From positions 62,001-126,000 of the forward strand of contig JAAFKA010000012.1 of NCBI GenBank assembly GCA_013299115.1: a stretch of DNA of 64,000 nucleotides. Direction: 5' to 3'. Made by a program: the position numbers and the translations under genes. The DNA comes from Cytophagales bacterium. GTDB lineage: Bacteria; Bacteroidota; Bacteroidia; Cytophagales; Thermoflexibacteraceae. Shown piece by piece: positions 1 to 64,000 of this stretch; the stretch's first letter is position 1, and every line of letters starts with the position of its first letter. A model generated the notes under the pieces. That model worked only from the letters and a program-made list of their open reading frames with translations. It was not told the origin of the DNA and did not search any database.

Positions 1-2
1 CT

Positions 3-896
3 CACCGCGTAACCGAAAAAGTGAAGGCAGCAGGTTTTACGGACTATAAAGTTACGTTTCACCCCGAATATGACTATGGAAACTTTGTGGGTGCATACAA
101 GCCCTACACCGAACCCGACAAACGAATAACCTATCAGTTTGTGCCACAGGCTTTTATCAGGGCTTACGTGGCAGCGTGGAAAAACTTAGACAAACCCTAT
201 TGTTTGACGATTGAGGAAATCAATCGGGGAAATTGTGCAGCCATTTTTGGCGACATTTTTCAGTTGTTAGACAGAGATAAAACAGGTTTTTCGCAATACA
301 CCATTCAGGCAGACACCGACATTGCTAATTATCTGAAACAAGAACTTGCCGACACCGAATATGCCTCGCACCTCCAAGCCTTGTGTGCAGAAAGGGAAAT
401 TACAGCCCTTGCAAACCCTTACGAAATGTTGTGTTTGCCACCCAACTTGTCTTTGTTTGCCACCATGAACACCTCCGACCAGTCCCTTTTTCCGATGGAC
501 AGTGCTTTCAAACGCCGTTGGCAGTGGCAATATGTGCCGATAGACTATGCAGATGCCGAACAATTTATGCTAAAAATTGGCGAAAAAACTTATCATTGGG
601 CTGCTTTCTTACAGACGATTAACGACAAAATTTATAAAATAACGGAAAGTGAAGACAAGCAAATGGGCAACCGTTTTGTAAATCCAAACGACAAAATAAT
701 AGACGAAAATATTTTTGTAAACAAAGTTTTGTTTTACTTGTGGTTTGATATTTTCAAAAACGAGGACACCAAAAATCCAAATTATATTTTCAAAACTCCT
801 GATAATCAATTACTTAAATATGTAGATTTGTTTTTGGCAGACGGCAAACCAAATGGAGAGAAAATAGAACAGTTTTTGGAATATAATAAACTGTAG
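3..896 (+). CDS. mcrB: McrB-like AAA+ GTPase, 3' part (start lies before the window)
   Basis: This is the motor subunit of a McrBC-type modification-dependent restriction system, which uses GTP hydrolysis to translocate DNA for the nuclease subunit. The frame is open from base 3 with no obvious start, so the N-terminal DNA-binding part and Walker A lie outside the window. Counting from the GTG at base 21, the Walker B is LTIEEINRGN (62-71). The McrB-type signature MNTSDQS is at 149-155, followed by an arginine-rich FKRRW (163-167). The nuclease partner lies downstream on the same strand. In most McrBC operons the two genes nearly touch; here a 127-base gap is filled by a repeat element. The closest alternative is the LlaJI-type GTPase subunit. 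Confidence 0.88.
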   Translation, partial: HRVTEKVKAAGFTDYKVTFHPEYDYGNFVGAYKPYTEPDKRITYQFVPQAFIRAYVAAWKNLDKPYCLTIEEINRGNCAAIFGDIFQLLDRDKTGFSQYTIQADTDIANYLKQELADTEYASHLQALCAEREITALANPYEMLCLPPNLSLFATMNTSDQSLFPMDSAFKRRWQWQYVPIDYADAEQFMLKIGEKTYHWAAFLQTINDKIYKITESEDKQMGNRFVNPNDKIIDENIFVNKVLFYLWFDIFKNEDTKNPNYIFKTPDNQLLKYVDLFLADGKPNGEKIEQFLEYNKL

Positions 897-980
897 AACG
901 GACTTTAGTCCGTTTTTTTCATTCACATTTTGGAATATAACAAACTGTAGAACGGACTTTAGTCCGTTTTTTCATTCACA
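874..980 (+). repeat. Tandem duplication of the mcrB 3' end plus palindrome (about 54-bp period)
   Basis: Bases 874-927 recur almost exactly at 928-980. Each copy has the last codons of mcrB, its TAG stop, and an ACGGACT/AGTCCGT palindrome followed by a T run. The copies differ by one substitution (ataat versus ataac) and one T. The palindrome plus T run could act as a terminator between mcrB and mcrC. Confidence 0.9.
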
Positions 981-1009
981 ATACAAACGGACTAAAGTCC
1001 GTTCTACAG
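945..1009. repeat. CTGTAG/CTACAG-ended palindromic element (65 bp)
   Basis: The element begins CTGTAGAACGGACTTTAG and ends with its inverted counterpart CTAAAGTCCGTTCTACAG. Each half is itself a palindrome around ACGGACT..AGTCCGT, so the DNA or RNA can fold either as two hairpins or as one long one. Related copies lie at 22221-22276, between htpG and a Uma2 fragment, and inside the LanB gene at 62398-62475. Confidence 0.85.
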
Positions 1010-1023
1010 AAATACGTTTTCTT

Positions 1024-2724
1024 ATGAAAATCCTGATAGAAAAATATCATTATCCTGCCCTTACCTTACAAGGCTTGTTGCCCGACCATTACCTCACTTT
1101 TCAAAAACAAGGGCTGGCTTCGGTAGAGTTGGTGGGCTACTACAACAATTTTGAGAACAACGAAACGGTGCTAATTTTACCTAAGATTTTTGAGGAGCAA
1201 GGCAAGATATTTTCGTCTATTGCCCCCGAAAGTTTTGTAAACGAAGATGCTTTGACGGTGCTGAAAAACCACGACAAAACCAAAACCGAAATTGATTTTG
1301 TCTATCGTTTTGCGTTGGTGTTTTACTTGTCTTTGCGTGAGTTTCAGCACAGAAATCCCGACAATAGCATAACGAGCCAAGAAAACCTAAAAAATATTAT
1401 TTCCAACATAGAAAACACAGATTTTAGCGAATTGGATTTGATTTTTAGCTTGTTGCGTTTTTATCAGGAAAATAGAGAATTGATATTGTTTAAGCAAAAA
1501 ATGGCTGAAAATCAGCATTTTAAAAAATCAAATTGGGCAAAAACTATCCGCAAGCAAACTGCCATTTTACAAGAAGACGCACAGCAACACACGCAAACCA
1601 TTTATTTGCAAACCTCCCAAAAAGAGAAATTGCAAGACAATGAAAATGAACTGTTGGCTATCTTTTTTTCGGTTTTGCACCGTTTCCGCACCGCATATGG
1701 CTTTAACATTCATATAGAAAACCTAACACACTTATCGGGTGGCTCAGAGCCACCCGATAAGTACAGGCACGAAAAGTCGGATTTTGACCGCAAAGCCTTG
1801 CGGACTTTAAAGCAAATTCGCCACCAATATTTTCAAGACAAGTTCAAAAGGTTGCTTACTTTGCTCTTGGCATATTTTGAAAAACGGAGTGTGGGCAGTG
1901 CCAAAACAGGCAAAGAGGAGTTTCTGTTGTGCCAATTTTACAACCTCGTTTTTGAGGACATGATAGACAATTTATTGTCAGATACCAACGTAGCCAAAGG
2001 ATTAAAAGAGCAAGGCGATGGCAAAATAGTCGACCACATTTTTGAATATGGTTCGTTGTTTGAGCCTGATAGCATTTTTTATATTGGCGACTCCAAATAT
2101 TACAAAGACACGACACCTTACTCAAAAAATAGTATTTTTAAGCAACATACTTACGCCAAAAATGTTATTCAATACAACATCAATCTGTTTAACGAAGGCA
2201 GACAACAAGCAAATTTGCACCTCCGTTATCGTGATAATTTGACCGAAGGTTATAACATTACGCCCAATTTTTTCATTCAGGGCTACATAGACCACCAAAA
2301 TTTGACCTCCGCTGCCGATAATTTCCAATTTGATGCCGAACAAGGTGCAAAACTTAGCTATCATTTTGAGAATCGTATTTTTGACAGAGATACTTTATTG
2401 GTGCTAAACTTCAAAGTAAATTTTATATTCGTGTTACAAACTTACATAGAAAAAGACAAGCACCGCAGCCAATTTTTTAGCCAAAAGGCAAAAGAAATTA
2501 TCAAAAATTATGTTTGGGAGTACCTCCAAACGAAGTATGATTTTTATTTGGTAGAGCCAAAAACAGAAATAAAGACTTTTGTAAATCAGCATTTCAGGCT
2601 CTTAAACGGCAAAATGTATCGGACTTCCGAGATGGAAAACAGTCTGATTGTGGGTTTGGAGAAAGCACAAGCTGAACAAAATGCAGAGGTTTTACAGCTA
2701 TTGGAGAACAAGCAAAGAATTTAA
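1024..2724 (+). CDS. mcrC: McrC/LlaJI-like restriction nuclease subunit
   Basis: This is the probable cleavage subunit that works with the upstream McrB-like GTPase to cut modified or specific DNA. It has 566 residues. A PD-(D/E)XK-type signature is visible as PD at 348-349 followed by GDSKYYK (355-361), giving catalytic candidates D349, D356 and K358. The N-terminal 60 residues (ILIEKYHYPALT and following) resemble the McrC/LlaJI N-terminal region. The ATG at 1024 follows directly on a repeat element with no clear ribosome binding site; Bacteroidota often lack one. A 31-bp perfect palindrome at 1731-1761 sits in frame and encodes about residues 236-246 in a charged, probably looped segment. 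Whether it is McrC or LlaJI R2 cannot be settled here. Confidence 0.8.
   Translation: MKILIEKYHYPALTLQGLLPDHYLTFQKQGLASVELVGYYNNFENNETVLILPKIFEEQGKIFSSIAPESFVNEDALTVLKNHDKTKTEIDFVYRFALVFYLSLREFQHRNPDNSITSQENLKNIISNIENTDFSELDLIFSLLRFYQENRELILFKQKMAENQHFKKSNWAKTIRKQTAILQEDAQQHTQTIYLQTSQKEKLQDNENELLAIFFSVLHRFRTAYGFNIHIENLTHLSGGSEPPDKYRHEKSDFDRKALRTLKQIRHQYFQDKFKRLLTLLLAYFEKRSVGSAKTGKEEFLLCQFYNLVFEDMIDNLLSDTNVAKGLKEQGDGKIVDHIFEYGSLFEPDSIFYIGDSKYYKDTTPYSKNSIFKQHTYAKNVIQYNINLFNEGRQQANLHLRYRDNLTEGYNITPNFFIQGYIDHQNLTSAADNFQFDAEQGAKLSYHFENRIFDRDTLLVLNFKVNFIFVLQTYIEKDKHRSQFFSQKAKEIIKNYVWEYLQTKYDFYLVEPKTEIKTFVNQHFRLLNGKMYRTSEMENSLIVGLEKAQAEQNAEVLQLLENKQRI
1731..1761. repeat. Perfect 31-bp palindrome inside mcrC
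   Basis: The arms CTTATCGGGTGGCTC and GAGCCACCCGATAAG are 15 bases each around a single A. The frame stays open and codes for HLSGGSEPPDK. No other copy occurs in the window. The perfect symmetry is typical of a small inserted repeat rather than of ordinary coding sequence. Confidence 0.9.
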
Positions 2725-2902
2725 AAAAATTGATATACAAATAGACATTTTGCAACATAAAACAATCCTGTTTTGTAAATTGGAAAAGCAAGGCTATGCA
2801 AAAAGCAATAAAGCAAATGAATGAAACAAGATACAACGAATTATAACTTTAACTAAAATAGAATTTGCGTTACTTTGCAAAAAAATATTCGGTTTAGTGA
2901 AA

Positions 2903-3004
2903 CTTTGGCAGTGGCTTTTTTGCCCTGCCAATAGTTGAACGGCGGTAGTAATTTTTAACTTTGGCAGTGGTCTTTTTCAGACCCTGCCAATAGTTAAAAA
3001 TTAC
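2903..3004. repeat. Two adjacent TTTGGCAG/CTGCCAA hairpin repeats
   Basis: Two related hairpins lie side by side in the 570-base gap before the phosphatase gene. Both have a CTTTGGCAGTGG..CCTGCCAATAGTT form. The second (2948-3004) has an extra outer stem, GTAATTTTTAACT with AGTTAAAAATTAC. Degenerate relatives occur near 18468 and 56412. The rest of 2725-2902 shows nothing recognisable. Confidence 0.75.
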
Positions 3005-3110
3005 CACTGCTGAGGTTATACAGTTTTTTACTCCAATATTTTTGCAAGTTTTCCAAAAAACCAATAGCTTGCAAGAAATAACCTTTCTATCTACTTTGGT
3101 AATATTTTTC

Positions 3111-3200
3111 GCACACAGATAACACTGATTTTGCGGATAAAGCACTGATTTTAAAATTTTATCCGTAAAAATCTGTATCATCTGCGTTATCTGCGTGCTT
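3111..3200. repeat. GCACACAGATAAC..GTTATCTGCGTGC inverted repeat
   Basis: This is an imperfect long hairpin of about 90 bp. The outer arms GCACACAGATAAC and GTTATCTGCGTGC enclose TGCGGATAAA and TTTTATCCGT. It lies upstream of the alkaline phosphatase gene and could be a terminator for mcrC, though it is about 390 bases from the mcrC stop. Confidence 0.7.
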
Positions 3201-3294
3201 AATTTAATTTATTGCATGAGATTTCAACTAAATAATTCCAAAATAACGAGTGAATGCAGAAAATATAAGGCAAATACACCAAAACATTACACCC

Positions 3295-4437
3295 ATGTTA
3301 CAATCTTTTATCCGTTGTGGGGCTGCAAGCTGCCTTATGCTGTTGTTTGGAAGTTGTTATGCCCAGACGCATAGACAGCAAGTCGTTACGACTAACTACC
3401 ACAAAATCAAGGAGATAGCCTTAGAAAGCCGACTCTCTAACAAAAAAGTTAAAAACGTCATTCTGCTCATAGGCGATGGCATGGGGGCTGCCCAAATCTA
3501 TGCAGGCATGACTGCCAATCGGGGCAACCTCAACATAGAACTTTGTCCCATAACAGGTTTTCACAAAACCTATTCGGCAGAGGACTACATTACCGACTCG
3601 GCAGCAGGGGCTACGGCTTTTTCTATTGGCAAAAAAACCTACAATGCAGCCATTGGCGTTGATAAAGATACCATAGCCCACAAAACAGTCTTGGAAATGG
3701 CAGAAGAAAAAGGACTTGCCACAGGCTTGGTAGCCACCAGCAGCATTACCCATGCCACACCAGCCTCTTTCATTGCCCACCAAAAAAGTCGAAAAATGCA
3801 AGAAGAAATTGCAGCCGACTTCCTCAAAACAGATATCGACTTATTTATTGGCGGTGGCAAACAATTTTTTGACAACCGAAAAGACAAACGCAATTTGCTT
3901 ACAGACTTAAAAGCCAGACAATACGCCATTTTTCACGATTTGCCTACTTTACTCACTTCCAATAGCCCAAAACTCATAGGTTTATTGGCAGCAGACGGAA
4001 TGCCCAAATTTTCGGAAGGACGCGGCGATATGTTGAGCATAGCCACCAAAAAAGCTATTGAAGTTTTAGACAAAAACGACAAGGGTTTTTTCCTCATGGT
4101 CGAGGGGTCGCAGATAGACTGGGCAGGGCATGATAACAACCTCCAATACTCCGTAGATGAAATGTTGGATTTCGACAAAGTGATTGGCGAAGTTTTGGAG
4201 TTTGCAGCCAAAGATGGCGAAACCTTAGTCATCATCACTGCCGACCACGAAACAGGGGGCTTGTCTTTGCCCGCAGGCAATTTAAAAGAAGGCAGAGTAG
4301 AGGGTAGTTATAGCACAGATTACCACACAGGAATCATGGTGCCTGTCTTTGCTTTTGGGGCAGGGGCTACGGCTTTTAGTGGTATTTATGAAAACACAGC
4401 AATTTATTCAAAGATTTTGCAGGCACTCGGTTGGTAA
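3295..4437 (+). CDS. Alkaline phosphatase (PhoA family), exported
   Basis: This is a metal-dependent phosphomonoesterase that releases phosphate from organic esters outside the inner membrane. I start at the ATG at 3295, giving 380 residues, because it begins directly with a signal sequence (MLQSFIRCGAASCLMLLF); a GTG at 3250 would only add a tail before it. LFGSC is a possible lipobox, so the protein may be lipid-anchored. The metal site IGDGMG is at about 59-64. The nucleophile region TDSAAGATA is at 100-108 with S102, and the later metal ligands lie in SQIDWAGHDNN and ITADHETGG. All key residues seem present. It appears to be monocistronic, with a repeat-rich upstream gap and a TonB receptor 220 bases downstream. 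Confidence 0.93.
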   Translation: MLQSFIRCGAASCLMLLFGSCYAQTHRQQVVTTNYHKIKEIALESRLSNKKVKNVILLIGDGMGAAQIYAGMTANRGNLNIELCPITGFHKTYSAEDYITDSAAGATAFSIGKKTYNAAIGVDKDTIAHKTVLEMAEEKGLATGLVATSSITHATPASFIAHQKSRKMQEEIAADFLKTDIDLFIGGGKQFFDNRKDKRNLLTDLKARQYAIFHDLPTLLTSNSPKLIGLLAADGMPKFSEGRGDMLSIATKKAIEVLDKNDKGFFLMVEGSQIDWAGHDNNLQYSVDEMLDFDKVIGEVLEFAAKDGETLVIITADHETGGLSLPAGNLKEGRVEGSYSTDYHTGIMVPVFAFGAGATAFSGIYENTAIYSKILQALGW

Positions 4438-4606
4438 AAAGCCCTTAACCCTTCAATGGGGAATATAAAGGTAGTTTGTGGGTGAAGAAGAGGATAAAAT
4501 ATTGCTAATCAATGATTTAATTCATAAATCATAAATCATAAATCATAACTCCAAACATTTATTAATTTTTTAACATTGAGAATCTCTTTTTTACATTATT
4601 TAACAC

Positions 4607-4614
4607 TACTTTTG
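4607..4614 (+). promoter_or_regulatory. Possible -7 element (TACTTTTG) of the TonB receptor gene
   Basis: TACTTTTG matches the Bacteroidota TAnnTTTG -7 consensus and lies 43 bases before the chosen ATG at 4657. No good TTTG -33 box sits at the usual distance, only a T-rich run. A seven-base tandem repeat (ATAAATC, about four units) lies upstream near 4520-4553. Confidence 0.45.
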
Positions 4615-4656
4615 CACCAAATTCTAATACACTTACAAATTAACACTAAAATTTTT

Positions 4657-7600
4657 ATGCGGAAAATTACATTCATTTTGTGTTGCTTGGTAGCCTTCTT
4701 CGCTACTATCAGCACAACTTTCGCACAAGGTGTAACTACGGCTGCCATTGGCGGTGTGGTAAAAGACACCAAAGGCGAAGGTTTACCAGGAGCTACAGTC
4801 GTGGCTATTCACGTGCCATCAGGCACAAAATACGCCACAGCTACACAGCCCGATGGTCGTTTTGTGATTCAAGGTATGCGTGTAGGAGGTCCTTACGCTA
4901 TCACGACTACTTTCATTGGTTTTCAAGACCAAACAAGTGAAAATGTTTATCTAAGTTTGGGTACAACCACCAATTTGAACGTCAAATTGTCTGAGTCGAC
5001 CAATGAACTAACGGCTGTAACAGTGGTATCGAGCAAAGGTGCAGTGATTAGCGGCGACCGTACAGGTGCAGCCACCAACATTGCACGTGAGCAAATAGAA
5101 CGTATGCCTACCATCAGCCGTAACTTTGCCGATATGACTCGTTTGACTCCACAGGCAAGTGGCAACAGTTTTGGTGGTCGCAATGGTGGTTTTAACAACG
5201 TAACCATAGATGGTGCTATCTTTAACAACTCTTTTGGTCTTAGCCCAACGATTGGTGGTCAGGCTTCTGCCCAACCTATCAGCTTAGATGCCATAGAGCA
5301 GGTGCAAGTAAGTATTGCTCCTTTCGATGTGCGTCAAGGTAGCTTTACAGGTGCTGGTGTAAATGCCGTAACTCGCAGTGGTACAAACACGTTGAGTGGC
5401 TCGGTGTTTATGTTCCGCCGTACAGATGCTTTGCAAGGTTTCAAAGTAGGTGATGCCGAAATTCCTCGCCAAGATTTGTCTAACTGGCAATACGGTTTCC
5501 GTTTGGGAGGTCCTATTATCAAAAACAAATTGTTTTTCTTTGTCAATGGTGAATTGGAAGACAATATTCGTCCTTCTACTTCTTTCCAGCCTAACCGTCC
5601 TGGCTTACCTCCGCCAAGTACGACTTCAAACACTTCTGCAGCTTCCGCAGCCGAATTGAATGATTTACGTAACTTCATTACCCAAAACTTAGGATTTAAT
5701 CCGGGTACTTTCGAAAGTTTCGATTTGCGTACATACAGCCAAAAAGCAACTGCCAAATTAGATTGGAACATCAGCGACAAGCACAAATTCAGCATCAAAT
5801 ACAACTATTTGATGTCTTATGCTGATATTGCCCCAAGCAATAGCGGTGCTATCACTACGCGTAACCCTGGTCAGTTTACAATGCCTTTCCAAAGTTCTTA
5901 TTACACCATTAACAACAACTTGAACTCTGTCATTGCCGAGTTAAACAGCCGATTCTCTAACGAAGTATCTAATACTTTCCAAATTGGCTATACAGCTATG
6001 CGAGATTTTAGAGAAAGTCCCTTAGGAGATAGACAATTTCCAATGGTGGACATAGGCAACGGGTCAGGACAACAATTAACGTCTTTTGGTTATGAGCCTT
6101 TTACGGTGGGCAATAAATTGAATACAGATGTATTTCAGTTTTCAAATAACTTGACTGTTTACAAAGGAAAACATACCTTAACTTTTGGTACTTATAACGA
6201 ATTTTATCGTTTTGCCAATGGTTTTGCTCCTAACTACTACGGAAATTACCAATTTGCAACAGTAGATGCCTTCAAAGCTGCCGTAAGAGTATGGCAGGCA
6301 AATGAAGCCTTAAAAACAAATCCTAATGGACCACAGCCCGATGCCAATGACCTAACCTTGGGTGCTCCCTCTCGTTATCAGTTGCGTTATTCAGCTTTGC
6401 CTGATGGTTCTTTCCCTTTGCCAGAATTGAGTGCTTTCCAAATTGGCTTGTATGCCCAAGATGAAATAGCTGTTCGCAACAACTTGAACTTAACTTTGGG
6501 CTTGCGTGTGGATATTCCTGTTATTACCTCCGACATTATCAGAAACCCTATTTCTGATAATATGACATTTAGAGATGGCTTAAAAGTAGATGTAAGTCGT
6601 TTGCAAGGTGTTACGCCTTTGTGGTCGCCAAGAGTTGGTTTTAACTGGGACGTGTTTAACAACAAGAAAACACAGGTGCGTGGGGGAACAGGTATTTTCA
6701 CAGGTCGTGTGCCTTATGTTTGGATTTCTAACCAAATTAGCAATACAGGTGCTTTGTTTGGCTCTATTGATAATCAAGGTACTTCGGCTCGTACCAATCT
6801 ATTTAACCCTAATGTAAATACTTACATTCCTTCGTCAAGATTACTTGCTCCGAATTCATCTTTCAACTTGGCGTTTACAGACCCTAACTTTAAATTCCCA
6901 CAAGTTTGGAGAACAAACATAGCCTTAGACCAAGAATTGCCTTGGGGCATCATTGGTACGTTGGAAGGTATTTATACTGCGGACATCAATGCAGTGTATT
7001 TGGAAAACGTAAACTTGCCAACGGCAAGAGGTAGATTGTCTGATATAGACGGAAGACCTACTTACTTTACTCCACTTCCTGTACCAACTACGCCTGTTTT
7101 AGACCCTAATGGAAATCCAATCGTAAATGGTCGTATTTACAGCAATGTAACAGATGCTATTCAATTAAGAAATACTACACAAGGTTATTCTTGGAACTTG
7201 ACTGCTCAATTACAGAAAAACTTTGGCAAAAGTTTGTTTGCAAGCATAGCTTACAACTACATGGACTCAAGGTCTGTAAATGATGGGGGTTCTATTGCTC
7301 AATCACAATGGAGAGATAGACCTATTTCTGGCGACCCTAATGCAACGGCTTTGTCTTTCTCTAACTTTATGGTGCGTCAACGTTTTATAGCTTCGGTTTC
7401 TTATCGCAAAGAATATTTGAAACATTTTGCAACTTCTATCTCTGTATTTTTTGAGGCTGCTCCCAATGGTAGAGTTTCTTATGTGTATCAAGGTGATGCC
7501 AATGGCGACAATGCAGGTGGTAACAACGACTTGTTATTTGTACCCAGAACAAGAAACGATATTAACTTAGTGGATATCAACGGTTTTTCTAATGGTGTGC

Positions 7601-8040
7601 CTTTTACTTACGCTGCTGCTCAACAATGGGCTGATTTGGATAAGTATCTTTCGCAAGACCCTTACCTTAGCACTGTGCGTGGGCAGTATGTGGACAGAAA
7701 CGGTATGGAATTGCCTATGTTTGCAAAAGCCGATTTGAGTATTCGTCAGGATTTTATCTTAAATCCAAGTTCTAACAATCGCAAACAAACTTTGCAGTTG
7801 AGTTTTGACGTATTCAACTTTACCAATATGCTTAACAGTGCTTGGGGCGTAGAGCAAATTCTTAACCGCAGCAATTTGATTAACTTTGTGGGTAGAGAAG
7901 CAGGTACAGGCAGACCACAGTACAGTTTCCCTTACTTGGATAATGCAACACAAACACCTTTGACTTCTTCTTTCAGAAACAGCACAGGTTTGGGTTCACG
8001 TTGGGTAGCTCAATTTGGTATCCGTTATATTTTCAACTAA
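4657..8040 (+). CDS. TonB-dependent receptor with carboxypeptidase-regulatory-like domain
   Basis: This is a large outer-membrane transporter. I start at the ATG at 4657 (1127 residues) because it opens a classic signal peptide, MRKITFILCCLVAFFAT, ending in TFAQ; an upstream start at 4576 only adds an unlikely leader. Residues about 28-115 form a CarboxypepD_reg-like beta-sandwich (GGVVKDTKGEGLPGATV). A plug domain follows (GGRNGGFNNVTIDGA), then a long barrel ending in WVAQFGIRYIFN, with the terminal aromatic typical of outer-membrane barrels. The length and the Gly/Asn-rich plug resemble Oar-like receptors. The substrate is unknown. A DUF4397 lipoprotein follows on the same strand, separated by a hairpin repeat, so the two may form a unit. 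Confidence 0.93.
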   Translation: MRKITFILCCLVAFFATISTTFAQGVTTAAIGGVVKDTKGEGLPGATVVAIHVPSGTKYATATQPDGRFVIQGMRVGGPYAITTTFIGFQDQTSENVYLSLGTTTNLNVKLSESTNELTAVTVVSSKGAVISGDRTGAATNIAREQIERMPTISRNFADMTRLTPQASGNSFGGRNGGFNNVTIDGAIFNNSFGLSPTIGGQASAQPISLDAIEQVQVSIAPFDVRQGSFTGAGVNAVTRSGTNTLSGSVFMFRRTDALQGFKVGDAEIPRQDLSNWQYGFRLGGPIIKNKLFFFVNGELEDNIRPSTSFQPNRPGLPPPSTTSNTSAASAAELNDLRNFITQNLGFNPGTFESFDLRTYSQKATAKLDWNISDKHKFSIKYNYLMSYADIAPSNSGAITTRNPGQFTMPFQSSYYTINNNLNSVIAELNSRFSNEVSNTFQIGYTAMRDFRESPLGDRQFPMVDIGNGSGQQLTSFGYEPFTVGNKLNTDVFQFSNNLTVYKGKHTLTFGTYNEFYRFANGFAPNYYGNYQFATVDAFKAAVRVWQANEALKTNPNGPQPDANDLTLGAPSRYQLRYSALPDGSFPLPELSAFQIGLYAQDEIAVRNNLNLTLGLRVDIPVITSDIIRNPISDNMTFRDGLKVDVSRLQGVTPLWSPRVGFNWDVFNNKKTQVRGGTGIFTGRVPYVWISNQISNTGALFGSIDNQGTSARTNLFNPNVNTYIPSSRLLAPNSSFNLAFTDPNFKFPQVWRTNIALDQELPWGIIGTLEGIYTADINAVYLENVNLPTARGRLSDIDGRPTYFTPLPVPTTPVLDPNGNPIVNGRIYSNVTDAIQLRNTTQGYSWNLTAQLQKNFGKSLFASIAYNYMDSRSVNDGGSIAQSQWRDRPISGDPNATALSFSNFMVRQRFIASVSYRKEYLKHFATSISVFFEAAPNGRVSYVYQGDANGDNAGGNNDLLFVPRTRNDINLVDINGFSNGVPFTYAAAQQWADLDKYLSQDPYLSTVRGQYVDRNGMELPMFAKADLSIRQDFILNPSSNNRKQTLQLSFDVFNFTNMLNSAWGVEQILNRSNLINFVGREAGTGRPQYSFPYLDNATQTPLTSSFRNSTGLGSRWVAQFGIRYIFN

Positions 8041-8055
8041 TCTTAAACACAAGCC

Positions 8056-8125
8056 AGCCCCCTAACCCCCAAAAGGGGAATTACGTAATAACGTAAAAAT
8101 TCCCCCTTCGGGGGTTAGGGGGCTT
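8056..8125. repeat. AGCCCCC..GGGGGCT inverted repeat between receptor and lipoprotein
   Basis: The arms AGCCCCCTAACCCCC and GGGGGTTAGGGGGCT enclose further complementary tracts (AAGGGGAATTA with AATTCCCCCTT). It could attenuate transcription from the receptor gene into the lipoprotein gene. A relative of the same GGGGTT-rich family lies in frame inside the HlyD-like gene at 60181-60276. Confidence 0.9.
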
Positions 8126-8139
8126 AAACAAATACTTTT

Positions 8140-9000
8140 ATGAAATCTATCTTCTCAAAATATACCAATTTAGCCCTTGCTATGGTAGCAAGTGCTATAT
8201 TTTCAGGTTGTGCCTTAGATGCAGTGCCGCCGCCTGTTTATGCCGAATTAATGGTAGTCAATGCCATACCTGCTGCCTCTTCTACTGTTCCTTTGGTGGC
8301 TGGCAATGCCCCTCGCCTCGAAATCAATGTAGATGGCGTAGATTTATTGGCGGATTCTATGCAATCAAGTAGCTTTAGAGGCTATTTTGCTTTGCAACCA
8401 GGCACAAGAAATGTTAGACTCACTGCTGCCAATGCCCACCCTGCTGCGGGCATCACGTTGGGGCAACAGTTTCATAGCTATACTTTTAACGGAGAAGCAA
8501 ACAAATTTGCAAGCACTTTCTTGTTTACAGAAAACGGGGCTATTACTTCTATTACTGTCAATGACAATTTAGCTACACCTGATACCAACAGAGTTCATGT
8601 GAGAGTAGTCAATTTAACAGCTAATCCGATTGATGTGTTTCGCACTACTACAGGTACAGTAAACGGCGCTTTGGTAACAAGTACACCAGAAAGCACTTTT
8701 ACAAATGTAGCTTCTAAAACAGCTTCTAATTTTGTGCCTATTCGTTCAGTTCCTTTGCGTCCAGGTAATGCTTTGCCTACTTTTGTTCGTCAAAATTATA
8801 GTTTCCAAATTCGTGCAGTAGGGGCAACTACCAACTTGGTTACTTTAGCACCGCCACCTGTTAGTGCCACGTTGAATCCTAATGCCAATGCAAATACGGC
8901 TACTTTGGAAAACCAACGTATCTACACCATAGTGGTACGCCCAGGTGCAACGCCTACGGCTGCCCCTGTCGTGTTTGGTTTCTTTAATAACCGTATCTAA
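8140..9000 (+). CDS. DUF4397 domain lipoprotein
   Basis: This predicted surface or periplasmic lipoprotein has 286 residues. The signal sequence ends in a lipobox, IFSGC, with Cys at about 24. Repeated beta-rich segments such as VVNAIPAASS, INVDGVDLL, PGTRNVRL and VRVVNLTANPIDVF match the DUF4397 pattern of a repeated small beta-sandwich. It follows the TonB receptor by 99 bases on the same strand, with a strong hairpin in between, so co-expression at a lower level is likely. Its function is unknown; an accessory binding role for the receptor is only an inference from position. Confidence 0.8.
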   Translation: MKSIFSKYTNLALAMVASAIFSGCALDAVPPPVYAELMVVNAIPAASSTVPLVAGNAPRLEINVDGVDLLADSMQSSSFRGYFALQPGTRNVRLTAANAHPAAGITLGQQFHSYTFNGEANKFASTFLFTENGAITSITVNDNLATPDTNRVHVRVVNLTANPIDVFRTTTGTVNGALVTSTPESTFTNVASKTASNFVPIRSVPLRPGNALPTFVRQNYSFQIRAVGATTNLVTLAPPPVSATLNPNANANTATLENQRIYTIVVRPGATPTAAPVVFGFFNNRI

Positions 9001-9013
9001 CTGTTTGGGTTTT

Positions 9014-9178
9014 GCTTTCGGTTGTGAGCAACCGAAAGCACTAAAAAAATAGTTGCTTGTAAAAAAGGTTTGTTAAAGATGACATCTTTTTGAAAGATGT
9101 CATCTTTAACAAACCTTTTTTACATTTGTGCTTTTGGTTGCACTAACCAAAGCCTTGTGGATTTGAGAATCCGCAAGC
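9014..9178. repeat. Cluster of three palindrome families (A-B-C) downstream of the lipoprotein gene
   Basis: From left to right there are three families: family A, GCTTTCGGTTG/CAACCGAAAGC (9014-9039); family B, a long hairpin (9058-9124, listed separately); and family C, TTGTGGATT/AATCCGCAA around TGAG (9155-9176). An A-like variant lies at 9130-9153. The same three families recur as C-A-B on the far side of the next gene. Confidence 0.85.
9058..9124. terminator. Long hairpin between convergent genes (family B)
   Basis: The arms are about 30 bases each: TGTAAAAAAGGTTTGTTAAA continues into GATGACATCTT and is mirrored exactly on the other side around a short loop. It lies between the convergent lipoprotein and nuclease-fold genes and is bounded by A and T runs, so it can act as a terminator in both directions. 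Confidence 0.75.
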
Positions 9179-9202
9179 ACGAAATAAAATATTGCTTATT
9201 AC

Positions 9203-9805
9203 CTAATCCAAAAAACTATTCAATATTTGGTGGAAAATACCCAGTAATTTTGGTACTTCTACCAAATAATAATTTTTTGTGTCTAAGGTAATTTTGCCTT
9301 TTTCTAATTTTAGAAATTTCCACACATCGCCTGTTACTACACAACCGTAGAGGTGACTTACAGGCTTGCCTCTTTGCTCATTATACAAAACTGCTCCATA
9401 CATTTGGGCAGTACATTGGGCTTGTCCATACTCAAAATCCTCATCTTTAGCTTCTACAAACGTAACCACAGGGGCTTGCATCACACTCTTGCGTGGGTGT
9501 TTGGCAAAGAAAAAATCACATTCTCCCGATAAATCTCGGCTACTATCCACAGGCAAATCTTCACCTGAAAACATAGTAAACTGTTTATCGAAATGAACAG
9601 CTACTTCAGTCAAAATAGGCGAAATTATCCGTTCTGCTTTGCTCTTTTCATTAGTTAGTGGCAATCTTTCAGCCAATACCAACGACTGTTTCAGCCATTC
9701 AGAAGGTTCTACCAATTTGATTTCAGGAAACAACAATTCGTCGACTTCCTCTAATTCTAATTTTTCTAAGGTTTGTCTGAAACTCCTATAATTGCTATAG
9801 CCCAT
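9203..9805 (-). CDS. PD-(D/E)XK nuclease-like protein
   Basis: This 200-residue protein is of unknown function. I use the ATG at 9805 (MGYSNYRSFRQTL); the longer frame starts at 9835. It has a core that looks like a PD-(D/E)XK fold: GECDFFFA with a conserved Asp, then about 15 residues on VTFVEAKDEDFEYGQAQC, where E and K in VEAK would be catalytic, then a glutamine-containing helix (QAQCTAQMYGA). This pattern occurs in many Uma2- or DUF-type proteins of multicellular bacteria. The gene stands alone, flanked on both sides by the same three palindrome families, as if the block had been copied around it. Nuclease activity is inferred from the motif only. Confidence 0.6.
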   Translation of the reverse strand: MGYSNYRSFRQTLEKLELEEVDELLFPEIKLVEPSEWLKQSLVLAERLPLTNEKSKAERIISPILTEVAVHFDKQFTMFSGEDLPVDSSRDLSGECDFFFAKHPRKSVMQAPVVTFVEAKDEDFEYGQAQCTAQMYGAVLYNEQRGKPVSHLYGCVVTGDVWKFLKLEKGKITLDTKNYYLVEVPKLLGIFHQILNSFLD

Positions 9806-9900
9806 AATTTTGTGAATTGATAAGCAAATATACATTTTTTTGTTTAAAATTTCTATTTTGCAAGCCTTTTAAAACTTTATTTAATTTATCACAAAAAAGC

Positions 9901-10037
9901 CTTGCGGATTTGAGAATCCGCAAGCACTATAATTTGTGCTTTCGGTTGCTACAACCGAAAGGCAGTTTGTAAAAAAGGCTTAAATAAAGATGTCATCTTT
10001 TTCGAAAGATGACATCTTTATTTAAGCCTTTTTTACA
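9901..10037. repeat. Cluster of palindromes C-A-B; the B hairpin follows hsp20
   Basis: Family C is CTTGCGGATT/AATCCGCAAG (9901-9924). Family A is CTTTCGGTTG/CAACCGAAAG (9939-9961). Family B (9968-10037) has arms of over 30 bases sharing AAAGATG(A/T)CATCTTT and an AAAAAAGGCTTAAA outer stem. The B hairpin ends 17 bases after the hsp20 stop (minus strand) and probably terminates that gene. Confidence 0.85.
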
Positions 10038-10054
10038 AAAATTTGGAAAGAAAA

Positions 10055-10510
10055 TTACAAAATCTCCACTTCTATTCCTTTTTCGTCTTTGTCCACCGAA
10101 ATAATTTTAGGAACAGTTACAGACAACACGCCGTCTGTATATTTTGCTTCACTTTTTTCTGCTTGCACCGAGTTAGGCAGTGTAAAAGCACGTTGGAAGT
10201 TGCCATAAACTACTTCTCTGCGTACATATTTTTCGGTTTCGTCTGCCGTTTTTTGGTCTGCCACCACAAAAATAGTGAGTTGATTGCCCTCTACTTGCAC
10301 TTTGAAGTTGCTTTTTTGCAAACCCGCAGCAAACAAATCTATTCTAAAATGTGTAGCCGTTTCTACGATATTGGCAGAAGGCATCACAAAAGTTTCGTTG
10401 CCTATGAATGCACTAAAATCTGTCAAAAACTCTTTGCCTAAAAAGTTTTCGACTAAGTTTGTCAATACAGGTGTATTGCTGAAGTTCGAATAATGTTTTA
10501 CGAATGACAT
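10055..10510 (-). CDS. Hsp20/alpha-crystallin family small heat shock protein
   Basis: This ATP-independent holdase binds unfolding proteins in the cytoplasm. I choose the ATG at 10510 (MSFVKHYSNFSN, 151 residues); the extra 12 residues of the longer frame are atypical. The alpha-crystallin domain runs from about 45 to 140, starting at PSANIVETATHFRIDLF. It has LPNSVQAEKSEAKYTDGVL and the family signature GVLSVTVPK near the end. The length is normal. No CIRCE or other heat-shock operator was recognised upstream; that gap holds repeat elements instead. Confidence 0.93.
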   Translation of the reverse strand: MSFVKHYSNFSNTPVLTNLVENFLGKEFLTDFSAFIGNETFVMPSANIVETATHFRIDLFAAGLQKSNFKVQVEGNQLTIFVVADQKTADETEKYVRREVVYGNFQRAFTLPNSVQAEKSEAKYTDGVLSVTVPKIISVDKDEKGIEVEIL

Positions 10511-10681
10511 AATTGTAAAGTAGTTGAAGTTAAACCAAATAACCAATTACTTGTTACTGCACAATTACAATACCAAGCCAGCAAAAAATGACAAAAGGGC
10601 ATAATGCTATGCAAGCATAGTATTTTTGTCAGGTCGCAATGACATAATTTCAGTAGGTTCTTCGATTGCTAAGTTTTTTAT

Positions 10682-10932
10682 CGCAAAGTACGCTAAGTAT
10701 TAGGCAGCGTACACAGAAAAAATAACCTTTGCGTACTCTGCATATCCTTTGCGTACTTTGCGGTAAAAATGACTCTAATGAAATCTATAATTTCAGAGTT
10801 TATTTGGGATTTGATAATAAAAACAATACATTCGCCTGTCATTACGTTGACAATATTCGCAGCATGTTTAAGCCATTGCCAACGTAAAGTGCTTTCGGTC
10901 AGTAGTTGTCACTGTTCTCAAAGCCGAAAGTT
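10682..10932. repeat. Repeats in the gap between hsp20 and the phosphatase gene
   Basis: The divergent gap 10511-11027 holds three repeats. One is CGCAAAGTACGCTAAG..CTTTGCGTACTTTGCGG (10682-10763), of a family also seen at 14791-14858 and 20263-20352. Next is ACGTTGACAA..TTGCCAACGT (10843-10885). Then comes a CTTTCGGT..CAAAGCCGAAAG unit to 10932 that recurs near 26660-26702. A CTATGC/GCATAG palindrome sits near 10610. No credible gene was found here. Confidence 0.7.
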
Positions 10933-11027
10933 TAGCATGGTAAGATTTATTTTGTAGGCAATTATAAATTTTTCAAAATTTTTTATTTACTTTTACAACT
11001 AATTTTGGAAAAAGCCGTACAAGGCAA

Positions 11028-13070
11028 ATGCTAAACGAAAACAGATTTAAACTACTTTTTGCTGCTCTGGGTGCCATAAGCTGGTTATTGTGGGTGGTTT
11101 TGGTGCTGATAGAGCAACTCTTTCAGACCTACGAAACCCCCATAGATATACCTTTGTGGGGCAAGGCTATTTTTTTGAATGTTTTTATAGTCAATCTCTA
11201 CCTTTATTTTTCTAAACAAATAGACATAGAAGAAGACGGAGGCAATTTTTATAACCTGATTTGGGAGTCTTTTGTTACAGGCGTAACCACTACCTTGATT
11301 TCGGTTTTGGTAGTCCCCGTAATTACCTATTTGCACATTCGTTTTGATGTGATACAGGTCAATAATTCCTTGATTATCAACTTCTTAAAGCACCTCGAAT
11401 TGGGCTTTATGTTGATTTTCATTGTGTCTTTGTTTACGCGGTGGAAAAAGTTGATTTTGTATAAACGCACAGTTTGGGTACAAAAACTTTGGATAGTTTT
11501 TGAGTATGGGCTGGCTGCCACTTTGTTTTTACACTGCTTGGAAGTTGCTCAATTTCAGGGAATTAAGTTGCCTATTACCCTGCTTTTGGGCTTTATGGCA
11601 GTGGTTTTGTCGGTCAATTTGAGTTGGGTGGCTTTTCTCAATCTAAGGCAGAAAGGGCTGTTGATGTTTTTTTTGATAGTCATTATTTTTTGCATTGCCT
11701 ATTTTTATGAGGTCTTGCTGCAATACTCCGAAAAACATTTGATAGACATTCATTTGGCAGAAAGTCCGTTTATGCACACCTTGTTTATTTTTCTGATAGT
11801 CTATGCAAGTTTTGCCGAATTGGTGCTGTTTTTCAATTTGCCGACTTCCTCTGTTTTTGAAAGAAGGTTTGCCGAAATTACCAATTTTCAAAAATTAAGT
11901 GAGTCTATCTTGGCGGGCAGAACAGAAAGGCAAGTTTATGAAGTGCTGCTCGAAAGTGCCATGAGCATAGCCAAAACCAATGCAGCCTACTTAGAAGTGC
12001 TGAAAAATAATGAAATAATTTGTGTACATTTGAGTACAGAGGAAGCAAAAGGTATCAAAAAATTGTTGCAACAGACCAACTACCAATACCTAAATTCCAA
12101 AAAATTTAGTGCCAAAACTCTACCCAATTTGTCATCTGAAACTTCTTTTCAGTCTTTATTGGTCGTGCCGTTGATTTCGCACCAACATCATTTAGGCAAT
12201 TTGGTGTTGCTCAAAGAAAGTAACAATACCTTTGACAATGTGGTGCTGAACCTGATTAATACCTATGCTACCCAAGCAAGCATTACCTTAGAAAATTTTA
12301 GTTTGATTTCGCAAACCGTTGAAAATGAGAAGTATAAGACAGAACTCAACACAGCCAAAGCCGTAAAAGAAAAGCTATTGCCCAAAAATACTTACTTCAA
12401 ACACAACTTTGAGTTTTTTGCTTACACCTCCTCACCCGACCAGATTGGTGGCGACTATTACGACTATTTTAAGATTTCAGAGCAAAAATACGCCATTATT
12501 ATTGGTGATGTGTCGGGCAAAGGCACTTCGGCAGCTTACAATATGGCACAAATGAAGGGCATTTTTCATAGTTTGGTGCAGCTTGACCTCAGCCCCGATT
12601 TATTTATGAAATATGCCAATGATGCGTTGAGTGCCTGTTTTGAAAGAAGTTCTTTTGTTACAGCCTCTTATTTTTTGATAGATACCCATGTTCGCAAACT
12701 CTACTACGCAAGGGCGGGGCATTGCCCAAGTTTGCACTATGATGCTCAAAACCAAATAGTTAGCTACAAAGAGGGCAAAGGTTTAGGACTGGGCATCATG
12801 CGAAACGACAAGTTTATCAACCACATAGAAGTTTGCGTTGCAGCCTACAATGAAGGTGATTTGCTCATGCTCTACACCGATGGCGTGGTGGAATGTGCCA
12901 ATGCAAACAACGAGGAATACGGCTACGAAAGGTTGCAAAAACTCTTGCAAACTTGTGCCACCAGTCCCCTTAGCGTCATAGCCCAATTATTGCAAAAAGA
13001 CTTAGAAAAATTTGCAGGTACTGCCCAACTCAATGACGACTGTACAATGGTATTGGTGAGGTTTGGGTAA
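11028..13070 (+). CDS. Membrane-anchored GAF-SpoIIE serine phosphatase
   Basis: This is a probable sensor phosphatase that dephosphorylates anti-sigma-antagonist-type (STAS) proteins in partner-switching pathways. It has 680 residues. Residues about 10-270 hold seven or so hydrophobic segments. A GAF-like sensory domain follows (about 285-425), then a PP2C/SpoIIE catalytic domain (about 460-680) with metal-binding GGDYYDY (474-480) and GDVSGKG (493-499), and YTDGVVE and LNDDCTMVLV near the end. TAATTTTG at 11000-11007 could be the -7 promoter element. It is monocistronic, followed by a convergent protease gene after 21 bases. The ligand sensed by the GAF or membrane part is unknown. Confidence 0.88.
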   Translation: MLNENRFKLLFAALGAISWLLWVVLVLIEQLFQTYETPIDIPLWGKAIFLNVFIVNLYLYFSKQIDIEEDGGNFYNLIWESFVTGVTTTLISVLVVPVITYLHIRFDVIQVNNSLIINFLKHLELGFMLIFIVSLFTRWKKLILYKRTVWVQKLWIVFEYGLAATLFLHCLEVAQFQGIKLPITLLLGFMAVVLSVNLSWVAFLNLRQKGLLMFFLIVIIFCIAYFYEVLLQYSEKHLIDIHLAESPFMHTLFIFLIVYASFAELVLFFNLPTSSVFERRFAEITNFQKLSESILAGRTERQVYEVLLESAMSIAKTNAAYLEVLKNNEIICVHLSTEEAKGIKKLLQQTNYQYLNSKKFSAKTLPNLSSETSFQSLLVVPLISHQHHLGNLVLLKESNNTFDNVVLNLINTYATQASITLENFSLISQTVENEKYKTELNTAKAVKEKLLPKNTYFKHNFEFFAYTSSPDQIGGDYYDYFKISEQKYAIIIGDVSGKGTSAAYNMAQMKGIFHSLVQLDLSPDLFMKYANDALSACFERSSFVTASYFLIDTHVRKLYYARAGHCPSLHYDAQNQIVSYKEGKGLGLGIMRNDKFINHIEVCVAAYNEGDLLMLYTDGVVECANANNEEYGYERLQKLLQTCATSPLSVIAQLLQKDLEKFAGTAQLNDDCTMVLVRFG

Positions 13071-13091
13071 TTAACGTAAGTTGCGTAGTGC

Positions 13092-14747
13092 CTACTCCAC
13101 CACCAATTTTTTTGTTATTTTTCTTTGTTTGCTTTCCAACTGCAAGACATACACTCCTTTGGCAAGGCTTTGCGGGAGGGCAAAGGCAAGTTGAGTTTGG
13201 GCAACAGTAAATTGCGTAGCCCAAACAGTTTTGCCTGTGTTGTCTATCAGTTGGCAAGCAAAGGAAGTAGCCAAATGGCTGGGGTCAAATTGCAAATAAA
13301 AAGTGTCCGTTGTGGGGTTAGGAAACAACGTAATGCTGTTGTCCTCCATTGGTTTATTGTCGGCACTCAACACCAACATAGCACGTTTGAAGTTGGGAAT
13401 ACCATAGCCTAACTGCGTGTTGGGCGTGGCAAACAAGTGAGCAGACCTCCGCACCATGTTGATAATTTCCAAGTTGGTTCTTGTAGGGTTTGCCTGCCAA
13501 AGTCCTGCCACCAAACCTGCCACCAAAGGCGTGGCGTAAGAAGTGCCAGACCCTCGTGAAATACCAAAACTCGAATGAATGACTACGCCTGAACCCAAAG
13601 CAGCCACATCGGGTTTCACTCTGCCATCGGCTGTGTTGCCTTGCAAACTATTCGCCAACCAGTTGGAGGAGGCATCGACTGAGCCTATGGTAAGAATAGA
13701 GTCGGCATCGGCGGGCATTTTTATCTTTGTCCATTCTCTTTCAAACAAATTGCCTGCACTACTCACCACCACCATACCCACGCCTGCACAACCAGAAGCA
13801 GCCCTCGAGATAATGGAAGTCTTTCCGTTGAGGTCTGCTTGCGTGTAAGTAAAAGCAGGATTATTGAAATAATTGTAGCCCAATGAACTACTGATAATAT
13901 CTACGCCCAAACTGTCGGCTCTTTCGGCAGCAGCAGCCCAGTTGGTTTCTTCTATCCTATCGTCGAGGTTTCCTCTTACGTCTTCGGTTACAAAAAGGTA
14001 ATAAGAACCCTCAAAAGCACTACCAATCAACTCTTGTGGTCGGTAAGCAGCCAAAACAGACAAAACATTAGTGCCATGTCCTGCGGGGTCAAATCCGTAA
14101 ACATTAGTTGTACGATAGACAAAATTGTACGTACCCAAAATATTCATACGTGAGTAAGAAGTTTGCTTATTTTGGTCTATATTGGGGAAACCACTATCAA
14201 AAATTGCAATGGTTATTCCTTTGCCTGTATAGCCTGCATTGTGCATTTCATTCAGCCCTATCATAGCCACTTGGGACAGCGAATTGCCGTAATTTTCCTC
14301 TGTTCTGCCTTGTTGGTTGGTGGCATTGGAGGCTTTATCTGCCTGAAAATCAAGTAATTGTGGTGGGTCGTTTTGTCGCAAAGCAGTGGACAAAGAATTG
14401 GCTTGTTTCACAAAAGGCAACTGCCTGATGTTATTAAAAGTAGCCTCATTGCAAAGCACCACGCAAGCATTAAACCATTTGAGAGAATACAAGATTGTAA
14501 CCTGTCCTGCATTTTGCAAGGCGGTGAGGTAAGCAGGATTTACAGGCAAATCTTTGGTAGTAAGGCTTATTTTTTGCTTTGTCCGCCGCTGTATAGCTTT
14601 TTCGGTTAAAAACTCTTGGGGACGTTGCAAACTAAATGGCGAATTGGTTTTGTCCCTAAATTCAATCCAACGCGGGGAATTTTGGGCTACTAAGGCAAAA
14701 GGTAATTGCCAAAGGCAAAAACAGGTTATGAGGAGTAATTTTTTCAT
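13092..14747 (-). CDS. Subtilisin-like (S8) serine protease with T9SS sorting domain
   Basis: This secreted peptidase has 551 residues. The signal peptide (MKKLLLITCFCLWQLPFALVAQ) is followed by a prodomain-like region (about 23-170). The S8 catalytic triad is complete: D184 in IAIFDSGFPN, H224 in AGHGTNV and S403 in GTSYATPL, with the oxyanion Asn in SSAGN (about 333). The C-terminal 80 residues start at LFPNPTTDTFYLQF and end with GVYVLQLESKQRKITKKLVVE-like text, the pattern of a type A type IX secretion signal. The organism must therefore have a type IX system, although none of its genes are in the window. Confidence 0.93.
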   Translation of the reverse strand: MKKLLLITCFCLWQLPFALVAQNSPRWIEFRDKTNSPFSLQRPQEFLTEKAIQRRTKQKISLTTKDLPVNPAYLTALQNAGQVTILYSLKWFNACVVLCNEATFNNIRQLPFVKQANSLSTALRQNDPPQLLDFQADKASNATNQQGRTEENYGNSLSQVAMIGLNEMHNAGYTGKGITIAIFDSGFPNIDQNKQTSYSRMNILGTYNFVYRTTNVYGFDPAGHGTNVLSVLAAYRPQELIGSAFEGSYYLFVTEDVRGNLDDRIEETNWAAAAERADSLGVDIISSSLGYNYFNNPAFTYTQADLNGKTSIISRAASGCAGVGMVVVSSAGNLFEREWTKIKMPADADSILTIGSVDASSNWLANSLQGNTADGRVKPDVAALGSGVVIHSSFGISRGSGTSYATPLVAGLVAGLWQANPTRTNLEIINMVRRSAHLFATPNTQLGYGIPNFKRAMLVLSADNKPMEDNSITLFPNPTTDTFYLQFDPSHLATSFACQLIDNTGKTVWATQFTVAQTQLAFALPQSLAKGVYVLQLESKQRKITKKLVVE

Positions 14748-14790
14748 ATTTTTGAGTGAAATAATCTAATTTCTGTACCAAAATCATTTT

Positions 14791-14858
14791 AACCGCAAAG
14801 TAGGCTAAGATTTACGCAAAGTACGCAAAGAATAAAGTAACTTTGCGTACTTTTTCTT
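14791..14858. repeat. ACCGCAAAGTA..TTTGCGTAC hairpin repeat
   Basis: An imperfect palindrome, AACCGCAAAGTAGGC..AACTTTGCGTACTTT, in the gap between rlmD and the protease gene (both minus strand). It is the second copy of the family at 10682-10763 and 20263-20352. It lies just after the rlmD stop codon and may serve as its terminator. Confidence 0.7.
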
Positions 14859-14865
14859 TGAAAAC

Positions 14866-16305
14866 CTACCTTTTTTCCAACTTTACCACATTTTCCACAT
14901 GATGTGTATGCGGAAACATATCTACGGGCTGCACCGCCTTGACTACGTATTTTTCGTCTAACCAAGCCAAATCCCTTGCTTGCGTGGCGGGGTTGCAACT
15001 TACATACACAATCCGTTGCGGGGCTATTTGCAAGAGCATACGCACTACGTCCTCGTGCATACCTGCACGCGGCGGGTCTGTTATCACCACATCGGGCTGC
15101 GGGTGGTGCTGCATAAATTGTGGCGTGAGCAAATCTTTCATATCACCTGCATAAAATTCGGTATTTGAGATTTGGTTAATTTGCGAATTGAGTTGGGCAT
15201 CGGCTATGGCATCGGCTACATATTCTAAACCAATGACGTGCTGGGCTTGTTTTGCCACAAAATTGGCAATCGTACCTGTGCCTGTGTAAAGGTCATAGAC
15301 TATTTCCTTGCCTGTGAGTTGGGCAAAATCTCTGGCAACTTTATACAGTTGGTAGGCTTGGGCGGAGTTGGTTTGGAAAAAAGATTTTGCCCCAACTCTA
15401 AATTGCAAACCTTCCATTGTTTCTGTAAGATAATCTTTGCCATAAAAAACCTTTATAGTCAAGTCGTTAAGGGTGTCGTTTGCCTTTGGATTGTGGGCAT
15501 AGAGCAAAGACGTAATTTGTGGAAATTGCTTTTTGAGAAACTCCAAAACTTGTTCTATGGCTGTTTGGTCGTTTTCATAATAGGTAAGCAAAACCATGAC
15601 CTCGCCTGTATTGCCTGTGCGAATAATCAAGTTGCGGAGCAAACCTGTATGTTGCTTAATATCAAAAAAAGTCAATTCATTGGCAAGGACAAACTGCTTG
15701 ATTGCCAATCGGATAGCATTAGAAGGTTCGGGTTGGAGGTAGCAATTTTTGATGTCCAGAATTTTGTCGTATCTTTTAGGCACATGAAACCCAAGGGCAT
15801 TCATAGCCAATGGTGCTTGCAAAGTTGTTTCTGTTGTTTGGTCGGTTAAAACTTTTTCATCTGCGGTGAGCCACCTTTTATTAGAGAAAGTAAACTCCAA
15901 TTTGTTGCGATAAAACTTCGTTTCGGCAGAGCCAATGATGGGCATACAGTCGGGCAAGGGTATTTTGCCTATTCTTTCTAAGGCATCGATGACCTGCTGC
16001 TGTTTGTAAGCCAACTGGTCTGCATAACTCAAATTTTGCCATTTGCAACCGCCACAAACCCCAAAATGTTCGCAAAAAGAGTCGGTTCTTTTGGGAGAAT
16101 AGCGGTGGAAATGCACAGGCACTGCCTCCATAAAGTTCTTTTTTTTGAAAGTAACCTGCAAATCTGCCACGTCTTGAGGCACTGCACCCTCCACAAAAAC
16201 CACCAAATTATCTATGCGGGCTATGCTTTTGCCTTCGGCTGCAAAATCTGTAATGGTTATTTTTTCTAACAAAGGCAATACCTTCTTTTCCTTTTTTCGG
16301 CTCAT
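14866..16305 (-). CDS. rlmD: 23S rRNA (uracil-5-)-methyltransferase RlmD/RumA family
   Basis: This enzyme methylates a uridine of 23S rRNA with S-adenosylmethionine. It has 479 residues. An N-terminal TRAM domain (about 11-65, TDFAAEGKSIARIDNLVVF) binds RNA. The iron-sulfur cysteines lie in SFCEHFGVCGGCKWQN, with a fourth in KNCYLQPE. The SAM-binding region has VYDLYTGTGTIANFVA, and the catalytic Cys is in VSCNPATQARDL. E. coli has separate RlmC, RlmD and TrmA enzymes; Bacteroidota usually have one or two and the target uridine cannot be read from sequence alone. Its genomic neighbours are unrelated. Confidence 0.92.
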   Translation of the reverse strand: MSRKKEKKVLPLLEKITITDFAAEGKSIARIDNLVVFVEGAVPQDVADLQVTFKKKNFMEAVPVHFHRYSPKRTDSFCEHFGVCGGCKWQNLSYADQLAYKQQQVIDALERIGKIPLPDCMPIIGSAETKFYRNKLEFTFSNKRWLTADEKVLTDQTTETTLQAPLAMNALGFHVPKRYDKILDIKNCYLQPEPSNAIRLAIKQFVLANELTFFDIKQHTGLLRNLIIRTGNTGEVMVLLTYYENDQTAIEQVLEFLKKQFPQITSLLYAHNPKANDTLNDLTIKVFYGKDYLTETMEGLQFRVGAKSFFQTNSAQAYQLYKVARDFAQLTGKEIVYDLYTGTGTIANFVAKQAQHVIGLEYVADAIADAQLNSQINQISNTEFYAGDMKDLLTPQFMQHHPQPDVVITDPPRAGMHEDVVRMLLQIAPQRIVYVSCNPATQARDLAWLDEKYVVKAVQPVDMFPHTHHVENVVKLEKR

Positions 16306-16384
16306 CGGGGTAATTTTTAATTCTGAATTTTAAGTTTTTAGTTTTGTTTGTCTGACAATTTTTATAGAATAGAAACAATGTAGG

Positions 16385-16424
16385 CATTTGATTTATTAAA
16401 TGTAGATATTTGATTTATCAAATG
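16385..16424. repeat. Two adjacent CATTTGAT..AAATG palindromes
   Basis: CATTTGATTTATTAAATG (16385-16402) is followed at once by a near copy ending ATTTGATTTATCAAATG. They lie in the 490-base gap between rlmD and the next divergent gene, close to the rlmD start, and could be operators or fold in mRNA. No factor is identified. Confidence 0.55.
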
Positions 16425-16543
16425 CTCTGCTCTGTTTAGTTTTGCCAAAAATAAACAAAGTTCGGCAAGTTGTCAAATTTTGCCTTCATTTACAACCTTT
16501 CAAAAAAAATTGTAGCTATTTAAGTGTTTTTAGTTTCTCAACT

Positions 16544-16649
16544 TAAGTAGTTAGACTTAAATAATCGATAATATTTCAAGTGCTAAGTATCTGATTATCA
16601 GAATTATCTGACACCTTAAAGGTGTCGGATAATTAGGTTCAACTACTTA
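16544..16649. mobile_element. MITE-like element, copy 1
   Basis: A 106-bp element with imperfect terminal inverted repeats, TAAGTAGTTAGACTTAA at the left and TTAGGTTCAACTACTTA at the right. It contains a CTGATTATCAG palindrome and a GACACCTT/AAGGTGTC hairpin. Copies in the same orientation occur at 18317-18422 and 42886-42962. It contains no coding frame. Confidence 0.75.
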
Positions 16650-16794
16650 GGTATTTTCGGTTTCTCAAAACCGAAAGTTAAGGTTGTGGCAATATGTTTT
16701 CATAAGAAAGGCTAAGATTATGTAAGTTTTGGCAAAAAAAGTTGTTTTTCTCATTTTTTCTTGCTACATTTTGCTACACAAAACCAAAACTTTT

Positions 16795-18270
16795 ATGGAC
16801 AATGATTCACAACTCAAACCCGTAGCATTTTCCTACCAATTTATTGTAGTTGATTACCTGTTGCGGTGGCTGGCTCTTGGTATTTACAATTACCTCATTC
16901 CTTACGAACAAACTACACTTACTCACAAAATTGCTTTCGTTGCGGTGCAACTTGTCATAGCTGGTTTCACTTGTTTTTGGGTACTGGTGCATGAATATGA
17001 TTATTACAAGCTGGAAAACGAAATAGACAGCGAAGAAGGCATAGGCGAAAAATTTAGCAATGCCCTTAAAGTGCTGAACGTAGAAAGGCATTATCATATT
17101 CAACAAGACTTGTTATCAGTCATTTTGCGGTCATTTTTTGTGATTTCGGTCAGTTATATGATGATTGTTGTTTTTGTTCAAAACCGCAATATGTTGAGAG
17201 AAGACAGTACATACAGCATGGCAATCATAGGCATATTTAGTTTGGCTTTTTATGCTATTTTGTTGGGTTATGTTTCTTCTTTTAGTGTAAGTTTTTCGGT
17301 GCTTAAAAAGAAAAAAGAGGCAAGCAAACAACCTGTTGCTACCAAAAAAACTCCCGAAAAGGAAAAAATTGCAAGCAAAGTTACAGAAACCTCAGAAACT
17401 GCCGAATCTCCTTTGCAACCTGCCAAACCTAAACCTCGCCCTCAAGCTGAAAGAACTGTTGCCACACCACAAAATGCTCCAGCAACCATTGCAGCACACA
17501 TAGACGCAGACGTGCCACACGAAGTAGATGACAACGACATTGCTTTGATAGACATGGAGGGCAAAGTTCACAATTACGCCATGCGTATGCAGGAATATGC
17601 ATTGGAAGCAGTGGTCTTTTGTGGGTTATGTGTTACAGGTTTTATGATTGCTACTGCATCGGGCAAGATGGATTTCGCCTTGCTCAAAGCCTTTGGCACA
17701 AGTATTAACAACTTGGCAAAAGACATTTTAACTATGAGTTTCAAAGGTTTTGATGCCTACGCCTTGTTTAATTTGACTGCTGAAAATATTTTGTTTTTGC
17801 TTATGCTGTTGAGTTTATATACAGCTATGGCTTTTGTTATGGTGCTGGTTTCTCGTATCAAATTCAATGATTTGGTGGAAGACATAGACAATGCCATCAG
17901 AAAAGCACGCAACTATAACGACAAAGAGGAGGAAATATTTTTGCTCCAACTCCAACACGAAGCTGGTAGTTTGCAAGCCGAACAAGCCTTGTTGATAAGC
18001 ACCCGTTTGGCAGAGTTGAGCCAAAAAATTCAGGTGCAAATAGCCAAAGCAGACACCTATACTCACGAAGTTGAAAGTGTGTTGAACTACATTACGTTGT
18101 TCAGAAAAGCTGGCGTTTTCCTCTTTTTGCTCATGATATTATCGGGGCTGATGTTATTTGACCCTACGATTGCAGAATTTTTTGGTATTATGGGAATTTT
18201 GGTTTATTTTTATCGTTATTTTGACGATGCCAACCGCAAACGCAGATTAGCAAAATGGCAAAATGCGTAA
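16795..18270 (+). CDS. Unrecognised multi-pass membrane protein with a Pro/Lys/Thr-rich linker
   Basis: The family is not recognised. From the ATG at 16795 (MDNDSQLKPVAF) the protein has 491 residues; the frame extends upstream to a TTG at 16729. About four N-terminal membrane segments (about 20-180) are followed by a low-complexity hydrophilic linker (about 185-250) rich in K, P, T and A. Another membrane block follows (two or three segments, about 270-385). A helical, probably coiled-coil region (about 385-450, EEEIFLLQLQHEAGSLQAEQ) comes next, then one or two final membrane helices and a basic tail. It resembles TerC-like or channel-like scaffolds only in general shape. The gene is bracketed by two copies of the same MITE-like element. 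Confidence 0.75.
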   Translation: MDNDSQLKPVAFSYQFIVVDYLLRWLALGIYNYLIPYEQTTLTHKIAFVAVQLVIAGFTCFWVLVHEYDYYKLENEIDSEEGIGEKFSNALKVLNVERHYHIQQDLLSVILRSFFVISVSYMMIVVFVQNRNMLREDSTYSMAIIGIFSLAFYAILLGYVSSFSVSFSVLKKKKEASKQPVATKKTPEKEKIASKVTETSETAESPLQPAKPKPRPQAERTVATPQNAPATIAAHIDADVPHEVDDNDIALIDMEGKVHNYAMRMQEYALEAVVFCGLCVTGFMIATASGKMDFALLKAFGTSINNLAKDILTMSFKGFDAYALFNLTAENILFLLMLLSLYTAMAFVMVLVSRIKFNDLVEDIDNAIRKARNYNDKEEEIFLLQLQHEAGSLQAEQALLISTRLAELSQKIQVQIAKADTYTHEVESVLNYITLFRKAGVFLFLLMILSGLMLFDPTIAEFFGIMGILVYFYRYFDDANRKRRLAKWQNA

Positions 18271-18316
18271 AAAAGTAATAGTTGTTCAAAGAGTTATAAA
18301 AATATAAGCTACTAAC

Positions 18317-18422
18317 TAAGTAGTTAGATTTAAATAAACGACAATATTTTAAACCCTATATAGCTGATTATCAGATTTATCCGACACCTTTGAGGTGTCG
18401 GATAATTAAGTTCAATTACTTA
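18317..18422. mobile_element. MITE-like element, copy 2
   Basis: Same length and orientation as copy 1 and on the opposite side of the membrane-protein gene. Its ends are TAAGTAGTTAGATTTAA and TTAAGTTCAATTACTTA, and its core hairpin GACACCTTTGAGGTGTC is intact. Downstream (about 18468-18510) is a degenerate TTTGGCAG..TTGGCAAGG repeat; the rest of 18423-18578 shows nothing else. Confidence 0.75.
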
Positions 18423-18578
18423 TGACATTGATAAGTAGATTTTTAGTTTCTCGTTTTGACCCTAACTTTGGCAGGGTAGTGCGTACCATTGGCAAGGTTA
18501 AAGAAATTAAAAAGGTCAGTATCAAGTTATGGCTTAATTGTAATCAGATAGCATTAGACTAATTACACAAAAACTAAC

Positions 18579-19985
18579 TTAAAATTCATACGCCCCAATA
18601 TCGGGTGGATTGGTGCGTATTTTGTCGTTGAGGTCTTTGGCAATGCCAATGGGCAAACCTTTGTTGATGGCAGGACTTTTTTCTTGCAGTGTAAAGTCGT
18701 CTTTGCCAATATTTTTAAACAAAGGAAAGTTAAACGTATTGCCTGTTTGGTTGTTTGTACCATTTGTATTGGGCTGGGCAGTCCGCAAAATATTATTTCT
18801 GAACAGCAAACGGACAGGTTCGGCAGTTTGGTTGGTAATTTCTACTTCCTCCTCCAAATCTCCCCACAAAATAGAATTGTCCATACGCACCTGCAAGGGA
18901 GCAAGGTCTGTAACCTGCACGCCGTTGCGAGTGTAAGCATAGAAATTTTGCAAACGCAAAGAAGGCTGTTTTTGAATAATGCCCCTGTAATTGGCAAAAG
19001 TGCAATGTTGCAAGGTGTAATTGCCACCATACTGAGCATCAAAAATCCTTTCTAAACAGTTGGTTATCAAGGTATTTTGCAATAAAATATCCGAATTGAA
19101 GGCTACAATGCCTGTTGCTCTCATGTTCGCAATGATAGAATTTCTTACAATGACATCAGGCACTGTGTCCTTGTCGGGTATGCCTATGTATAAGCCAAAA
19201 TCTGCATTTTTGACATGAGCATAGTCTAAAATTGCCCCTTTGCTGTCTTGCGAAAAAACAATGCCTACCCACTGCCCCGATAGGTCTTCAAAACCCTTGT
19301 CGTTTCGTGTACCTGTAAACACAACAGGATTTTCTGCGTTGCCTTTTACGATTAGTTGCCCTTGCACCAACACCATTGCTTCGGGTGCAACGTAAACAGT
19401 AGTGCCTGCCTCTATGGTCAAAACGCCACCTGTTGCTATCCACAAAGTATCTTTTACAAAATAAGGTTGAGCATTAGTCCAAGTAGTAGGAGAACTTAGT
19501 CGGCTTTTGGAAATTCGGGTTACGTCTTGCCCCCATGCCCAAAGTTTTACGTGCTGTTGGTTGCTGTTGGTTTCAAACAAAATAGAATCTCGAACTAAGG
19601 TAGGCAAATTCTTGTTCTGTTCGGGCAGTTGGGTTGTTACCAAAATCAAAATGCTGTCGCCTCCCAAAATTCGCAAGTTGCTGGTTTCATTGGTGGCTTT
19701 GCCATTGATAACCAAATTAAAAACAGATTGGTTGCTTTTTCCCAATCTTATGTTGTTCACTATCAAGGCATTGCGACTTCTATTGTAAACTCGCAGCCTT
19801 TTGGTTATGCTTTTTTCTTTGGTTAGTAAGGTGTCAAATTTGACTGTATCAACCGAAAAACTAAGACGGTCTGCTCGGTTGGTGCTGATAATTTCGTCTT
19901 GCAGTTGGCAGGCATAGCCCACAAAAATTAAGAGGGCAAATAAAAAAATAGGATAATTGTAAAAAACTGTTGATAAAGATGACAT
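18579..19985 (-). CDS. Right-handed beta-helix lipoprotein
   Basis: This exported lipoprotein has 468 residues from the ATG at 19985. That start gives a short n-region and hydrophobic stretch (PIFLFALLIFVG) ending at a lipobox Cys (VGYAC, residue about 26). The earlier frame (to 20189) has a second, unlikely hydrophobic leader. The middle (about 200-400) has repeated short beta strands with Asn/Ile ladders (VIVRNSIIANMRATGIVAFNSD) typical of parallel beta-helix proteins. The end, PDIGAYEF, matches the usual last strand of choice-of-anchor Q-type proteins. The chosen start codon lies inside a long palindromic repeat. Substrate or binding partner unknown. Confidence 0.8.
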   Translation of the reverse strand: MSSLSTVFYNYPIFLFALLIFVGYACQLQDEIISTNRADRLSFSVDTVKFDTLLTKEKSITKRLRVYNRSRNALIVNNIRLGKSNQSVFNLVINGKATNETSNLRILGGDSILILVTTQLPEQNKNLPTLVRDSILFETNSNQQHVKLWAWGQDVTRISKSRLSSPTTWTNAQPYFVKDTLWIATGGVLTIEAGTTVYVAPEAMVLVQGQLIVKGNAENPVVFTGTRNDKGFEDLSGQWVGIVFSQDSKGAILDYAHVKNADFGLYIGIPDKDTVPDVIVRNSIIANMRATGIVAFNSDILLQNTLITNCLERIFDAQYGGNYTLQHCTFANYRGIIQKQPSLRLQNFYAYTRNGVQVTDLAPLQVRMDNSILWGDLEEEVEITNQTAEPVRLLFRNNILRTAQPNTNGTNNQTGNTFNFPLFKNIGKDDFTLQEKSPAINKGLPIGIAKDLNDKIRTNPPDIGAYEF

Positions 19986-20030
19986 TTTTCGAAAAGATGT
20001 CATCTTTAACAACAGCTTTTTACAATTATC
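19952..20030. repeat. Family B hairpin carrying the start of the beta-helix gene
   Basis: The outer arms GATAATTGTAAAAA and TTTTTACAATTATC enclose CTGTTGATAAAGATGACAT and its near-complement around TTTTCGAAAA. It shares the AAAGATGACAT core with the hairpins at 9058 and 9968. The minus-strand ATG at 19985 lies in one arm, so the mRNA start region would be folded. Confidence 0.85.
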
Positions 20031-20262
20031 AAAAATAGAACTCCATTTATCGGACACCTTGCGGGTGTATGATAAATTTTTATTAGATAAGTTTTTTATG
20101 AATGAATTGAATAAAAACATAGAAAGTAAAGTTGCAAATTGGTAGGAAATAGGCAGTATGAAATATGAAATTAAAATATTGATTGTCAATTAAATTTGCT
20201 TGCAAAGATATAAGAAATATAGCAAAAACAAAGAAATAAGGTTTCTTAGATAGTTATATTGC

Positions 20263-20352
20263 AACCGCAAAGTAAGCAAAGAAAAAACGCAAAGTACACA
20301 AAGAAGATAATCCTTGCGTACTCTGCGTAAAACTTAGCGTACTTTGCGGTTA
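20263..20352. repeat. CCGCAAAGTAAGC..TTAGCGTACTTTGCGG repeat
   Basis: An imperfect long palindrome of the CGCAAAGTACGC family, ending 13 bases after the htpG stop (minus strand), where it could serve as a terminator. Copies are at 10682-10763 and 14791-14858. Between this and the beta-helix gene (20031-20262) I see only a partial CACCTTGCGGGTGT palindrome. Confidence 0.7.
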
Positions 20353-20364
20353 GTATTTTAAATT

Positions 20365-22179
20365 TTATGCCACAAACTGCACACTTCTATTGATAAATTT
20401 GGTAAGGGCAGCACCACCAAGCATATTTTGCGACAAAAGAGCTAAGTCATAGACCTGCAAAGCCAACTGTTCTTTGCGTTGTTCGTCTTGTTCTTTGAGC
20501 AAACGGAGGATAAGGCTGTGGTTAGCATTGACCGAAACCTCCAAAAATGCAGGGAGGTCTTTCATATAATCCATACCTTGCACCACTGCCATTTCTTTCA
20601 TTCTCCGCATAAATTCGGGCAAAGAAATGATAACAGGCATTTCATCAGGTGGCAAAGACTGCACTTTGATAGTTTCTTTGCCCGATACTTTTTTGAACAA
20701 ATCTTTCAAACTATTTTGCTCGTCTTCCGAAAGCATGACCTCTTGCGTTTCGCCTTTGTCCACAATATTGTCCACTGTATCGGCATCTACTCTCCGCATC
20801 AAGGTATTTTCGAGTTTACGTTCTAAGGTCGTAATGAAGTGATTATCAACCATTACGCCATCGAAACGCAAGACATCATAGCTCCGTTTTTTAGCAGATT
20901 CTATGTAGGCATCTTGTTTTTCTAAGTCCGTAGCGTAGATATAAACCAATCTGTTGCTCTTGTCGGTTTGGTTGATTGCCACTTTTTCTCTGTACTCCGC
21001 AAAAGTGTAATATTCGTTTTTGATATTTTTTAGCAAGGCAAAATTGCTGGCTCTGTCATAAAATTTGTCATCTGTCATCATGCCGTATTTTACAAACAAG
21101 CCAATGCTGTCCCATTTTTCCTCATATACTTTGCGGTCATTGTTAAATAATTCATTGAGTTTGTCTGCAACTTTTTTGGTAATGTGAGCATTTATTTTTT
21201 TCACATTGCCATCGGCTTGCAAATAACTGCGAGAAACATTTAACGGAATATCGGGTGAGTCGATTACGCCATGCAACAAGGTCAAAAATTCAGGCACTAC
21301 GTCTTTCACTTCGTCTGTAATGAAAACTTGGCGAGAATACAACTGAATACGATTTTTTTGGAAAACAAAATCTTGTTTTACTTTGGGGAAGTAGAGAATC
21401 CCTGTCAAATTGAACGGATAATCCACGTTGAGGTGTATCCAAAACAAAGGGTCTTCTGCCGTTGGGTACATCTCTTTGTAAAACTTAACATAGTCTTCGT
21501 CTTTGAGTTCGTTGGGAGATTTTGTCCAGATGGGTCTGGTTTGGTTGATAACTTTACCCTCAAATTCGATTTCGAAAGGCAAGAAACGGCAATACTTGTT
21601 CAGAATTTCGCTAATTCTGTGGTTTTCCAAGAACTCCTCCGAATCGGCAGCCAAATGCAGCACAATTTCTGTACCTCTGTCGGCTTTGTCGTGGGCGGTG
21701 AGTTCAAACTCCGTTGTGCCATCGCAAGTCCATTTGGCTGCTTCGCTGCCCTCTTTGTGCGACTTCGTGTAGATGGTAACATGGTCTGAAACCATAAAAG
21801 ACGAATAAAAACCTAAGCCAAAATGTCCTATCATTTGCTGGGCTTCTTTCACGTCTTTGTACTTGTCCAAAAACTCCGTAGCCCCCGAAAAAGCTACTTG
21901 ATTGATATATTTTTTTACCTCTTCGGCAGTCATGCCCAGCCCTCTGTCGCTGATAGTCAAGGTTTTAGCCTCTTTGTCTATTGAGATTTTGATTTTGGTT
22001 TCACCAATTTCTCCATTAAATTCTCCCTTAGAGGCAAGAGCCTGCAACTTGCTGGTTGCGTCCATTGCATTGGCTACCAACTCACGCAAAAAGATTTCGT
22101 GGTCGGAGTACAAGAATTTTTTGATTATCGGAAAAATATTTTCCGTATGAATAGAAATAGAGCCTTTTTCGTGTGCCAT
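20365..22179 (-). CDS. htpG: Molecular chaperone HtpG (Hsp90 family)
   Basis: This cytoplasmic ATP-dependent chaperone has 604 residues, a normal length. The N-terminal GHKL ATPase domain (about 1-230) shows ELVANAMDATSK, the Bergerat DRGLGM motif and GHFGLGFYSSFMV. The middle domain contains a RQVFITDEV-like segment and NVSRSYLQ, and the C-terminal dimerisation domain is complete. No heat-shock operator was seen. The 99-base gap to the next gene upstream holds a CTGTAG-family-like palindromic element. Confidence 0.97.
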   Translation of the reverse strand: MAHEKGSISIHTENIFPIIKKFLYSDHEIFLRELVANAMDATSKLQALASKGEFNGEIGETKIKISIDKEAKTLTISDRGLGMTAEEVKKYINQVAFSGATEFLDKYKDVKEAQQMIGHFGLGFYSSFMVSDHVTIYTKSHKEGSEAAKWTCDGTTEFELTAHDKADRGTEIVLHLAADSEEFLENHRISEILNKYCRFLPFEIEFEGKVINQTRPIWTKSPNELKDEDYVKFYKEMYPTAEDPLFWIHLNVDYPFNLTGILYFPKVKQDFVFQKNRIQLYSRQVFITDEVKDVVPEFLTLLHGVIDSPDIPLNVSRSYLQADGNVKKINAHITKKVADKLNELFNNDRKVYEEKWDSIGLFVKYGMMTDDKFYDRASNFALLKNIKNEYYTFAEYREKVAINQTDKSNRLVYIYATDLEKQDAYIESAKKRSYDVLRFDGVMVDNHFITTLERKLENTLMRRVDADTVDNIVDKGETQEVMLSEDEQNSLKDLFKKVSGKETIKVQSLPPDEMPVIISLPEFMRRMKEMAVVQGMDYMKDLPAFLEVSVNANHSLILRLLKEQDEQRKEQLALQVYDLALLSQNMLGGAALTKFINRSVQFVA

Positions 22180-22220
22180 TTTTTTAATTATGATTTTTTA
22201 ATTATGAATTTTTAGTTTTT

Positions 22221-22276
22221 GTATAACAGACTTTAGTCTGTTTTTTAATCTACAAACGAACTAAAGTCCGTTATAC
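22221..22276. repeat. GTATAACAGACTTTAG..CTAAAGTCCGTTATAC element
   Basis: A 56-bp pair of inverted palindromes with the same architecture as the element at 945-1009 (two ACGGACT/AGTCCGT-like palindromes facing each other), but with GTATAAC/GTTATAC ends. It separates htpG from the Uma2 fragment, whose stop codon lies three bases away. Confidence 0.85.
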
Positions 22277-22278
22277 AT

Positions 22279-22650
22279 TTACTCAAAAAGTTCTGCAACA
22301 TTTAATGTAATTGCCAAATTTTCATCTGTAAACTGCATATTTTCTGTATAAGTTGTAAAATCATCGAAAGATTTATAGACTGTAATGGTTCGAGTGGCAG
22401 GTACTATAAACCAGCAAGATTTTATATTACTCTCGAAATAGACCTTAATTTTTTCTAATACGTCTTGCGAACTTTGTTTTGGCGACAAAATTTCCACTGC
22501 CAACAAAGGCATTTCGGTCATTCTGATGATGTCTTCACTGCGTTTCATTTTGCGTTTGCTATACAAAGCCACATCTGGTATAAATTCTTTGCCCTGAACT
22601 TCAAGGGAAATGTCTATCAACGTAGGCTGTGTAGGCTCGCAAGATTCCAA
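22279..22650 (-). CDS. Uma2 family endonuclease, probably N-terminally truncated
   Basis: Uma2 proteins are PD-(D/E)XK-fold nucleases, often expanded in multicellular bacteria, with no settled role. The readable part (123 residues from a TTG) has FIPDVALYSKRK, the catalytic-type LLAVEILSPKQS and the helix DVLEKIKVYFE, and a conserved CWFIVP strand. Full-length members are near 190 residues with an N-terminal helical part that is missing here; the frame is closed 43 bases further upstream. I infer a decayed or recently shortened gene. It lies between a palindromic element and the terminator of the next gene. Confidence 0.65.
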   Translation of the reverse strand: MESCEPTQPTLIDISLEVQGKEFIPDVALYSKRKMKRSEDIIRMTEMPLLAVEILSPKQSSQDVLEKIKVYFESNIKSCWFIVPATRTITVYKSFDDFTTYTENMQFTDENLAITLNVAELFE

Positions 22651-22805
22651 ATAAATTACTTGTGATATAAGACTGATTAAAAGACTTACTCATTTTATCG
22701 CAATTTTATACCCTACCTACTTGCAATTTTTATACAAATTGCAAATTAGCGACAAAATGACAGGAAAGGAAGGAAAAATAGGTTGTTTTGGCAGGAAAAA
22801 ATAAA

Positions 22806-22838
22806 CCCTTTTGGAAAGTGTAAAACCTTCCAAAAGGG
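22806..22838 (-). terminator. Hairpin terminator of the YD-repeat lipoprotein gene
   Basis: Perfect 11-base arms CCCTTTTGGAA and TTCCAAAAGGG around an 11-base loop, followed on the minus strand by a T-rich stretch. It lies 19 bases after the stop of the lipoprotein gene at 22857. Confidence 0.75.
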
Positions 22839-22856
22839 AAATCGGGTAAGTGAAAA

Positions 22857-23630
22857 TTATTCGCAATCAGTGTATTCCAAATTAAAAACACTGCTACTCG
22901 AGTTTTGAGGTAATATAGTATATTTTGTTGGTAAGCCTTTTGAGTTATAAACATACTCATAAGTTGTATTAGATGTGGGTACTCCATTCCTTTTGTAGTC
23001 AAAAACTACCAAGTTATTAATATTTTGGTAGATTGGTTCTTCTGGGAATGCAGATTGGATAAGACTATAATAACTTTTTTTATCATCATATTGGTAAGTA
23101 GTGATGTAAACATTGTTGCTAAAGTTCGTTTGAACACTACTTACATTGCCTTTGCTATCATAACCATAAATTCGAGTAATTCCATTGCTAATTATTTTAG
23201 CAATTTTACTAGCAGCATTGTATTCAAATGTAAGGTTTTCTTGGGAGTTTTGGGTATCTCCTGCAAACAAAGTAGAGGTTTTTACTTCTTCTATTTGTCC
23301 ATTAGATTTATAAATAAATACATAATTACTAACACGGTTTGGACTTACTAATTTTCGAGTTGCTAATTGCCCTGCTGTGTTATATGTAAATGTATAAGTA
23401 GTATTTTCAACTTTATTAGATAAATTGGTTGTAGTAAACATCTCTATCAGCCTATTGGCATTATCATATTTCAAAGTAGTGATTGAGTTCGTCCCATTAG
23501 CAACTTGTGTTATTTTTGACAATTTACAGTTTTTACTTATAGCTGGACTTGGATTGTCATTTCCGCCGCAAGACATTGCTATCAAAGCAACACAAAGATA
23601 CGCAAATAGAGATTTTGCAAAAGATTTCAT
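22857..23630 (-). CDS. YD-repeat-like lipoprotein
   Basis: This predicted surface lipoprotein has 257 residues. The signal peptide ends in a lipobox, AMSCGG (Cys about 21). The mature part consists of repeated beta-strand units with the RHS/YD-type rhythm: TTLKYDNANRLIEM, TFTYNTAGQLATRK, FIYKSNGQIEEV, FEYNAASKIAKI, YGYDSKGNVSSV and YEYVYNSKGLPTKY, about six units. Such short YD-repeat proteins are common in Bacteroidota and of unknown role. It is far too short to be an RHS toxin and has no toxin tail. The gene is AT-rich compared with htpG. Confidence 0.8.
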   Translation of the reverse strand: MKSFAKSLFAYLCVALIAMSCGGNDNPSPAISKNCKLSKITQVANGTNSITTLKYDNANRLIEMFTTTNLSNKVENTTYTFTYNTAGQLATRKLVSPNRVSNYVFIYKSNGQIEEVKTSTLFAGDTQNSQENLTFEYNAASKIAKIISNGITRIYGYDSKGNVSSVQTNFSNNVYITTYQYDDKKSYYSLIQSAFPEEPIYQNINNLVVFDYKRNGVPTSNTTYEYVYNSKGLPTKYTILPQNSSSSVFNLEYTDCE

Positions 23631-23703
23631 TGTTTTGAGAAGTTTATGTTATACAAAATAAAGGTGCAAAACAACGACTTTTTTGGGAAAAAAGCTATAA
23701 TTT

Positions 23704-23862
23704 TCAAAAACTTTTCAAAAACAACAAAAAGTATTCTCTATATTGTTCAGTTAGTTTTTCAAATTCCTCGTTTTTTAGGGTGGACAATAGTTTAGCTTTT
23801 ACAGCAACCTTTTCTTTTCCTGTACACTCACTTTGGCTGCATAGCTTGTCGTATTGTTTCAT
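23704..23862 (-). CDS. Small ORF, possible 3' remnant of a larger gene
   Basis: This 52-residue frame from the ATG at 23862 (MKQYDKLCSQSE) is charged and helical (KNEEFEKLTEQYREYF) with two Cys. It is not recognised. The frame stays open without a start for about 25 codons upstream with protein-like text (GQTYVTFNIKISNLIPSK). It closes within a few bases of the repeat beginning near 23936, which suggests that an inserted repeat replaced the 5' part of the gene. It could equally be a chance frame. Confidence 0.35.
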   Translation of the reverse strand: MKQYDKLCSQSECTGKEKVAVKAKLLSTLKNEEFEKLTEQYREYFLLFLKSF

Positions 23863-23935
23863 TGCCTTCACCTTGCTTGGAATCAAGTTTGAAATTTTAA
23901 TGTTGAATGTAACATAGGTTTGCCCAATGCTATTA

Positions 23936-24013
23936 AGCTAAGGAAATTTTTAAAAGTGCTGTTAGGCACGAAATATTTATAGTAGAAACTTTTGCTATAA
24001 ATATTTTGCCTAC
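23936..24013. repeat. AGTGCTGTTAGGCACGAAATATTTATAG repeat, short form
   Basis: The left arm at 23955-23982 and the right arm CTATAAATATTTTGCC (23995-24013) form a hairpin. The left flank GCTAAGGAAATTTT also matches the longer element at 44256-44407. It lies 26 bases after the stop of the DUF5916 gene (minus strand) and may terminate it. Confidence 0.75.
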
Positions 24014-24038
24014 AATGTGTATATTTTGCAAATTGTTT

Positions 24039-26399
24039 TTACAAATTCAACCAATACGTCATTTTCAGCACCAATGCCCTGCCTTTGGGGGCAAAGCCAA
24101 CAGGAAAATAATTTTCTGTATAAACCACAAAAAAGTCTGAAACAGGACGGAAACGGTATTGCAGCCTTGCATTGAGGTTTACGTTGTCGGCTTGTTGGTT
24201 GTATTGCAAAAAGCCTGTAAAAAACAGTTTTCTACTGAATGAAATATCAGCTCGTGAACCTACCAAAGCAAAAGCAGCAGATTTATAGGGTGCGGGCAAA
24301 CTGATGTTGTTGTAATCCACATTGATAGAAAAAGAGCCATAAGGCTGAAAACGGTAACGAAACTCTGCATAAATATTGCCCCTGTACCCATTGAAATACT
24401 CCCCATAACCCAAATTGGCAGCAAATCTGGCACGTGGCAAATTGCTGGAAGCAAAAAAGGCATAGGCACTCGTGTAACGATAATCTCCAACAGGAAGTTC
24501 TTTGCCTCCCGTATTGGTAGGGTCGAAACTGTTGAATAAATAGGTGTAATCGTGGCTGATGCCTGTTTCAAAATAAGCCGTATTTAAGAAATCTATGGAA
24601 TATTGAAAGAAATAATTGGCGTCTAATTGTTTGCCTTCCAAATTCCAATACGAATTATAGTACAAAAAGGGACCATGACGGTTTATCAATTTTGATTGGG
24701 TAGGGAAAAAATTATAGCCCACCATAGGTTCTATACGCCATACACCTCGCCGCTGCACAAAACCAATGTCGTTGATATTGTAATTTTTGCCTACATACTC
24801 GTAGTTCCAAAAAGTAAACCACTTTTTGACATTATAGCCAAAATAACCTGCACTGGCTTGGTTGTCGTCTTTGCCATCGGGCTTAAAGGCTCGGTGATAA
24901 AACAATTTGCCTGTAAATTTGTCGTCTTTGCTGCGGTGGTTATAGTCTAAAGCAAGGAGTCGGGTGTAGGCTTCGTCGGGGTTGGTTTCGCCTATTCTTT
25001 GCCTATTGACAAACATGGTCGCAATGTTTGACCTCGTAAACACTTGGCGTTGGAGGGCAGCTACCGCAAAGTTGTCGCTGGGAATGGTCGTGCCTGCATA
25101 CACCCTGCCTCCTTGCGTATAATTTTGGCTTTCGTTGCGGTTATCTACTACTGCGGTTTGCATATTCATTAAGCCCATTCGCCAATTTTGGTTGATTTTG
25201 CCACTCAATCTTGCCCCATACCAAATTGGATTTTGCACAATGACCCCTGTATTTTTGTCCCTGCCAATGCCAATACGCCGCGAAAAAAATGGTCGTATGC
25301 GTGAAAACCCAAAAGAACTGAACAAATCACTGTTTTCCATAAAAAACTGCCTTCGTTCAGGAAAAAATATCTCAAAACGACTTAAATTTGTAACCTGCAC
25401 ATCTGCCTCTACTGTCGAAAAATCGGGATTAACAGTCAAATCTAAGTTCAGAGAAGGTGTAACCGCCACCTTTGCATCAATTCCTGCATTGGCACTGTAA
25501 GAAGTAGCGGTATTGACTACACTCAAATTCCGTTCTACGGCTCTGTTGCTCAAACTACCCAACGAATCTTTTCCTGTGGGTGTAGCATTAGGGAAATTGT
25601 CTTTCAAAGTGTTTGCGGTCAGATAAGGAATCAAAGAAATATTAGCCCCCGGTTTTTTGAAAGGCTGGTCGAAGTAAATATCTCCTGTAAAAGCCAAATT
25701 TGCCATTGCATAGACAATAGGCACAGGCACCCACGCCGACCTTTCGTTTCGTTTGAGGTCTATGCGGGCAAAGTTCATCTTCCAATGTTGGGACTCTGCC
25801 TTAAAACGCAAGGTAGTCAAGGGAATTGCCATTTCTGCAATCCAATAATCAGCATAGATTTTGGTGGCAGAGTACCATTTATTGTCCCAACTATCTTGGC
25901 GGTTGTCGCCATTGGCAAGCAGCCCTTCTCTTTCCACGCCCAAAGGTGTAACGCCAAACATAAAGCCGTTGAGTCCGTCTTTGAAGGGGTCTATGTAAAT
26001 GGCGAAATTGTCGTTTACACTGCCGTCAAAATCTCGGCGGAGTGAACTGATGACATAGTTTTTGTCTTTAATTTCGTCATAGCAAATGGCTGCAATGTAG
26101 AGATTTTTGTCATCGTAGGTGATTTTTACTTCGGTTTTGGTCTTAGCAAAAGTCGTATCCGAAGGATAACATTGGTAAAAATCCTTAGCAAAGTCTGCTT
26201 TCAGCCAACTGCTTTCAGACAATACGCCGTCTAACCGAATGGTAGAATCTGTTTTGGTTGCTTGCAATTCATACACTTTTTTGGGTTTGTCTTGCCCTTT
26301 TGCGGTTTCTTTGGGCTTGTTTTGGGCTTTGGCACTAAAAAAGCAACTACTTAACAATAAAAATACAGCTAAGTAAGACAGTAAATGTTTGTTTTTCAA
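24039..26399 (-). CDS. DUF5916 domain protein with CBM9-like N-terminal domain
   Basis: This exported protein has 786 residues. The signal peptide (about 1-25, LLSSCFFSAKAQ) is followed by a carbohydrate-binding family 9-like domain (about 45-240: IRLDGVLSESSW, VKITYDDKNLYIAA, DNFAIYIDPFKDGLNG and the GVEREG strand). The long C-terminal DUF5916 part (about 260-786) is rich in amphipathic beta strands and ends in VLKMTYWLNL, like an outer-membrane beta-barrel. Family members are common in Bacteroidota; the ligand is unknown. The gene is monocistronic with a good promoter (26463-26491). Confidence 0.88.
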   Translation of the reverse strand: MKNKHLLSYLAVFLLLSSCFFSAKAQNKPKETAKGQDKPKKVYELQATKTDSTIRLDGVLSESSWLKADFAKDFYQCYPSDTTFAKTKTEVKITYDDKNLYIAAICYDEIKDKNYVISSLRRDFDGSVNDNFAIYIDPFKDGLNGFMFGVTPLGVEREGLLANGDNRQDSWDNKWYSATKIYADYWIAEMAIPLTTLRFKAESQHWKMNFARIDLKRNERSAWVPVPIVYAMANLAFTGDIYFDQPFKKPGANISLIPYLTANTLKDNFPNATPTGKDSLGSLSNRAVERNLSVVNTATSYSANAGIDAKVAVTPSLNLDLTVNPDFSTVEADVQVTNLSRFEIFFPERRQFFMENSDLFSSFGFSRIRPFFSRRIGIGRDKNTGVIVQNPIWYGARLSGKINQNWRMGLMNMQTAVVDNRNESQNYTQGGRVYAGTTIPSDNFAVAALQRQVFTRSNIATMFVNRQRIGETNPDEAYTRLLALDYNHRSKDDKFTGKLFYHRAFKPDGKDDNQASAGYFGYNVKKWFTFWNYEYVGKNYNINDIGFVQRRGVWRIEPMVGYNFFPTQSKLINRHGPFLYYNSYWNLEGKQLDANYFFQYSIDFLNTAYFETGISHDYTYLFNSFDPTNTGGKELPVGDYRYTSAYAFFASSNLPRARFAANLGYGEYFNGYRGNIYAEFRYRFQPYGSFSINVDYNNISLPAPYKSAAFALVGSRADISFSRKLFFTGFLQYNQQADNVNLNARLQYRFRPVSDFFVVYTENYFPVGFAPKGRALVLKMTYWLNL

Positions 26400-26462
26400 T
26401 TTAGTAATTAGTAATGAAAATTGTAAGTAAAAAATGAAGAATGTAGGTGTTGATATGCTTTA

Positions 26463-26491
26463 CAAAGCTACCAATTTAAAGACAAAACAAA
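26463..26491 (-). promoter_or_regulatory. Bacteroidota-type promoter of the DUF5916 gene
   Basis: On the minus strand this reads TTTG, 17 bases, TAGCTTTG, matching the TTTG/TAnnTTTG pattern. The -7 box ends 64 bases before the ATG, giving a leader of about 57 bases. Confidence 0.6.
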
Positions 26492-26565
26492 AATGTTAAA
26501 GTTGTTAAAAAATAGTTAAGGCAGGTTAAAAAATGTTAAAAAATGAAAGTTCTTTTCGAATGTAG

Positions 26566-26665
26566 CATACGCTTTAGCGTGTGAGAGGTGCTTTCGGTGT
26601 GTAACATACGCTTTAGCGTGTGAGTTGTACTTTCGGTGTGTAACATACGCTTTAGCGTGTGCTTT
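26566..26665. repeat. Tandem repeat of CATACGCTTTAGCGTGTG, 39-bp period, 2.6 units
   Basis: Units begin at 26566, 26605 and 26644. Each has the palindrome CATACGCTTTAGCGTGTG followed by a conserved CTTTCGGTGTGTAA. The last unit runs into a CTTTCGGTTGGCAGT..CAAAACCAAAAG repeat related to 10889-10932. A single inverted copy of the palindrome lies at 56305-56322. Confidence 0.85.
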
Positions 26666-26751
26666 CGGTTGGCAGTCGTTACTGTTCTCAAAACCAAAAG
26701 TTTTGGTTTTTAGAAACCAAAACCCCCTAAGTTTGTTTTGTAAAAAATAAG

Positions 26752-26810
26752 TAATTATTTAGGTACGTTGGCAATGGTCGAAGACCTTGACAATCGTAGC
26801 TAAATAATTA
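26752..26810. repeat. TAATTATTTAGGTACG..CGTAGCTAAATAATTA inverted repeat
   Basis: The outer arms TAATTATTTAG and CTAAATAATTA enclose a TACGTTGGCAATGGTC..GACCTTGACAATCGTA hairpin. The same core occurs in the opposite orientation at 47206-47264. Confidence 0.8.
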
Positions 26811-26813
26811 CAA

Positions 26814-26850
26814 AAAGACTTACCAAGTTTCAAAAACTTAGTAAGTCTTT
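26814..26850. terminator. Terminator-like hairpin after the displaced fadN 3' end
   Basis: The arms AAAGACTTACCAAGTTT and AACTTAGTAAGTCTTT form a strong stem flanked by A and T runs. It lies 20 bases after the stop codon of the orphan 93-bp fadN 3' copy. It resembles in position and partly in sequence the hairpin after the intact gene (30577-30618), as if it were the original terminator. Confidence 0.7.
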
Positions 26851-26869
26851 AATCTAAAACTTATCTCCC

Positions 26870-26962
26870 TTAATTCCTCAACGGCTTGCCTTTAAACAAA
26901 ATACTATGTATCCTCTCCAAAGTTTTCTTTTCGCCACACAAAGACAAAAAGGCTTCTCTTTC
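26870..26962 (-). pseudogene. Orphan 3' end of a fadN-like gene (left direct repeat)
   Basis: The 93 bases encode [18 protein letters not shown] and on to the same GKPLRN stop as the intact gene at 30646. There are no gaps and four differences (Ala, Arg, His and Gly codons), all silent third-position changes. Similarity stops at base 26962, 16 bases after the stop codon of the ATPase gene. It has no start codon and is not expected to be translated. Confidence 0.9.
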
Positions 26963-26978
26963 AAAACCCAAAGGCTTC

Positions 26979-29975
26979 TTAAAAATATTGTCTATCCTTG
27001 CCTAATAATTGAAAATATCCACGATAGAGATAAGGAAATTCAAAGTTTACATATTTGCCATTATTTGTTTCTATTTTTTTCACAACTCCATTCTGAATTA
27101 GTAAATCTCTAATAGCTTGTCTTTTTTCATTTACCGTATTTTTACGTTGAGTTGATGACAAGTTAGGGTAGGATTTCATAAACCCGTCTATTAGCTGGTC
27201 AAATTCTGATAGTAAGTAAGTATATTTACGCAAGCTATTGGGTATATTTCTATTAGTAGAAACATAATCGTGAAAATCTTTTAAGTCTTGATTACCCTCA
27301 TCTTGACATAAATCTTCATAATATGTTTTAGGTGCAGTTTTACGAATAGTAGGATTGGCGTAATATTGTGCAGATAATATAGGAAAAGCTATCTCTTGTG
27401 GTAATTCTACTGCATTTTGTTTTGCTGCTGCTATTAAAGCCCAAAAAGGTCTTATGCTCACTTGTTCCAAAGCATCTTTAAAATTTCTTTCAAACCAGTC
27501 GTAACTTGTGCCATATTTTGCATCATTGGTTTGGTAAGAATCAGCATATTTTCCAAAAAACACCTCAACCAAAGGTTTTAATAGTTCAGAATTTGCGTCT
27601 ATTTGATTACTGTCCCAATCTAATAATTGTTTATCAATGGTTTGCAAAAGTTTTTTAGCATTTTTGCCAAATTGATAGTAAGTATAGAATAGTTGATAAA
27701 ATTTCTTTCTGTTTTCATTTGATAGCAATACTTTAAAGAAATAAGCAAATATTTCTTCTTTATTCCATTCTATACCAATAGCTTGACTATCTAATTGTTT
27801 TACATTATTGATACCTTGCAATTTTGCATACAAATCTGACCGCAAAAATAATTTTGCAAAAATATTTTCATACCTATTTCTACGCCAGTTGTTTATCAAA
27901 GGAGCAATACCTTCTGCCCATTCAGTAGGTTTTACCACATTGTCTAACTGGTCAAATAAGATGAGTAGGTTTTTATTCTGCTTTTTAAGTTCCTTATCTA
28001 ATATTTTTAATTTATCCTCCACTTCGCTAACAAAAAGACTATCATTATTGATAATAGCCTTAAACCACAAGGCTGTGGTTGTATCATTTTCTATGCTACG
28101 CAAAATAGTAGCTTGTCTATTTTCAAAAGAAAAACTTGCAAAATCGGGATACTTGCTGCCTAAAAAATCTTTAACAAGTTGGTTAGTAAACAAAGCATTA
28201 CAGATATAAATAAACCAAAAACGTGAATAAAAATCTTTTTTATCCGTATCTTTCTTATAATTTAGTTTAGTTGTATCAAAATATAAATCTCTATTTTTTA
28301 CAGAAATAATATTGACAAAAATATAATTATCTGGTTCTTTATGCGACCAAAAGCATAAATCGGTAGTAAGATTTTGTTTGCCAAATGCAGAGTATAGATA
28401 AGTTTTTCCTGTACCTTTGCTGCCCACAATTAAAAATCTGTCTTTTTGGAAAATTTCTTTCATTTTAGTTCTAAAATAAAAGTCTTTGGCGGTGGCAGGT
28501 TGAGTTTCTGCATACAAATCGGGAACAACAAGCTTATCTAAAATTTCTCTACGTAGTTTTATTAAATCATTTTGGTTGCTATTTTCCCAACTTATAAAAT
28601 CATTTTCGCTAAGAGCCTCAATAGCAGGGTTTTTATTTTCTGTTATTGGATTTGCTACTGGTTCAATAACTTTTTTTTTTATGTCCTCCGAAAGACGAAG
28701 AGTTGGTGGCAAGTTTGGTAATTTTTTTGCAATCATATTATTGATTGCATCAGTTATTGCTTCAAATGGTCTTTCTAAATCATTGGCTTTACTACGCCTA
28801 ATTTGATTTGAAAAATTTTCATTAAGTTCCTCTCTTTTTTCAATATCATTATAATTTGCTGTGCCAACACGTCTAAAAGCTAATATTTCTGGAATAGTAA
28901 AAATATTACCAATACCCAAAGTGTTTTTTACACTATCTACATTCTTTTTATAATATCCTTCCACAATACTTTTCAACACACTTGCCGAATCTGACATAGA
29001 CTGTATTAAAATAATTTCCTTATTGGTAACAGTATTATCAAGAACAAAATTATCTAAGAACTGATGAATACCTACTTTATTTTGAATATTGACACCAAAA
29101 AAGCCTACAATTATTTGCGAAATGGCAGACAAAACAGCAAAAGTATCATTAAATCCTGTGCGTGAGTCAATAAGAATTACACTATTTTCCCAATCCAAAT
29201 TATATTTCTCCTTCAAATCATTCAATAAATCTTGAAATTGATTGATAATAGCATTCGTACTTGTGATGTCTATACGTGCCAAGGCTTCCAAATAGTTTTT
29301 GCGGTTATCTTTGCTCAAATTCCCTGCGGGCATAATGCGAATTGACCCACTTTTTTCTCCATTTTTTTGTGTAAAAATAGTTTTTATGTTGTCATAGCAA
29401 TAGTTATCTAAATTAGGTTTTTCGTCAGTAGCTGCCAAAAATTGTTTATCTAACAAATACTCAACAACTCCTTCTTTTGAGGATTCTGCGTCTTCACCTA
29501 TTTCCAAATCAAAATAATTGGTAAACCCTGGTGCCTCAAAATCACAATCTATAATAATCACTTGCTTATTTTCGTGCATAGCCAAGTGAGATGCAAAAGC
29601 TGCCAAAGTAGTAGACCTGCCTACACCACCTTTGTAGCTATAAAAAGTTATGATGGGGCAAGGAGTGTCAATAGGTGTATGTGGGCTTATGAGATTATTA
29701 AAACGTCTTCTTAGGCTAAAATCTATTTTATCTTCTTTATTACTGCTAAATACATATTGATAATAGTCGTTATCTGCTAATTCATTTTCTGTTATCTCAG
29801 TAAATTTAATTTTACTTGCCGTATGTTGTGTATAATCAATTACACCACTTTCAATGACTAAAACAGATACAGAAATATCTGTATTTAGTTTTAGGGAAAT
29901 ACGAAAATCTTTGCAATTATTCTGAGAAGAGAGAAATTGCTTAATTTTATTTATTTTTTCTGTAATTAGTTTCAT
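26979..29975 (-). CDS. Dual-NTPase protein: KGGVGR-type ParA/MinD-like domain plus second P-loop ATPase
   Basis: This 998-residue cytoplasmic protein starts at the ATG at 29975, which overlaps the stop of the upstream gene as TAATG; a start seven codons earlier (29996) is also open. After a divergent N-terminal segment (about 1-105) comes a ParA/MinD/SIMIBI-like domain with a variant Walker [10 protein letters not shown] (114-122), a switch-type [11 protein letters not shown], and Walker B-like [11 protein letters not shown] linker leads to a second P-loop ATPase with GSKGTGKT (518-525) and Walker [10 protein letters not shown] (670-678). The remaining roughly 300 residues look alpha-helical. 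The second half resembles the P-loop ATPases called Sll1717-type. No effector domain is visible in this protein. A conflict role is inferred from architecture, partner and location. Confidence 0.8.
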
Positions 29976-30541
29976 TATTTTGTAATGTTTAGACAAGCCA
30001 TATTTACTTTTTTTGACAACTCAAAAAGTTTGATTAAAATTGGTACTTCAATTTCTATTGGGCAAAAATAACGAATTTCAGGTTTCCAATTCTCAAACAT
30101 TATTTTAAGTTTTTCATCTTTTTCTAATTCAGAAACAAAACTTTCTAAATGTTCATGATTTATAGTTTTTGTTCCAAAAAATGCTATATTTTTTTGTATT
30201 TCGTGATGAACTATTTGAAAAATAGTTTCCCCTTTATGCTTTTCTAATGCTGCTGTGTCGTCTTTGCCTTTTGTGAAAGCATAAGTAACATCACAAGTGT
30301 TTTTATTAATCGTCAAGTTTTTAATATCTTCATATTCAGGATAAGCAATATACCAATATATCGCATAATTGATACTACACTCAATAATATAACCAACCAA
30401 ATAGTACATATTTTTTTTACAACTATCCAGTGTATTAGGTTTACTTGTATCTTTAAGATATAATTCAAGCACTTTGCAAGTCTGAATATGTCTTGCTGCT
30501 GCATCTTTCCAATCTGTATATCTTTGTGTTTTTCTTGACAT
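29975..30541 (-). CDS. HEPN-like small protein, partner of the dual NTPase
   Basis: This 188-residue protein looks helical. The segment YYLVGYIIECSINYAIYW (46-63) has the pattern seen in HEPN domains (usually YLAGYAIECALKA), and WKPEIRY (152-158) matches the W..E.RY ending of that fold. The RNase-type R-x4-6-H motif is not clearly present; HH at 112-113 lacks an appropriately spaced Arg. It could therefore be a non-catalytic HEPN, an adaptor or a toxin with shifted residues. It is first in a two-gene operon and is coupled to the ATPase by a TAATG overlap. HEPN proteins next to NTPases are a recurrent feature of antiviral and toxin systems; that is context, not proof. Confidence 0.6.
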   Translation of the reverse strand: MSRKTQRYTDWKDAAARHIQTCKVLELYLKDTSKPNTLDSCKKNMYYLVGYIIECSINYAIYWYIAYPEYEDIKNLTINKNTCDVTYAFTKGKDDTAALEKHKGETIFQIVHHEIQKNIAFFGTKTINHEHLESFVSELEKDEKLKIMFENWKPEIRYFCPIEIEVPILIKLFELSKKVNMACLNITK

Positions 30542-30567
30542 CTATCTTAATCTAAAATTTAATATTA

Positions 30568-30602
30568 CAAAAATAGAAAACCTTTACCAAAAATTATACA
30601 AA
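30568..30602 (-). promoter_or_regulatory. Possible promoter of the HEPN-ATPase operon
   Basis: On the minus strand this is TTTG, 23 bases, TATTTTTG. The -7 box (30575-30568) lies 27 bases before the ATG at 30541. It overlaps the hairpin after the fadN-like gene, so the operon may have a short leader of about 20 bases. Confidence 0.4.
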
Positions 30603-30618
30603 TTTTAGTAAAGGTTTT
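30577..30618. terminator. Terminator-like hairpin after the fadN-like gene
   Basis: The arms AAAACCTTTACCAAAAATT and AATTTTAGTAAAGGTTTT pair with one mismatch and one bulge. It lies 28 bases after the stop codon of the fadN-like gene. It parallels the hairpin at 26814-26850 that follows the duplicated gene end. Confidence 0.7.
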
Positions 30619-30645
30619 TATAAATTCTAAATTACCCAAAAATTC

Positions 30646-30738
30646 TTAATTCCTCAACGGCTTCCCTTTAAACAAAATACTGTGTATTCTCTCCAAAGTT
30701 TTCTTTTCGCCACACAAAGACAAAAATGCTTCTCTTTC
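30646..30738 (-). repeat. Right 93-bp direct repeat (3' end of the intact fadN-like gene)
   Basis: Matches 26870-26962 at 89 of 93 positions without gaps. The first bases are the TAA stop on the minus strand. The match ends where the two protein texts diverge (DLERE here, GFERE in the orphan copy). Confidence 0.93.
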
Positions 30739-33051
30739 GAGGTCAAGTAAATATTGTTCAGAAACCAAAGTCGGGTAAGACAAATCACCGCCTGCCATCA
30801 CATAAGCCAATTTTTTAGCAATCAAAGCATCATGGTCAGAAATATAATTGCCCATTTTCATGCCCACAATCCCAGCGTAGAACAAAGCCAAAGCTGTTTT
30901 TCCATGAACTTTTATGTCTGTCCGTTGCACAGGTTGCGAATAACCCGCCGCATACAAGCCCAAAGCAGTTTCTTTTGCCTCCGCAATCAACCGCATACGA
31001 TTGAGGGTTACGGCACTGTCTTTGTGCAAAACGCCATTAATTTTTGCCTCCTCTGCCGAAGTCGAAACTTTTGCAGTGGCAATGGTCATAAACATTTCTT
31101 GCAAACGGTTGAGTTCTGCATCACCCGTTGCGTAGCCGTCTGATGCACGCAAAACCAATTCTTTTGTACCACCACCAGCAGGAATTAAACCTACGCCAGC
31201 CTCTACTAATCCCATGTAAGTTTCGGGGTGAACTTGCACTTTATCGCAATGCAAAGTAGTTTCGCAACCACCACCCAAACACAGACCTGCCAAAGCCGAA
31301 ACCACAGGCACAGACGAATAACGCAACCGCATCATAGTATTTTGGAATTGTGCAACCATCATATTTACCTCGTCCCACTCTTGCTCACCTGCATACATAA
31401 AGAGCATTGCCAAATTAGCACCTGCCGAAAAATTAGGGCTTTCGTTGCCAATTACCAAACCTTTGAAGTTTTCTTCGGCTTTTGCAACGGCTGTTGTCAA
31501 ACCCTCCATTACTTCTGCCCCAATAGAATTCATTTTTGAATGGAACTCTAAACCTAAAATTCCATCTCCCAAATCAAATAAAGTGCTACCTGCATTGCCC
31601 CAAACTTTGTTAGTTTTACGTAATGTATCTAACAAAATAAAGTCTTCTGTACCTGCAACTACCTTGTAAGATTTTGTAGGAATATCATAATAATATTGCT
31701 TGCCATTTTCCAATTTGTAGAAACTTGTATGACCTGCTGCCACCATTTCTTTTACCCAGCTTGCAACTTTATGACCTGCTGCTTCAATTTTTGTAACAGT
31801 TTCAGCCACACCTAACAAGTCCCACGTTTCAAAAATACCAACTTCCCAACCAAAACCAGCTTTAATTGCTTGGTCTATTCTAAACAATTCATTTGCAATT
31901 TCAGGAATCCGATTGGCAGCATATTGGAAAATATCATAGTGCATTTTGCGATAAAACTCACCTGCTTTGTCTGTTGCGTTTATCAACAAAGGCAATTTCT
32001 TTTTCACATCATCAATTTCTTTCACAGCCTCCAAAGCCTTAAAACTTGCTTTTACTCTTGGTTTATATTCCAAAGTTTGCATATCAAGTGTTAAAATTTC
32101 GCCTTTGTCGCCTTTGCTGCGGTCTTTCATAAAGAAACCTTTGCCTGTTTTGTCGCCCAACCACTTGTTTTCCATCAACTTCTCCACAATTTTTGGCAAT
32201 TTTAATCTTTCTCTACTTTCGTCATTTGGCACTGCTGCATACAAGTTTTTCGCAACATTTACAGTCGTATCCAAACCAACAACATCAGAAGTACGGAAAG
32301 TTGCAGATTTTGCGTGTCCAATCACTGTTCCTGTCAATAAATCTGCCTCGTCTATCGTCAAGCCCATTTCTTCTACCAAGTGAATCGTAGAAATTAGCGA
32401 ATATACGCCCACTCGATTGGCAATAAATGCAGGTGTATCTTTGCACAAAACAGTTTCTTTACCTAAAAACAAGTCGCCGTAGTGCATCAAGAAATCAACC
32501 ACTTCTTTGTCCGTTTTTGCAGTCGGGATAACCTCCAACAACCGCATATAACGTGGCGGATTGAAAAAGTGTGTACCGCAAAAATGTTTTTGGAAATCTT
32601 CACTTCTGCCATCGAGCATCAAGTGAATAGGAATACCCGAAGTGTTAGACGTGATTAAAGTTCCCTTTTTGCGGAATTTCTCCACTTGTTCAAAAACTTG
32701 TTTTTTAATGTCTAATCTTTCTACAACCACCTCAATCACCCAGTCGTAATCAGCAATTTTTTTCATATCGTCAGAAAAATTGCCCAATTTGATACGATTG
32801 GCGTGTTTTGCATTATACAACGAGGCAGGTTTCCCTTTCAGCGTATTTTGAAAAGCCTCATTCACAATTCGGTTGCGAACTGCGGGACTTTCAAGGGTTA
32901 AACCTTTTGCTTTTTCGGCATCATTCGTGTCATTTGGCACGATGTCGAGCAATAAAACTTCAACGCCAATGTTAGCGAAGTGGCACGCAATGCGTGAACC
33001 CATAATGCCAGAGCCTAAAATGGCTACTTTTTTGATTATTCTATTTTTCAT
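30646..33051 (-). CDS. FadN-type 3-hydroxyacyl-CoA dehydrogenase/enoyl-CoA hydratase
   Basis: This bifunctional beta-oxidation enzyme hydrates 2-enoyl-CoA and oxidises 3-hydroxyacyl-CoA with NAD. The ATG at 33051 (MKNRIIKKVAILGSG, 801 residues) fits better than the one seven codons upstream. The N-terminal Rossmann domain has VAILGSGIMGS (about 9-19), and the HAD catalytic region has HFFNPPRYM and TPAFIANRVG. The C-terminal crotonase-type domain (about 480-700) has SALAGLCLGGGCE, an oxyanion-hole type loop, and GLVEAGVGLIPAGGGTKE with a catalytic Glu. The order dehydrogenase then hydratase matches FadN-type rather than E. coli FadB. Its last 93 bases, the right direct repeat, form the boundary of the island at 26870-30738. 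No thiolase or acyl-CoA dehydrogenase gene is adjacent. Confidence 0.92.
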   Translation of the reverse strand: MKNRIIKKVAILGSGIMGSRIACHFANIGVEVLLLDIVPNDTNDAEKAKGLTLESPAVRNRIVNEAFQNTLKGKPASLYNAKHANRIKLGNFSDDMKKIADYDWVIEVVVERLDIKKQVFEQVEKFRKKGTLITSNTSGIPIHLMLDGRSEDFQKHFCGTHFFNPPRYMRLLEVIPTAKTDKEVVDFLMHYGDLFLGKETVLCKDTPAFIANRVGVYSLISTIHLVEEMGLTIDEADLLTGTVIGHAKSATFRTSDVVGLDTTVNVAKNLYAAVPNDESRERLKLPKIVEKLMENKWLGDKTGKGFFMKDRSKGDKGEILTLDMQTLEYKPRVKASFKALEAVKEIDDVKKKLPLLINATDKAGEFYRKMHYDIFQYAANRIPEIANELFRIDQAIKAGFGWEVGIFETWDLLGVAETVTKIEAAGHKVASWVKEMVAAGHTSFYKLENGKQYYYDIPTKSYKVVAGTEDFILLDTLRKTNKVWGNAGSTLFDLGDGILGLEFHSKMNSIGAEVMEGLTTAVAKAEENFKGLVIGNESPNFSAGANLAMLFMYAGEQEWDEVNMMVAQFQNTMMRLRYSSVPVVSALAGLCLGGGCETTLHCDKVQVHPETYMGLVEAGVGLIPAGGGTKELVLRASDGYATGDAELNRLQEMFMTIATAKVSTSAEEAKINGVLHKDSAVTLNRMRLIAEAKETALGLYAAGYSQPVQRTDIKVHGKTALALFYAGIVGMKMGNYISDHDALIAKKLAYVMAGGDLSYPTLVSEQYLLDLEREAFLSLCGEKKTLERIHSILFKGKPLRN

Positions 33052-33094
33052 TTTGAGTTGAGGGTTTACCACTAAGGCACAAAGGACACTAAGG

Positions 33095-33149
33095 AAATTT
33101 TATTACTTTATTAGTCAAACAAAGTTTGACTAATAAAGTAATAAAATTT
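33095..33149. repeat. Perfect 26-bp-arm hairpin between the fadN-like and GxxExxY genes
   Basis: The arm AAATTTTATTACTTTATTAG continues to GTCAAAC, and its exact complement follows a three-base loop (AAA). The flanks ACCACTAAGGCAC..GACTTAGTGGT form a further imperfect stem (about 33070-33178). A CCACTAAGCCACAAA..TGTCTTAGTG relative lies at 33580-33645 on the other side of the GxxExxY gene. Confidence 0.9.
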
Positions 33150-33181
33150 TTTCTTTGTGTACTTAGTGACTTAGTGGTCAA

Positions 33182-33562
33182 TCATAATATTCCATTTATT
33201 TTTCTGTGTATTCCGTTTTTATACATAGGCTCATGAAAATTTATCAAATAGCCCAATTTTATGCCCGAAAGACGCATATAACTTAAAATTTGTGCATGAT
33301 GATATTCAGTCAATGCCGAAATAGCTTTTAATTCCACAATTACCTTATTTTCTACTACAATATCTGCTTTGTAGGCGACAGGCATACGCACACTTTCATA
33401 AATCAGTGGATATTCCTTTTCTTTTTCCACAAACAAACCTCGTGTAGTCAATTCATAGAACAAACAGGCTTTGTAGGCACTTTCCAAAATACCTACGCCT
33501 ATCCGTTGATGTACCTTAAAACCTGCATCAACTATGATTTTGCCTAATTCGTTTTCGGTCAT
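33182..33562 (-). CDS. GxxExxY protein (PD-(D/E)XK_3 family)
   Basis: This small nuclease-fold protein is of unknown role. From the ATG at 33562 (MTENELGKIIVDAGF) it has 126 residues, the family's normal length. The naming motif appears as GVGILESAYKACL (G..E..Y), followed by the catalytic-type strand KADIVVENKVIVELKAI (D, E, K candidates) and the conserved HAQILSYMRLSGIKLGYLINF. It is flanked by copies of the same CACTAAG-type palindromic repeat, a common setting for this family in Bacteroidota. Cleavage activity has not been established for the family as far as I know. Confidence 0.85.
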   Translation of the reverse strand: MTENELGKIIVDAGFKVHQRIGVGILESAYKACLFYELTTRGLFVEKEKEYPLIYESVRMPVAYKADIVVENKVIVELKAISALTEYHHAQILSYMRLSGIKLGYLINFHEPMYKNGIHRKINGIL

Positions 33563-33725
33563 TATTTTACTTTTTTGTTTGCCACTAAGCCACAAAATAC
33601 ACAAAGAAAATATACTTTGTGTCCCTTTTGTCTTAGTGATTTTCTCAATGCAAATGTAATAATTTTATTATGCAAGCATAGTATTTTGTGAAAAAAAATT
33701 TTATAATTGCAAAAAATATCATCTC

Positions 33726-34871
33726 TTACATTTTACTCACTTGCTCCTTCAACAAACTGCGGTTTATTTTAGCAGTCGGCGTTTCAGGAAACAGGGCAAG
33801 GAATACTATTTTTTTAGGTATTTCATATTTTTTTAGGCTTTGGGCAAGTGCTGTTTGCAGTTTTTCCAGTAGAGTTTGTTCCCAATTTCTGCCCTCTATT
33901 GCCAAAATTACCTGTTCTCCCCAAATTTCGTGGGTGCTACTCGTAATAGCTATGCGTGGCGTAAGAGAAAAATGCAACAAAATTCTTTCTATTTTTTGCT
34001 CTACTTCCTCTATTTGGATTTTAACCCCGCCACTGTTGATAACATTGTCGGCTCTGCCCAGCCACCGAAAACCAATAGGCTGTTGGCTGTTAGCAGCCTC
34101 ATAAACCAAACTTACCACGTCATTCGTTTGCAACCATTCGCCTTGCGTAAGCGAAGATTGAATACGCAAACAACCTCTTTCATCTGTATTGATTTGGGTC
34201 GTTGGTAGCAAGCTAAAATATTGATTAGCAGTATTTTGCAAATTGTCATTCAACCTTTGCAACGCAATATGCGAAACTGTTTCGGTCATGCCGTAGGTGC
34301 TATACACAGGGGCAGTTAGCCTATTGCGAATGGTGGCAGCAAGGCTTTCACTTACCGCAGCCCCGCCAACAAGTATAGCCTTCATTTGGTTGAGCAAAGC
34401 TATTTTTTCAGGTTGCAAAGCGAAGGTCTGTTGCAGTTGGGCTGGAACCAAAGCTACAAAGTCAAAAGAGGTATCAAAAGTTGCAAAAGGTAGTTGAGTA
34501 GGGGCAATGACGGTCAAGTGCCAACCATTTACCAACCCTCTTACGAGCATCATCAGCCCTGCAATGTATTGAGTAGAAAGGCAAACCAAAGCCGTAGTTC
34601 CTTCAAAAAGTTGCAGTTTTTGGGCAGTGAGGGTAGCACTGGTTTGGAGTTGGTGGCGGGTAAGCAAAATAGGTTTGGGTTTGCCTGTACTCCCCGAAGT
34701 GTGTAGTAAAAACTCCTCCTGTCCATCAAGCCATGCCTTACAAAACATCAAGGTTTGTCTGCTGTAATCTTCTTTAAACTCCTCATTAACAGTGAGTTGC
34801 TTTAACTCAGTTGTTGTCCAAGTTTGGTTGGTGATTTCGTTAGCAATAGTGAGTAAAAAAGAGGTGTGCAT
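33726..34871 (-). CDS. menE: O-succinylbenzoate-CoA ligase-like protein (MenE)
   Basis: This AMP-forming ligase of menaquinone biosynthesis activates o-succinylbenzoate with CoA. The ATG at 34871 gives 381 residues and is one base from the trmD stop; a TTG at 34880 would overlap it. Motifs are LLHTSGSTGKPKP (P-loop), STYGMTETVSHIA and the A8-type RWLGRADNVINSGGVKI. The final catalytic Lys region is NPTAKINRSLLK-like (here TPTAKINRSLLK). The short length fits Bacteroidota MenE. Other men genes are not in the window, so assignment to menaquinone rather than another acyl-CoA ligase is likely but not certain. It is translationally close to trmD and probably co-transcribed with it. Confidence 0.82.
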   Translation of the reverse strand: MHTSFLLTIANEITNQTWTTTELKQLTVNEEFKEDYSRQTLMFCKAWLDGQEEFLLHTSGSTGKPKPILLTRHQLQTSATLTAQKLQLFEGTTALVCLSTQYIAGLMMLVRGLVNGWHLTVIAPTQLPFATFDTSFDFVALVPAQLQQTFALQPEKIALLNQMKAILVGGAAVSESLAATIRNRLTAPVYSTYGMTETVSHIALQRLNDNLQNTANQYFSLLPTTQINTDERGCLRIQSSLTQGEWLQTNDVVSLVYEAANSQQPIGFRWLGRADNVINSGGVKIQIEEVEQKIERILLHFSLTPRIAITSSTHEIWGEQVILAIEGRNWEQTLLEKLQTALAQSLKKYEIPKKIVFLALFPETPTAKINRSLLKEQVSKM

Positions 34872-34872
34872 C

Positions 34873-35556
34873 CTATTCAAAGTTTTTCAGCAAATCAGGT
34901 CTTCGGGTTTGTGTGCGGTGCAGAGCTTGTTCAAAACGCCATTCGTTAATTTTGGCTTCGTGTCCAGAGAGTAGCACCTCTGGCACTGTCAAATCCTCAA
35001 AAACCGCAGGACGTGTGTAAACAGGTGGTGCAAGCAAATTGTCCTGAAAAGAATCACTTAAAGCCGAAGTTTCATCGGACAAAACCCCTGGAATTAGTCG
35101 TATCACCGCATCAGACACGACGGCGGCAGCCAATTCGCCACCCGATAACACATAATCTCCTATGCTAATTTCTTTGGTAATAAATTTCTGCCTTGCTCTT
35201 TCGTCTATTCCTTTGTAATGTCCGCAAAGAATAATTAAATTTCCTTTCAACGAAAGTTGATTGGCTATTTTTTGGTTAAAAGTTTCGCCATCGGGAGTCA
35301 TATAAATTACTTCGTCATATTGGCGTTGGCTTTGCAAACTGCGAATACAAGCAGCAATAGGTTCGACCATTAAGACCATGCCAGCCCCACCGCCAAAGGC
35401 GTAATCGTCTATTTGTCTGTGTTTATAAGTTGTATAATCTCGCAAATCGTGCAAAATCACCTCTACCAAACCTTTGATTTTGGCTCTCTGCAAAATAGAA
35501 TGATTAAACGGACTTTCTATGAGTTGAGGCAAGCAGGTAATAATATCAATTCGCAT
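34873..35556 (-). CDS. trmD: tRNA (guanine-N1-)-methyltransferase TrmD
   Basis: This SPOUT methyltransferase forms m1G37 in tRNAs with a G36. It has 227 residues, a normal length. The trefoil-knot SAM site is visible as [13 protein letters not shown] and [15 protein letters not shown], and the N-terminal [13 protein letters not shown] is typical. GFGGGAGM appears here as [10 protein letters not shown]. The gene sits between the 7TMR-DISM phosphatase (18 bases upstream on the same strand) and menE, not in the usual rimM/rplS context. Confidence 0.97.
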
Positions 35557-35574
35557 GGGTATAGGTAAATAAAG

Positions 35575-37827
35575 TTAGCAAGTTACTTTTACACCAACCA
35601 CCAAAATATCGTCAATTTGTTTTTGTCTGCCCATCCACATCCATTCGTCTATGGTTTTGTCCAACAAATCACGCTGCATATCGAGAGGTAGTTCGTGGTT
35701 TTCAAAAAGCAGTTGAGTAAGTTGCGAAGTCATAAATTTTTTGTTTTTTACGCCGCCAAACTGGTCGGGATAGCCATCAGAAAAAGAATAAAAAGTAGTT
35801 GGCTTGGCAATGGAAATGGTATGCCTCACAAAAGGTTCATTTTCGTGCTGCATTTCGCCACCAATAGAGTTTTTGCTGCCTTTGATGATGTGCATTTCAG
35901 GCTGACCGTTGTCGTTAGGCTGAATGTAAATCAAAGAGTGTTTTGCACCCGAAAATTCTAAGGTTTTTTGCTGTTTGTCTATGATACACAAAGAGATAAC
36001 CATACCATCTTTGTTTTCGTTTTGGCTTTGGCTCAACGAGGCATTTACGCCTTTGTCGAGTTCTGTCAATATTCGTTCTGGCTCTGTAATTCCTTGCAAA
36101 CTCACAATTTCGTTCAGCAAATTTGTACCTATCATACTCATCATAGCCCCTGGCACGCCATGCCCTGTGCAATCTACTACGGCTATCATTTGTTTTACAC
36201 CAACACTTTGGTTTTGCATTTCGGTTTCCTCCGCCTTGTCGCCAAAACTCCTGCGGGCATTGTGATAGCGGAAGTTTTCGGTTTTGATTTCTGCAAACCA
36301 ATAAAAATCTCCTGAAACAATATCTTTGGGCTTAAACAAAATAAACGAATGAGGGAAAGCAGCCTTGATTTCTGCCATTGGGGGCAACAAAGCATTTTGT
36401 ATTCGCCGAGCATAGTTGATACTCGATGTAATATCGAAGTTCTTTTTCTCAATTTCCTCTTTTTGGCGTTGTACGGTTTCTAAGGTCGTCGCCATTTCCT
36501 CGTTTATTTGGTTGAGTTCTTCATTCGCCTCTTGTATTTGCAAGGTGCGTTGTTTTACCTTTGCCTCTAAGTTTTCGTTTGCCTCTCTTTGCACCCGCAA
36601 ATTATCGGCTTGCACTTGTTCATTTTGTATTTTTATCAATCGGTATCTATCACTCAACGCAAAAGATAAGAGTAAAACTTCCAAAACAGACCCAAATTCT
36701 ACGCCATGTGTAGTGATAAAATTGGTAGGAATCAGGGCAACTTTTGAAAGTACAATGAGGAAAGTACCAACCAAAAACACAAACCAAGCTAAGGCAAAAT
36801 AACGTGCCGACTTGTTTTTGGAGAACAAAGAAACAATGCTACAAACCAAAATGATGATGACATTGATTGCAACCGAAGCCGAAGAAACTTTAACAGCTAC
36901 GCTGTATTTGGCAAAAACAGACAATAAAACGGACAAAATTCCCAAAAACATACTGAAATAGAGAATTTTGGAGGTTTTGGGAATATATTTTTTTACGTCT
37001 ATGAAATTATAGGTAAACAAGGAGGAAAAAAACACCCACAAACCCATAAAACTTCCTGTAAAAATGTTATTCAGAAAAGGATAATCACTCCAAATATGTT
37101 GGTAGCCGTAACCACTCACAGAGGCAAAAAACATAGTAGAGCTAAAAATGGAGCAGACATAATAAATGTAGTTAATATCTTTTAAGGAGAAAAAGACAAA
37201 CAAATTATACAAAATCATAGTCAGCATAATACCATAATACAAACCATACCCTATTTGTCCTCTGCTATCTTGTTGAAAAAAGGCTGCGTTTTGGTCGACC
37301 TCCATTGGCATCTGCAAAGCCCCATCAGACCTTGCTTTGATATAGACAGTGCGTATAGAATCTTGGGGCAAGTCTAAGGCTATGACAAAATTGTGGTGTT
37401 TGATAGCCCTCGAATGAAAAGGCAAAATATCGCCATATTTGCTTTGCTGCCAACCTTGCTCTTTTTGTTGGTAAAACTCAAAATAATCTAATTGCGGATA
37501 GCCTACGACAAAAACCCAGTTATTTTCGGGTGTGTTGTTTTTGAATTTGACTTTGAGCCAAAAATTAGAGGCAGAAAAGCCAAAATTTACACTTTTTTGC
37601 TTAGTCGGTTTGAATTGTTGCTGAGTTTCGGCTTTGAGAATATCATCAAGGGTTAATTTGGTGGTTTTATCCTCCAAAAACAACACATCTTCGGCTATGG
37701 TATAATTGTCGGGTATTTTTTCTAATTGCGTGATAGGCTGGGCATAACTTTCTGAAAAAATAGCAACACAACCAATCAGCATAAAGGTAAAAATCAGAAT
37801 AGCTTGTTTGCTATTTTGCAACAACAT
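35575..37827 (-). CDS. 7TMR-DISM sensor with SpoIIE phosphatase output
   Basis: This probable membrane receptor controls protein phosphorylation by partner switching. From the ATG at 37827 (MLLQNSKQAILIFTFM, signal peptide) it has 750 residues. An extracellular 7TMR-DISMED2 beta domain (about 30-180) precedes seven membrane helices (about 185-390) and a coiled coil (about 400-480, NLEAKVKQRTLQIQEANEEL). A PP2C/SpoIIE domain (about 490-750) follows with DIVSGDFYWFAE, DCTGHGVPGAMMS and a final DDILVVGVKV. Between the coiled coil and the phosphatase is the NYARRIQNALLP motif found in this subfamily. It is the first gene of a likely operon with trmD and menE. A close paralogue lies at 49775. The ligand is unknown. 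Confidence 0.9.
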   Translation of the reverse strand: MLLQNSKQAILIFTFMLIGCVAIFSESYAQPITQLEKIPDNYTIAEDVLFLEDKTTKLTLDDILKAETQQQFKPTKQKSVNFGFSASNFWLKVKFKNNTPENNWVFVVGYPQLDYFEFYQQKEQGWQQSKYGDILPFHSRAIKHHNFVIALDLPQDSIRTVYIKARSDGALQMPMEVDQNAAFFQQDSRGQIGYGLYYGIMLTMILYNLFVFFSLKDINYIYYVCSIFSSTMFFASVSGYGYQHIWSDYPFLNNIFTGSFMGLWVFFSSLFTYNFIDVKKYIPKTSKILYFSMFLGILSVLLSVFAKYSVAVKVSSASVAINVIIILVCSIVSLFSKNKSARYFALAWFVFLVGTFLIVLSKVALIPTNFITTHGVEFGSVLEVLLLSFALSDRYRLIKIQNEQVQADNLRVQREANENLEAKVKQRTLQIQEANEELNQINEEMATTLETVQRQKEEIEKKNFDITSSINYARRIQNALLPPMAEIKAAFPHSFILFKPKDIVSGDFYWFAEIKTENFRYHNARRSFGDKAEETEMQNQSVGVKQMIAVVDCTGHGVPGAMMSMIGTNLLNEIVSLQGITEPERILTELDKGVNASLSQSQNENKDGMVISLCIIDKQQKTLEFSGAKHSLIYIQPNDNGQPEMHIIKGSKNSIGGEMQHENEPFVRHTISIAKPTTFYSFSDGYPDQFGGVKNKKFMTSQLTQLLFENHELPLDMQRDLLDKTIDEWMWMGRQKQIDDILVVGVKVTC

Positions 37828-38060
37828 AGCAAGAGAAAGTATCTTTTGAAAAGATGTTAGCTTTGCAAAAAATTTGGTAGATAGACGAAAAATAGATAGA
37901 GAAAACAGCATAATTAGCAATAAAATCCAAACAACTTACAAAGTAAGTAAAATTTGTTTGTGTAAACTAAAAAAATGAAAAAAATATCCTGAGTGGTGGC
38001 TGGACTTGTGCTAATAAGTATAAATCAGCAGTAACATGTAGCTCCTCCTACTAAGGTATT

Positions 38061-38090
38061 TTTGCATTTGCAATAAAATCCCTATCTTTG
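38061..38090 (+). promoter_or_regulatory. Bacteroidota-type promoter upstream of the Pnkp-like gene
   Basis: TTTG (38061), 18 bases, TATCTTTG (38083-38090) is an excellent match to the consensus. The leader to the ATG at 38243 would be about 145 bases and contains a ten-codon frame from 38107 (MKKLWHILLP) that might be a leader peptide. The rest of the divergent gap 37828-38242 shows nothing else. Confidence 0.7.
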
Positions 38091-38242
38091 CTTATTCATA
38101 GATAGAATGAAAAAATTATGGCATATTCTTTTGCCTTAGATGCCACTTTGTCAAATTTACCAAATTTGTTGGATATATTGCAAATTGTCATAGTTTTTTT
38201 TAGGTATAAGGTATAGTAAAAAATAATTGTAGCTAACCCAAC

Positions 38243-39538
38243 ATGACTCTCAATATTCCTGAATTTTCTTTGCTTATTTTGATAGGTGTAAGCAGTGCGG
38301 GCAAGTCGTCTTTTGCACACAAACATTTTTTGCCGACAGAAATTGTATCGTCAGACTATTACCGAGCAGTGGTGGCAGATGACGAAAACGACCAAGAGGC
38401 ATCGGCTGATGCCTTTGGGTTGGTACATTCGGTAGTGGAAAAAAGGCTGAAAAGACGTTTGTTTACTGTAGTTGATGCGACTAATTTGTTGCCTTACAGC
38501 CGAAAACCTTTGTTGGAGTTGGCAAAAAAATATCACACCAAGCCTCTGGTGGTAGTCCTGCACCCACCCGAAGAGGTGCTGCGACAACGCAACGAAACTC
38601 GTCCTGATAGACATTTTGCCTACGAGGACGTGATAGCCCCGCAATACATAAATTTGCTCAAAACTATTCAGAAATTGCCCGAAGAAGGATTTAAGAAAGT
38701 TTTTGTTTTGGATAGTACAGAAACCATAGAAGAAGTGCAATTTTGCAGGCAAAAACTAACTTGCAACCGCAAAGAGGAAACAGGAAATTTCGACATCATT
38801 GGCGATGTGCATGGTTGTTTTACGGAGTTGAAACTGTTACTGGCGAAATTGGGCTACGAAATTACGCCCATGCAAAGCCAAAACGAGCAAGGGCAACCTA
38901 TTTATTATGACGTGAATTGCCCCGAAGGACATAGACTAATTTTTTTGGGAGATTTGACCGACAGAGGAGAAAATTCTCCCGAAGTTTTGCGGTTGGTGAT
39001 GAGTGTGGTGCATAGTGGCAAGGGGCTTTGCGTGATGGGCAACCACGACTTTAAACTCCTACAAAAATTGGGTGGCAAAGCCGTAAAAGCCTCGCATGGT
39101 TTGGAAACTACCCTTGCCCAATTAGAAAATGAAACTCCCGAATTTTTGGCAGCCGTCAAAGATTTTCTGGAAACAATGGGTATTCATTACGTTTTAGACG
39201 AGGGCAATTTGGTAGTTGCCCATGCAGGTTTGCGTGAGGAGATGCACAATAGAAGTTCAGGCACTATTCGCAGTTTTTGTTTATATGGCGAAACTACAGG
39301 CGAAAAAGACGAATACGGCTTACCTGTACGCCTCAACTGGGCTGCGGACTACAAAGGAAAGGCTATGGTGGTCTATGGACATACGCCACAAGCCGAAGCC
39401 AAATGGCAACACCACACCATTAACATAGACACAGGTTGCGTATTTGGGGGTATGCTCACTGCCTTGCGTTACCCAAGCAAAAAGTTGGTGGCTGTTAAAG
39501 CAAAAAAAGTATATTATGCACACGCAAAACCTTTATAA
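38243..39538 (+). CDS. Pnkp-like polynucleotide kinase-phosphatase lacking the ligase domain
   Basis: It combines two of the three domains of bacterial Pnkp, an RNA repair enzyme that works with Hen1. The N-terminal kinase has a P-loop GVSSAGKSSF (15-24), the nucleobase/phosphate lid-type SSDYYR, and HPPEEVLRQRNETRPDR (107-123). The binuclear metallophosphoesterase (about 184-420) has FDIIGDVHGC, FLGDLTDRG, MGNHDF, VYGHTP and NIDTGCVFGG. Full-length Pnkp is about 850 residues with a C-terminal adenylyltransferase/ligase; this protein stops after the phosphatase at 431. No hen1 or ligase gene is near. It could heal RNA ends for a separate ligase, or hydrolyse diadenosine polyphosphates like PrpE-type enzymes. 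Confidence 0.82.
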   Translation: MTLNIPEFSLLILIGVSSAGKSSFAHKHFLPTEIVSSDYYRAVVADDENDQEASADAFGLVHSVVEKRLKRRLFTVVDATNLLPYSRKPLLELAKKYHTKPLVVVLHPPEEVLRQRNETRPDRHFAYEDVIAPQYINLLKTIQKLPEEGFKKVFVLDSTETIEEVQFCRQKLTCNRKEETGNFDIIGDVHGCFTELKLLLAKLGYEITPMQSQNEQGQPIYYDVNCPEGHRLIFLGDLTDRGENSPEVLRLVMSVVHSGKGLCVMGNHDFKLLQKLGGKAVKASHGLETTLAQLENETPEFLAAVKDFLETMGIHYVLDEGNLVVAHAGLREEMHNRSSGTIRSFCLYGETTGEKDEYGLPVRLNWAADYKGKAMVVYGHTPQAEAKWQHHTINIDTGCVFGGMLTALRYPSKKLVAVKAKKVYYAHAKPL

Positions 39539-39653
39539 ATTGAGGCTGTACAAAAAGCCACAATTTTAATATTTGATAAAATTAAACTAATTGATAATCA
39601 GGTGGTTATATTTTAGTTTTTTTGACTTTTCGAAAAACCTCATAATGTTTGAA

Positions 39654-39770
39654 TAGAGGTTATTACGATAATTTTTGTATAGAAAATTAACTTGTTGATT
39701 TTCAGCTAATTGACCTTTCAGTTGGAGGCAACCCCCGCAAAGGGTACGGTACAAATCGTAATAACCTCTA
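39654..39770. repeat. 117-bp element with perfect 16-bp inverted ends, possible structured RNA
   Basis: The arms TAGAGGTTATTACGAT (39654-39669) and ATCGTAATAACCTCTA (39755-39770) are exact complements. Inside, TTTTTGTA and TACAAA extend the stem, and GTTGGAGGCAACCCCC..AGGGTACGG could form small hairpins. It is the only notable feature of the 350-base gap 39539-39885. It may be a MITE-like insertion or a structured RNA; no known RNA family was recognised. Confidence 0.55.
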
Positions 39771-39885
39771 ATATTTGATTTAAAAATACACTGGACTAAT
39801 ATTTTCTTGAAAAATCTTAGTTCTATATATTGTAACTGTGGCATTACCAAATTTTGTATTATCTTTACAACCATATTTCCTCAGC

Positions 39886-40890
39886 ATGAAAGCAATTATT
39901 CCTGTGGCTGGTGTAGGCTCTAAGTTGCAACAACCTACTAATTTACAGCCCAAAACCTTGATAACCGTAGCCGACAAGCCTGTTATTGGGCATATCATAG
40001 ACGAATTTATAAGGGTCGGTGTACACGAATTTGTGTTTGTCATTGGGGCTTTGGGCTACAAAATTCAACAATATATTCACCAAACCTACAAGAAGAAAAT
40101 CAAAGCCGAGTTTGCTATTCAAGAACCTCGTTTGGGGTCTGCCCATGCGATATGGTCTGCAAGAGAATTTTTTAAGAATGAAACCGAAATTGTCATTGCT
40201 TTTGGCGATGCCATCGCAAGTTTAGATACCAAACAGTTTATCCGCAGCAAAACCTCCATTGTGGCAGTAACCAAAGTAGATAATCCTTGCTCTTTTGGAA
40301 TTGTGGAAACAGACCAAAACAGCTGGGTGAAAAAATTTGTGGAGAAACCAAAAATCCCAAAATCTAACAAGGCTTTGGTAGGTTTATACAAAATTAACAA
40401 CGTGCCAATGCTTTTGGATTTGATAGGGCAAAATATAGAAAGTAAAAAACTCACGCAAGGCGAATACCATTTGACTGATGCGTTGGGTATGTTGCTCAAA
40501 ACAGGCGAAAAATTTGCAATTATGGAAGTCGACCATTGGCACGACTGTAGCCGAATGGAAACCCTGTTAGAGGCAAATGAGATGATGCTCAAACACGAGG
40601 AATTTGAAACTGTTTTTCCCGAAAGATATGAAGATACCATTCTCATTCCGCCTGTGAGCATAGGCAGTAATTGCAAAATTAGCAACTCTATTATAGGTCC
40701 TTATGTAGCCATTGGCAACGATTCGGTTATTCACTCGTCTATTTTGCAACATTCTATTGTCTGTTCGCATAGCAATTTGCAAAATACCATACTCAAAAAA
40801 TCTGTTATTGGCAACAATACCAATGTGAAAGGTGCTTTTCGGTCTATCTATGTAAGTGATGAAGCTTCTTTAGATATGCAAAAAGACTGA
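39886..40890 (+). CDS. Sugar-phosphate nucleotidyltransferase
   Basis: It likely makes a nucleotide sugar from NTP and a sugar 1-phosphate. The ATG at 39886 gives 334 residues starting MKAIIPVAGVGSKLQQ. The nucleotidyltransferase domain (about 1-235) carries a variant of the GxGTRLxPxT..PK signature: GVGSKLQQPTNLQPKTL. It also has the sugar-site VIAFGDAIAS and FVEKPKIP. The C-terminal 85 residues form a left-handed beta-helix-like repeat (IGSNCKISNSIIGPYVAIGNDSV). The Lys in place of Arg is seen in related Bacteroidota proteins; loss of the following Arg/Pro is less usual. Substrate unknown; no capsule or sugar genes adjoin it. Confidence 0.82.
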   Translation: MKAIIPVAGVGSKLQQPTNLQPKTLITVADKPVIGHIIDEFIRVGVHEFVFVIGALGYKIQQYIHQTYKKKIKAEFAIQEPRLGSAHAIWSAREFFKNETEIVIAFGDAIASLDTKQFIRSKTSIVAVTKVDNPCSFGIVETDQNSWVKKFVEKPKIPKSNKALVGLYKINNVPMLLDLIGQNIESKKLTQGEYHLTDALGMLLKTGEKFAIMEVDHWHDCSRMETLLEANEMMLKHEEFETVFPERYEDTILIPPVSIGSNCKISNSIIGPYVAIGNDSVIHSSILQHSIVCSHSNLQNTILKKSVIGNNTNVKGAFRSIYVSDEASLDMQKD

Positions 40891-40959
40891 GTTAATTTTG
40901 AATGATTAGTTTTGAATGATAGCCCTCATCTTTATTCTTGTTGCCTATTCTTAAAGATA

Positions 40960-40994
40960 AAAATCTAACATTTATCAAAGAAATGTTAGATTTT
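40960..40994. terminator. Bidirectional terminator between convergent genes
   Basis: Perfect 14-base arms AAAATCTAACATTT and AAATGTTAGATTTT around a seven-base loop, with A and T runs on either side. It sits between the convergent nucleotidyltransferase and lipase-like genes. Confidence 0.85.
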
Positions 40995-41016
40995 AAAATT
41001 ATCACTTAATAATTTC

Positions 41017-42654
41017 TTACTGAGGTTTTCCACTTCTGCTTGTGTACGTATCATCAGCAGGTGTAGAAGTATTTTGTCCGCCTGTGTGGTCCCAATAAAG
41101 TTGAGTTGCCATCATGTTACGTATTGCGGTGTTGCTCAATCTTGGCGAAGGTCCTGTTGTTGGTGCAGCAAAAGCCAAATTCCACAAATACTGTTTGGTT
41201 GGTTGCGTGTGTTTAGCTGCAATATCGTTGGTATAACCGGGTACAAAGTTAGTGTAAGCTGCTATGTTGGCTGCACCTGCATTGTAGCCTGTTTGTCCTG
41301 CCAAACTTGTGCGGATATACTCAATCGCAGCACCACCATTATATAATCTTTGGGCTGCATTTGCACCTACTGCTCTGGTGTTTGCCAAACCTGCGGGCAA
41401 AGTAATGCCATCATTGCTGTCAAGACTTGGGTCCCAGTAAGGGTCCATCAACGTAATTCTGTTTGGTATTCTGTTTCCGTTGATGCTAACTTCTCTTGCC
41501 ATTGCCATTGTCAAATTGCCACCCAAAGAGTTGCCAATCAAACGAATTTCGGCAGATGTAGAAAGTACGCCAATAATTCTTTGGTATTCTTGTCTGTATA
41601 ATTGAATGACGTTCAAAGTTGAATTGCCTCTGTTTGAGAAACTGCCATCAGATTTTTTCCAACGCATACCATTTGGGTTATTCACGTCATAAATTTTCTT
41701 TTCGGTATCCACAGGCATTGCACCCCAATCATCATCAGCAATCTGCACCCAATGGAAAATACCCACATTCCAACCTGCATTTCTCCAATAATTTTGCACG
41801 TTTTGGAATTGGTTATCCATATTAAACAAAAATCCTTCTCTGCCTCTGCTGTTTACGCTGCCTTTCTGCCAACCATGTGCATAAATAATTGTTGGTTTGT
41901 TAGGGTCAAAGAAAGCATTAGGCTCACCTGTAATATATTTTTGGCAACCAGCTACCGCATCAAGTGCGTTGGTATTTTGTTGAGTTCCGTAGAAATAAAT
42001 ACCAAAGTCATTTACTTCGTAGTAGTAAGTTTGCAAAGATTTTGTGTCTGCGTCCCATTCTGCAATGGCAGCACCTGCCAAAATTGCTAACACACGAGCA
42101 GGAGCAAAAACAGTTCCATTGGTGTTAATAATAGGTTGTGGAAAAGTAGTAGAACTATTTACGCCACCTGAAGACGTGAAAGCAACAGTTGAACTATTTA
42201 CAGTTAAAGTGATACTTCTTGCACCAAAGGTATTGCCACTGTTGCGAGTGGCTGTCAATACACCATTTGCAAAACTTACAGAATATTCAAATCTTCTCAA
42301 CAATTCGGCTGCGTGTGCAGTCAAATTGCCAGCTTGCGAAATGTAAGGTTGTTGATAGCCCGCCACGTTTAGACCAATAATAGAACCGTTGATTAAAATT
42401 CGGGTGTCTAAATCTCCCATTTGTTGGCTCATTCCTTTTTCGCCTGTGCCTGTGGTTGCTTCTAAGCCACCTTTCAAGGCTTCTGCCAAGAGTTTGCTGT
42501 CAGCTGCAATTCTTGCAGTTTGTTCGGCTGCACTGCCTTTCTCTTGTTGAGTAGCAGGTTTTTCGCAAATTTGCTCTTTTTGGCAACCTACCAAAGTAAT
42601 ACTTGCCAAGCCAAATGTCAAGGCAAATTGTGTGATTTTGTTCGTAATTTTCAT
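41017..42654 (-). CDS. Lipase-like alpha/beta hydrolase lipoprotein with a stalk-type domain
   Basis: This exported lipoprotein has 545 residues with lipobox LVGC (Cys 24). Residues about 80-215 look like two copy-like strands of the copper-amine-oxidase N-terminal (stalk) fold: ILINGSIIGLNVAGYQQ and PIINTNGTVFAPARVLA..GAAIAEWDADTKSL. The hydrolase part has the oxyanion-type AHGW (259-262), nucleophile elbow GNSLGG (S376) and acid candidate D404 in LMDPYWD, resembling family I lipases. A catalytic His is not assigned with confidence. Combining this stalk domain with a lipase is unusual. The gene has a strong promoter (42705-42736) and stands alone. It may hydrolyse esters at the cell surface. 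Confidence 0.75.
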   Translation of the reverse strand: MKITNKITQFALTFGLASITLVGCQKEQICEKPATQQEKGSAAEQTARIAADSKLLAEALKGGLEATTGTGEKGMSQQMGDLDTRILINGSIIGLNVAGYQQPYISQAGNLTAHAAELLRRFEYSVSFANGVLTATRNSGNTFGARSITLTVNSSTVAFTSSGGVNSSTTFPQPIINTNGTVFAPARVLAILAGAAIAEWDADTKSLQTYYYEVNDFGIYFYGTQQNTNALDAVAGCQKYITGEPNAFFDPNKPTIIYAHGWQKGSVNSRGREGFLFNMDNQFQNVQNYWRNAGWNVGIFHWVQIADDDWGAMPVDTEKKIYDVNNPNGMRWKKSDGSFSNRGNSTLNVIQLYRQEYQRIIGVLSTSAEIRLIGNSLGGNLTMAMAREVSINGNRIPNRITLMDPYWDPSLDSNDGITLPAGLANTRAVGANAAQRLYNGGAAIEYIRTSLAGQTGYNAGAANIAAYTNFVPGYTNDIAAKHTQPTKQYLWNLAFAAPTTGPSPRLSNTAIRNMMATQLYWDHTGGQNTSTPADDTYTSRSGKPQ

Positions 42655-42704
42655 TTTCTCGATTTACTCTTTTGTGTTGTTGATATGTGTACTTTTTAGT
42701 GGTG

Positions 42705-42736
42705 CAAAAGTAGTATGCTTGCATAGTATTTCCAAA
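42705..42736 (-). promoter_or_regulatory. Strong Bacteroidota-type promoter of the lipase-like gene
   Basis: On the minus strand: TTTG, 20 bases, TACTTTTG. The -7 box is 50 bases before the ATG at 42654. The spacer contains the GCATAG..TATGC sequence that recurs near 10610 and 33670. Confidence 0.7.
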
Positions 42737-42850
42737 TAAAATGCAATATTTTTTTGAAAAATTATCTTGATTTATAAATAAGTACGTAGATAAATTTGGT
42801 TGTCCGATAATTTTTGTGGAAACTTTTTTTACCACTACCTGGACTTGTTT

Positions 42851-42962
42851 AGTTGGAGAAGCTAAGTAGTTAGAGTTGGAGAAGCTAAGTAGTTAGACTT
42901 AAATAATTTATCAGAATTATCCGACACCTCAAAGGTGTCGGATAATTAGGTTCAACTACTTA
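42851..42962. mobile_element. MITE-like element, copy 3, with a 23-bp tandem duplication at its left end
   Basis: The core 42886-42962 ends TAAGTAGTTAGACTTAA and TTAGGTTCAACTACTTA with the central GACACCTCAAAGGTGTC hairpin. It is about 30 bp shorter than copies 1 and 2, lacking their left-interior segment. The left flank AGTTGGAGAAGCTAAGTAG is repeated exactly (42851-42873 and 42874-42896). The rest of the 557-base gap to 43211 has an 8-9 base hairpin, GTTACTTTC/GAAAGTAAC (about 43130-43156), and a TATTTTTG box at 43066-43073. Confidence 0.75.
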
Positions 42963-43211
42963 TAATGTCTTTTGCACACAGCTAACGCAAGTTTTACGGA
43001 TTAAAAACTTCAAGTTTTTTCTTTAGCAAGATATGGATTTGTTACAGGTAATATTATAATTATGATATTTTTGCAATTTATGTCTTAATTATTTGTAACT
43101 TGTTCCTACATTATAACAAGCTATGGTTACTTTCTAAATTGCGATGGAAAGTAACTTGTCCAATTTCCATATCTTGTTTGTATTTTTTATCACACCTTAA
43201 AACTCGTTTTT

Positions 43212-44195
43212 ATGACAAAGCTAATTATTTTCTTCGTGCTAAGTTTTTTGTCTTACGTTGCTTTGGCACAAACGCCAAGCAAAGCCGAAGTAGAGGCAGA
43301 AGTAATGCGGCTGATGACTACCAACCCCGAATTGGCAGCCAACCCCGAAAAGTTATTGGAACAAGCCAAAAAGAATTTAGGAATGAAGGCAGACAAAAAA
43401 ACGGAAACACCAAGTTCACCAAACACAGAAAAAACCAAAGCAACTAATATGGAACTCGCAGGTAAAGTAGTATTTTCAGAAACAAGTATTTCGGCTACAA
43501 CTGATGGCAAAAATCTCATCACGGCTGTAAACAGCCTGAGCAAACCTCTTTATGGACGTTTTTTTAGCAAACTAACAGCTTTTAAAACATGGTCGGCACA
43601 ACAGGTGGAATTGTCTGATGGCGGAACTTCTGAAATTTGGTTTTCGAAAGACGGCAAAGTATTGGCAAAAGATGAAAGAACTTTGACAGATGCCCAAGTG
43701 AATGGCGAAACTTCTTACGATTTCACACTCATTCCGCCCTCGACAGAAAACAAAAGCAATTATAGCACAGCTTCTGTTTTTCTAAAACTTGTCAAAGCAT
43801 TGGGTGCGGGTACGCACAATGTAAAAGTAGAGGCTTTTTATTCCTCTTACAAAGGTGAAATTTCGGTAGCCTCCAGTATGCTTACGCTGACTCTTTCGGC
43901 TGCCGATATTGCCAATTTTGATAAAAACTTCTTTGTGCAAACCACAGCACCTGTTTATTCTAATTCGGGTAGTAGTGCTACAGGTGGTAGTATTCAAATT
44001 TATTTAGACAACAAAACCAACAAGTCTGGAAATATGGAGATTATCCGCAACGGAAGTCGGGTGAGTAGCAATACCTTGAACACAGGCAAAAGTTTTGCTA
44101 TTTCGGTTTCCAAAGGAGATGTGATTAAGGTAAACGGAAAAGTTTATCACACCGTAACAGATGCCTCCAACCAACAAACTATTGTGATAAATTAG
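43212..44195 (+). CDS. Unrecognised secreted protein
   Basis: This 327-residue protein has a clear signal peptide (MTKLIIFFVLSFLSYVALAQ). The mature protein begins with a charged helical segment (about 22-75, with low-complexity K/T/S). Two beta-rich parts follow: about 80-230 (VVFSETSISATTDGKNL, SEIWFSKDGKVLAKDERTL, FLKLVKALGAGTHNVKVEAFYSS) and a short C-terminal unit (about 255-327) with IQIYLDNKTNKSGNMEI. The layout suggests an immunoglobulin-like fold pair, but I recognise no family. A TATTTTTG box at 43066 could drive it, with a leader of about 130 bases. It is monocistronic. Confidence 0.75.
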   Translation: MTKLIIFFVLSFLSYVALAQTPSKAEVEAEVMRLMTTNPELAANPEKLLEQAKKNLGMKADKKTETPSSPNTEKTKATNMELAGKVVFSETSISATTDGKNLITAVNSLSKPLYGRFFSKLTAFKTWSAQQVELSDGGTSEIWFSKDGKVLAKDERTLTDAQVNGETSYDFTLIPPSTENKSNYSTASVFLKLVKALGAGTHNVKVEAFYSSYKGEISVASSMLTLTLSAADIANFDKNFFVQTTAPVYSNSGSSATGGSIQIYLDNKTNKSGNMEIIRNGSRVSSNTLNTGKSFAISVSKGDVIKVNGKVYHTVTDASNQQTIVIN

Positions 44196-44255
44196 TGTTT
44201 TTAACAGAAAAAAGTACAAGGCTGTCCAAGTTGTTCGGCTAAGGAAATTTTGAAA

Positions 44256-44407
44256 AGTGCCGTTAGGCACGAAATATTTATAGCAAAGGTAAGCACCGAC
44301 TCTTCCAGAGTACCGTCGCAGTTCCATTGCGGGCAGAATATGTCGTGCTTACGGCACTTTGGGCGGTAAGAATATGCCTCTATAAATATTTCGTGCCTAA
44401 CGGCACT
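44256..44407. repeat. 152-bp element with perfect 28-bp inverted ends
   Basis: The arms 44256-44283 and 44380-44407 are exact complements (AGTGCCGTTAGGCACGAAAT and on to ATTTATAG). The inside holds a CCGACTCTTCCAGAGTACCG segment and AAGCAC/GTGCTT complementarity. A shortened relative lies at 23936-24013. It has no coding frame and may be a MITE-type insertion in the gap before cinA. Nothing else is visible in 44196-44538. Confidence 0.85.
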
Positions 44408-44538
44408 AAAAAGCACTTTATTAGTTTAACAGCATTATACTAAAATCTGTAGTATATATTTTGACTTTCAGACAGCCTTTAACGACCTTGCAGCATTTCC
44501 TGTATCGTACTATTGACAACTTTATCAAATATATTCCA

Positions 44539-45786
44539 ATGAAACCAATTTATGCAGAAACCATTGCCATTGGCGATGAAATTTTATATGGTCAGATAAC
44601 AGACACCAACTCGCAATTTATGAGTGTGGAGTTAGACAAAGCAGGCGTAAAAGTCATTCGCCGAACCGCAGCAGGCGACACCAAAGCAGCCATTTTAGCT
44701 GCCTTGCAAGCCGCCGAAGCCGTTGCAGACATTGTACTCATCACAGGTGGTTTGGGACCTACCAAAGACGACATCACCAAAAAAGTATTAGCTGAATATT
44801 TCGAGTCGGGTTTCAGATTAGACGAGGAAGTGCTTGCCCACGTTACCAATTTGTTCACCTCACGAGGGCGTGCAATGAACGAATTGACCAAGCAACAAGC
44901 CTTAGTGCCAACCAAATGTGCAGTGGTGCATAATGCCGTAGGCACTGCCCCTGGTATGTGGTTCGAGAGAAATGGAAAAATTTTTGTTTCTATGCCCGGT
45001 GTGCCTCATGAAACAGAAAAAATGGTAACAGACATTGTTATTCCTCGTCTTAAAAACTTTTTTAGTCTGCCTACCATTGTGCATAGATACGTGAAAGTAG
45101 TGGGCATTACCGAATCTGGACTTGCCGAAACCATAGAACAGTGGGAAGATGCCTTGCCAGCCCATATTCGGTTGGCTTATTTGCCTTCGAAGGGGCAGGT
45201 ACGGCTGCGACTCACAGGCTTAGGGCAAACGGCTGCGATTTTGAACACCGAAATAGAAGCGGAGATTGCAAAATTAAAGCCTTTGATTCTCCAATACATT
45301 TATGCTTATGACCAAGACGAAATGGAAAACACCATAGCCAATTTGTTGGTTTCGCAAGGCAAAACCATAGCCACTGCTGAAAGTTGCACAGGTGGTTTGG
45401 TTGCCCATAGCTTAACGGCTTTGGCAGGTGCAAGTCGTTATTTTTTGGGTAGTGTAGTTGCCTACGGCAATGCAGCCAAAATAGATTTGTTGGGTGTGCA
45501 ACCTGCAACGCTTGACGAGCATGGGGCTGTGAGTGAGCAAACAGCAAAAGAAATGGCAGTAGCAGTCCGCCAAAAATTTCACACTTCGATTGGCATAGCC
45601 ACCACAGGCATAGCAGGACCCGACGGGGGCAGACCCGACAAGCCTGTTGGTACAATTTGGATTGCCTATGCAGACGAACAAGGCGTAACGGCAAAAAAAT
45701 TGCAACTTACCCAAGATAGGTTGCTCAATATCAACATGACCAAAAACTTTTTGCTGAACTGGGTAAGGTTGAAATTGATTGAATAG
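44539..45786 (+). CDS. cinA: CinA family protein (competence/damage-inducible; NMN amidohydrolase)
   Basis: The family combines an N-terminal MoCF/COG1058 domain (ADP-ribose pyrophosphatase type) with a C-terminal nicotinamide-nucleotide amidase that salvages NMN. The ATG at 44539 (MKPIYAETIAIGDEIL) gives 415 residues; the earlier frame start at 44461 adds an unlikely leader. The N-terminal domain shows IGDEILYGQITDTNS and LITGGLGPTKDDIT, and a MPGVPHE motif. The C-terminal domain shows TIATAESCTGGLVAHSLT (catalytic Ser-type) and GIATTGIAGPDGG. Full length and intact. It may work in NAD recycling; the competence link is historical. Confidence 0.95.
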   Translation: MKPIYAETIAIGDEILYGQITDTNSQFMSVELDKAGVKVIRRTAAGDTKAAILAALQAAEAVADIVLITGGLGPTKDDITKKVLAEYFESGFRLDEEVLAHVTNLFTSRGRAMNELTKQQALVPTKCAVVHNAVGTAPGMWFERNGKIFVSMPGVPHETEKMVTDIVIPRLKNFFSLPTIVHRYVKVVGITESGLAETIEQWEDALPAHIRLAYLPSKGQVRLRLTGLGQTAAILNTEIEAEIAKLKPLILQYIYAYDQDEMENTIANLLVSQGKTIATAESCTGGLVAHSLTALAGASRYFLGSVVAYGNAAKIDLLGVQPATLDEHGAVSEQTAKEMAVAVRQKFHTSIGIATTGIAGPDGGRPDKPVGTIWIAYADEQGVTAKKLQLTQDRLLNINMTKNFLLNWVRLKLIE

Positions 45787-45805
45787 TATTTGGAATTATG
45801 GTTTG

Positions 45806-47035
45806 TTATAAATTTATGATTACAACATGGCTTTTTACTTCAAAATCTTGCCCTTTACTCACTATTTCATCACCAACTTTCATTGCTGTTTGGGCAGTAA
45901 GCAATTTGCCATTGAGCAGAGTCATGGTGTAGCCTCGTGCCAAAATTTGATTGGGGTGCAAAGAAGTTAAAGTTTGTTGCAGTTGTTGGATTTTGTTTTG
46001 CTCTTTCCAAAGATTTTGCTGAATGGCTTGGCGTAATCGTTGGCGTTGGTATTGAATTTGTTGCTGTTCCAATAAAACATTTTTCTTGCTAACTAATTGT
46101 AAATGAGCTAAATAAGTTTTCAATTCCAACTGTTCGGTGTGTAACTTTTGCTGTATTCTTTGCTTGATTTGTTGCACTGCCCCCTCCATTTCTTGGTGAA
46201 ATTGTAGGTTGTGTTGCAATAAAAATTCGGCAACAGCCGTTGGTGTTTTGAGAGAATAAAAACTTACAAAATCAGCTACGGATTGGTCTTTTTGGTGTCC
46301 TATGCCTGTGAGTACAGGCAAGGGCATAATGGCTATGGTTTTTGCCAATTCCTCATGATTAAAAACCTCCAAATCTAACCTCGACCCGCCGCCACGTATC
46401 AAGACCACACAATCGAAATCATCACCAATTTCGGCAATTTCTAACAGTCGGTTGATAAGTTCAGGAGCAGCTTTTTCGCCTTGTACGGCAGAGGAAAACA
46501 AAGAAACATCGAAAGCATAACCCAAAGGATTTTGTTCGAGGTGGGTCAAAAAATCTTCGTAACCCGCAGCTTCTGCCGAAGAAACTACGGCAATTCGTTG
46601 GAGGACAACAGGCAAGGGAAGTTTTTTCTGTTTTTCGTGCAGCCCCGCAGCTACTAATCTTTCGAGAGTAGCCAGCCGTTGCCTTTCGAGTTCACCCATT
46701 GTGTAGTTAATATCAACTTTATGCACCACCAACGCAACACCATATACTTCGTGAAAAGTGGGCGTAACAGCCAGCAAAACTTTGTTCCCTTTTTGCAACA
46801 GTTTATCTACTTCGCCTTTGGTGGTGGTGCGAATAGCCCACAACGTAGTTTGCCATAGATTTGCCCTTATTTTGGCTACTACGGCGTTGGTCTTTTCGTC
46901 TTTTTGCACCAAATCTAAGTAACAATGTCCTTTGATACTTACTTCGGCTATTTCGGCAGTAACCCAAACTTCGCCCAAACCGAAAAACAAGGTTTTAATT
47001 TGTTGCGTAAGGGTTGCCAAACTAAGGTGTTGCAT
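45806..47035 (-). CDS. xseA: Exodeoxyribonuclease VII large subunit
   Basis: This is a single-strand-specific exonuclease subunit. It has 409 residues. The N-terminal OB-fold (about 10-100) has VWVTAEIAEVSIKGHCYLDLV. The catalytic domain has VVLIRGGGSRLDLEVFNHEELA and GIGHQKDQSVADFVS, and a long glutamine-rich coiled coil (about 270-370) follows, ending in ILARGYTM. Usually a small subunit (XseB) follows; none is recognised here, and the short frame upstream does not look like one. It is convergent with cinA, 19 bases apart. Confidence 0.95.
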   Translation of the reverse strand: MQHLSLATLTQQIKTLFFGLGEVWVTAEIAEVSIKGHCYLDLVQKDEKTNAVVAKIRANLWQTTLWAIRTTTKGEVDKLLQKGNKVLLAVTPTFHEVYGVALVVHKVDINYTMGELERQRLATLERLVAAGLHEKQKKLPLPVVLQRIAVVSSAEAAGYEDFLTHLEQNPLGYAFDVSLFSSAVQGEKAAPELINRLLEIAEIGDDFDCVVLIRGGGSRLDLEVFNHEELAKTIAIMPLPVLTGIGHQKDQSVADFVSFYSLKTPTAVAEFLLQHNLQFHQEMEGAVQQIKQRIQQKLHTEQLELKTYLAHLQLVSKKNVLLEQQQIQYQRQRLRQAIQQNLWKEQNKIQQLQQTLTSLHPNQILARGYTMTLLNGKLLTAQTAMKVGDEIVSKGQDFEVKSHVVIINL

Positions 47036-47138
47036 AGCAATAGTTGTTTGTTTTTACTTTTTCCAATTTGTCCAACTCCTCAAATACAGTGGCAAAATCT
47101 AAGTTATCCACCAAATCATATAGTTCTTGCTTGTTCAT
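47022..47138 (-). CDS. Small ORF overlapping the start of xseA
   Basis: This 38-residue frame begins MNKQELYDLVDNLDF and continues with ATVFEELDKLEKV, then ends TNNYCYATP. It overlaps the first 14 bases of xseA, as in a coupled pair. The acidic, amphipathic N-terminus looks protein-like. It does not have the XseB pattern. It could be a small regulatory protein, a leader frame, or the 3' part of a lost gene. Confidence 0.4.
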   Translation of the reverse strand: MNKQELYDLVDNLDFATVFEELDKLEKVKTNNYCYATP

Positions 47139-47205
47139 ACAGGCAGTTTGGTTGCGGTTTGCAAAGTAATAAATTTTGGTTATAAGTTTTTAATTGTGAG
47201 TTGTT

Positions 47206-47264
47206 ATTTTTTTTTAGGTACGATTGTCAAGGTCTGCGACCATTGCCAACGTACCTAAAAAAAT
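47206..47264. repeat. TTAGGTACGATTGTCAAGG..TTGCCAACGTACCTAA hairpin
   Basis: This is the inverse-orientation copy of the repeat core at 26752-26810. It ends three bases after the stop of the GH31 gene (minus strand) with T runs on both sides, so it probably serves as its terminator. Confidence 0.8.
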
Positions 47265-47266
47265 TA

Positions 47267-49723
47267 CTACCTTCTTTGCATCGAAATCCTTAAATTTTTC
47301 GGCAGATTGTCAAACGTAATAGTTTGTACGTAGCTGCTGACCACTTGCAAAGTAGTCATGTTGAACTTACGGACATTCACTTGGTCTGATTCGTTGTCAA
47401 AACTCAAAAAAGCTGCATCGAGGTTGTCAAAACCGTGCAAAACCAACTCTATTTTTTCGTATTGGCTGTTGCGTTTGCCTTCGGGTGCTGCCAAATGGAT
47501 TTCGCTGCCTTTGTGTTGGTAGGTAATTTTGCGTTTATAAAATTCTCCTTTTTCGTGGTTGTACGTTGTGCCATCGTCTTCATAATAGACAAATTCGCTG
47601 TTTTCTTGACTGTAAGGGGCAGCGTAGATATGGAGATACAGCACCTTGTCGTTTTGCTCTTTGGTGTTCTGCACATCAGATTGGGCGGGAATAATAGCCC
47701 CAGCTTTTACAAAAATGGGTAGTTGGTGTAGGTCTGCCTCTACAATTACCTCACCTTTTGCATATCTTTTGTCTGTATAAAAATGATACCAAGCATCTCT
47801 GGAAGCTGGCAAATACACTTTTGCAAATTTTTGGGTGCTTTCGCAAGGGGCGATGAGCAAATCGTTGCCAAAAAGGTATTGGTTTTGGAAACGAACATCA
47901 AAAATACTGCTGTCGTCTGCATAGTCTATTGCCAAACTTCGCTGAATGGGCAAGCCTGTTTGCGTGGCTTCATAGAAATGTGAGTAGATATAGGGCAACA
48001 AATTGTAGCGAAGTTTGATAAATTTTCTGGAAATATCGGTAATGGTTTCGCCAAAACTCCAAGGCTCTTGCGACTTGTTGTCGTACATGGTATGCACCCG
48101 CATAAAAGGCGAAAAAGTGCCAAGCGTAAGCCAACGAGCAAACAAAGGTTTGGTGGTTTCGTTGATAAATCCGCCTATGTCATAACTCACAAATGGCATC
48201 CCCGACAAGCCCAATCCATTGACCATACGCACACTGAGCAACATATTTTCGTCTGTTGCGGTATCGTCGCCTGTCCACATAGCCGAATAGCGTTGCACCC
48301 CCGAATAACCTGCTCTGGTGAGGATAAAAGCCCTGTTTCCGTTCATCAGTTGGCGAGTGCCTTCATACGTGCTGCGTGCCATTTGCATACCAAACACATT
48401 CCGCCCTTGCCTGTGCGAAGTGGGTTGCCCTTCATAGTCAAACTCTACGAGGTCGGGCATACGCTGCCCCCACGTGGAGGGTTCATTCATATCATTCCAA
48501 AAACCTGTAACGCCGTCATTCACGTAGCCTTTAAATTGCTTGCCCCACCAAGCACGTGCTTTGGGTTTGGTGAAGTCGGGGAAGTGACTCCAGCCTGCCC
48601 AAACTGCACCTGTGTAGGGTTTGCCATCGGGATATTTGAGAAAAACGTCTTCTTTTAGTCCGTCTTCGTAAGCATCATAACCTTTTTCCTCCTTAATGCC
48701 TGGGTCTATGATAAGCACTACGTTGATACCCATATTTTTGAGTTCGGTTAGCATTTCTTTGGGTTTGGCGAAACCTGTGGGATGCCAAGTAAAAACTTTG
48801 TAGTTGTCCATATAGTGAATGTCCAAATACAACACGTCTAAGGGGATTTTCTTTTCTTTAAAATTGCGTGCAATGCTCAATACTTCTTTGTCGGGAAAAT
48901 AACTATAACGGCATTGTTGAAAACCCAAACTCCACATTGGCGGCATGGTCATTCTGCCTGTAAGGTGGGTGTAACTTTCTATGATTTTTCGGATAGATTG
49001 GTGGTGAATGAAATAGTAATTCATTTCGCCACTTTCGGCTGCAAAAGACGCAAAACGGTTGTTAGAAGCCCCGAAATTGAAGGTAGTTTTGTGGGTATTG
49101 TCAAAGAAAATGCCGTAAGCACCCTGAAATGGCAAAATACCAATGAAAAACGGAAAACTCGAATACAAGGGGTCAGTTTGCGAAGTGTACATAAAAGCAT
49201 CTGTGTTCCAGTTGCTATGTCCCTCGCCTTTTTTGTCTAAGTTGCCAATTTTTGCACCCAAGCCTACAAATCTTTCGTAAGGTTGCAGTTTTTTATAGGT
49301 CGTAACTTGTTCGCCAATCCAGCCTGTGCCGTAGGTTTCGTCTTCGTTCAGGATTTTGTTGTTGGCATCAAAAAATTTTAGGCGTACGGGTTGCTTGCTA
49401 ATTTCCAACCGTATAAGGTCTGTTTTCAGGCTGATTTGTGCAGCCTCGTCTGTTACTGTGAAGTTGGTTTTTTCAGGATTTTGCACCACTGCGTAGGAAA
49501 AATCATTGTCAAATTCTTGTTGCACTGCCCGCACTCGTATAATGGAGGGGCTATACACCATAATTTGCAACTTGCCCTTGTCGGTGGAGATTTCCAACCC
49601 ATTGGCAGTTTGTTTAAAATTTGTGAGATTGCCCAAAGCCTGATGCTTTTTTGACTGGGCGAAGGAATTGGTCAGCATAAGCAAACAACTGAAAAGAAAG
49701 ATGAAATGACGAAAGTAGTGCAT
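47267..49723 (-). CDS. GH31 family alpha-glucosidase/alpha-xylosidase
   Basis: This exported retaining glycoside hydrolase has 818 residues. The signal peptide (LMLTNSFAQ) is followed by a galactose-mutarotase-like N-terminal domain (about 30-250) and the catalytic barrel (about 258-590) starting PPMWSLGFQQCRYSYF. The catalytic nucleophile is D411 in GFWNDMNEPS and the acid/base is D486 in WTGDDTA. Beta-sandwich proximal and distal C-domains follow. The protein is well conserved and complete. It likely removes alpha-linked glucose or xylose from oligosaccharides in the periplasm. No susCD pair is adjacent, so it is not in a typical utilisation locus. Confidence 0.95.
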   Translation of the reverse strand: MHYFRHFIFLFSCLLMLTNSFAQSKKHQALGNLTNFKQTANGLEISTDKGKLQIMVYSPSIIRVRAVQQEFDNDFSYAVVQNPEKTNFTVTDEAAQISLKTDLIRLEISKQPVRLKFFDANNKILNEDETYGTGWIGEQVTTYKKLQPYERFVGLGAKIGNLDKKGEGHSNWNTDAFMYTSQTDPLYSSFPFFIGILPFQGAYGIFFDNTHKTTFNFGASNNRFASFAAESGEMNYYFIHHQSIRKIIESYTHLTGRMTMPPMWSLGFQQCRYSYFPDKEVLSIARNFKEKKIPLDVLYLDIHYMDNYKVFTWHPTGFAKPKEMLTELKNMGINVVLIIDPGIKEEKGYDAYEDGLKEDVFLKYPDGKPYTGAVWAGWSHFPDFTKPKARAWWGKQFKGYVNDGVTGFWNDMNEPSTWGQRMPDLVEFDYEGQPTSHRQGRNVFGMQMARSTYEGTRQLMNGNRAFILTRAGYSGVQRYSAMWTGDDTATDENMLLSVRMVNGLGLSGMPFVSYDIGGFINETTKPLFARWLTLGTFSPFMRVHTMYDNKSQEPWSFGETITDISRKFIKLRYNLLPYIYSHFYEATQTGLPIQRSLAIDYADDSSIFDVRFQNQYLFGNDLLIAPCESTQKFAKVYLPASRDAWYHFYTDKRYAKGEVIVEADLHQLPIFVKAGAIIPAQSDVQNTKEQNDKVLYLHIYAAPYSQENSEFVYYEDDGTTYNHEKGEFYKRKITYQHKGSEIHLAAPEGKRNSQYEKIELVLHGFDNLDAAFLSFDNESDQVNVRKFNMTTLQVVSSYVQTITFDNLPKNLRISMQRR

Positions 49724-49774
49724 GGAATAATTGAAGTTTACTTAATATTATAAAAGTGTTTTCAATATATTTAA

Positions 49775-51910
49775 CTACATTTTTATACCTATAATCAACA
49801 CATCGTCTATTTGTTGTTGTTTGCCTTTCCAGCTTTGAAACTCTTGTTGAATAAGGCGTTGTTGATTGTTTGTTGTTTCTTGACTAATTTTTAGAAAAAA
49901 ATTTTTCATATTTTTTGTCAAATACTTTTTATTTTGAGTGCCACCAAATTGGTCTTGGAATCCATCAGAACACAAATAAAACATAGTTGGCGTATCGATA
50001 GCTATGTTGTGGGTATTAAAATCTTGCGTTACTTTTCTAAAGGAAGTTCCACCTATTGGAGTTTTGTCAGCTTTTATTTCTGTCATTTCATTATTTTGCA
50101 CATAAAACAGGGGATTCATAGCACCAGAATACTCTACTATTTGGTTTGATTTGTCTATGGAAATAATGATGATGTCCATACCATCTTGCATACCTGTTTC
50201 TTGTTGTTTCAGTGCTTTGGATACGCCTTCGCTTAATAATTTTAATATTTTATTGGGCTGGTGAATTTCCAAGTTGTGAACAATTTTATTAATGATTTCT
50301 GTTCCCAGCATACTCATCAATGCACCAGGCACACCGTGTCCTGTGCAATCTCCTACGGCTATCAAAATTTTGTTTTCCTTTTCTGCAAACCAGTAAAAAT
50401 CACCACTTACAATATCTTTTGGAAGATAGAATACAAAAATATCAAGATAGTTTTTTATGCTTTGTAAAGAAGGCAGAATAGCTTGTTGTATTCTGTTTGC
50501 GTAGTTTATGGAAGCTAAAATATGTTCATTTTTTGCATCAACCACTGCTTTGGTTTCTTGCAGGGTTTCTACTGTTGTATGCAATTCTTCGTTAAGAGCC
50601 TGCATTTCTACATTAGCTTCATAAAGGTCTTTGGTTCTATCACGTACTTTATTTTCTAAGGTATTATTTTGTTCTTTGATTATTTGCAATTTTTCGGCTT
50701 GCATTTGCTCTTTTTCACCACGCATGATATTAATTCTATCAGCTAAAGCTAAGGAAAATAGCCAGATTTCAGCAACTACGCCAAAATATAAGGTATTGCG
50801 AGAGTAAGGACTAAAAGGCAAGAAACCATTGACTACAGCAAAGAATATGAATACAATAGAAATCATAAAAGTCCATCCTAAAGCATAATAACGTGCTTGC
50901 CTATCTCCTTTGAAGGCAAAATAATAGGCAGTAGATAAACAAACGAGGTATAAAATCATAATAAACCCTTGCTCTATATTGACTACATCAGCAGGACGCA
51001 GACCTAACCAAATAAGAGATGAATCTATAAAAATAACAGTCAAGACAACTTGTATAGATATCCTTGCAAAATTACCCCTTTCTTTATTTAGATTGAGATA
51101 ACGAATACAAAACATACCTACACAAAGATAGGCAGGTGTGTGCCACCAAAGAAAATAATTATTTAGGTAATAACGACTAATTCCAATAGATTCTAACTGC
51201 AAAATAAAGGGGTAATTGGTTGCGTATGTCATTGCAATAGTCATCATAAACAGGTAACCCAAATAGTAGGCATAAATATGGTCTTTGGTCGAAACATACA
51301 GAAACGAATTGTATAAGAACATGATGAGCATGATGCCTATGAAAGCTGCGGTAAAAAAATCATTCAAATCTTTATTCTTAGATAAAGAACGAATAGTACC
51401 TAATTGGAGGGGCATCTCAAAAGCAAGTCCTTCTTCTATTCGCAAATAATAAGTTCTGGGTGTATTGTCGTAGGCTTTGTTTACAGGCAACCAATAAGTA
51501 TTTACATCATAAAATTTAGTGTTATCACTAAACATATTACCTGTTTTATGCTGAAACTTCACTTTGCCAACACTGTCTATTTCATAAAAATCTATGTACC
51601 ACGCGTAGGTTGTGGCTACGTCTAACCAAGCATCTTCCGAAGTTTGATTTTGCACTGTAACCCTAAACCAAAAAGCCGAAGGAGTACCTGGTCTTGCAAA
51701 AACATCTCTTTCCTGCTTTTGAAATTTAGCTTGTTGGGCTGGTTGCAAAATATCTTGAATAGTTAGTTTCCCATCTGCATCTTCCAGATAATCTGCATTT
51801 TTTCCTATCACAAGCAAATCATTTTTGTTTTTTAAGATAGCTGGATTACTTTGGCAGAAGACAGAAAAGGAATAAAATAAAATTGCGAATAGAAAGAATA
51901 ATTTTTTCAT
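49775..51910 (-). CDS. 7TMR-DISM sensor with SpoIIE phosphatase output (second copy)
   Basis: This is a paralogue of the protein at 35575 with the same order of parts in 711 residues. There is a signal peptide (LFAILFYSFSVFCQ), then an extracellular beta domain (about 30-170: LTIQDILQPAQQAKFQK, SAFWFRVTVQNQ). Seven membrane segments (about 180-395), a coiled coil and the NYANRIQQAILP motif follow, then a PP2C domain with DIVSGDFYWFAE, DCTGHGVPGALMS and a final DDVLIIGIKM. The two copies share obvious text but are far apart and differ in GC content, with this one more AT-rich. No STAS-domain substrate gene is adjacent. Confidence 0.9.
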   Translation of the reverse strand: MKKLFFLFAILFYSFSVFCQSNPAILKNKNDLLVIGKNADYLEDADGKLTIQDILQPAQQAKFQKQERDVFARPGTPSAFWFRVTVQNQTSEDAWLDVATTYAWYIDFYEIDSVGKVKFQHKTGNMFSDNTKFYDVNTYWLPVNKAYDNTPRTYYLRIEEGLAFEMPLQLGTIRSLSKNKDLNDFFTAAFIGIMLIMFLYNSFLYVSTKDHIYAYYLGYLFMMTIAMTYATNYPFILQLESIGISRYYLNNYFLWWHTPAYLCVGMFCIRYLNLNKERGNFARISIQVVLTVIFIDSSLIWLGLRPADVVNIEQGFIMILYLVCLSTAYYFAFKGDRQARYYALGWTFMISIVFIFFAVVNGFLPFSPYSRNTLYFGVVAEIWLFSLALADRINIMRGEKEQMQAEKLQIIKEQNNTLENKVRDRTKDLYEANVEMQALNEELHTTVETLQETKAVVDAKNEHILASINYANRIQQAILPSLQSIKNYLDIFVFYLPKDIVSGDFYWFAEKENKILIAVGDCTGHGVPGALMSMLGTEIINKIVHNLEIHQPNKILKLLSEGVSKALKQQETGMQDGMDIIIISIDKSNQIVEYSGAMNPLFYVQNNEMTEIKADKTPIGGTSFRKVTQDFNTHNIAIDTPTMFYLCSDGFQDQFGGTQNKKYLTKNMKNFFLKISQETTNNQQRLIQQEFQSWKGKQQQIDDVLIIGIKM

Positions 51911-52098
51911 TTTTTAAGATTAGGATTTTGTCAATCAAATATTTTTACCAAAACTTTACAGCTATAATTTTGAGATATAAAAATAGCTAATAATTAGAGA
52001 TAACAAAATTTTACAAAAAAAATAGTATTTTTTTTTGCATATAACAAAATGTAACTACATTGGCTCACGACTTTATTTATCTAAACCACTCTACACAA

Positions 52099-53274
52099 AT
52101 GAAGAAAAGCCTATTTATTGCATTTTTTGCAATCTTACTCTATCTCTTGCCCTATCTAAGTTCCTCTATTCATTGGGATTGGAATATACCGGGCTATGGG
52201 TTGTTTCCTGCTCAAAAAGTAGTAGAAGATCCCCCTTTTAATCAAACTTACTTTAATGTAGTTGCTTTTGTAGGAATTATTATCATCTTATTTCTGCTTT
52301 TTCCACAGCTTTTTGGGTTTAAAAAGCCTACAAAACCTATGCAACCCAATAACCCTTCTGTAGATTTTCCCGCATGGTTTTATCCAAGCCTTGTCGTAAC
52401 CTTAATCAGTTGGTTTTTTATGTGGAGTAGATTAGATTTCACTTTTAGGATAGATCATTTTACTTTCGTGCCGTTATGGTGGGGTTTTATTTTGACTATA
52501 GATGGTTGGGTTTATAAACGAAACCAAGGTATTTCCTTACTATCTTCAAGACCAAATACAATGAAATTACTTGCAGTTGTTTCATCTGTTTGTTGGTTTT
52601 TATTTGAGTTTCTCAATTTTTTTGTTTTAGAAAATTGGTACTACCCCAACAATCAAGTATTTTCAAACTTTGGTAATATTGGTTGGCAATTACTTTCTTA
52701 CAGCACAGTTTTACCAACCATTTTTGAAATTTACTTGTTATTAAGAACTTTCAAATATCTTGATGAGAAATACAAATATGGTATCAAAATCAACTTATCT
52801 AATCCTATTTTGCAATGGTTTGTACTTCTCATAGGCTTAGGCTTAGTATTTACAATGGGTTTCTTCCCTTTTGAATTATTTTGGGTATTATGGGTAGCTT
52901 TTATTCCTGTCTTAGTGCCTGCTATGAATCTCAAAGGTTTTTGGAATCTGTTTACACCAATTACACTCAAAGGAGATTATTCTTTTGTTGTTTTGGTAGC
53001 TTTATCTGGGCTTATCAATGGCTTTTTTTGGGAGTTTTGGAACTTTGGCAGTGAGTGGTTTCACGATTATGCACCGACTAATCCAAATTACTGGAAATAC
53101 TCTATTCCATACTTAGACAAATATCATATCTTTTCTGAAATGCCCTTGTTAGGTTATTTGGGTTATCTTTGTTTTGGTATTGTGTGTTGGGTGCAATGGT
53201 TGGCTGTTGCTTATATTTTTAACTTTGACCCTACTATTTCATTAAACAATGAAGAAACAAACACAAAATCATAA
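52099..53274 (+). CDS. Unrecognised aromatic-rich multi-pass membrane protein
   Basis: The family is not recognised. From the ATG at 52099 (MKKSLFIAFF) it has 391 residues with about ten hydrophobic segments, very rich in Phe, Trp and Tyr. Conspicuous conserved-looking pieces include LLPYLSSSIHWDWNIPGYG, WWGFILTIDGWVYKR and FFWEFWNFGSEWFHD, with repeated WxFxEFxNF-type text at FLFEFLNFFVLENWYY. The paired Glu/Asn/Trp motifs in two halves suggest an internal duplication and buried polar residues, as in an enzyme or transporter acting in the membrane. The next gene starts six bases after the stop. A DUF1361 partner and the shared AT-rich composition suggest a joint role. Confidence 0.8.
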   Translation: MKKSLFIAFFAILLYLLPYLSSSIHWDWNIPGYGLFPAQKVVEDPPFNQTYFNVVAFVGIIIILFLLFPQLFGFKKPTKPMQPNNPSVDFPAWFYPSLVVTLISWFFMWSRLDFTFRIDHFTFVPLWWGFILTIDGWVYKRNQGISLLSSRPNTMKLLAVVSSVCWFLFEFLNFFVLENWYYPNNQVFSNFGNIGWQLLSYSTVLPTIFEIYLLLRTFKYLDEKYKYGIKINLSNPILQWFVLLIGLGLVFTMGFFPFELFWVLWVAFIPVLVPAMNLKGFWNLFTPITLKGDYSFVVLVALSGLINGFFWEFWNFGSEWFHDYAPTNPNYWKYSIPYLDKYHIFSEMPLLGYLGYLCFGIVCWVQWLAVAYIFNFDPTISLNNEETNTKS

Positions 53275-53280
53275 AGCTGT

Positions 53281-53943
53281 ATGAAAAACTTACCTTCTTA
53301 TCTCAACATTTTGATTATCAGCACTATTGTCAATATTGCCTTTCTTCTCATTAGAAATGCTATTATTGGCAATACAATTTATAATTTCTTATTGTGGAAT
53401 TTGTTTCTGGGTATTATTCCTTTTGTCGTGGCTTATTGTTTAGCCGATTACTATGCAAACCTCAAAAAATGGTTATTATGGGCTGGTTCAGGTTTTTGGT
53501 TGTTGTTTTATCCCAATGCACCTTATATGATTACAGACATCATTCATATCCAAACAATACAAGGTAGTGATACAGTATTACTATACGATTCGTTGTTAAT
53601 CTTTTCATTGGGTATGTTATCTACCTTTTTTGGCTTTTACTCTATGGCTTTTATCTATGGAGTTTGGAAAATAGAAACAAGCCAATTAATTGCTAAATTG
53701 ATTGTAACTATTTCTATTTTGTTGAGTAGTTTTGGTATTTATTTAGGTCGTGTATTAAGATTGAACTCTTGGGATATCTTTACCAAACCTTTGGCTACAT
53801 TTGAAACAATTTTTCATCATTTGTTTCCTATCACTGCAAACCCCAGCACTTATGTAGCCATTGTGGTTTTTTCTTGGGTACAACTCATGCTACTTTTACT
53901 TATTGTGGACATGGACAAACTGAAACCAAATAAGTTGAGATAA
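53281..53943 (+). CDS. DUF1361 domain membrane protein
   Basis: It has 220 residues and about seven membrane segments. The family pattern is clear: FLLWNLFLGIIPFVVAYCLAD, FWLLFYPNAPYMITDIIHI and SLGMLSTFFGFYSM. The biochemical role of DUF1361 is unknown. It forms a tight pair with the preceding membrane protein (six-base gap), which suggests co-expression or a complex. Its stop lies 30 bases from the convergent hydrogenase-type subunit. Confidence 0.9.
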   Translation: MKNLPSYLNILIISTIVNIAFLLIRNAIIGNTIYNFLLWNLFLGIIPFVVAYCLADYYANLKKWLLWAGSGFWLLFYPNAPYMITDIIHIQTIQGSDTVLLYDSLLIFSLGMLSTFFGFYSMAFIYGVWKIETSQLIAKLIVTISILLSSFGIYLGRVLRLNSWDIFTKPLATFETIFHHLFPITANPSTYVAIVVFSWVQLMLLLLIVDMDKLKPNKLR

Positions 53944-53972
53944 AATCTTGTTTTGGGTGTTTACTTATCCAA

Positions 53973-55019
53973 TTAGCTAATATACTTTTGCGTAATAATC
54001 AAAACAGTAAAGAAAATAATGACTGCAATAGAGGAGAGGGCAATGATATATTGCGGATTTTTTGGCAAGGGGTTTCTTGCCTGAAACGACTCTATCACGC
54101 CGACTGCCACCGCAAAAGTTGCCTGTATGCCCAAGAAAATCAGGACATTAACAAGCAGGTGGAGTTGGGGCAGCATAAAAAAATTGGCAATTAAAGTACC
54201 ATAAATCACAAATTTGAGGGCAGAACTAATTTGTATCATGGCGAGGTCTATGCCACTATTGTCTAAAATCATAACCTCATGCACCATCGTCAATTCCAAG
54301 TGCGTAGTAGGGTCGTCCACAGGCATACGGCTGTTTTCGAGCAGAGCTATTTGCACGAGCAGGTAGGTGGCTAAAATACCCAAGACAATAGAAAAATAAT
54401 TGCCAAAATGAAGGTGTGCGTAAATATCTTGAAACGAAGTGTAACCTGTAAGCATAGCCAACGAGCCTGCCCAAATAAAATAAGAAGGTTCTGCCAATAA
54501 ACTATACAAGGCTTCTCTGTTTGCCCCCATTCCCTCAAACGGACTGCCTGTGTCCATAGCCGAAATAATCATAAAAAAACGACCCAAAGCCAAGATATAA
54601 GTAAAAAACACAAAATCACCTTTGAATTGAAACTTGTTATCAAAATCCAAATTGTCCCACGAATGTCCGAACCAATGCTGTATCTGATTGCTGTCGTAGG
54701 TAGCCAACATTCGAAATTGGTAAGCCGAATCTCCTAACCAATCCACCAAATTGTAGAAATAAGAAAGCAAATTGGGCTGCCCCGAAAAAGGCACTAACAG
54801 GAAGGCACAACAGACCGAAGCCAAATAAATGCTGGGTGCTATTTGAAAAATAATGGAGGTGGTGGTACTATACACGGAGCCTTTTTGGTAGAGTTTCCAC
54901 ATATCTTTCCAAGGCTGCAAGATACCTGCCCCTTTTCGCCCACTCAAATAGGCTTTGGTTTTTAAGATGATGCCCGGAAAAAAGAAGGCTGCAAATAAAG
55001 TGAGTAAGATGCCAAGCAT
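53973..55019 (-). CDS. Orphan hydrogenase-4/formate hydrogenlyase membrane subunit (HycD/HyfC, NuoH-like)
   Basis: This proton-channel-type membrane subunit of complex I-related enzymes has 348 residues. The signature text is strong: PGIILKTKAYLSGRKGAGILQPW near the N-terminus, DTGSPFEGMGANREALYSLLAEP, and LLENSRMPVDDPTTHLELTMVHEVM, including the buried acidic residues expected for a NuoH homologue. Between the second and third helices (about 83-133) there is an extra hydrophilic segment (DSNQIQHWFGHSWDNLDF) not usual for the family. No other complex subunits (antiporter-like, large or small hydrogenase subunits) are within the window, and both neighbours are unrelated. Confidence 0.9.
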   Translation of the reverse strand: MLGILLTLFAAFFFPGIILKTKAYLSGRKGAGILQPWKDMWKLYQKGSVYSTTTSIIFQIAPSIYLASVCCAFLLVPFSGQPNLLSYFYNLVDWLGDSAYQFRMLATYDSNQIQHWFGHSWDNLDFDNKFQFKGDFVFFTYILALGRFFMIISAMDTGSPFEGMGANREALYSLLAEPSYFIWAGSLAMLTGYTSFQDIYAHLHFGNYFSIVLGILATYLLVQIALLENSRMPVDDPTTHLELTMVHEVMILDNSGIDLAMIQISSALKFVIYGTLIANFFMLPQLHLLVNVLIFLGIQATFAVAVGVIESFQARNPLPKNPQYIIALSSIAVIIFFTVLIITQKYIS

Positions 55020-55035
55020 AGACGAAGTTTGTTGC

Positions 55036-55070
55036 AGCCCTTATAAAGTTTCTAAAACCGTATAAGGGCT
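55036..55070. promoter_or_regulatory. Hairpin upstream of the HycD-like gene
   Basis: The arms AGCCCTTATA and TATAAGGGCT (10 bases) lie 17 bases before the start of the HycD-like gene on its leader. They could be an operator or a leader hairpin. The rest of the 309-base gap 55020-55328 has no recognisable gene. Confidence 0.45.
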
Positions 55071-55328
55071 AAGATTGATTAACTCCCAAAAATAAACAAA
55101 AAACTTTTAGTTGTCGAGGGCTGGTGTAGAATTAAGAAAAAATTAATTTGAGTGCAAAAAACTTTGGAAATGGTAAAAGCACTTCTACGAGGCTTGAGAG
55201 TTAAGCGGTGTTTGTTCTTTTTACCAACAGTGCCCCAACTACATTGCCACAAGCAATAGCAGAAAATTCGTAACAGTTATTTTACTACCAAGAACAGTGG
55301 AAACTGCCGACCTAAATCACTTTGAATC

Positions 55329-56210
55329 TTATTTTTTGTTGTATAGCACAATGGCAAGACTTATCAAACCATAAGCTATTAATTGAGTAGTGGTGGCTGT
55401 TTCGTGAAAGTAAAAAAATGCCAATAGAAATCCTGTAATGGGGTTGAGATACATAAAAAGCCCAACTGTACCCGAAGGCAATTCTTTGAGGGCATATAAA
55501 TTGAGAAACAAAGGCACGACTGTAAAAACTACGCTGAGGATAGCCACCAAACCAAAAAAACGAAAGTCTAAGGCAAAGTCAGCAGCAGAGGTAGCCCCAA
55601 TTAATTGGCTTTGCTCATAAAAAGGTAAAAAACAGAGGGCAGCTATACTTAGTTGTATGGTAAGCAACAGCATTTTGTCATAGTTTTTCAAGACTCGTTG
55701 CGAAACCAAATACAAGGCATAAGTCAAACCGACAAACAGACTGAACAAGAAATTTCGCAAAGTACCTGTTGCCATCAAGCCGCAGGCTGACATACAAAGC
55801 CCGATAGCCAGCCATTGGTTGCGGTTTAGGCTTTCTTTGAGTAGCAAAAAGCCAAGCAAAGCCGTCAAAATAGGGCAAAGCACGTAGGCAAAAGCACCTG
55901 TTTGGGTATCTATAAAATTGACAACATAAATAAAAGACAGCCAATTAACCATCAGCAGTACTGCACCAATTAAGGTAAGCCCGACTACTTTTTGCTGTTC
56001 TGTTCGATTGGCTTGTTTAAATTGTTGGTAGCTGGCAAGCCAATTACTTTTGAGTAGCAAACTCCCTCCTACAATTAACAAAACGGCAGAGGCTATGATG
56101 CGAAAATAGAGTATTAAACCAATCGGATGACTATGTAATGCCCTAAAAATCAGGGGAATGAAGCCCCAAATTAAAAAAGCTGCAATGCAGGCAGCATGGT
56201 GTCGTTGCAT
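55329..56210 (-). CDS. EamA family (RarD-like) transporter
   Basis: This inner-membrane drug/metabolite superfamily exporter has ten predicted helices in two EamA repeats. The ATG at 56210 (MQRHHAACIAAFLIWGFIPL) gives 293 residues. I prefer it to a GTG at 56231 because TATTTTTG (56238-56231) could be the -7 promoter box. Typical pieces are FLIWGFIPLIFRAL, GAFAYVLCPILTALLGFLLLKE and LPSGTVGLFMYLNPITGFLLAF. The substrate is unknown; RarD names only a phenotype in E. coli. Confidence 0.9.
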   Translation of the reverse strand: MQRHHAACIAAFLIWGFIPLIFRALHSHPIGLILYFRIIASAVLLIVGGSLLLKSNWLASYQQFKQANRTEQQKVVGLTLIGAVLLMVNWLSFIYVVNFIDTQTGAFAYVLCPILTALLGFLLLKESLNRNQWLAIGLCMSACGLMATGTLRNFLFSLFVGLTYALYLVSQRVLKNYDKMLLLTIQLSIAALCFLPFYEQSQLIGATSAADFALDFRFFGLVAILSVVFTVVPLFLNLYALKELPSGTVGLFMYLNPITGFLLAFFYFHETATTTQLIAYGLISLAIVLYNKK

Positions 56211-56304
56211 GAAAGTAGGAATTTTTGGCACAAAAATAATTATTTTTTGCCATTTCCTTGCTATTTCCTTTTATTTCTTACCTTTAAAAACAAACCCACA
56301 AAAC

Positions 56305-56322
56305 CACACGCTAAAGCGTATG
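56305..56322. repeat. Single inverted copy of the CACACGCTAAAGCGTATG palindrome
   Basis: This is the reverse complement of the unit repeated at 26566-26665. The surrounding gap 56211-56453 also holds a CCTGCCAAAGTTTCACTAAA repeat near 56412, related to 2903-3004. Otherwise it has no features. Confidence 0.75.
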
Positions 56323-56453
56323 TTACATTCATATTACACAACTTCCATTAGTTAGAGAGTTAGAAAGGAAATTGGCAACTGAACAAGGAAGCCTTTACCA
56401 AACAAATTAAGCCTAAGCCCTGCCAAAGTTTCACTAAATTAGATTTCTCTTTT

Positions 56454-58847
56454 TTAAAACGTCAGCCTATAAAACGGAATAGGCAAAAAACCTTGTTGGT
56501 AAGTCGTGGTTAATTGCCCTGTACGCGGATTGAAACTTTGAGCAAAAATATTTTGGTGGTTGGTAATATTTTGCAAGTCAATAGCAATTTCATGCGTAAC
56601 TCTTTTACGGTTGGTTTTATACGAAATTTTAAAGTCGGTGCGGAAGTAACCCTGTTGCTGTTGAGTATAAACGTCTTTTTCGCTGTAAATGACTGTGCCT
56701 TCTTGCTTAGATTTCTCTACATCTACCAACAAAATATACCTTCCACCTGCCACTGCGGTTTTGAAATTGAAGGTTAAAATTCCATTTTTGCCTACTTTAA
56801 ACTCCTTTCCTGCCAAGACATTCAAGACATATCGGGTGTTGAAAGGCGAATTTCTTTCTATGCCATCGCTGCCTTTGTATTTGGAATCAAACAAAGAGGC
56901 GGTGATGAGAAAGTAGTAGCTATTGGCAAAATATTTTTCTAAGGTTAGCTCCACGCCCATGTTTCTGCCTGTGCCACTATTTACCAAATTTTTGCGATTT
57001 ATGGGACCAAAACTTGTCCCGTCTGTAACAATGGAATAGTAGCTGCTAAAATTCTCAACAGGAATATCAAATAAATGTTGATAATAACTTTCTATTTTAA
57101 GACGTAAGTTTTCAGTCAAATTTCTATCAAAACCTACAATAAAATGGTGGCTGCGGTTGAAACCTAAACTGCGGTTGGGGAAAGTCAAATTGCCTTGGGC
57201 ATCATAACTACCATATTGTGAAACCAAAATAGGTTGTACGTTGCTGTGTAAGCCATAAGCAATATTTAGGCTACTTTTGGGGTTGAGTTGGTAGCTAAAA
57301 CCTACACGTGGCTCTATGGTGCTTTGCTTATTGAGTTCATAATAAAAAGCATTTAGTCCTGCGTTTAACGACAATTTTTGCGTAAAACGGTGTTTCCATT
57401 GCAAATAACCTTGTGCCAGCATGGTTTCACTCTTGGTATTGCGGTAAGTTATTATTTTGGGATACAATCTTTGGCTTTGCAAATCAAATTGGTTGAAGTC
57501 CACAATCACACCCGTAGAGATTTTATTTTTGGCGTTAAACTTGTGGTGCAAGGCAAAATTGATTGACATTTTCTGCTCTGTAAAGTCGTTGCGGAAGTTG
57601 CGAATTTCTTTATCAACTTCCAAATTATTGCCTATACGAGTTTTGTAGAAAATTGTATCACCCTGAAAAGTGTTTGTATTGCGCGAAGTTGATAAGGTAA
57701 GTTTTCCGTAAGTTTTGTCTGTAAATCGGTGTTCGTAAGAGAGGGCAGCCATACCTGCCATATAGGCAACTCTGGTGTTGGTGTTTTCTTCTCCGTAAGC
57801 CCCACCCGAAGTGCTTACATCTTTGCCCAACAAGTCTATGTTGCTTGTGCCACCAATAGTCCAAAAAGTGAGGTTGCCTTTTTTGCCAACAGGAATGTCG
57901 GTTTTGAAAGTGAGGTCTTGATAATAAGGTGTACCTGCAATTTTGAAACCCAAAGCCGACATTAAACCAAAAACCGAATATCGGTAATTGATGAGGTAAG
58001 AGGCTTTTGATTTTTTGGAATAAGGACCTTCTGCACCCAACTCTACGCCATTGAAAGCAAATTGTGCCAAAAATTCACGTTTTTCGTCATTTCCTTTGCG
58101 GAGTTTGAGGTCAAAAACAGAACCCAACGCATTGGCATATTCGGCAGGAAAAGCCCCTGTGAGGAAGTCTGATTTTGCCAACAAATTGGCGTTGAGCATA
58201 GATACGGGACCTCCCGAAGTTCCCAAAGCCCCGAAATGGTTAGGATTGGGAATGTTTACGCCGTCTAACCGCCAAAGCAAAGTGGAGGGAGAATTGCCTC
58301 GCACTACTATATCATTTCGGCTGTCATTTGCCCCGCTTACCCCCGCAAAATTAGCTGCCATTCGGCTGGGGTCGCCAAGACTGCCCGCATATTTCAGGGT
58401 TTCGGTAGGGTTAAAAGGTCTGGCACTTAGCGTAGCCATTTCGTTATTGGTGATTTTGGTGTCCTCTTGGCGTGAATAAGTTACTGTAACTTCGCCCAAA
58501 CTGTTCAGGCTTTCGGTCATTGCCACGTCTAAAACCACTTCTTTGCCTGTATTTACGATAATGTCCTTCGCAAAAAAGTCTTCGTAGCCCACCAAAGTTG
58601 CTTTGATAGATACCCTGCCCACAGGCACACCCGATAGTTTAAACCTTCCGTTTTCGTCTGTAACAGTGCCAATTAGTGGATTGCTGCCCACCACGACTAC
58701 CGTTGCCCCTATCAGCGGAGATTTGGAGGCTGCATCAGTAATTGTGCCTCGCAAGGTTTGAGAGTTTTGTGCATAAACTCCTATTAATGAAGTAGTTAGC
58801 AATAAAATAGTTGCTAAAAAAATGTTAAAAAACAATTTGTTTTTCAT
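56454..58847 (-). CDS. TonB-dependent receptor with carboxypeptidase-like regulatory domain
   Basis: This 797-residue outer-membrane receptor has a signal peptide (to VYAQ), a CarboxypepD_reg-like domain (about 30-110, LRGTITDAASKSPLIGATV), a plug (about 130-240) with VVRGNSPSTLLWRLDGV, and a barrel ending in PIPFYRLTF with terminal Phe. It is much shorter than the receptor at 4657 and belongs to a different subgroup. TAATTTTG (58890-58883) may be the -7 promoter element. No SusD-like partner is adjacent, so the ligand cannot be guessed; siderophore, peptide or cobalamin uptake are all possible. Confidence 0.92.
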   Translation of the reverse strand: MKNKLFFNIFLATILLLTTSLIGVYAQNSQTLRGTITDAASKSPLIGATVVVVGSNPLIGTVTDENGRFKLSGVPVGRVSIKATLVGYEDFFAKDIIVNTGKEVVLDVAMTESLNSLGEVTVTYSRQEDTKITNNEMATLSARPFNPTETLKYAGSLGDPSRMAANFAGVSGANDSRNDIVVRGNSPSTLLWRLDGVNIPNPNHFGALGTSGGPVSMLNANLLAKSDFLTGAFPAEYANALGSVFDLKLRKGNDEKREFLAQFAFNGVELGAEGPYSKKSKASYLINYRYSVFGLMSALGFKIAGTPYYQDLTFKTDIPVGKKGNLTFWTIGGTSNIDLLGKDVSTSGGAYGEENTNTRVAYMAGMAALSYEHRFTDKTYGKLTLSTSRNTNTFQGDTIFYKTRIGNNLEVDKEIRNFRNDFTEQKMSINFALHHKFNAKNKISTGVIVDFNQFDLQSQRLYPKIITYRNTKSETMLAQGYLQWKHRFTQKLSLNAGLNAFYYELNKQSTIEPRVGFSYQLNPKSSLNIAYGLHSNVQPILVSQYGSYDAQGNLTFPNRSLGFNRSHHFIVGFDRNLTENLRLKIESYYQHLFDIPVENFSSYYSIVTDGTSFGPINRKNLVNSGTGRNMGVELTLEKYFANSYYFLITASLFDSKYKGSDGIERNSPFNTRYVLNVLAGKEFKVGKNGILTFNFKTAVAGGRYILLVDVEKSKQEGTVIYSEKDVYTQQQQGYFRTDFKISYKTNRKRVTHEIAIDLQNITNHQNIFAQSFNPRTGQLTTTYQQGFLPIPFYRLTF

Positions 58848-58923
58848 GTTGCGTTGAAGAAATTTAAGTTAAAATGACAACGCAAAATTAGGCAATATGA
58901 AGTTTTTAAACGATAACAAATGT

Positions 58924-59094
58924 TTATATTTTTTCTAAAATATCCCAAAATTCTATTTCTACTTTTTGAGTAGCTTGCAAACTTATCTGCAAGTTGGCAA
59001 TCAAATCCTGTTTTGTTTCAGAAGGCAAACCCAGAACAAAATTAATAATTTGTTCGTAATTAAAATGTAATAAGTTAGAGGTTGTTAAGTCCAT
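58924..59094 (-). CDS. Small acidic protein of unknown function
   Basis: It has 56 residues from the ATG at 59094 (MDLTTSNLLHFNYEQII), and the frame also opens at a TTG at 59118. The text IINFVLGLPSETKQDLIANLQISL looks like a helical, antitoxin- or chaperone-type small protein and resembles the N-terminal part of the DUF2281-type antitoxin at 61059 in general style only. There is no Cys and no obvious core peptide, so it is not a convincing lanthipeptide precursor. It follows a 40-codon frame and the HlyD-like gene on the same strand. Confidence 0.55.
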   Translation of the reverse strand: MDLTTSNLLHFNYEQIINFVLGLPSETKQDLIANLQISLQATQKVEIEFWDILEKI

Positions 59095-59099
59095 AAAAT

Positions 59100-59222
59100 T
59101 TAAACATTTAAGTGCCAAAAAACTGAAATTATGACCCCAACTATTGCCAAAGGCAGGTAAGACAATTTAATGACATCTGTTGCTAAATCGTCAAGCGTAG
59201 CCTCCCAAGAAGGCAGGGGCAA
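59100..59222 (-). CDS. Possible small membrane protein frame after HlyD
   Basis: This 40-residue frame runs from a TTG at 59222 and is in the same reading frame as the hlyD-like gene just beyond its stop. The first residues look random, but WEATLDDLATDVIKLSYLP and the hydrophobic AIVGVIISVFWHLNV read like a small single-pass protein. It ends five bases before the next ATG (59094). A true small gene, a decayed HlyD extension or chance are all possible. Confidence 0.3.
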   Translation of the reverse strand: MPLPSWEATLDDLATDVIKLSYLPLAIVGVIISVFWHLNV

Positions 59223-59255
59223 GGCAGAGTGGTAGGAGTGCGTAGGACAAGGTAG

Positions 59256-60638
59256 CTAATAACTTTTTGCCCACAGGGTTCTATATTGGTAAAACAACCT
59301 TTCCAATAATCGCAATTCCTCTGTAATAATTTCGGCTGTACCCTGCATTTGAGGTTTAAATTCCAAAGTTTTGTGGTAGTTGGTAGTCAAACCATTGGTA
59401 AGTTGCAAGGTAACAGCCAATTTGTCGGCTTTGGGCAAGGGTGAAATAGCTGTTACTTTTGCTCGCAAAATTCCAAATCTTTCGTAAGGGTAAGCTGCCA
59501 ATTTGATAAGCACTTGTTGCCCTGTTTGTACTTTGGCTGCATATTGGCTACCCAATTCTAAACGGCATAAAATGCCTTTTCCTTCTTGTTTACTTTCTTG
59601 CTGTTTATTCTCAAAAGGCAAAATAGCAAGCACTTCTTCGCCTGTTTTTACTTCTTGATTAATGTTCCAAAATTGATTGAAACTTACACGACCAGCAATA
59701 GGTGAAATGAGCAAATATTTTTGTTCCCACGCCAATAATTGACTTTGTAATTCAGCCTTTGTGCGTTGAATTTGCTGTTCATATTGCGTAGTCTGTTCTT
59801 GTTCTTTGAGTTGCAAATCTATAATCTGTTGTTGTAATTCGGCTATTCGCAGTGCCGAATTGATTTGTGCAGCTTGTGCCTGTACCACTATATTTTTGCG
59901 TTGAATTAAATTACTTTTTGCTTGTTCCATTTCTCGCAAAGCCACTGCCCCTTGTTTTTTCAATAAACTATCTGCTTCAAACTGTCGTTTATAAAGTTGC
60001 AAATCCTCTTTTTGTAGCCCTGCTTGTTCTCCTTGATTACGGGCTAATTGTTTTTGAAATACAATTTGTTGTTGCAAAGACTTGATTTTCAAGGCATTGT
60101 AATTCAACTCTTTAAAAATTTCATAATCTTTCAATGCTTTGCAATAATTTTCGTAAGGTGTTTGGAGTTCACCAAGCAACAGCCCCACCCCAGCCCTCCC
60201 CAAAGGGGAGGGAGTTTTTGACGTTATTTTGTCAAATCGGAGTGCCGAATCAGCCCCCTTTGGGGGTTGGGGGGCTATTTGGGAGATTTGTCTTATTTCT
60301 TTTACTTGTTCATAATCTGCTGTATTTTCTAAAACTGCCACCACTTGCCCAGCTTTTAGGCTGTCGTTTGGTTTGACAAAGAGGTGTTGAATTTTGCCAC
60401 TGCTGCGGGCAACTAAACTTACAGGAGGAAAATAGGTGGTAAACGTAACTTGGCTACTCACCACTTCGGGGTAAGGGACAAACCAACTGCCTATAAAAAA
60501 AAGCAATAAAACACAAAATATTACACCAATACCAGACCGCAAAAGCCAAGCAGGAGGTTTGCCCAGCAAATCGTGGACTTCTTCGGAATGAGGAAAATTA
60601 TGTAATGTGGACTGCGTATTTTCAGGAGTTTGTGGCAT
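59256..60638 (-). CDS. HlyD family secretion adaptor
   Basis: This periplasmic adaptor for a peptide-exporting ABC transporter has 460 residues. An N-terminal cytoplasmic tail and one membrane helix (about 34-54, GVIFCVLLLFFIGSWF) are followed by a biotinyl-lipoyl-like half (SGKIQHLFVKPNDSLKAGQVVAVLE). A long coiled coil (about 165-290) follows, then the second lipoyl half (LLISPIAGRVSFNQFW) and a beta-barrel domain. Codons for about 32 residues between the lipoyl half and the coiled coil (PQPPKGAD..TPSPLGRAGVG) derive from an inserted repeat at 60181-60276. It sits in a same-strand series with VapBC and the LanB dehydratase, suggesting export of a modified peptide. Confidence 0.87.
   Translation of the reverse strand: MPQTPENTQSTLHNFPHSEEVHDLLGKPPAWLLRSGIGVIFCVLLLFFIGSWFVPYPEVVSSQVTFTTYFPPVSLVARSSGKIQHLFVKPNDSLKAGQVVAVLENTADYEQVKEIRQISQIAPQPPKGADSALRFDKITSKTPSPLGRAGVGLLLGELQTPYENYCKALKDYEIFKELNYNALKIKSLQQQIVFQKQLARNQGEQAGLQKEDLQLYKRQFEADSLLKKQGAVALREMEQAKSNLIQRKNIVVQAQAAQINSALRIAELQQQIIDLQLKEQEQTTQYEQQIQRTKAELQSQLLAWEQKYLLISPIAGRVSFNQFWNINQEVKTGEEVLAILPFENKQQESKQEGKGILCRLELGSQYAAKVQTGQQVLIKLAAYPYERFGILRAKVTAISPLPKADKLAVTLQLTNGLTTNYHKTLEFKPQMQGTAEIITEELRLLERLFYQYRTLWAKSY
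60181..60276. repeat. In-frame AGCCCC..GGGGCT repeat inside the hlyD-like gene
   Basis: The 96-base unit (32 codons) has ends AGCCCCACCCCAGCCC and GGGGGTTGGGGGGCT. It contains two palindromes: CCCTCCCCAAAGGGGAGGG and AGCCCCCTTTGGGGG. The family relates to the free copy at 8056-8125. Its length keeps the reading frame, and the encoded Pro/Gly-rich text is unlike HlyD proteins. Confidence 0.85.
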
Positions 60639-60660
60639 TTTTTTGTTAGTTACGAAAAGT

Positions 60661-61047
60661 TTACCACACCCTAATCATTGGGTATTTATCAAAAATCTCA
60701 TCTGCCCCAATAAGCATATAATTGTCGGTTATTGCTTGTGCAATCAGCATACGGTCAAAAGGGTCTTTATGATGCGGTGCTAAGGTTAAATAGGTTTGGG
60801 TATGGGCAAAAGTTATAGGCAAAATTGGTACTTTAGCATCATACAAAATAGTTTGTAATTCTCCAAAAGGAATTTCCAGATTGAGTTTTCCTATATTCAA
60901 CTTGATAGAAATTTCCCAAATACTAACGATGCTAACAGTTATTTTACTGTTAGTGTTCTCTATCAAATTTTTGACAGCCACAGGCAGTAGCACATTATCT
61001 GTTATGTGCCAAAGTAAGGTATGTGTGTCTATTAAATATTGTTGCAT
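60661..61047 (-). CDS. vapC: PIN-domain toxin VapC
   Basis: This probable RNase toxin has 128 residues, a normal length. The acidic PIN residues are present: D7 in YLIDTHTLLW, E45 in SIWEISIK, D95/D98 in HHKDPFDRM and D116 in LIGADEIFD. It lies 11 bases downstream of its antitoxin gene and 22 bases before the hlyD-like gene. TA modules stabilise nearby DNA or respond to stress and phage; the role here is unknown. Confidence 0.9.
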   Translation of the reverse strand: MQQYLIDTHTLLWHITDNVLLPVAVKNLIENTNSKITVSIVSIWEISIKLNIGKLNLEIPFGELQTILYDAKVPILPITFAHTQTYLTLAPHHKDPFDRMLIAQAITDNYMLIGADEIFDKYPMIRVW

Positions 61048-61058
61048 GGCTGTAATGA

Positions 61059-61298
61059 TTACATATAATCTGCAAATTCCTCTGTCAATGGTGCATCAAA
61101 ATCATCTGCCATCCATATTTTGCCCTTCAAAACACCAAATAAACCTCGTCTATCCGTAGGTGTATTAGATGTAGTGATGACGATATTTTCCTGCTTTTGA
61201 TACTGTTGTACCACAAAATTGATGTATAGCAAAACAGCTTGTTTTAATTCCTCTGGCAGCAAGGCTGTTTGCTGCAAAATTAGTTCTTCTGTTAGCAT
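61059..61298 (-). CDS. DUF2281-type antitoxin of the VapC toxin
   Basis: It has 79 residues from the ATG at 61298 (MLTEELILQQTALLPEEL); the TTG nine codons earlier is unlikely. The N-terminal helical part (LPEELKQAVLLYINFV) is followed by the family's C-terminal toxin-binding pattern (FGVLKGKIWMADDFDAPLTEEF). The promoter at 61339 lies close upstream, as expected for an autoregulated antitoxin-first operon. Confidence 0.88.
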   Translation of the reverse strand: MLTEELILQQTALLPEELKQAVLLYINFVVQQYQKQENIVITTSNTPTDRRGLFGVLKGKIWMADDFDAPLTEEFADYM

Positions 61299-61338
61299 AG
61301 TCGTAATAATTTGGCTGTAAGACAAAAGTTATTATGGG

Positions 61339-61346
61339 CAAAGATA
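61339..61346 (-). promoter_or_regulatory. -7 promoter element (TATCTTTG) of the VapBC operon
   Basis: On the minus strand TATCTTTG matches TAnnTTTG and lies 41 bases before the antitoxin ATG. Only a T-rich -33 region is present. It separates the TA module transcriptionally from the LanB gene that ends at 61400. Confidence 0.5.
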
Positions 61347-61399
61347 AGCAAAATATTGTTTTTATAGTAGTAAAAGAGGAGTTTTTAGCAAAATTTATC

Positions 61400-64000
61400 T
61401 TATTTTCTCCTCGCCATTTCCGAAGTATAAAACTGCACCAAAAAATCATAAATCACCAATTCGTGAAGGCGTTGTTTTGACCGCAAAAAACGGTTGAGAA
61501 ACATATGGACATAGCTTGCCAACAAATCAGGTAAAGCTACGCCCAACTTGTTTTGTTTATCTAAACTCAAAATTTGGACAACAACAGGCTGAAAATTTTG
61601 GTGGCGTTGCTCAAAAGTCTGCCAAATTATTGCTAATTCGTCTGTGTGGTGGAGAGTTTTGGAGAGCAAGGCTGTAATATTTTTTCGTTCTGCTCTAAAT
61701 TTATCACTTAGCATTTTCTTACTTTCTTTGCTCCGCACCCCAAATTCTGCGTAAAAATTGCTTTGGAGTTTAGTCATCAACTCTTTTTTAGCTGCCAAAT
61801 CCAAACCAAAACTATTGAGCAAATCGTCTGTGCCATACAAAGCCAACTGCCAGCGAAGTTGGTCGCCGCTGTCGTCTGTTGCCAAGTGCGACAAAATGGT
61901 GGTGGTGGCTATACTATCGTAGCAAAACAAAGTTTCGGAGTTTTCCATATTTGCAGCCCCATATCTTTCTATTTCACGTTTGTAGGTATCGGTTTGCAGC
62001 GAAGTAATTAGATTGGCTGCTAAATAAGGTTGCAATAAATGATGTAAGTTTTGTAGCAAGTCTGCAAAATTTCCATCAGTTTGGTAAAACCTCAACCGCA
62101 AATGGTTTTGTGGGTCTGCATAGCGAATGAAAAACCATTTGTCTATTTTTTCTGTTGCCAACAAGTTTTCGGCAAAAGGCTTAATCACTTCGCACAAAAT
62201 TGTATCAGCCGTTTTTACGCCACAATAGATTTTGAGGTAAAGCCACGAAGAACCAATGGAGAAATGACGAGTAATATTTTCGGTATCTGTTGCTACACTT
62301 TCCAAGTCTTCAAGACTTGGAAAGTGTACAGATTTCGCATTTTCTTGCTTTGGCACATATTGCAAAGGAAAAATAAACTCATTGGTAAAATCTGTTTCTG
62401 TAGTGCGGGCTTCAGCCCGCACATTTGCACTATCAACCTCTGTATGTGATAAACGGACTGAAGTCCGTTCTACAGGAAATAGGTTTTCCACCAACAGCAA
62501 ATTTCTTTGTGGTTGCAGCCCATCTAACAGAATTTGCATAGCCATTTCATTTTCCGTATCTATTGGCAGTTCGTTATCTCCTTCGGCAAAAACGAGGTAG
62601 CGAGGCATTTTTTTATCGTGTAAGATAGCACGCAATAAAGCAATTTTTTCTTGCTCTTTTGCCTCCACAACAGGTTTCAACTCTGTTGTTTTTATAACCC
62701 ATCTTGCCCTTGATAAAATAATGGTTTGGTCTAAAACCACTCTGGGCAGGTAGTCTAAGTTGTCTAAAAAAGACCAACTCCAATGATAGCCTGTGATGTG
62801 GTTTTGGTATTGCAATTCGCATAAAAAATGATAGAAAGGCAAAGACCGCAGCCCAAAATTATGGGCAGAACTCAAACGAGGGATTACCTCTTTGTTCAGC
62901 TTTTTTGACCGCAAAAAAATACGATTGCCTTTGAGGGAAACGTACAAATCGGAAAGTAAAATGGTATGTGTTTCGTCTGTGTTTGCCTGCACCACGATTG
63001 GAATTTCATAGTCCCGCAACTGGGGTCGCATAGAAATATTGCCAATTCTGCCCTGATTGATATGCACTATTTCGGCAAACACCGCATCGGGATTGGCTGC
63101 TGCTTCTGCTGCCAATGCCTGCTGCACTGCTTGTGTTAAACCTTCGTCTAAATGGCAAAACCTACCCAACAGCGTGGCTGCCGAAGGTGCATTAACCCCT
63201 TTCAAATAAATTTGTTGGCTTTGGTCTGCTTGGTTTATCAGGCTGGCAAAGCAATACAAAGACGTGGGAGGTTGCTGTGCTTGCTGAATAGTAAGGGTTT
63301 GGAGGTCTTGGGAAGTTAGATGTAATATCGTATCGTTATTTTGCAAAAAATTGGTATATTTTGCCAATAAAAACTGTTGCCATGCCCGCCATTCGTAGCT
63401 ACGCACACTCGCAGCCCCACCACCACCCACGCCTATTCCGTCTAACAAAGGAGCATTGTCGGCTTGGTGGCTTTCCTTTGGCGGATAACCTATGCCTGTT
63501 TCATTGTCTAAAAGTTGGGCTAAAGAAACTTCTTCGGTTTCATAGCGTTGTTGCAACAATTCTTTGAATTTTTTTAAATTTTCGTGTTCTTGGTAAGGCA
63601 CCGTTGCCAACAACAAGCCGATGGAAGTAGCCAATTGCTCTGTCAATTCGGGGGCAAGGGCAAGGTTTCTCTCTTGCAGTGTGTCCACCTGAAACAACTG
63701 CCCTAACTCAAAATCAACGCCCAAAGTTTTTAGTTTTTCGGCTATGGCGTAATACTGTGGCGTGGCTGTCCCCAAAGGCTGCTGGTCTATGCTGTGTAAG
63801 GTTTGGCTGATTTCCTTAAAAAGTGGCTGAATGGGCAAGTCCTTTGCTAATAATCTTTCAAAATATTCCTGCCCCGTAATGTGTGCCTCCAACTCCGATA
63901 CCAACACTTGGGCATCTATCATTTCATTGATAAAAGCAAGGGCTTCCTCATGGCTTATCTCCTCGCCGACCAGCACCGCAGCCAATTCATCGGGCTTACT
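61400..64000 (-). CDS. LanB-type lantibiotic dehydratase (5' end outside the window)
   Basis: Class I lanthipeptide or thiopeptide dehydratases glutamylate and eliminate Ser/Thr to form dehydroamino acids. The frame runs off the right edge. Visible parts are the end of the N-terminal Lant_dehydr_N domain (IPRLSSAHNFGLRSLPFYHF and the typical LDQTIILSRARWVI) and the complete SpaB-like C-terminal elimination domain (WLYLKIYCGV, WFFIRYADPQNHLRLRFY, FYAEFGVRSKE). The visible protein is over 860 residues. Two palindromic insertions lie in frame (62294-62328 and 62398-62475). The partner precursor, cyclase and ABC transporter genes are presumably to the right of the window. Confidence 0.9.
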   Translation of the reverse strand, partial: SKPDELAAVLVGEEISHEEALAFINEMIDAQVLVSELEAHITGQEYFERLLAKDLPIQPLFKEISQTLHSIDQQPLGTATPQYYAIAEKLKTLGVDFELGQLFQVDTLQERNLALAPELTEQLATSIGLLLATVPYQEHENLKKFKELLQQRYETEEVSLAQLLDNETGIGYPPKESHQADNAPLLDGIGVGGGGAASVRSYEWRAWQQFLLAKYTNFLQNNDTILHLTSQDLQTLTIQQAQQPPTSLYCFASLINQADQSQQIYLKGVNAPSAATLLGRFCHLDEGLTQAVQQALAAEAAANPDAVFAEIVHINQGRIGNISMRPQLRDYEIPIVVQANTDETHTILLSDLYVSLKGNRIFLRSKKLNKEVIPRLSSAHNFGLRSLPFYHFLCELQYQNHITGYHWSWSFLDNLDYLPRVVLDQTIILSRARWVIKTTELKPVVEAKEQEKIALLRAILHDKKMPRYLVFAEGDNELPIDTENEMAMQILLDGLQPQRNLLLVENLFPVERTSVRLSHTEVDSANVRAEARTTETDFTNEFIFPLQYVPKQENAKSVHFPSLEDLESVATDTENITRHFSIGSSWLYLKIYCGVKTADTILCEVIKPFAENLLATEKIDKWFFIRYADPQNHLRLRFYQTDGNFADLLQNLHHLLQPYLAANLITSLQTDTYKREIERYGAANMENSETLFCYDSIATTTILSHLATDDSGDQLRWQLALYGTDDLLNSFGLDLAAKKELMTKLQSNFYAEFGVRSKESKKMLSDKFRAERKNITALLSKTLHHTDELAIIWQTFEQRHQNFQPVVVQILSLDKQNKLGVALPDLLASYVHMFLNRFLRSKQRLHELVIYDFLVQFYTSEMARRK
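62294..62328. repeat. Perfect 35-bp palindrome inside the lanB-like gene
   Basis: The arms TACACTTTCCAAGTCTT and AAGACTTGGAAAGTGTA are exact complements around a single C. The protein text there is SVHFPSLEDLESVA. It lies 70 bases from another palindromic insertion. Confidence 0.9.
62398..62475. repeat. 78-bp CTGTAG/CTACAG element in frame inside the lanB-like gene
   Basis: The left half CTGTAGTGCGGGCTTCAGCC carries the palindrome GTGCGGGCT/AGCCCGCAC. The right half ends AACGGACTGAAGTCCGTTCTACAG-like with the same ACGGACT palindrome and CTACAG end as the free element at 945-1009. At 78 bases it adds exactly 26 codons (VERTSVRLSHTEVDSANV and on) without breaking the frame. Confidence 0.9.

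Follow-up and report, generated by a model that had tools for sequence, protein, structure and literature searches.

An in-frame REPIN-like pair of GTAG repeat units in the LanB dehydratase linker of a Cytophagales bacterium

GTAG REP/REPIN–RAYT systems, as described in the sections of the survey of Di Nocera (2013; PMC3733652) used here, combine a GTAG foot, a short hairpin, a high copy number and the formation of inverted pairs. The repeats are mainly intergenic, the RAYT gene lies amid its own repeats and some genic copies are in frame. In several species GTAG REPs are found in genes both singly and as dimers encoding 20–30 amino acids. The same sections place GTAG families in Proteobacteria, Cyanobacteria, Chloroflexi and the PVC group; Bacteroidetes appear there for the CGTC type only. 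RAYTs belong to the HUH single-strand transposases and are akin to the TnpA of IS200/IS605, and the residues of Escherichia coli TnpA_REP that contact the GTAG guide are known (Quentin 2018; PMC6006769). In-frame REPs inside the RAYT genes themselves are also described, in a subclass often met in Bacteroidetes and Cyanobacteria (PMC6006769).

The repeats of the Cytophagales genome analysed here (G000) have all of the above traits of the GTAG systems. Compared with the GTAG REPs in those sections of PMC3733652, they differ in having several stem subfamilies with a common CTTYAG apex and in forming dimers of mixed subfamily, and they occur in a genome whose proteins point to Bacteroidota. Their genic copies resemble the subclass 2.4 tnpA_REP insertions (PMC6006769), which likewise leave the frame unbroken and fall in a variable part at the periphery of the protein; there, however, the host is the transposase itself, whereas here the units sit in LanB, a DnaE intein, a methylase and further proteins. 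As with the Rickettsia palindromic elements (Ogata 2002, cited in PMC3733652), palindromes are translated in unrelated proteins and tolerated. Of these elements, RPE-4 and RPE-6 are placed by the survey in the CGTC group, with many genic copies, while the units of G000 carry a GTAG tag and are depleted from genes, so that neither the CGTC-type tag nor the frequent genic location of the Rickettsia elements is seen.

Our main subject is a 78-nt segment within a LanB gene near the end of the window (the whole 64,000-nt stretch of DNA that was analysed). It very probably consists of two GTAG-tagged REP units in a REPIN-like inverted arrangement; this pair belongs to a RAYT-associated non-autonomous family, lies in the linker between the LanB domains and was presumably spread by a RAYT. 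An in-frame REP in LanB is a further example of a published phenomenon. Three points go slightly beyond the literature: a genic dimer of mixed subfamily, the presence of two clusters within a single gene, and units that are exchanged between species while the insert length stays constant. The case links palindromic inserts translated within a RiPP enzyme to a RAYT/REP system with testable components.

A GTAG repeat family with several stem subfamilies

The pattern TGTAGN6CTTYAG has 350 matches in G000 against three for the control. Elsewhere it is found 500 times in the sister species of the same genus (G001), 175 times in G002, 83 times in G047 and 41 times each in G003 and G044, while most other genomes are near background. 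A unit is 24 nt long and consists of CTGTAG or NTGTAG, the GTAG foot of REPs, followed by an 18-nt hairpin. Unit statistics were obtained from a 1.25-Mb sample of the genome, in which 95 units have at least five of the six variable stem pairs. Most prominent among their stem subfamilies are CATACG, AACGGA, TGTGGA, CATAGG, TGTGGG and TGCGGA, and all share the CTTYAG apex.

Neighbouring units at most 300 nt apart form 15 convergent (+−), two divergent (−+) and 14 tandem pairs. In all of the DNA examined there are 37 distinct +− dimers, the LanB pair and 36 others. Within the 1.25-Mb sample about 83% of the units are intergenic: called genes hold 16 of the 95 units where 79 are expected by chance (P = 4e-46), or seven of 64 when counted by cluster (P = 4e-37), an approximately fivefold depletion in which all numbers are approximate because genes were called by a simple open-frame rule. 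Foot, copy number with a mostly extragenic location, inverted pairing and a RAYT gene flanked by units are thus all found, as in the GTAG REP/REPIN class.

The window itself contains seven CGGACTNNAGTCCG-like hairpins, with 0.46 expected. Three intergenic units lie near its start:

891–914, + strand: intergenic REP unit, AACGGA subfamily
945–968, + strand: AACGGA-subfamily unit, left half of an intergenic homodimer
986–1009, − strand: right unit of the same homodimer, AACGGA subfamily

The 65-nt homodimer at 945–1009 is predicted to fold into one long hairpin (z = −14.5). At 26549–26665 of the window a 39-nt repeat also occurs three times in tandem; its CATACGCTTTAGCGTGTG hairpin represents a further subfamily of the GTAG units.

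The inverted pair in the LanB linker

The segment at 62398–62475 consists of two inverted 24-nt hairpin units separated by 30 nt, and CTGTAG and CTACAG are the outer ends of the pair. On the forward strand the order is CTGTAG-TGCGGGCTTCAGCCCGCA, 30 nt, AACGGACTGAAGTCCGTT-CTACAG. Each unit has a six-base foot bearing GTAG and then an 18-nt hairpin. The features of the gene are as follows:

61400–64000, − strand: LanB dehydratase, the host gene, 1074 aa, assigned by domain matches; it extends beyond the window end (whole gene L031:1401-4625)
62398–62421, + strand: REP unit A, CTGTAG-TGCGGGCTTCAGCCCGCA, TGCGGG subfamily; coding-strand peptide VRAEARTT
62422–62451, no strand: spacer between units A and B, 30 nt; peptide about LSHTEVDSAN
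62452–62475, − strand: REP unit B, CTGTAG-AACGGACTTCAGTCCGTT, AACGGA subfamily; peptide PVERTSVR
64234–64328 (window-equivalent, past the window end; C4:126235-126328, L031 4235-4329): second cluster, three in-frame REP units near the gene start; peptides CSIGFSLC, AQTKVYAT and VRAEARTT

The first-pass annotation had reported a palindromic CTGTAG/CTACAG element in frame in LanB, and both the element and the open frame are indeed present. It had also equated the element with the repeat at 945–1009. The two belong to the same family, but the LanB pair is a 78-nt heterodimer of the TGCGGG and AACGGA subfamilies, in contrast to the 65-nt AACGGA homodimer. As single-stranded DNA the LanB segment forms two separate hairpins (z = −5.3; none of 200 shuffles is as stable), and this independent folding of the units fits their membership in different stem subfamilies.

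Both LanB domains are found in the one protein (Lant_dehydr_N at residues 35–699, E = 4e-141; Lant_dehydr_C at 794–1066, E = 2e-70), which also matches the NisB structure 4wd9. The insert corresponds to residues 717–742 in the linker between the two domains, and the frame is kept. The conserved LanB stretches RCTPFGLF, FIRYADPQNHLRLR and EIERYG are all retained, so that nothing in the sequence suggests a dead gene. Linker length is variable among LanB homologues, and in alignments the homologues and the solved chains 9g04 and NisB are shorter near the insert. Together with the fact that four of the six frames of the 24-nt unit are open by inspection, this supports the annotation's view of an element that can be read through and is tolerated in a loop.

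An alignment of homologues had been proposed as a test, in which the same residues in other LanB proteins would speak against an insertion. The insert residues are absent from the LanB homologues and from the LanB of G001, and the latter is 56% or 63% identical to that of G000 in two alignments. It lacks all five REP units of the G000 gene, the two in the linker and the three near the start. The linker of G000 reads ENLF-PVERTSVRLSHTEVDSANVRAEARTTETD-FTNEF, with 29 residues, and that of G001 reads ENLF-DPTPSKQQTTLDV-FTNEF, with 13 residues. The figure of exactly 26 codons given by the annotation therefore holds for the length of the segment, while the net gain over G001 is 16 codons, equal to two eight-codon units. 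For the N-terminal cluster the net gain over G001 is 11 codons. No exact empty LanB site was found, as the closest relative is only about 56–66% identical in LanB.

A net gain of 16 and not 26 codons fits two readings: either the whole pair entered with the loss of about ten native codons, or the units entered singly around a native loop. We consider it possible, although somewhat unlikely, that the pair did not arrive as one 78-nt block but as two independent 24-nt insertions flanking ten native linker residues. Removal of two eight-codon units leaves a linker of 13 residues, as in G001 and several homologues; homologue linker length varies, however, and the exact match could be due to chance. 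Separate insertion also agrees with the spacers of most other pairs, which differ in sequence and length, and with a site in a DnaE intein where G000 has two units and G001 only a single one. On the other hand, the 15:2 convergent bias suggests that the pair is the unit of spread, and one other dimer (C24:29775) aligns with the LanB pair over its full length, spacer included, with E = 5.8e-8.

The spacer of this dimer is the one that the LanB spacer resembles (best P of 0.0066 among 36 comparisons). After correction there is no significant likeness between the LanB spacer and the spacers of the 36 other dimers. Spacer homology was consequently dropped as proof of whole-pair insertion, since a P of 0.0066 fails correction for 36 comparisons.

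Several further observations concern this region. The LanB of G001 is split over two contigs (L115 and L101), and one frame ends after FQVD in unrelated sequence; an insertion sequence may interrupt the gene there. In G000, LanB also contains in frame an unrelated 30-nt palindrome, CACTTTCCAAGTCTT-CAAGACTTGGAAAGTG (window 62296–62325; peptide HFPSLEDLES), of which the CTTTCCAAGTCTT arm has a handful of copies in the 1.25-Mb sample. The adjoining HlyD-like gene carries an in-frame insert with G+C-rich palindromes (APQPPKGADSALRFDKITSKTPSPLGRAGVG) at window 60181–60281, and this region is shorter in G001 and other homologues.

RAYT genes amid repeats of the same kind

When G000 was searched with PF01797, the only matches were other Y1 proteins, none with GTAG units nearby. 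The absence of a cognate RAYT that this seemed to indicate was overturned by a profile built from five unit-flanked proteins of relatives, which detects a 222-aa frame at C74:148388-149020 (E = 5e-65). Against NF047646 (REP_Tyr_transpos) this protein scores 70.3 bits (E = 1.5e-19), below the cut-off of 80, while its homologue in G002 scores 89.8 bits, above the cut-off. NHVH and WQ motifs are present. At the tyrosine motif G000 has YIVQNP, and the relatives have YIVQNP, YVVENP or YILENP. The motifs given for RAYT subclass 2.4, which occurs with canonical REPs, are NH[IFV]H, WQ and YIxNNP (PMC6006769).

The gene in C74 sits inside an array of TGTGG-subfamily units, and its stop codon is supplied by the downstream unit. 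A truncated relative is found at C10:99062 with CATACG units directly upstream. Both RAYT genes of G001 (C31 and C113) are flanked by AACGGA units, the subfamily also present in LanB and at 945–1009, and the gene in C113 has AACGGA dimers on each side. Whereas G001 has an intact RAYT gene bordered by AACGGA units, none was found in the G000 assembly. In G047 and G002, RAYT-like genes lie directly between or adjoin units of the same kind. Four genomes have more than 80 units, and each of them carries this RAYT type, compared with seven of the 55 other genomes searched (hypergeometric P of about 7e-4).

From these data the following course of events can be proposed. A RAYT (TnpA_REP, an HUH single-strand transposase) would recognize the GTAG foot and the hairpin and would spread units or pairs through the genome. 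Most insertions into genes would be lost, with selection removing those copies that break the frame or the fold. Since the unit is open in most of its frames, flexible loops can retain a minority of the insertions that fall in coding sequence: where a suitable length and an open frame coincide with a loop, the insertion may persist as a short added peptide such as VRAEARTT.

Other transposase genes are also accompanied by hairpins. A second RAYT-like gene (motifs NHFH and YIHQNP; L251, C11:38000-43000, and L035) has TTACCTATCGGGTGGCT hairpins on both sides. In the GGGTGGCT family three of five sample copies are in frame in genes and encode SGGSQPPD-like peptides. In L098 (2339-4390) an array of CCCTACGTTTCACGTAGGG-type hairpins brackets a Y1 transposase gene, the YIKNQETHH motif of which resembles subclass 1.2, listed without REPs (PMC6006769).

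Repeat units in other genes and the reading frame

A search for the element in other genes, also suggested by the annotation, shows that besides LanB five or six genes carry units in open frames:

L095: DnaE intein, in-frame units
C12:51901: N6-methylase, in-frame units
C12:192960: family 2 glycosyltransferase, in-frame unit or units; homologues are without the insert
C9:43515: TIR-domain protein, four tandem units 27 nt apart, in frame
L062: membrane protein, in-frame unit or units
C12:137722: sixth case, near the start of a 341-aa frame; it may precede the true start

Frame keeping at these sites is partly by construction, as they were found via open frames. For LanB it is independently supported by the conserved domains that continue on both sides.

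The annotation had further raised the idea of frame-compatible movement. That the element moves in a way, or is shaped, such that reading frames are preserved is very unlikely. The unit length of 24 nt and the four open frames would suit such a design, as would the spacing of tandem units, which in genes is always 27 nt compared with 25–54 nt in intergenic DNA (Fisher P = 0.03, with three of the five genic cases from one array). Inverted pairs, however, span 58 to 175 nt, and in only seven of the 36 pairs other than that in LanB is the length divisible by three. Together with the depletion of units from genes, these lengths fit plain purifying selection, and the preservation of frame is best explained by selection acting on the survivors. 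The last alternative, an ordinary variable loop of a LanB subfamily with coincidental palindromes, would draw on the varying linker length of the homologues but has a negligible probability and is refuted by copy number and absence from homologues, given that each half matches a 350-copy repeat almost exactly, that LanB holds three further units and that the segment has the folding z-score given above.

The least expected result is the turnover of units inside genes between the two species. The N6-methylases of G000 and G001 are 91% identical and have a 17-codon insert at a shared place made up of different units, with nearly identical flanking DNA (G000 C12:51901-51951; G001 L300). At the DnaE intein site (L095 in G000 and L301 in G001), G000 has two units and a spacer where G001 has one unit, a difference of 23 codons. 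The methylase site of equal length with different units and the intein site with one or two units suggest a reading, tentative and rather doubtful, in which genic REP sites act as length-constrained, exchangeable peptide cassettes where RAYT activity or repeat conversion swaps or adds units while the frame is kept. If this were true, the loop peptides should diverge much faster than the remaining protein. G000 and G001 form a pair of related species in which the make-up of genic REP sites varies although the reading frames of the proteins remain open, which makes the spread of REP units, single or paired, approachable by comparison of close strains. In addition, the sequence NISLRNV occurs twice in the DnaE intein, and both stretches match a different palindrome family.
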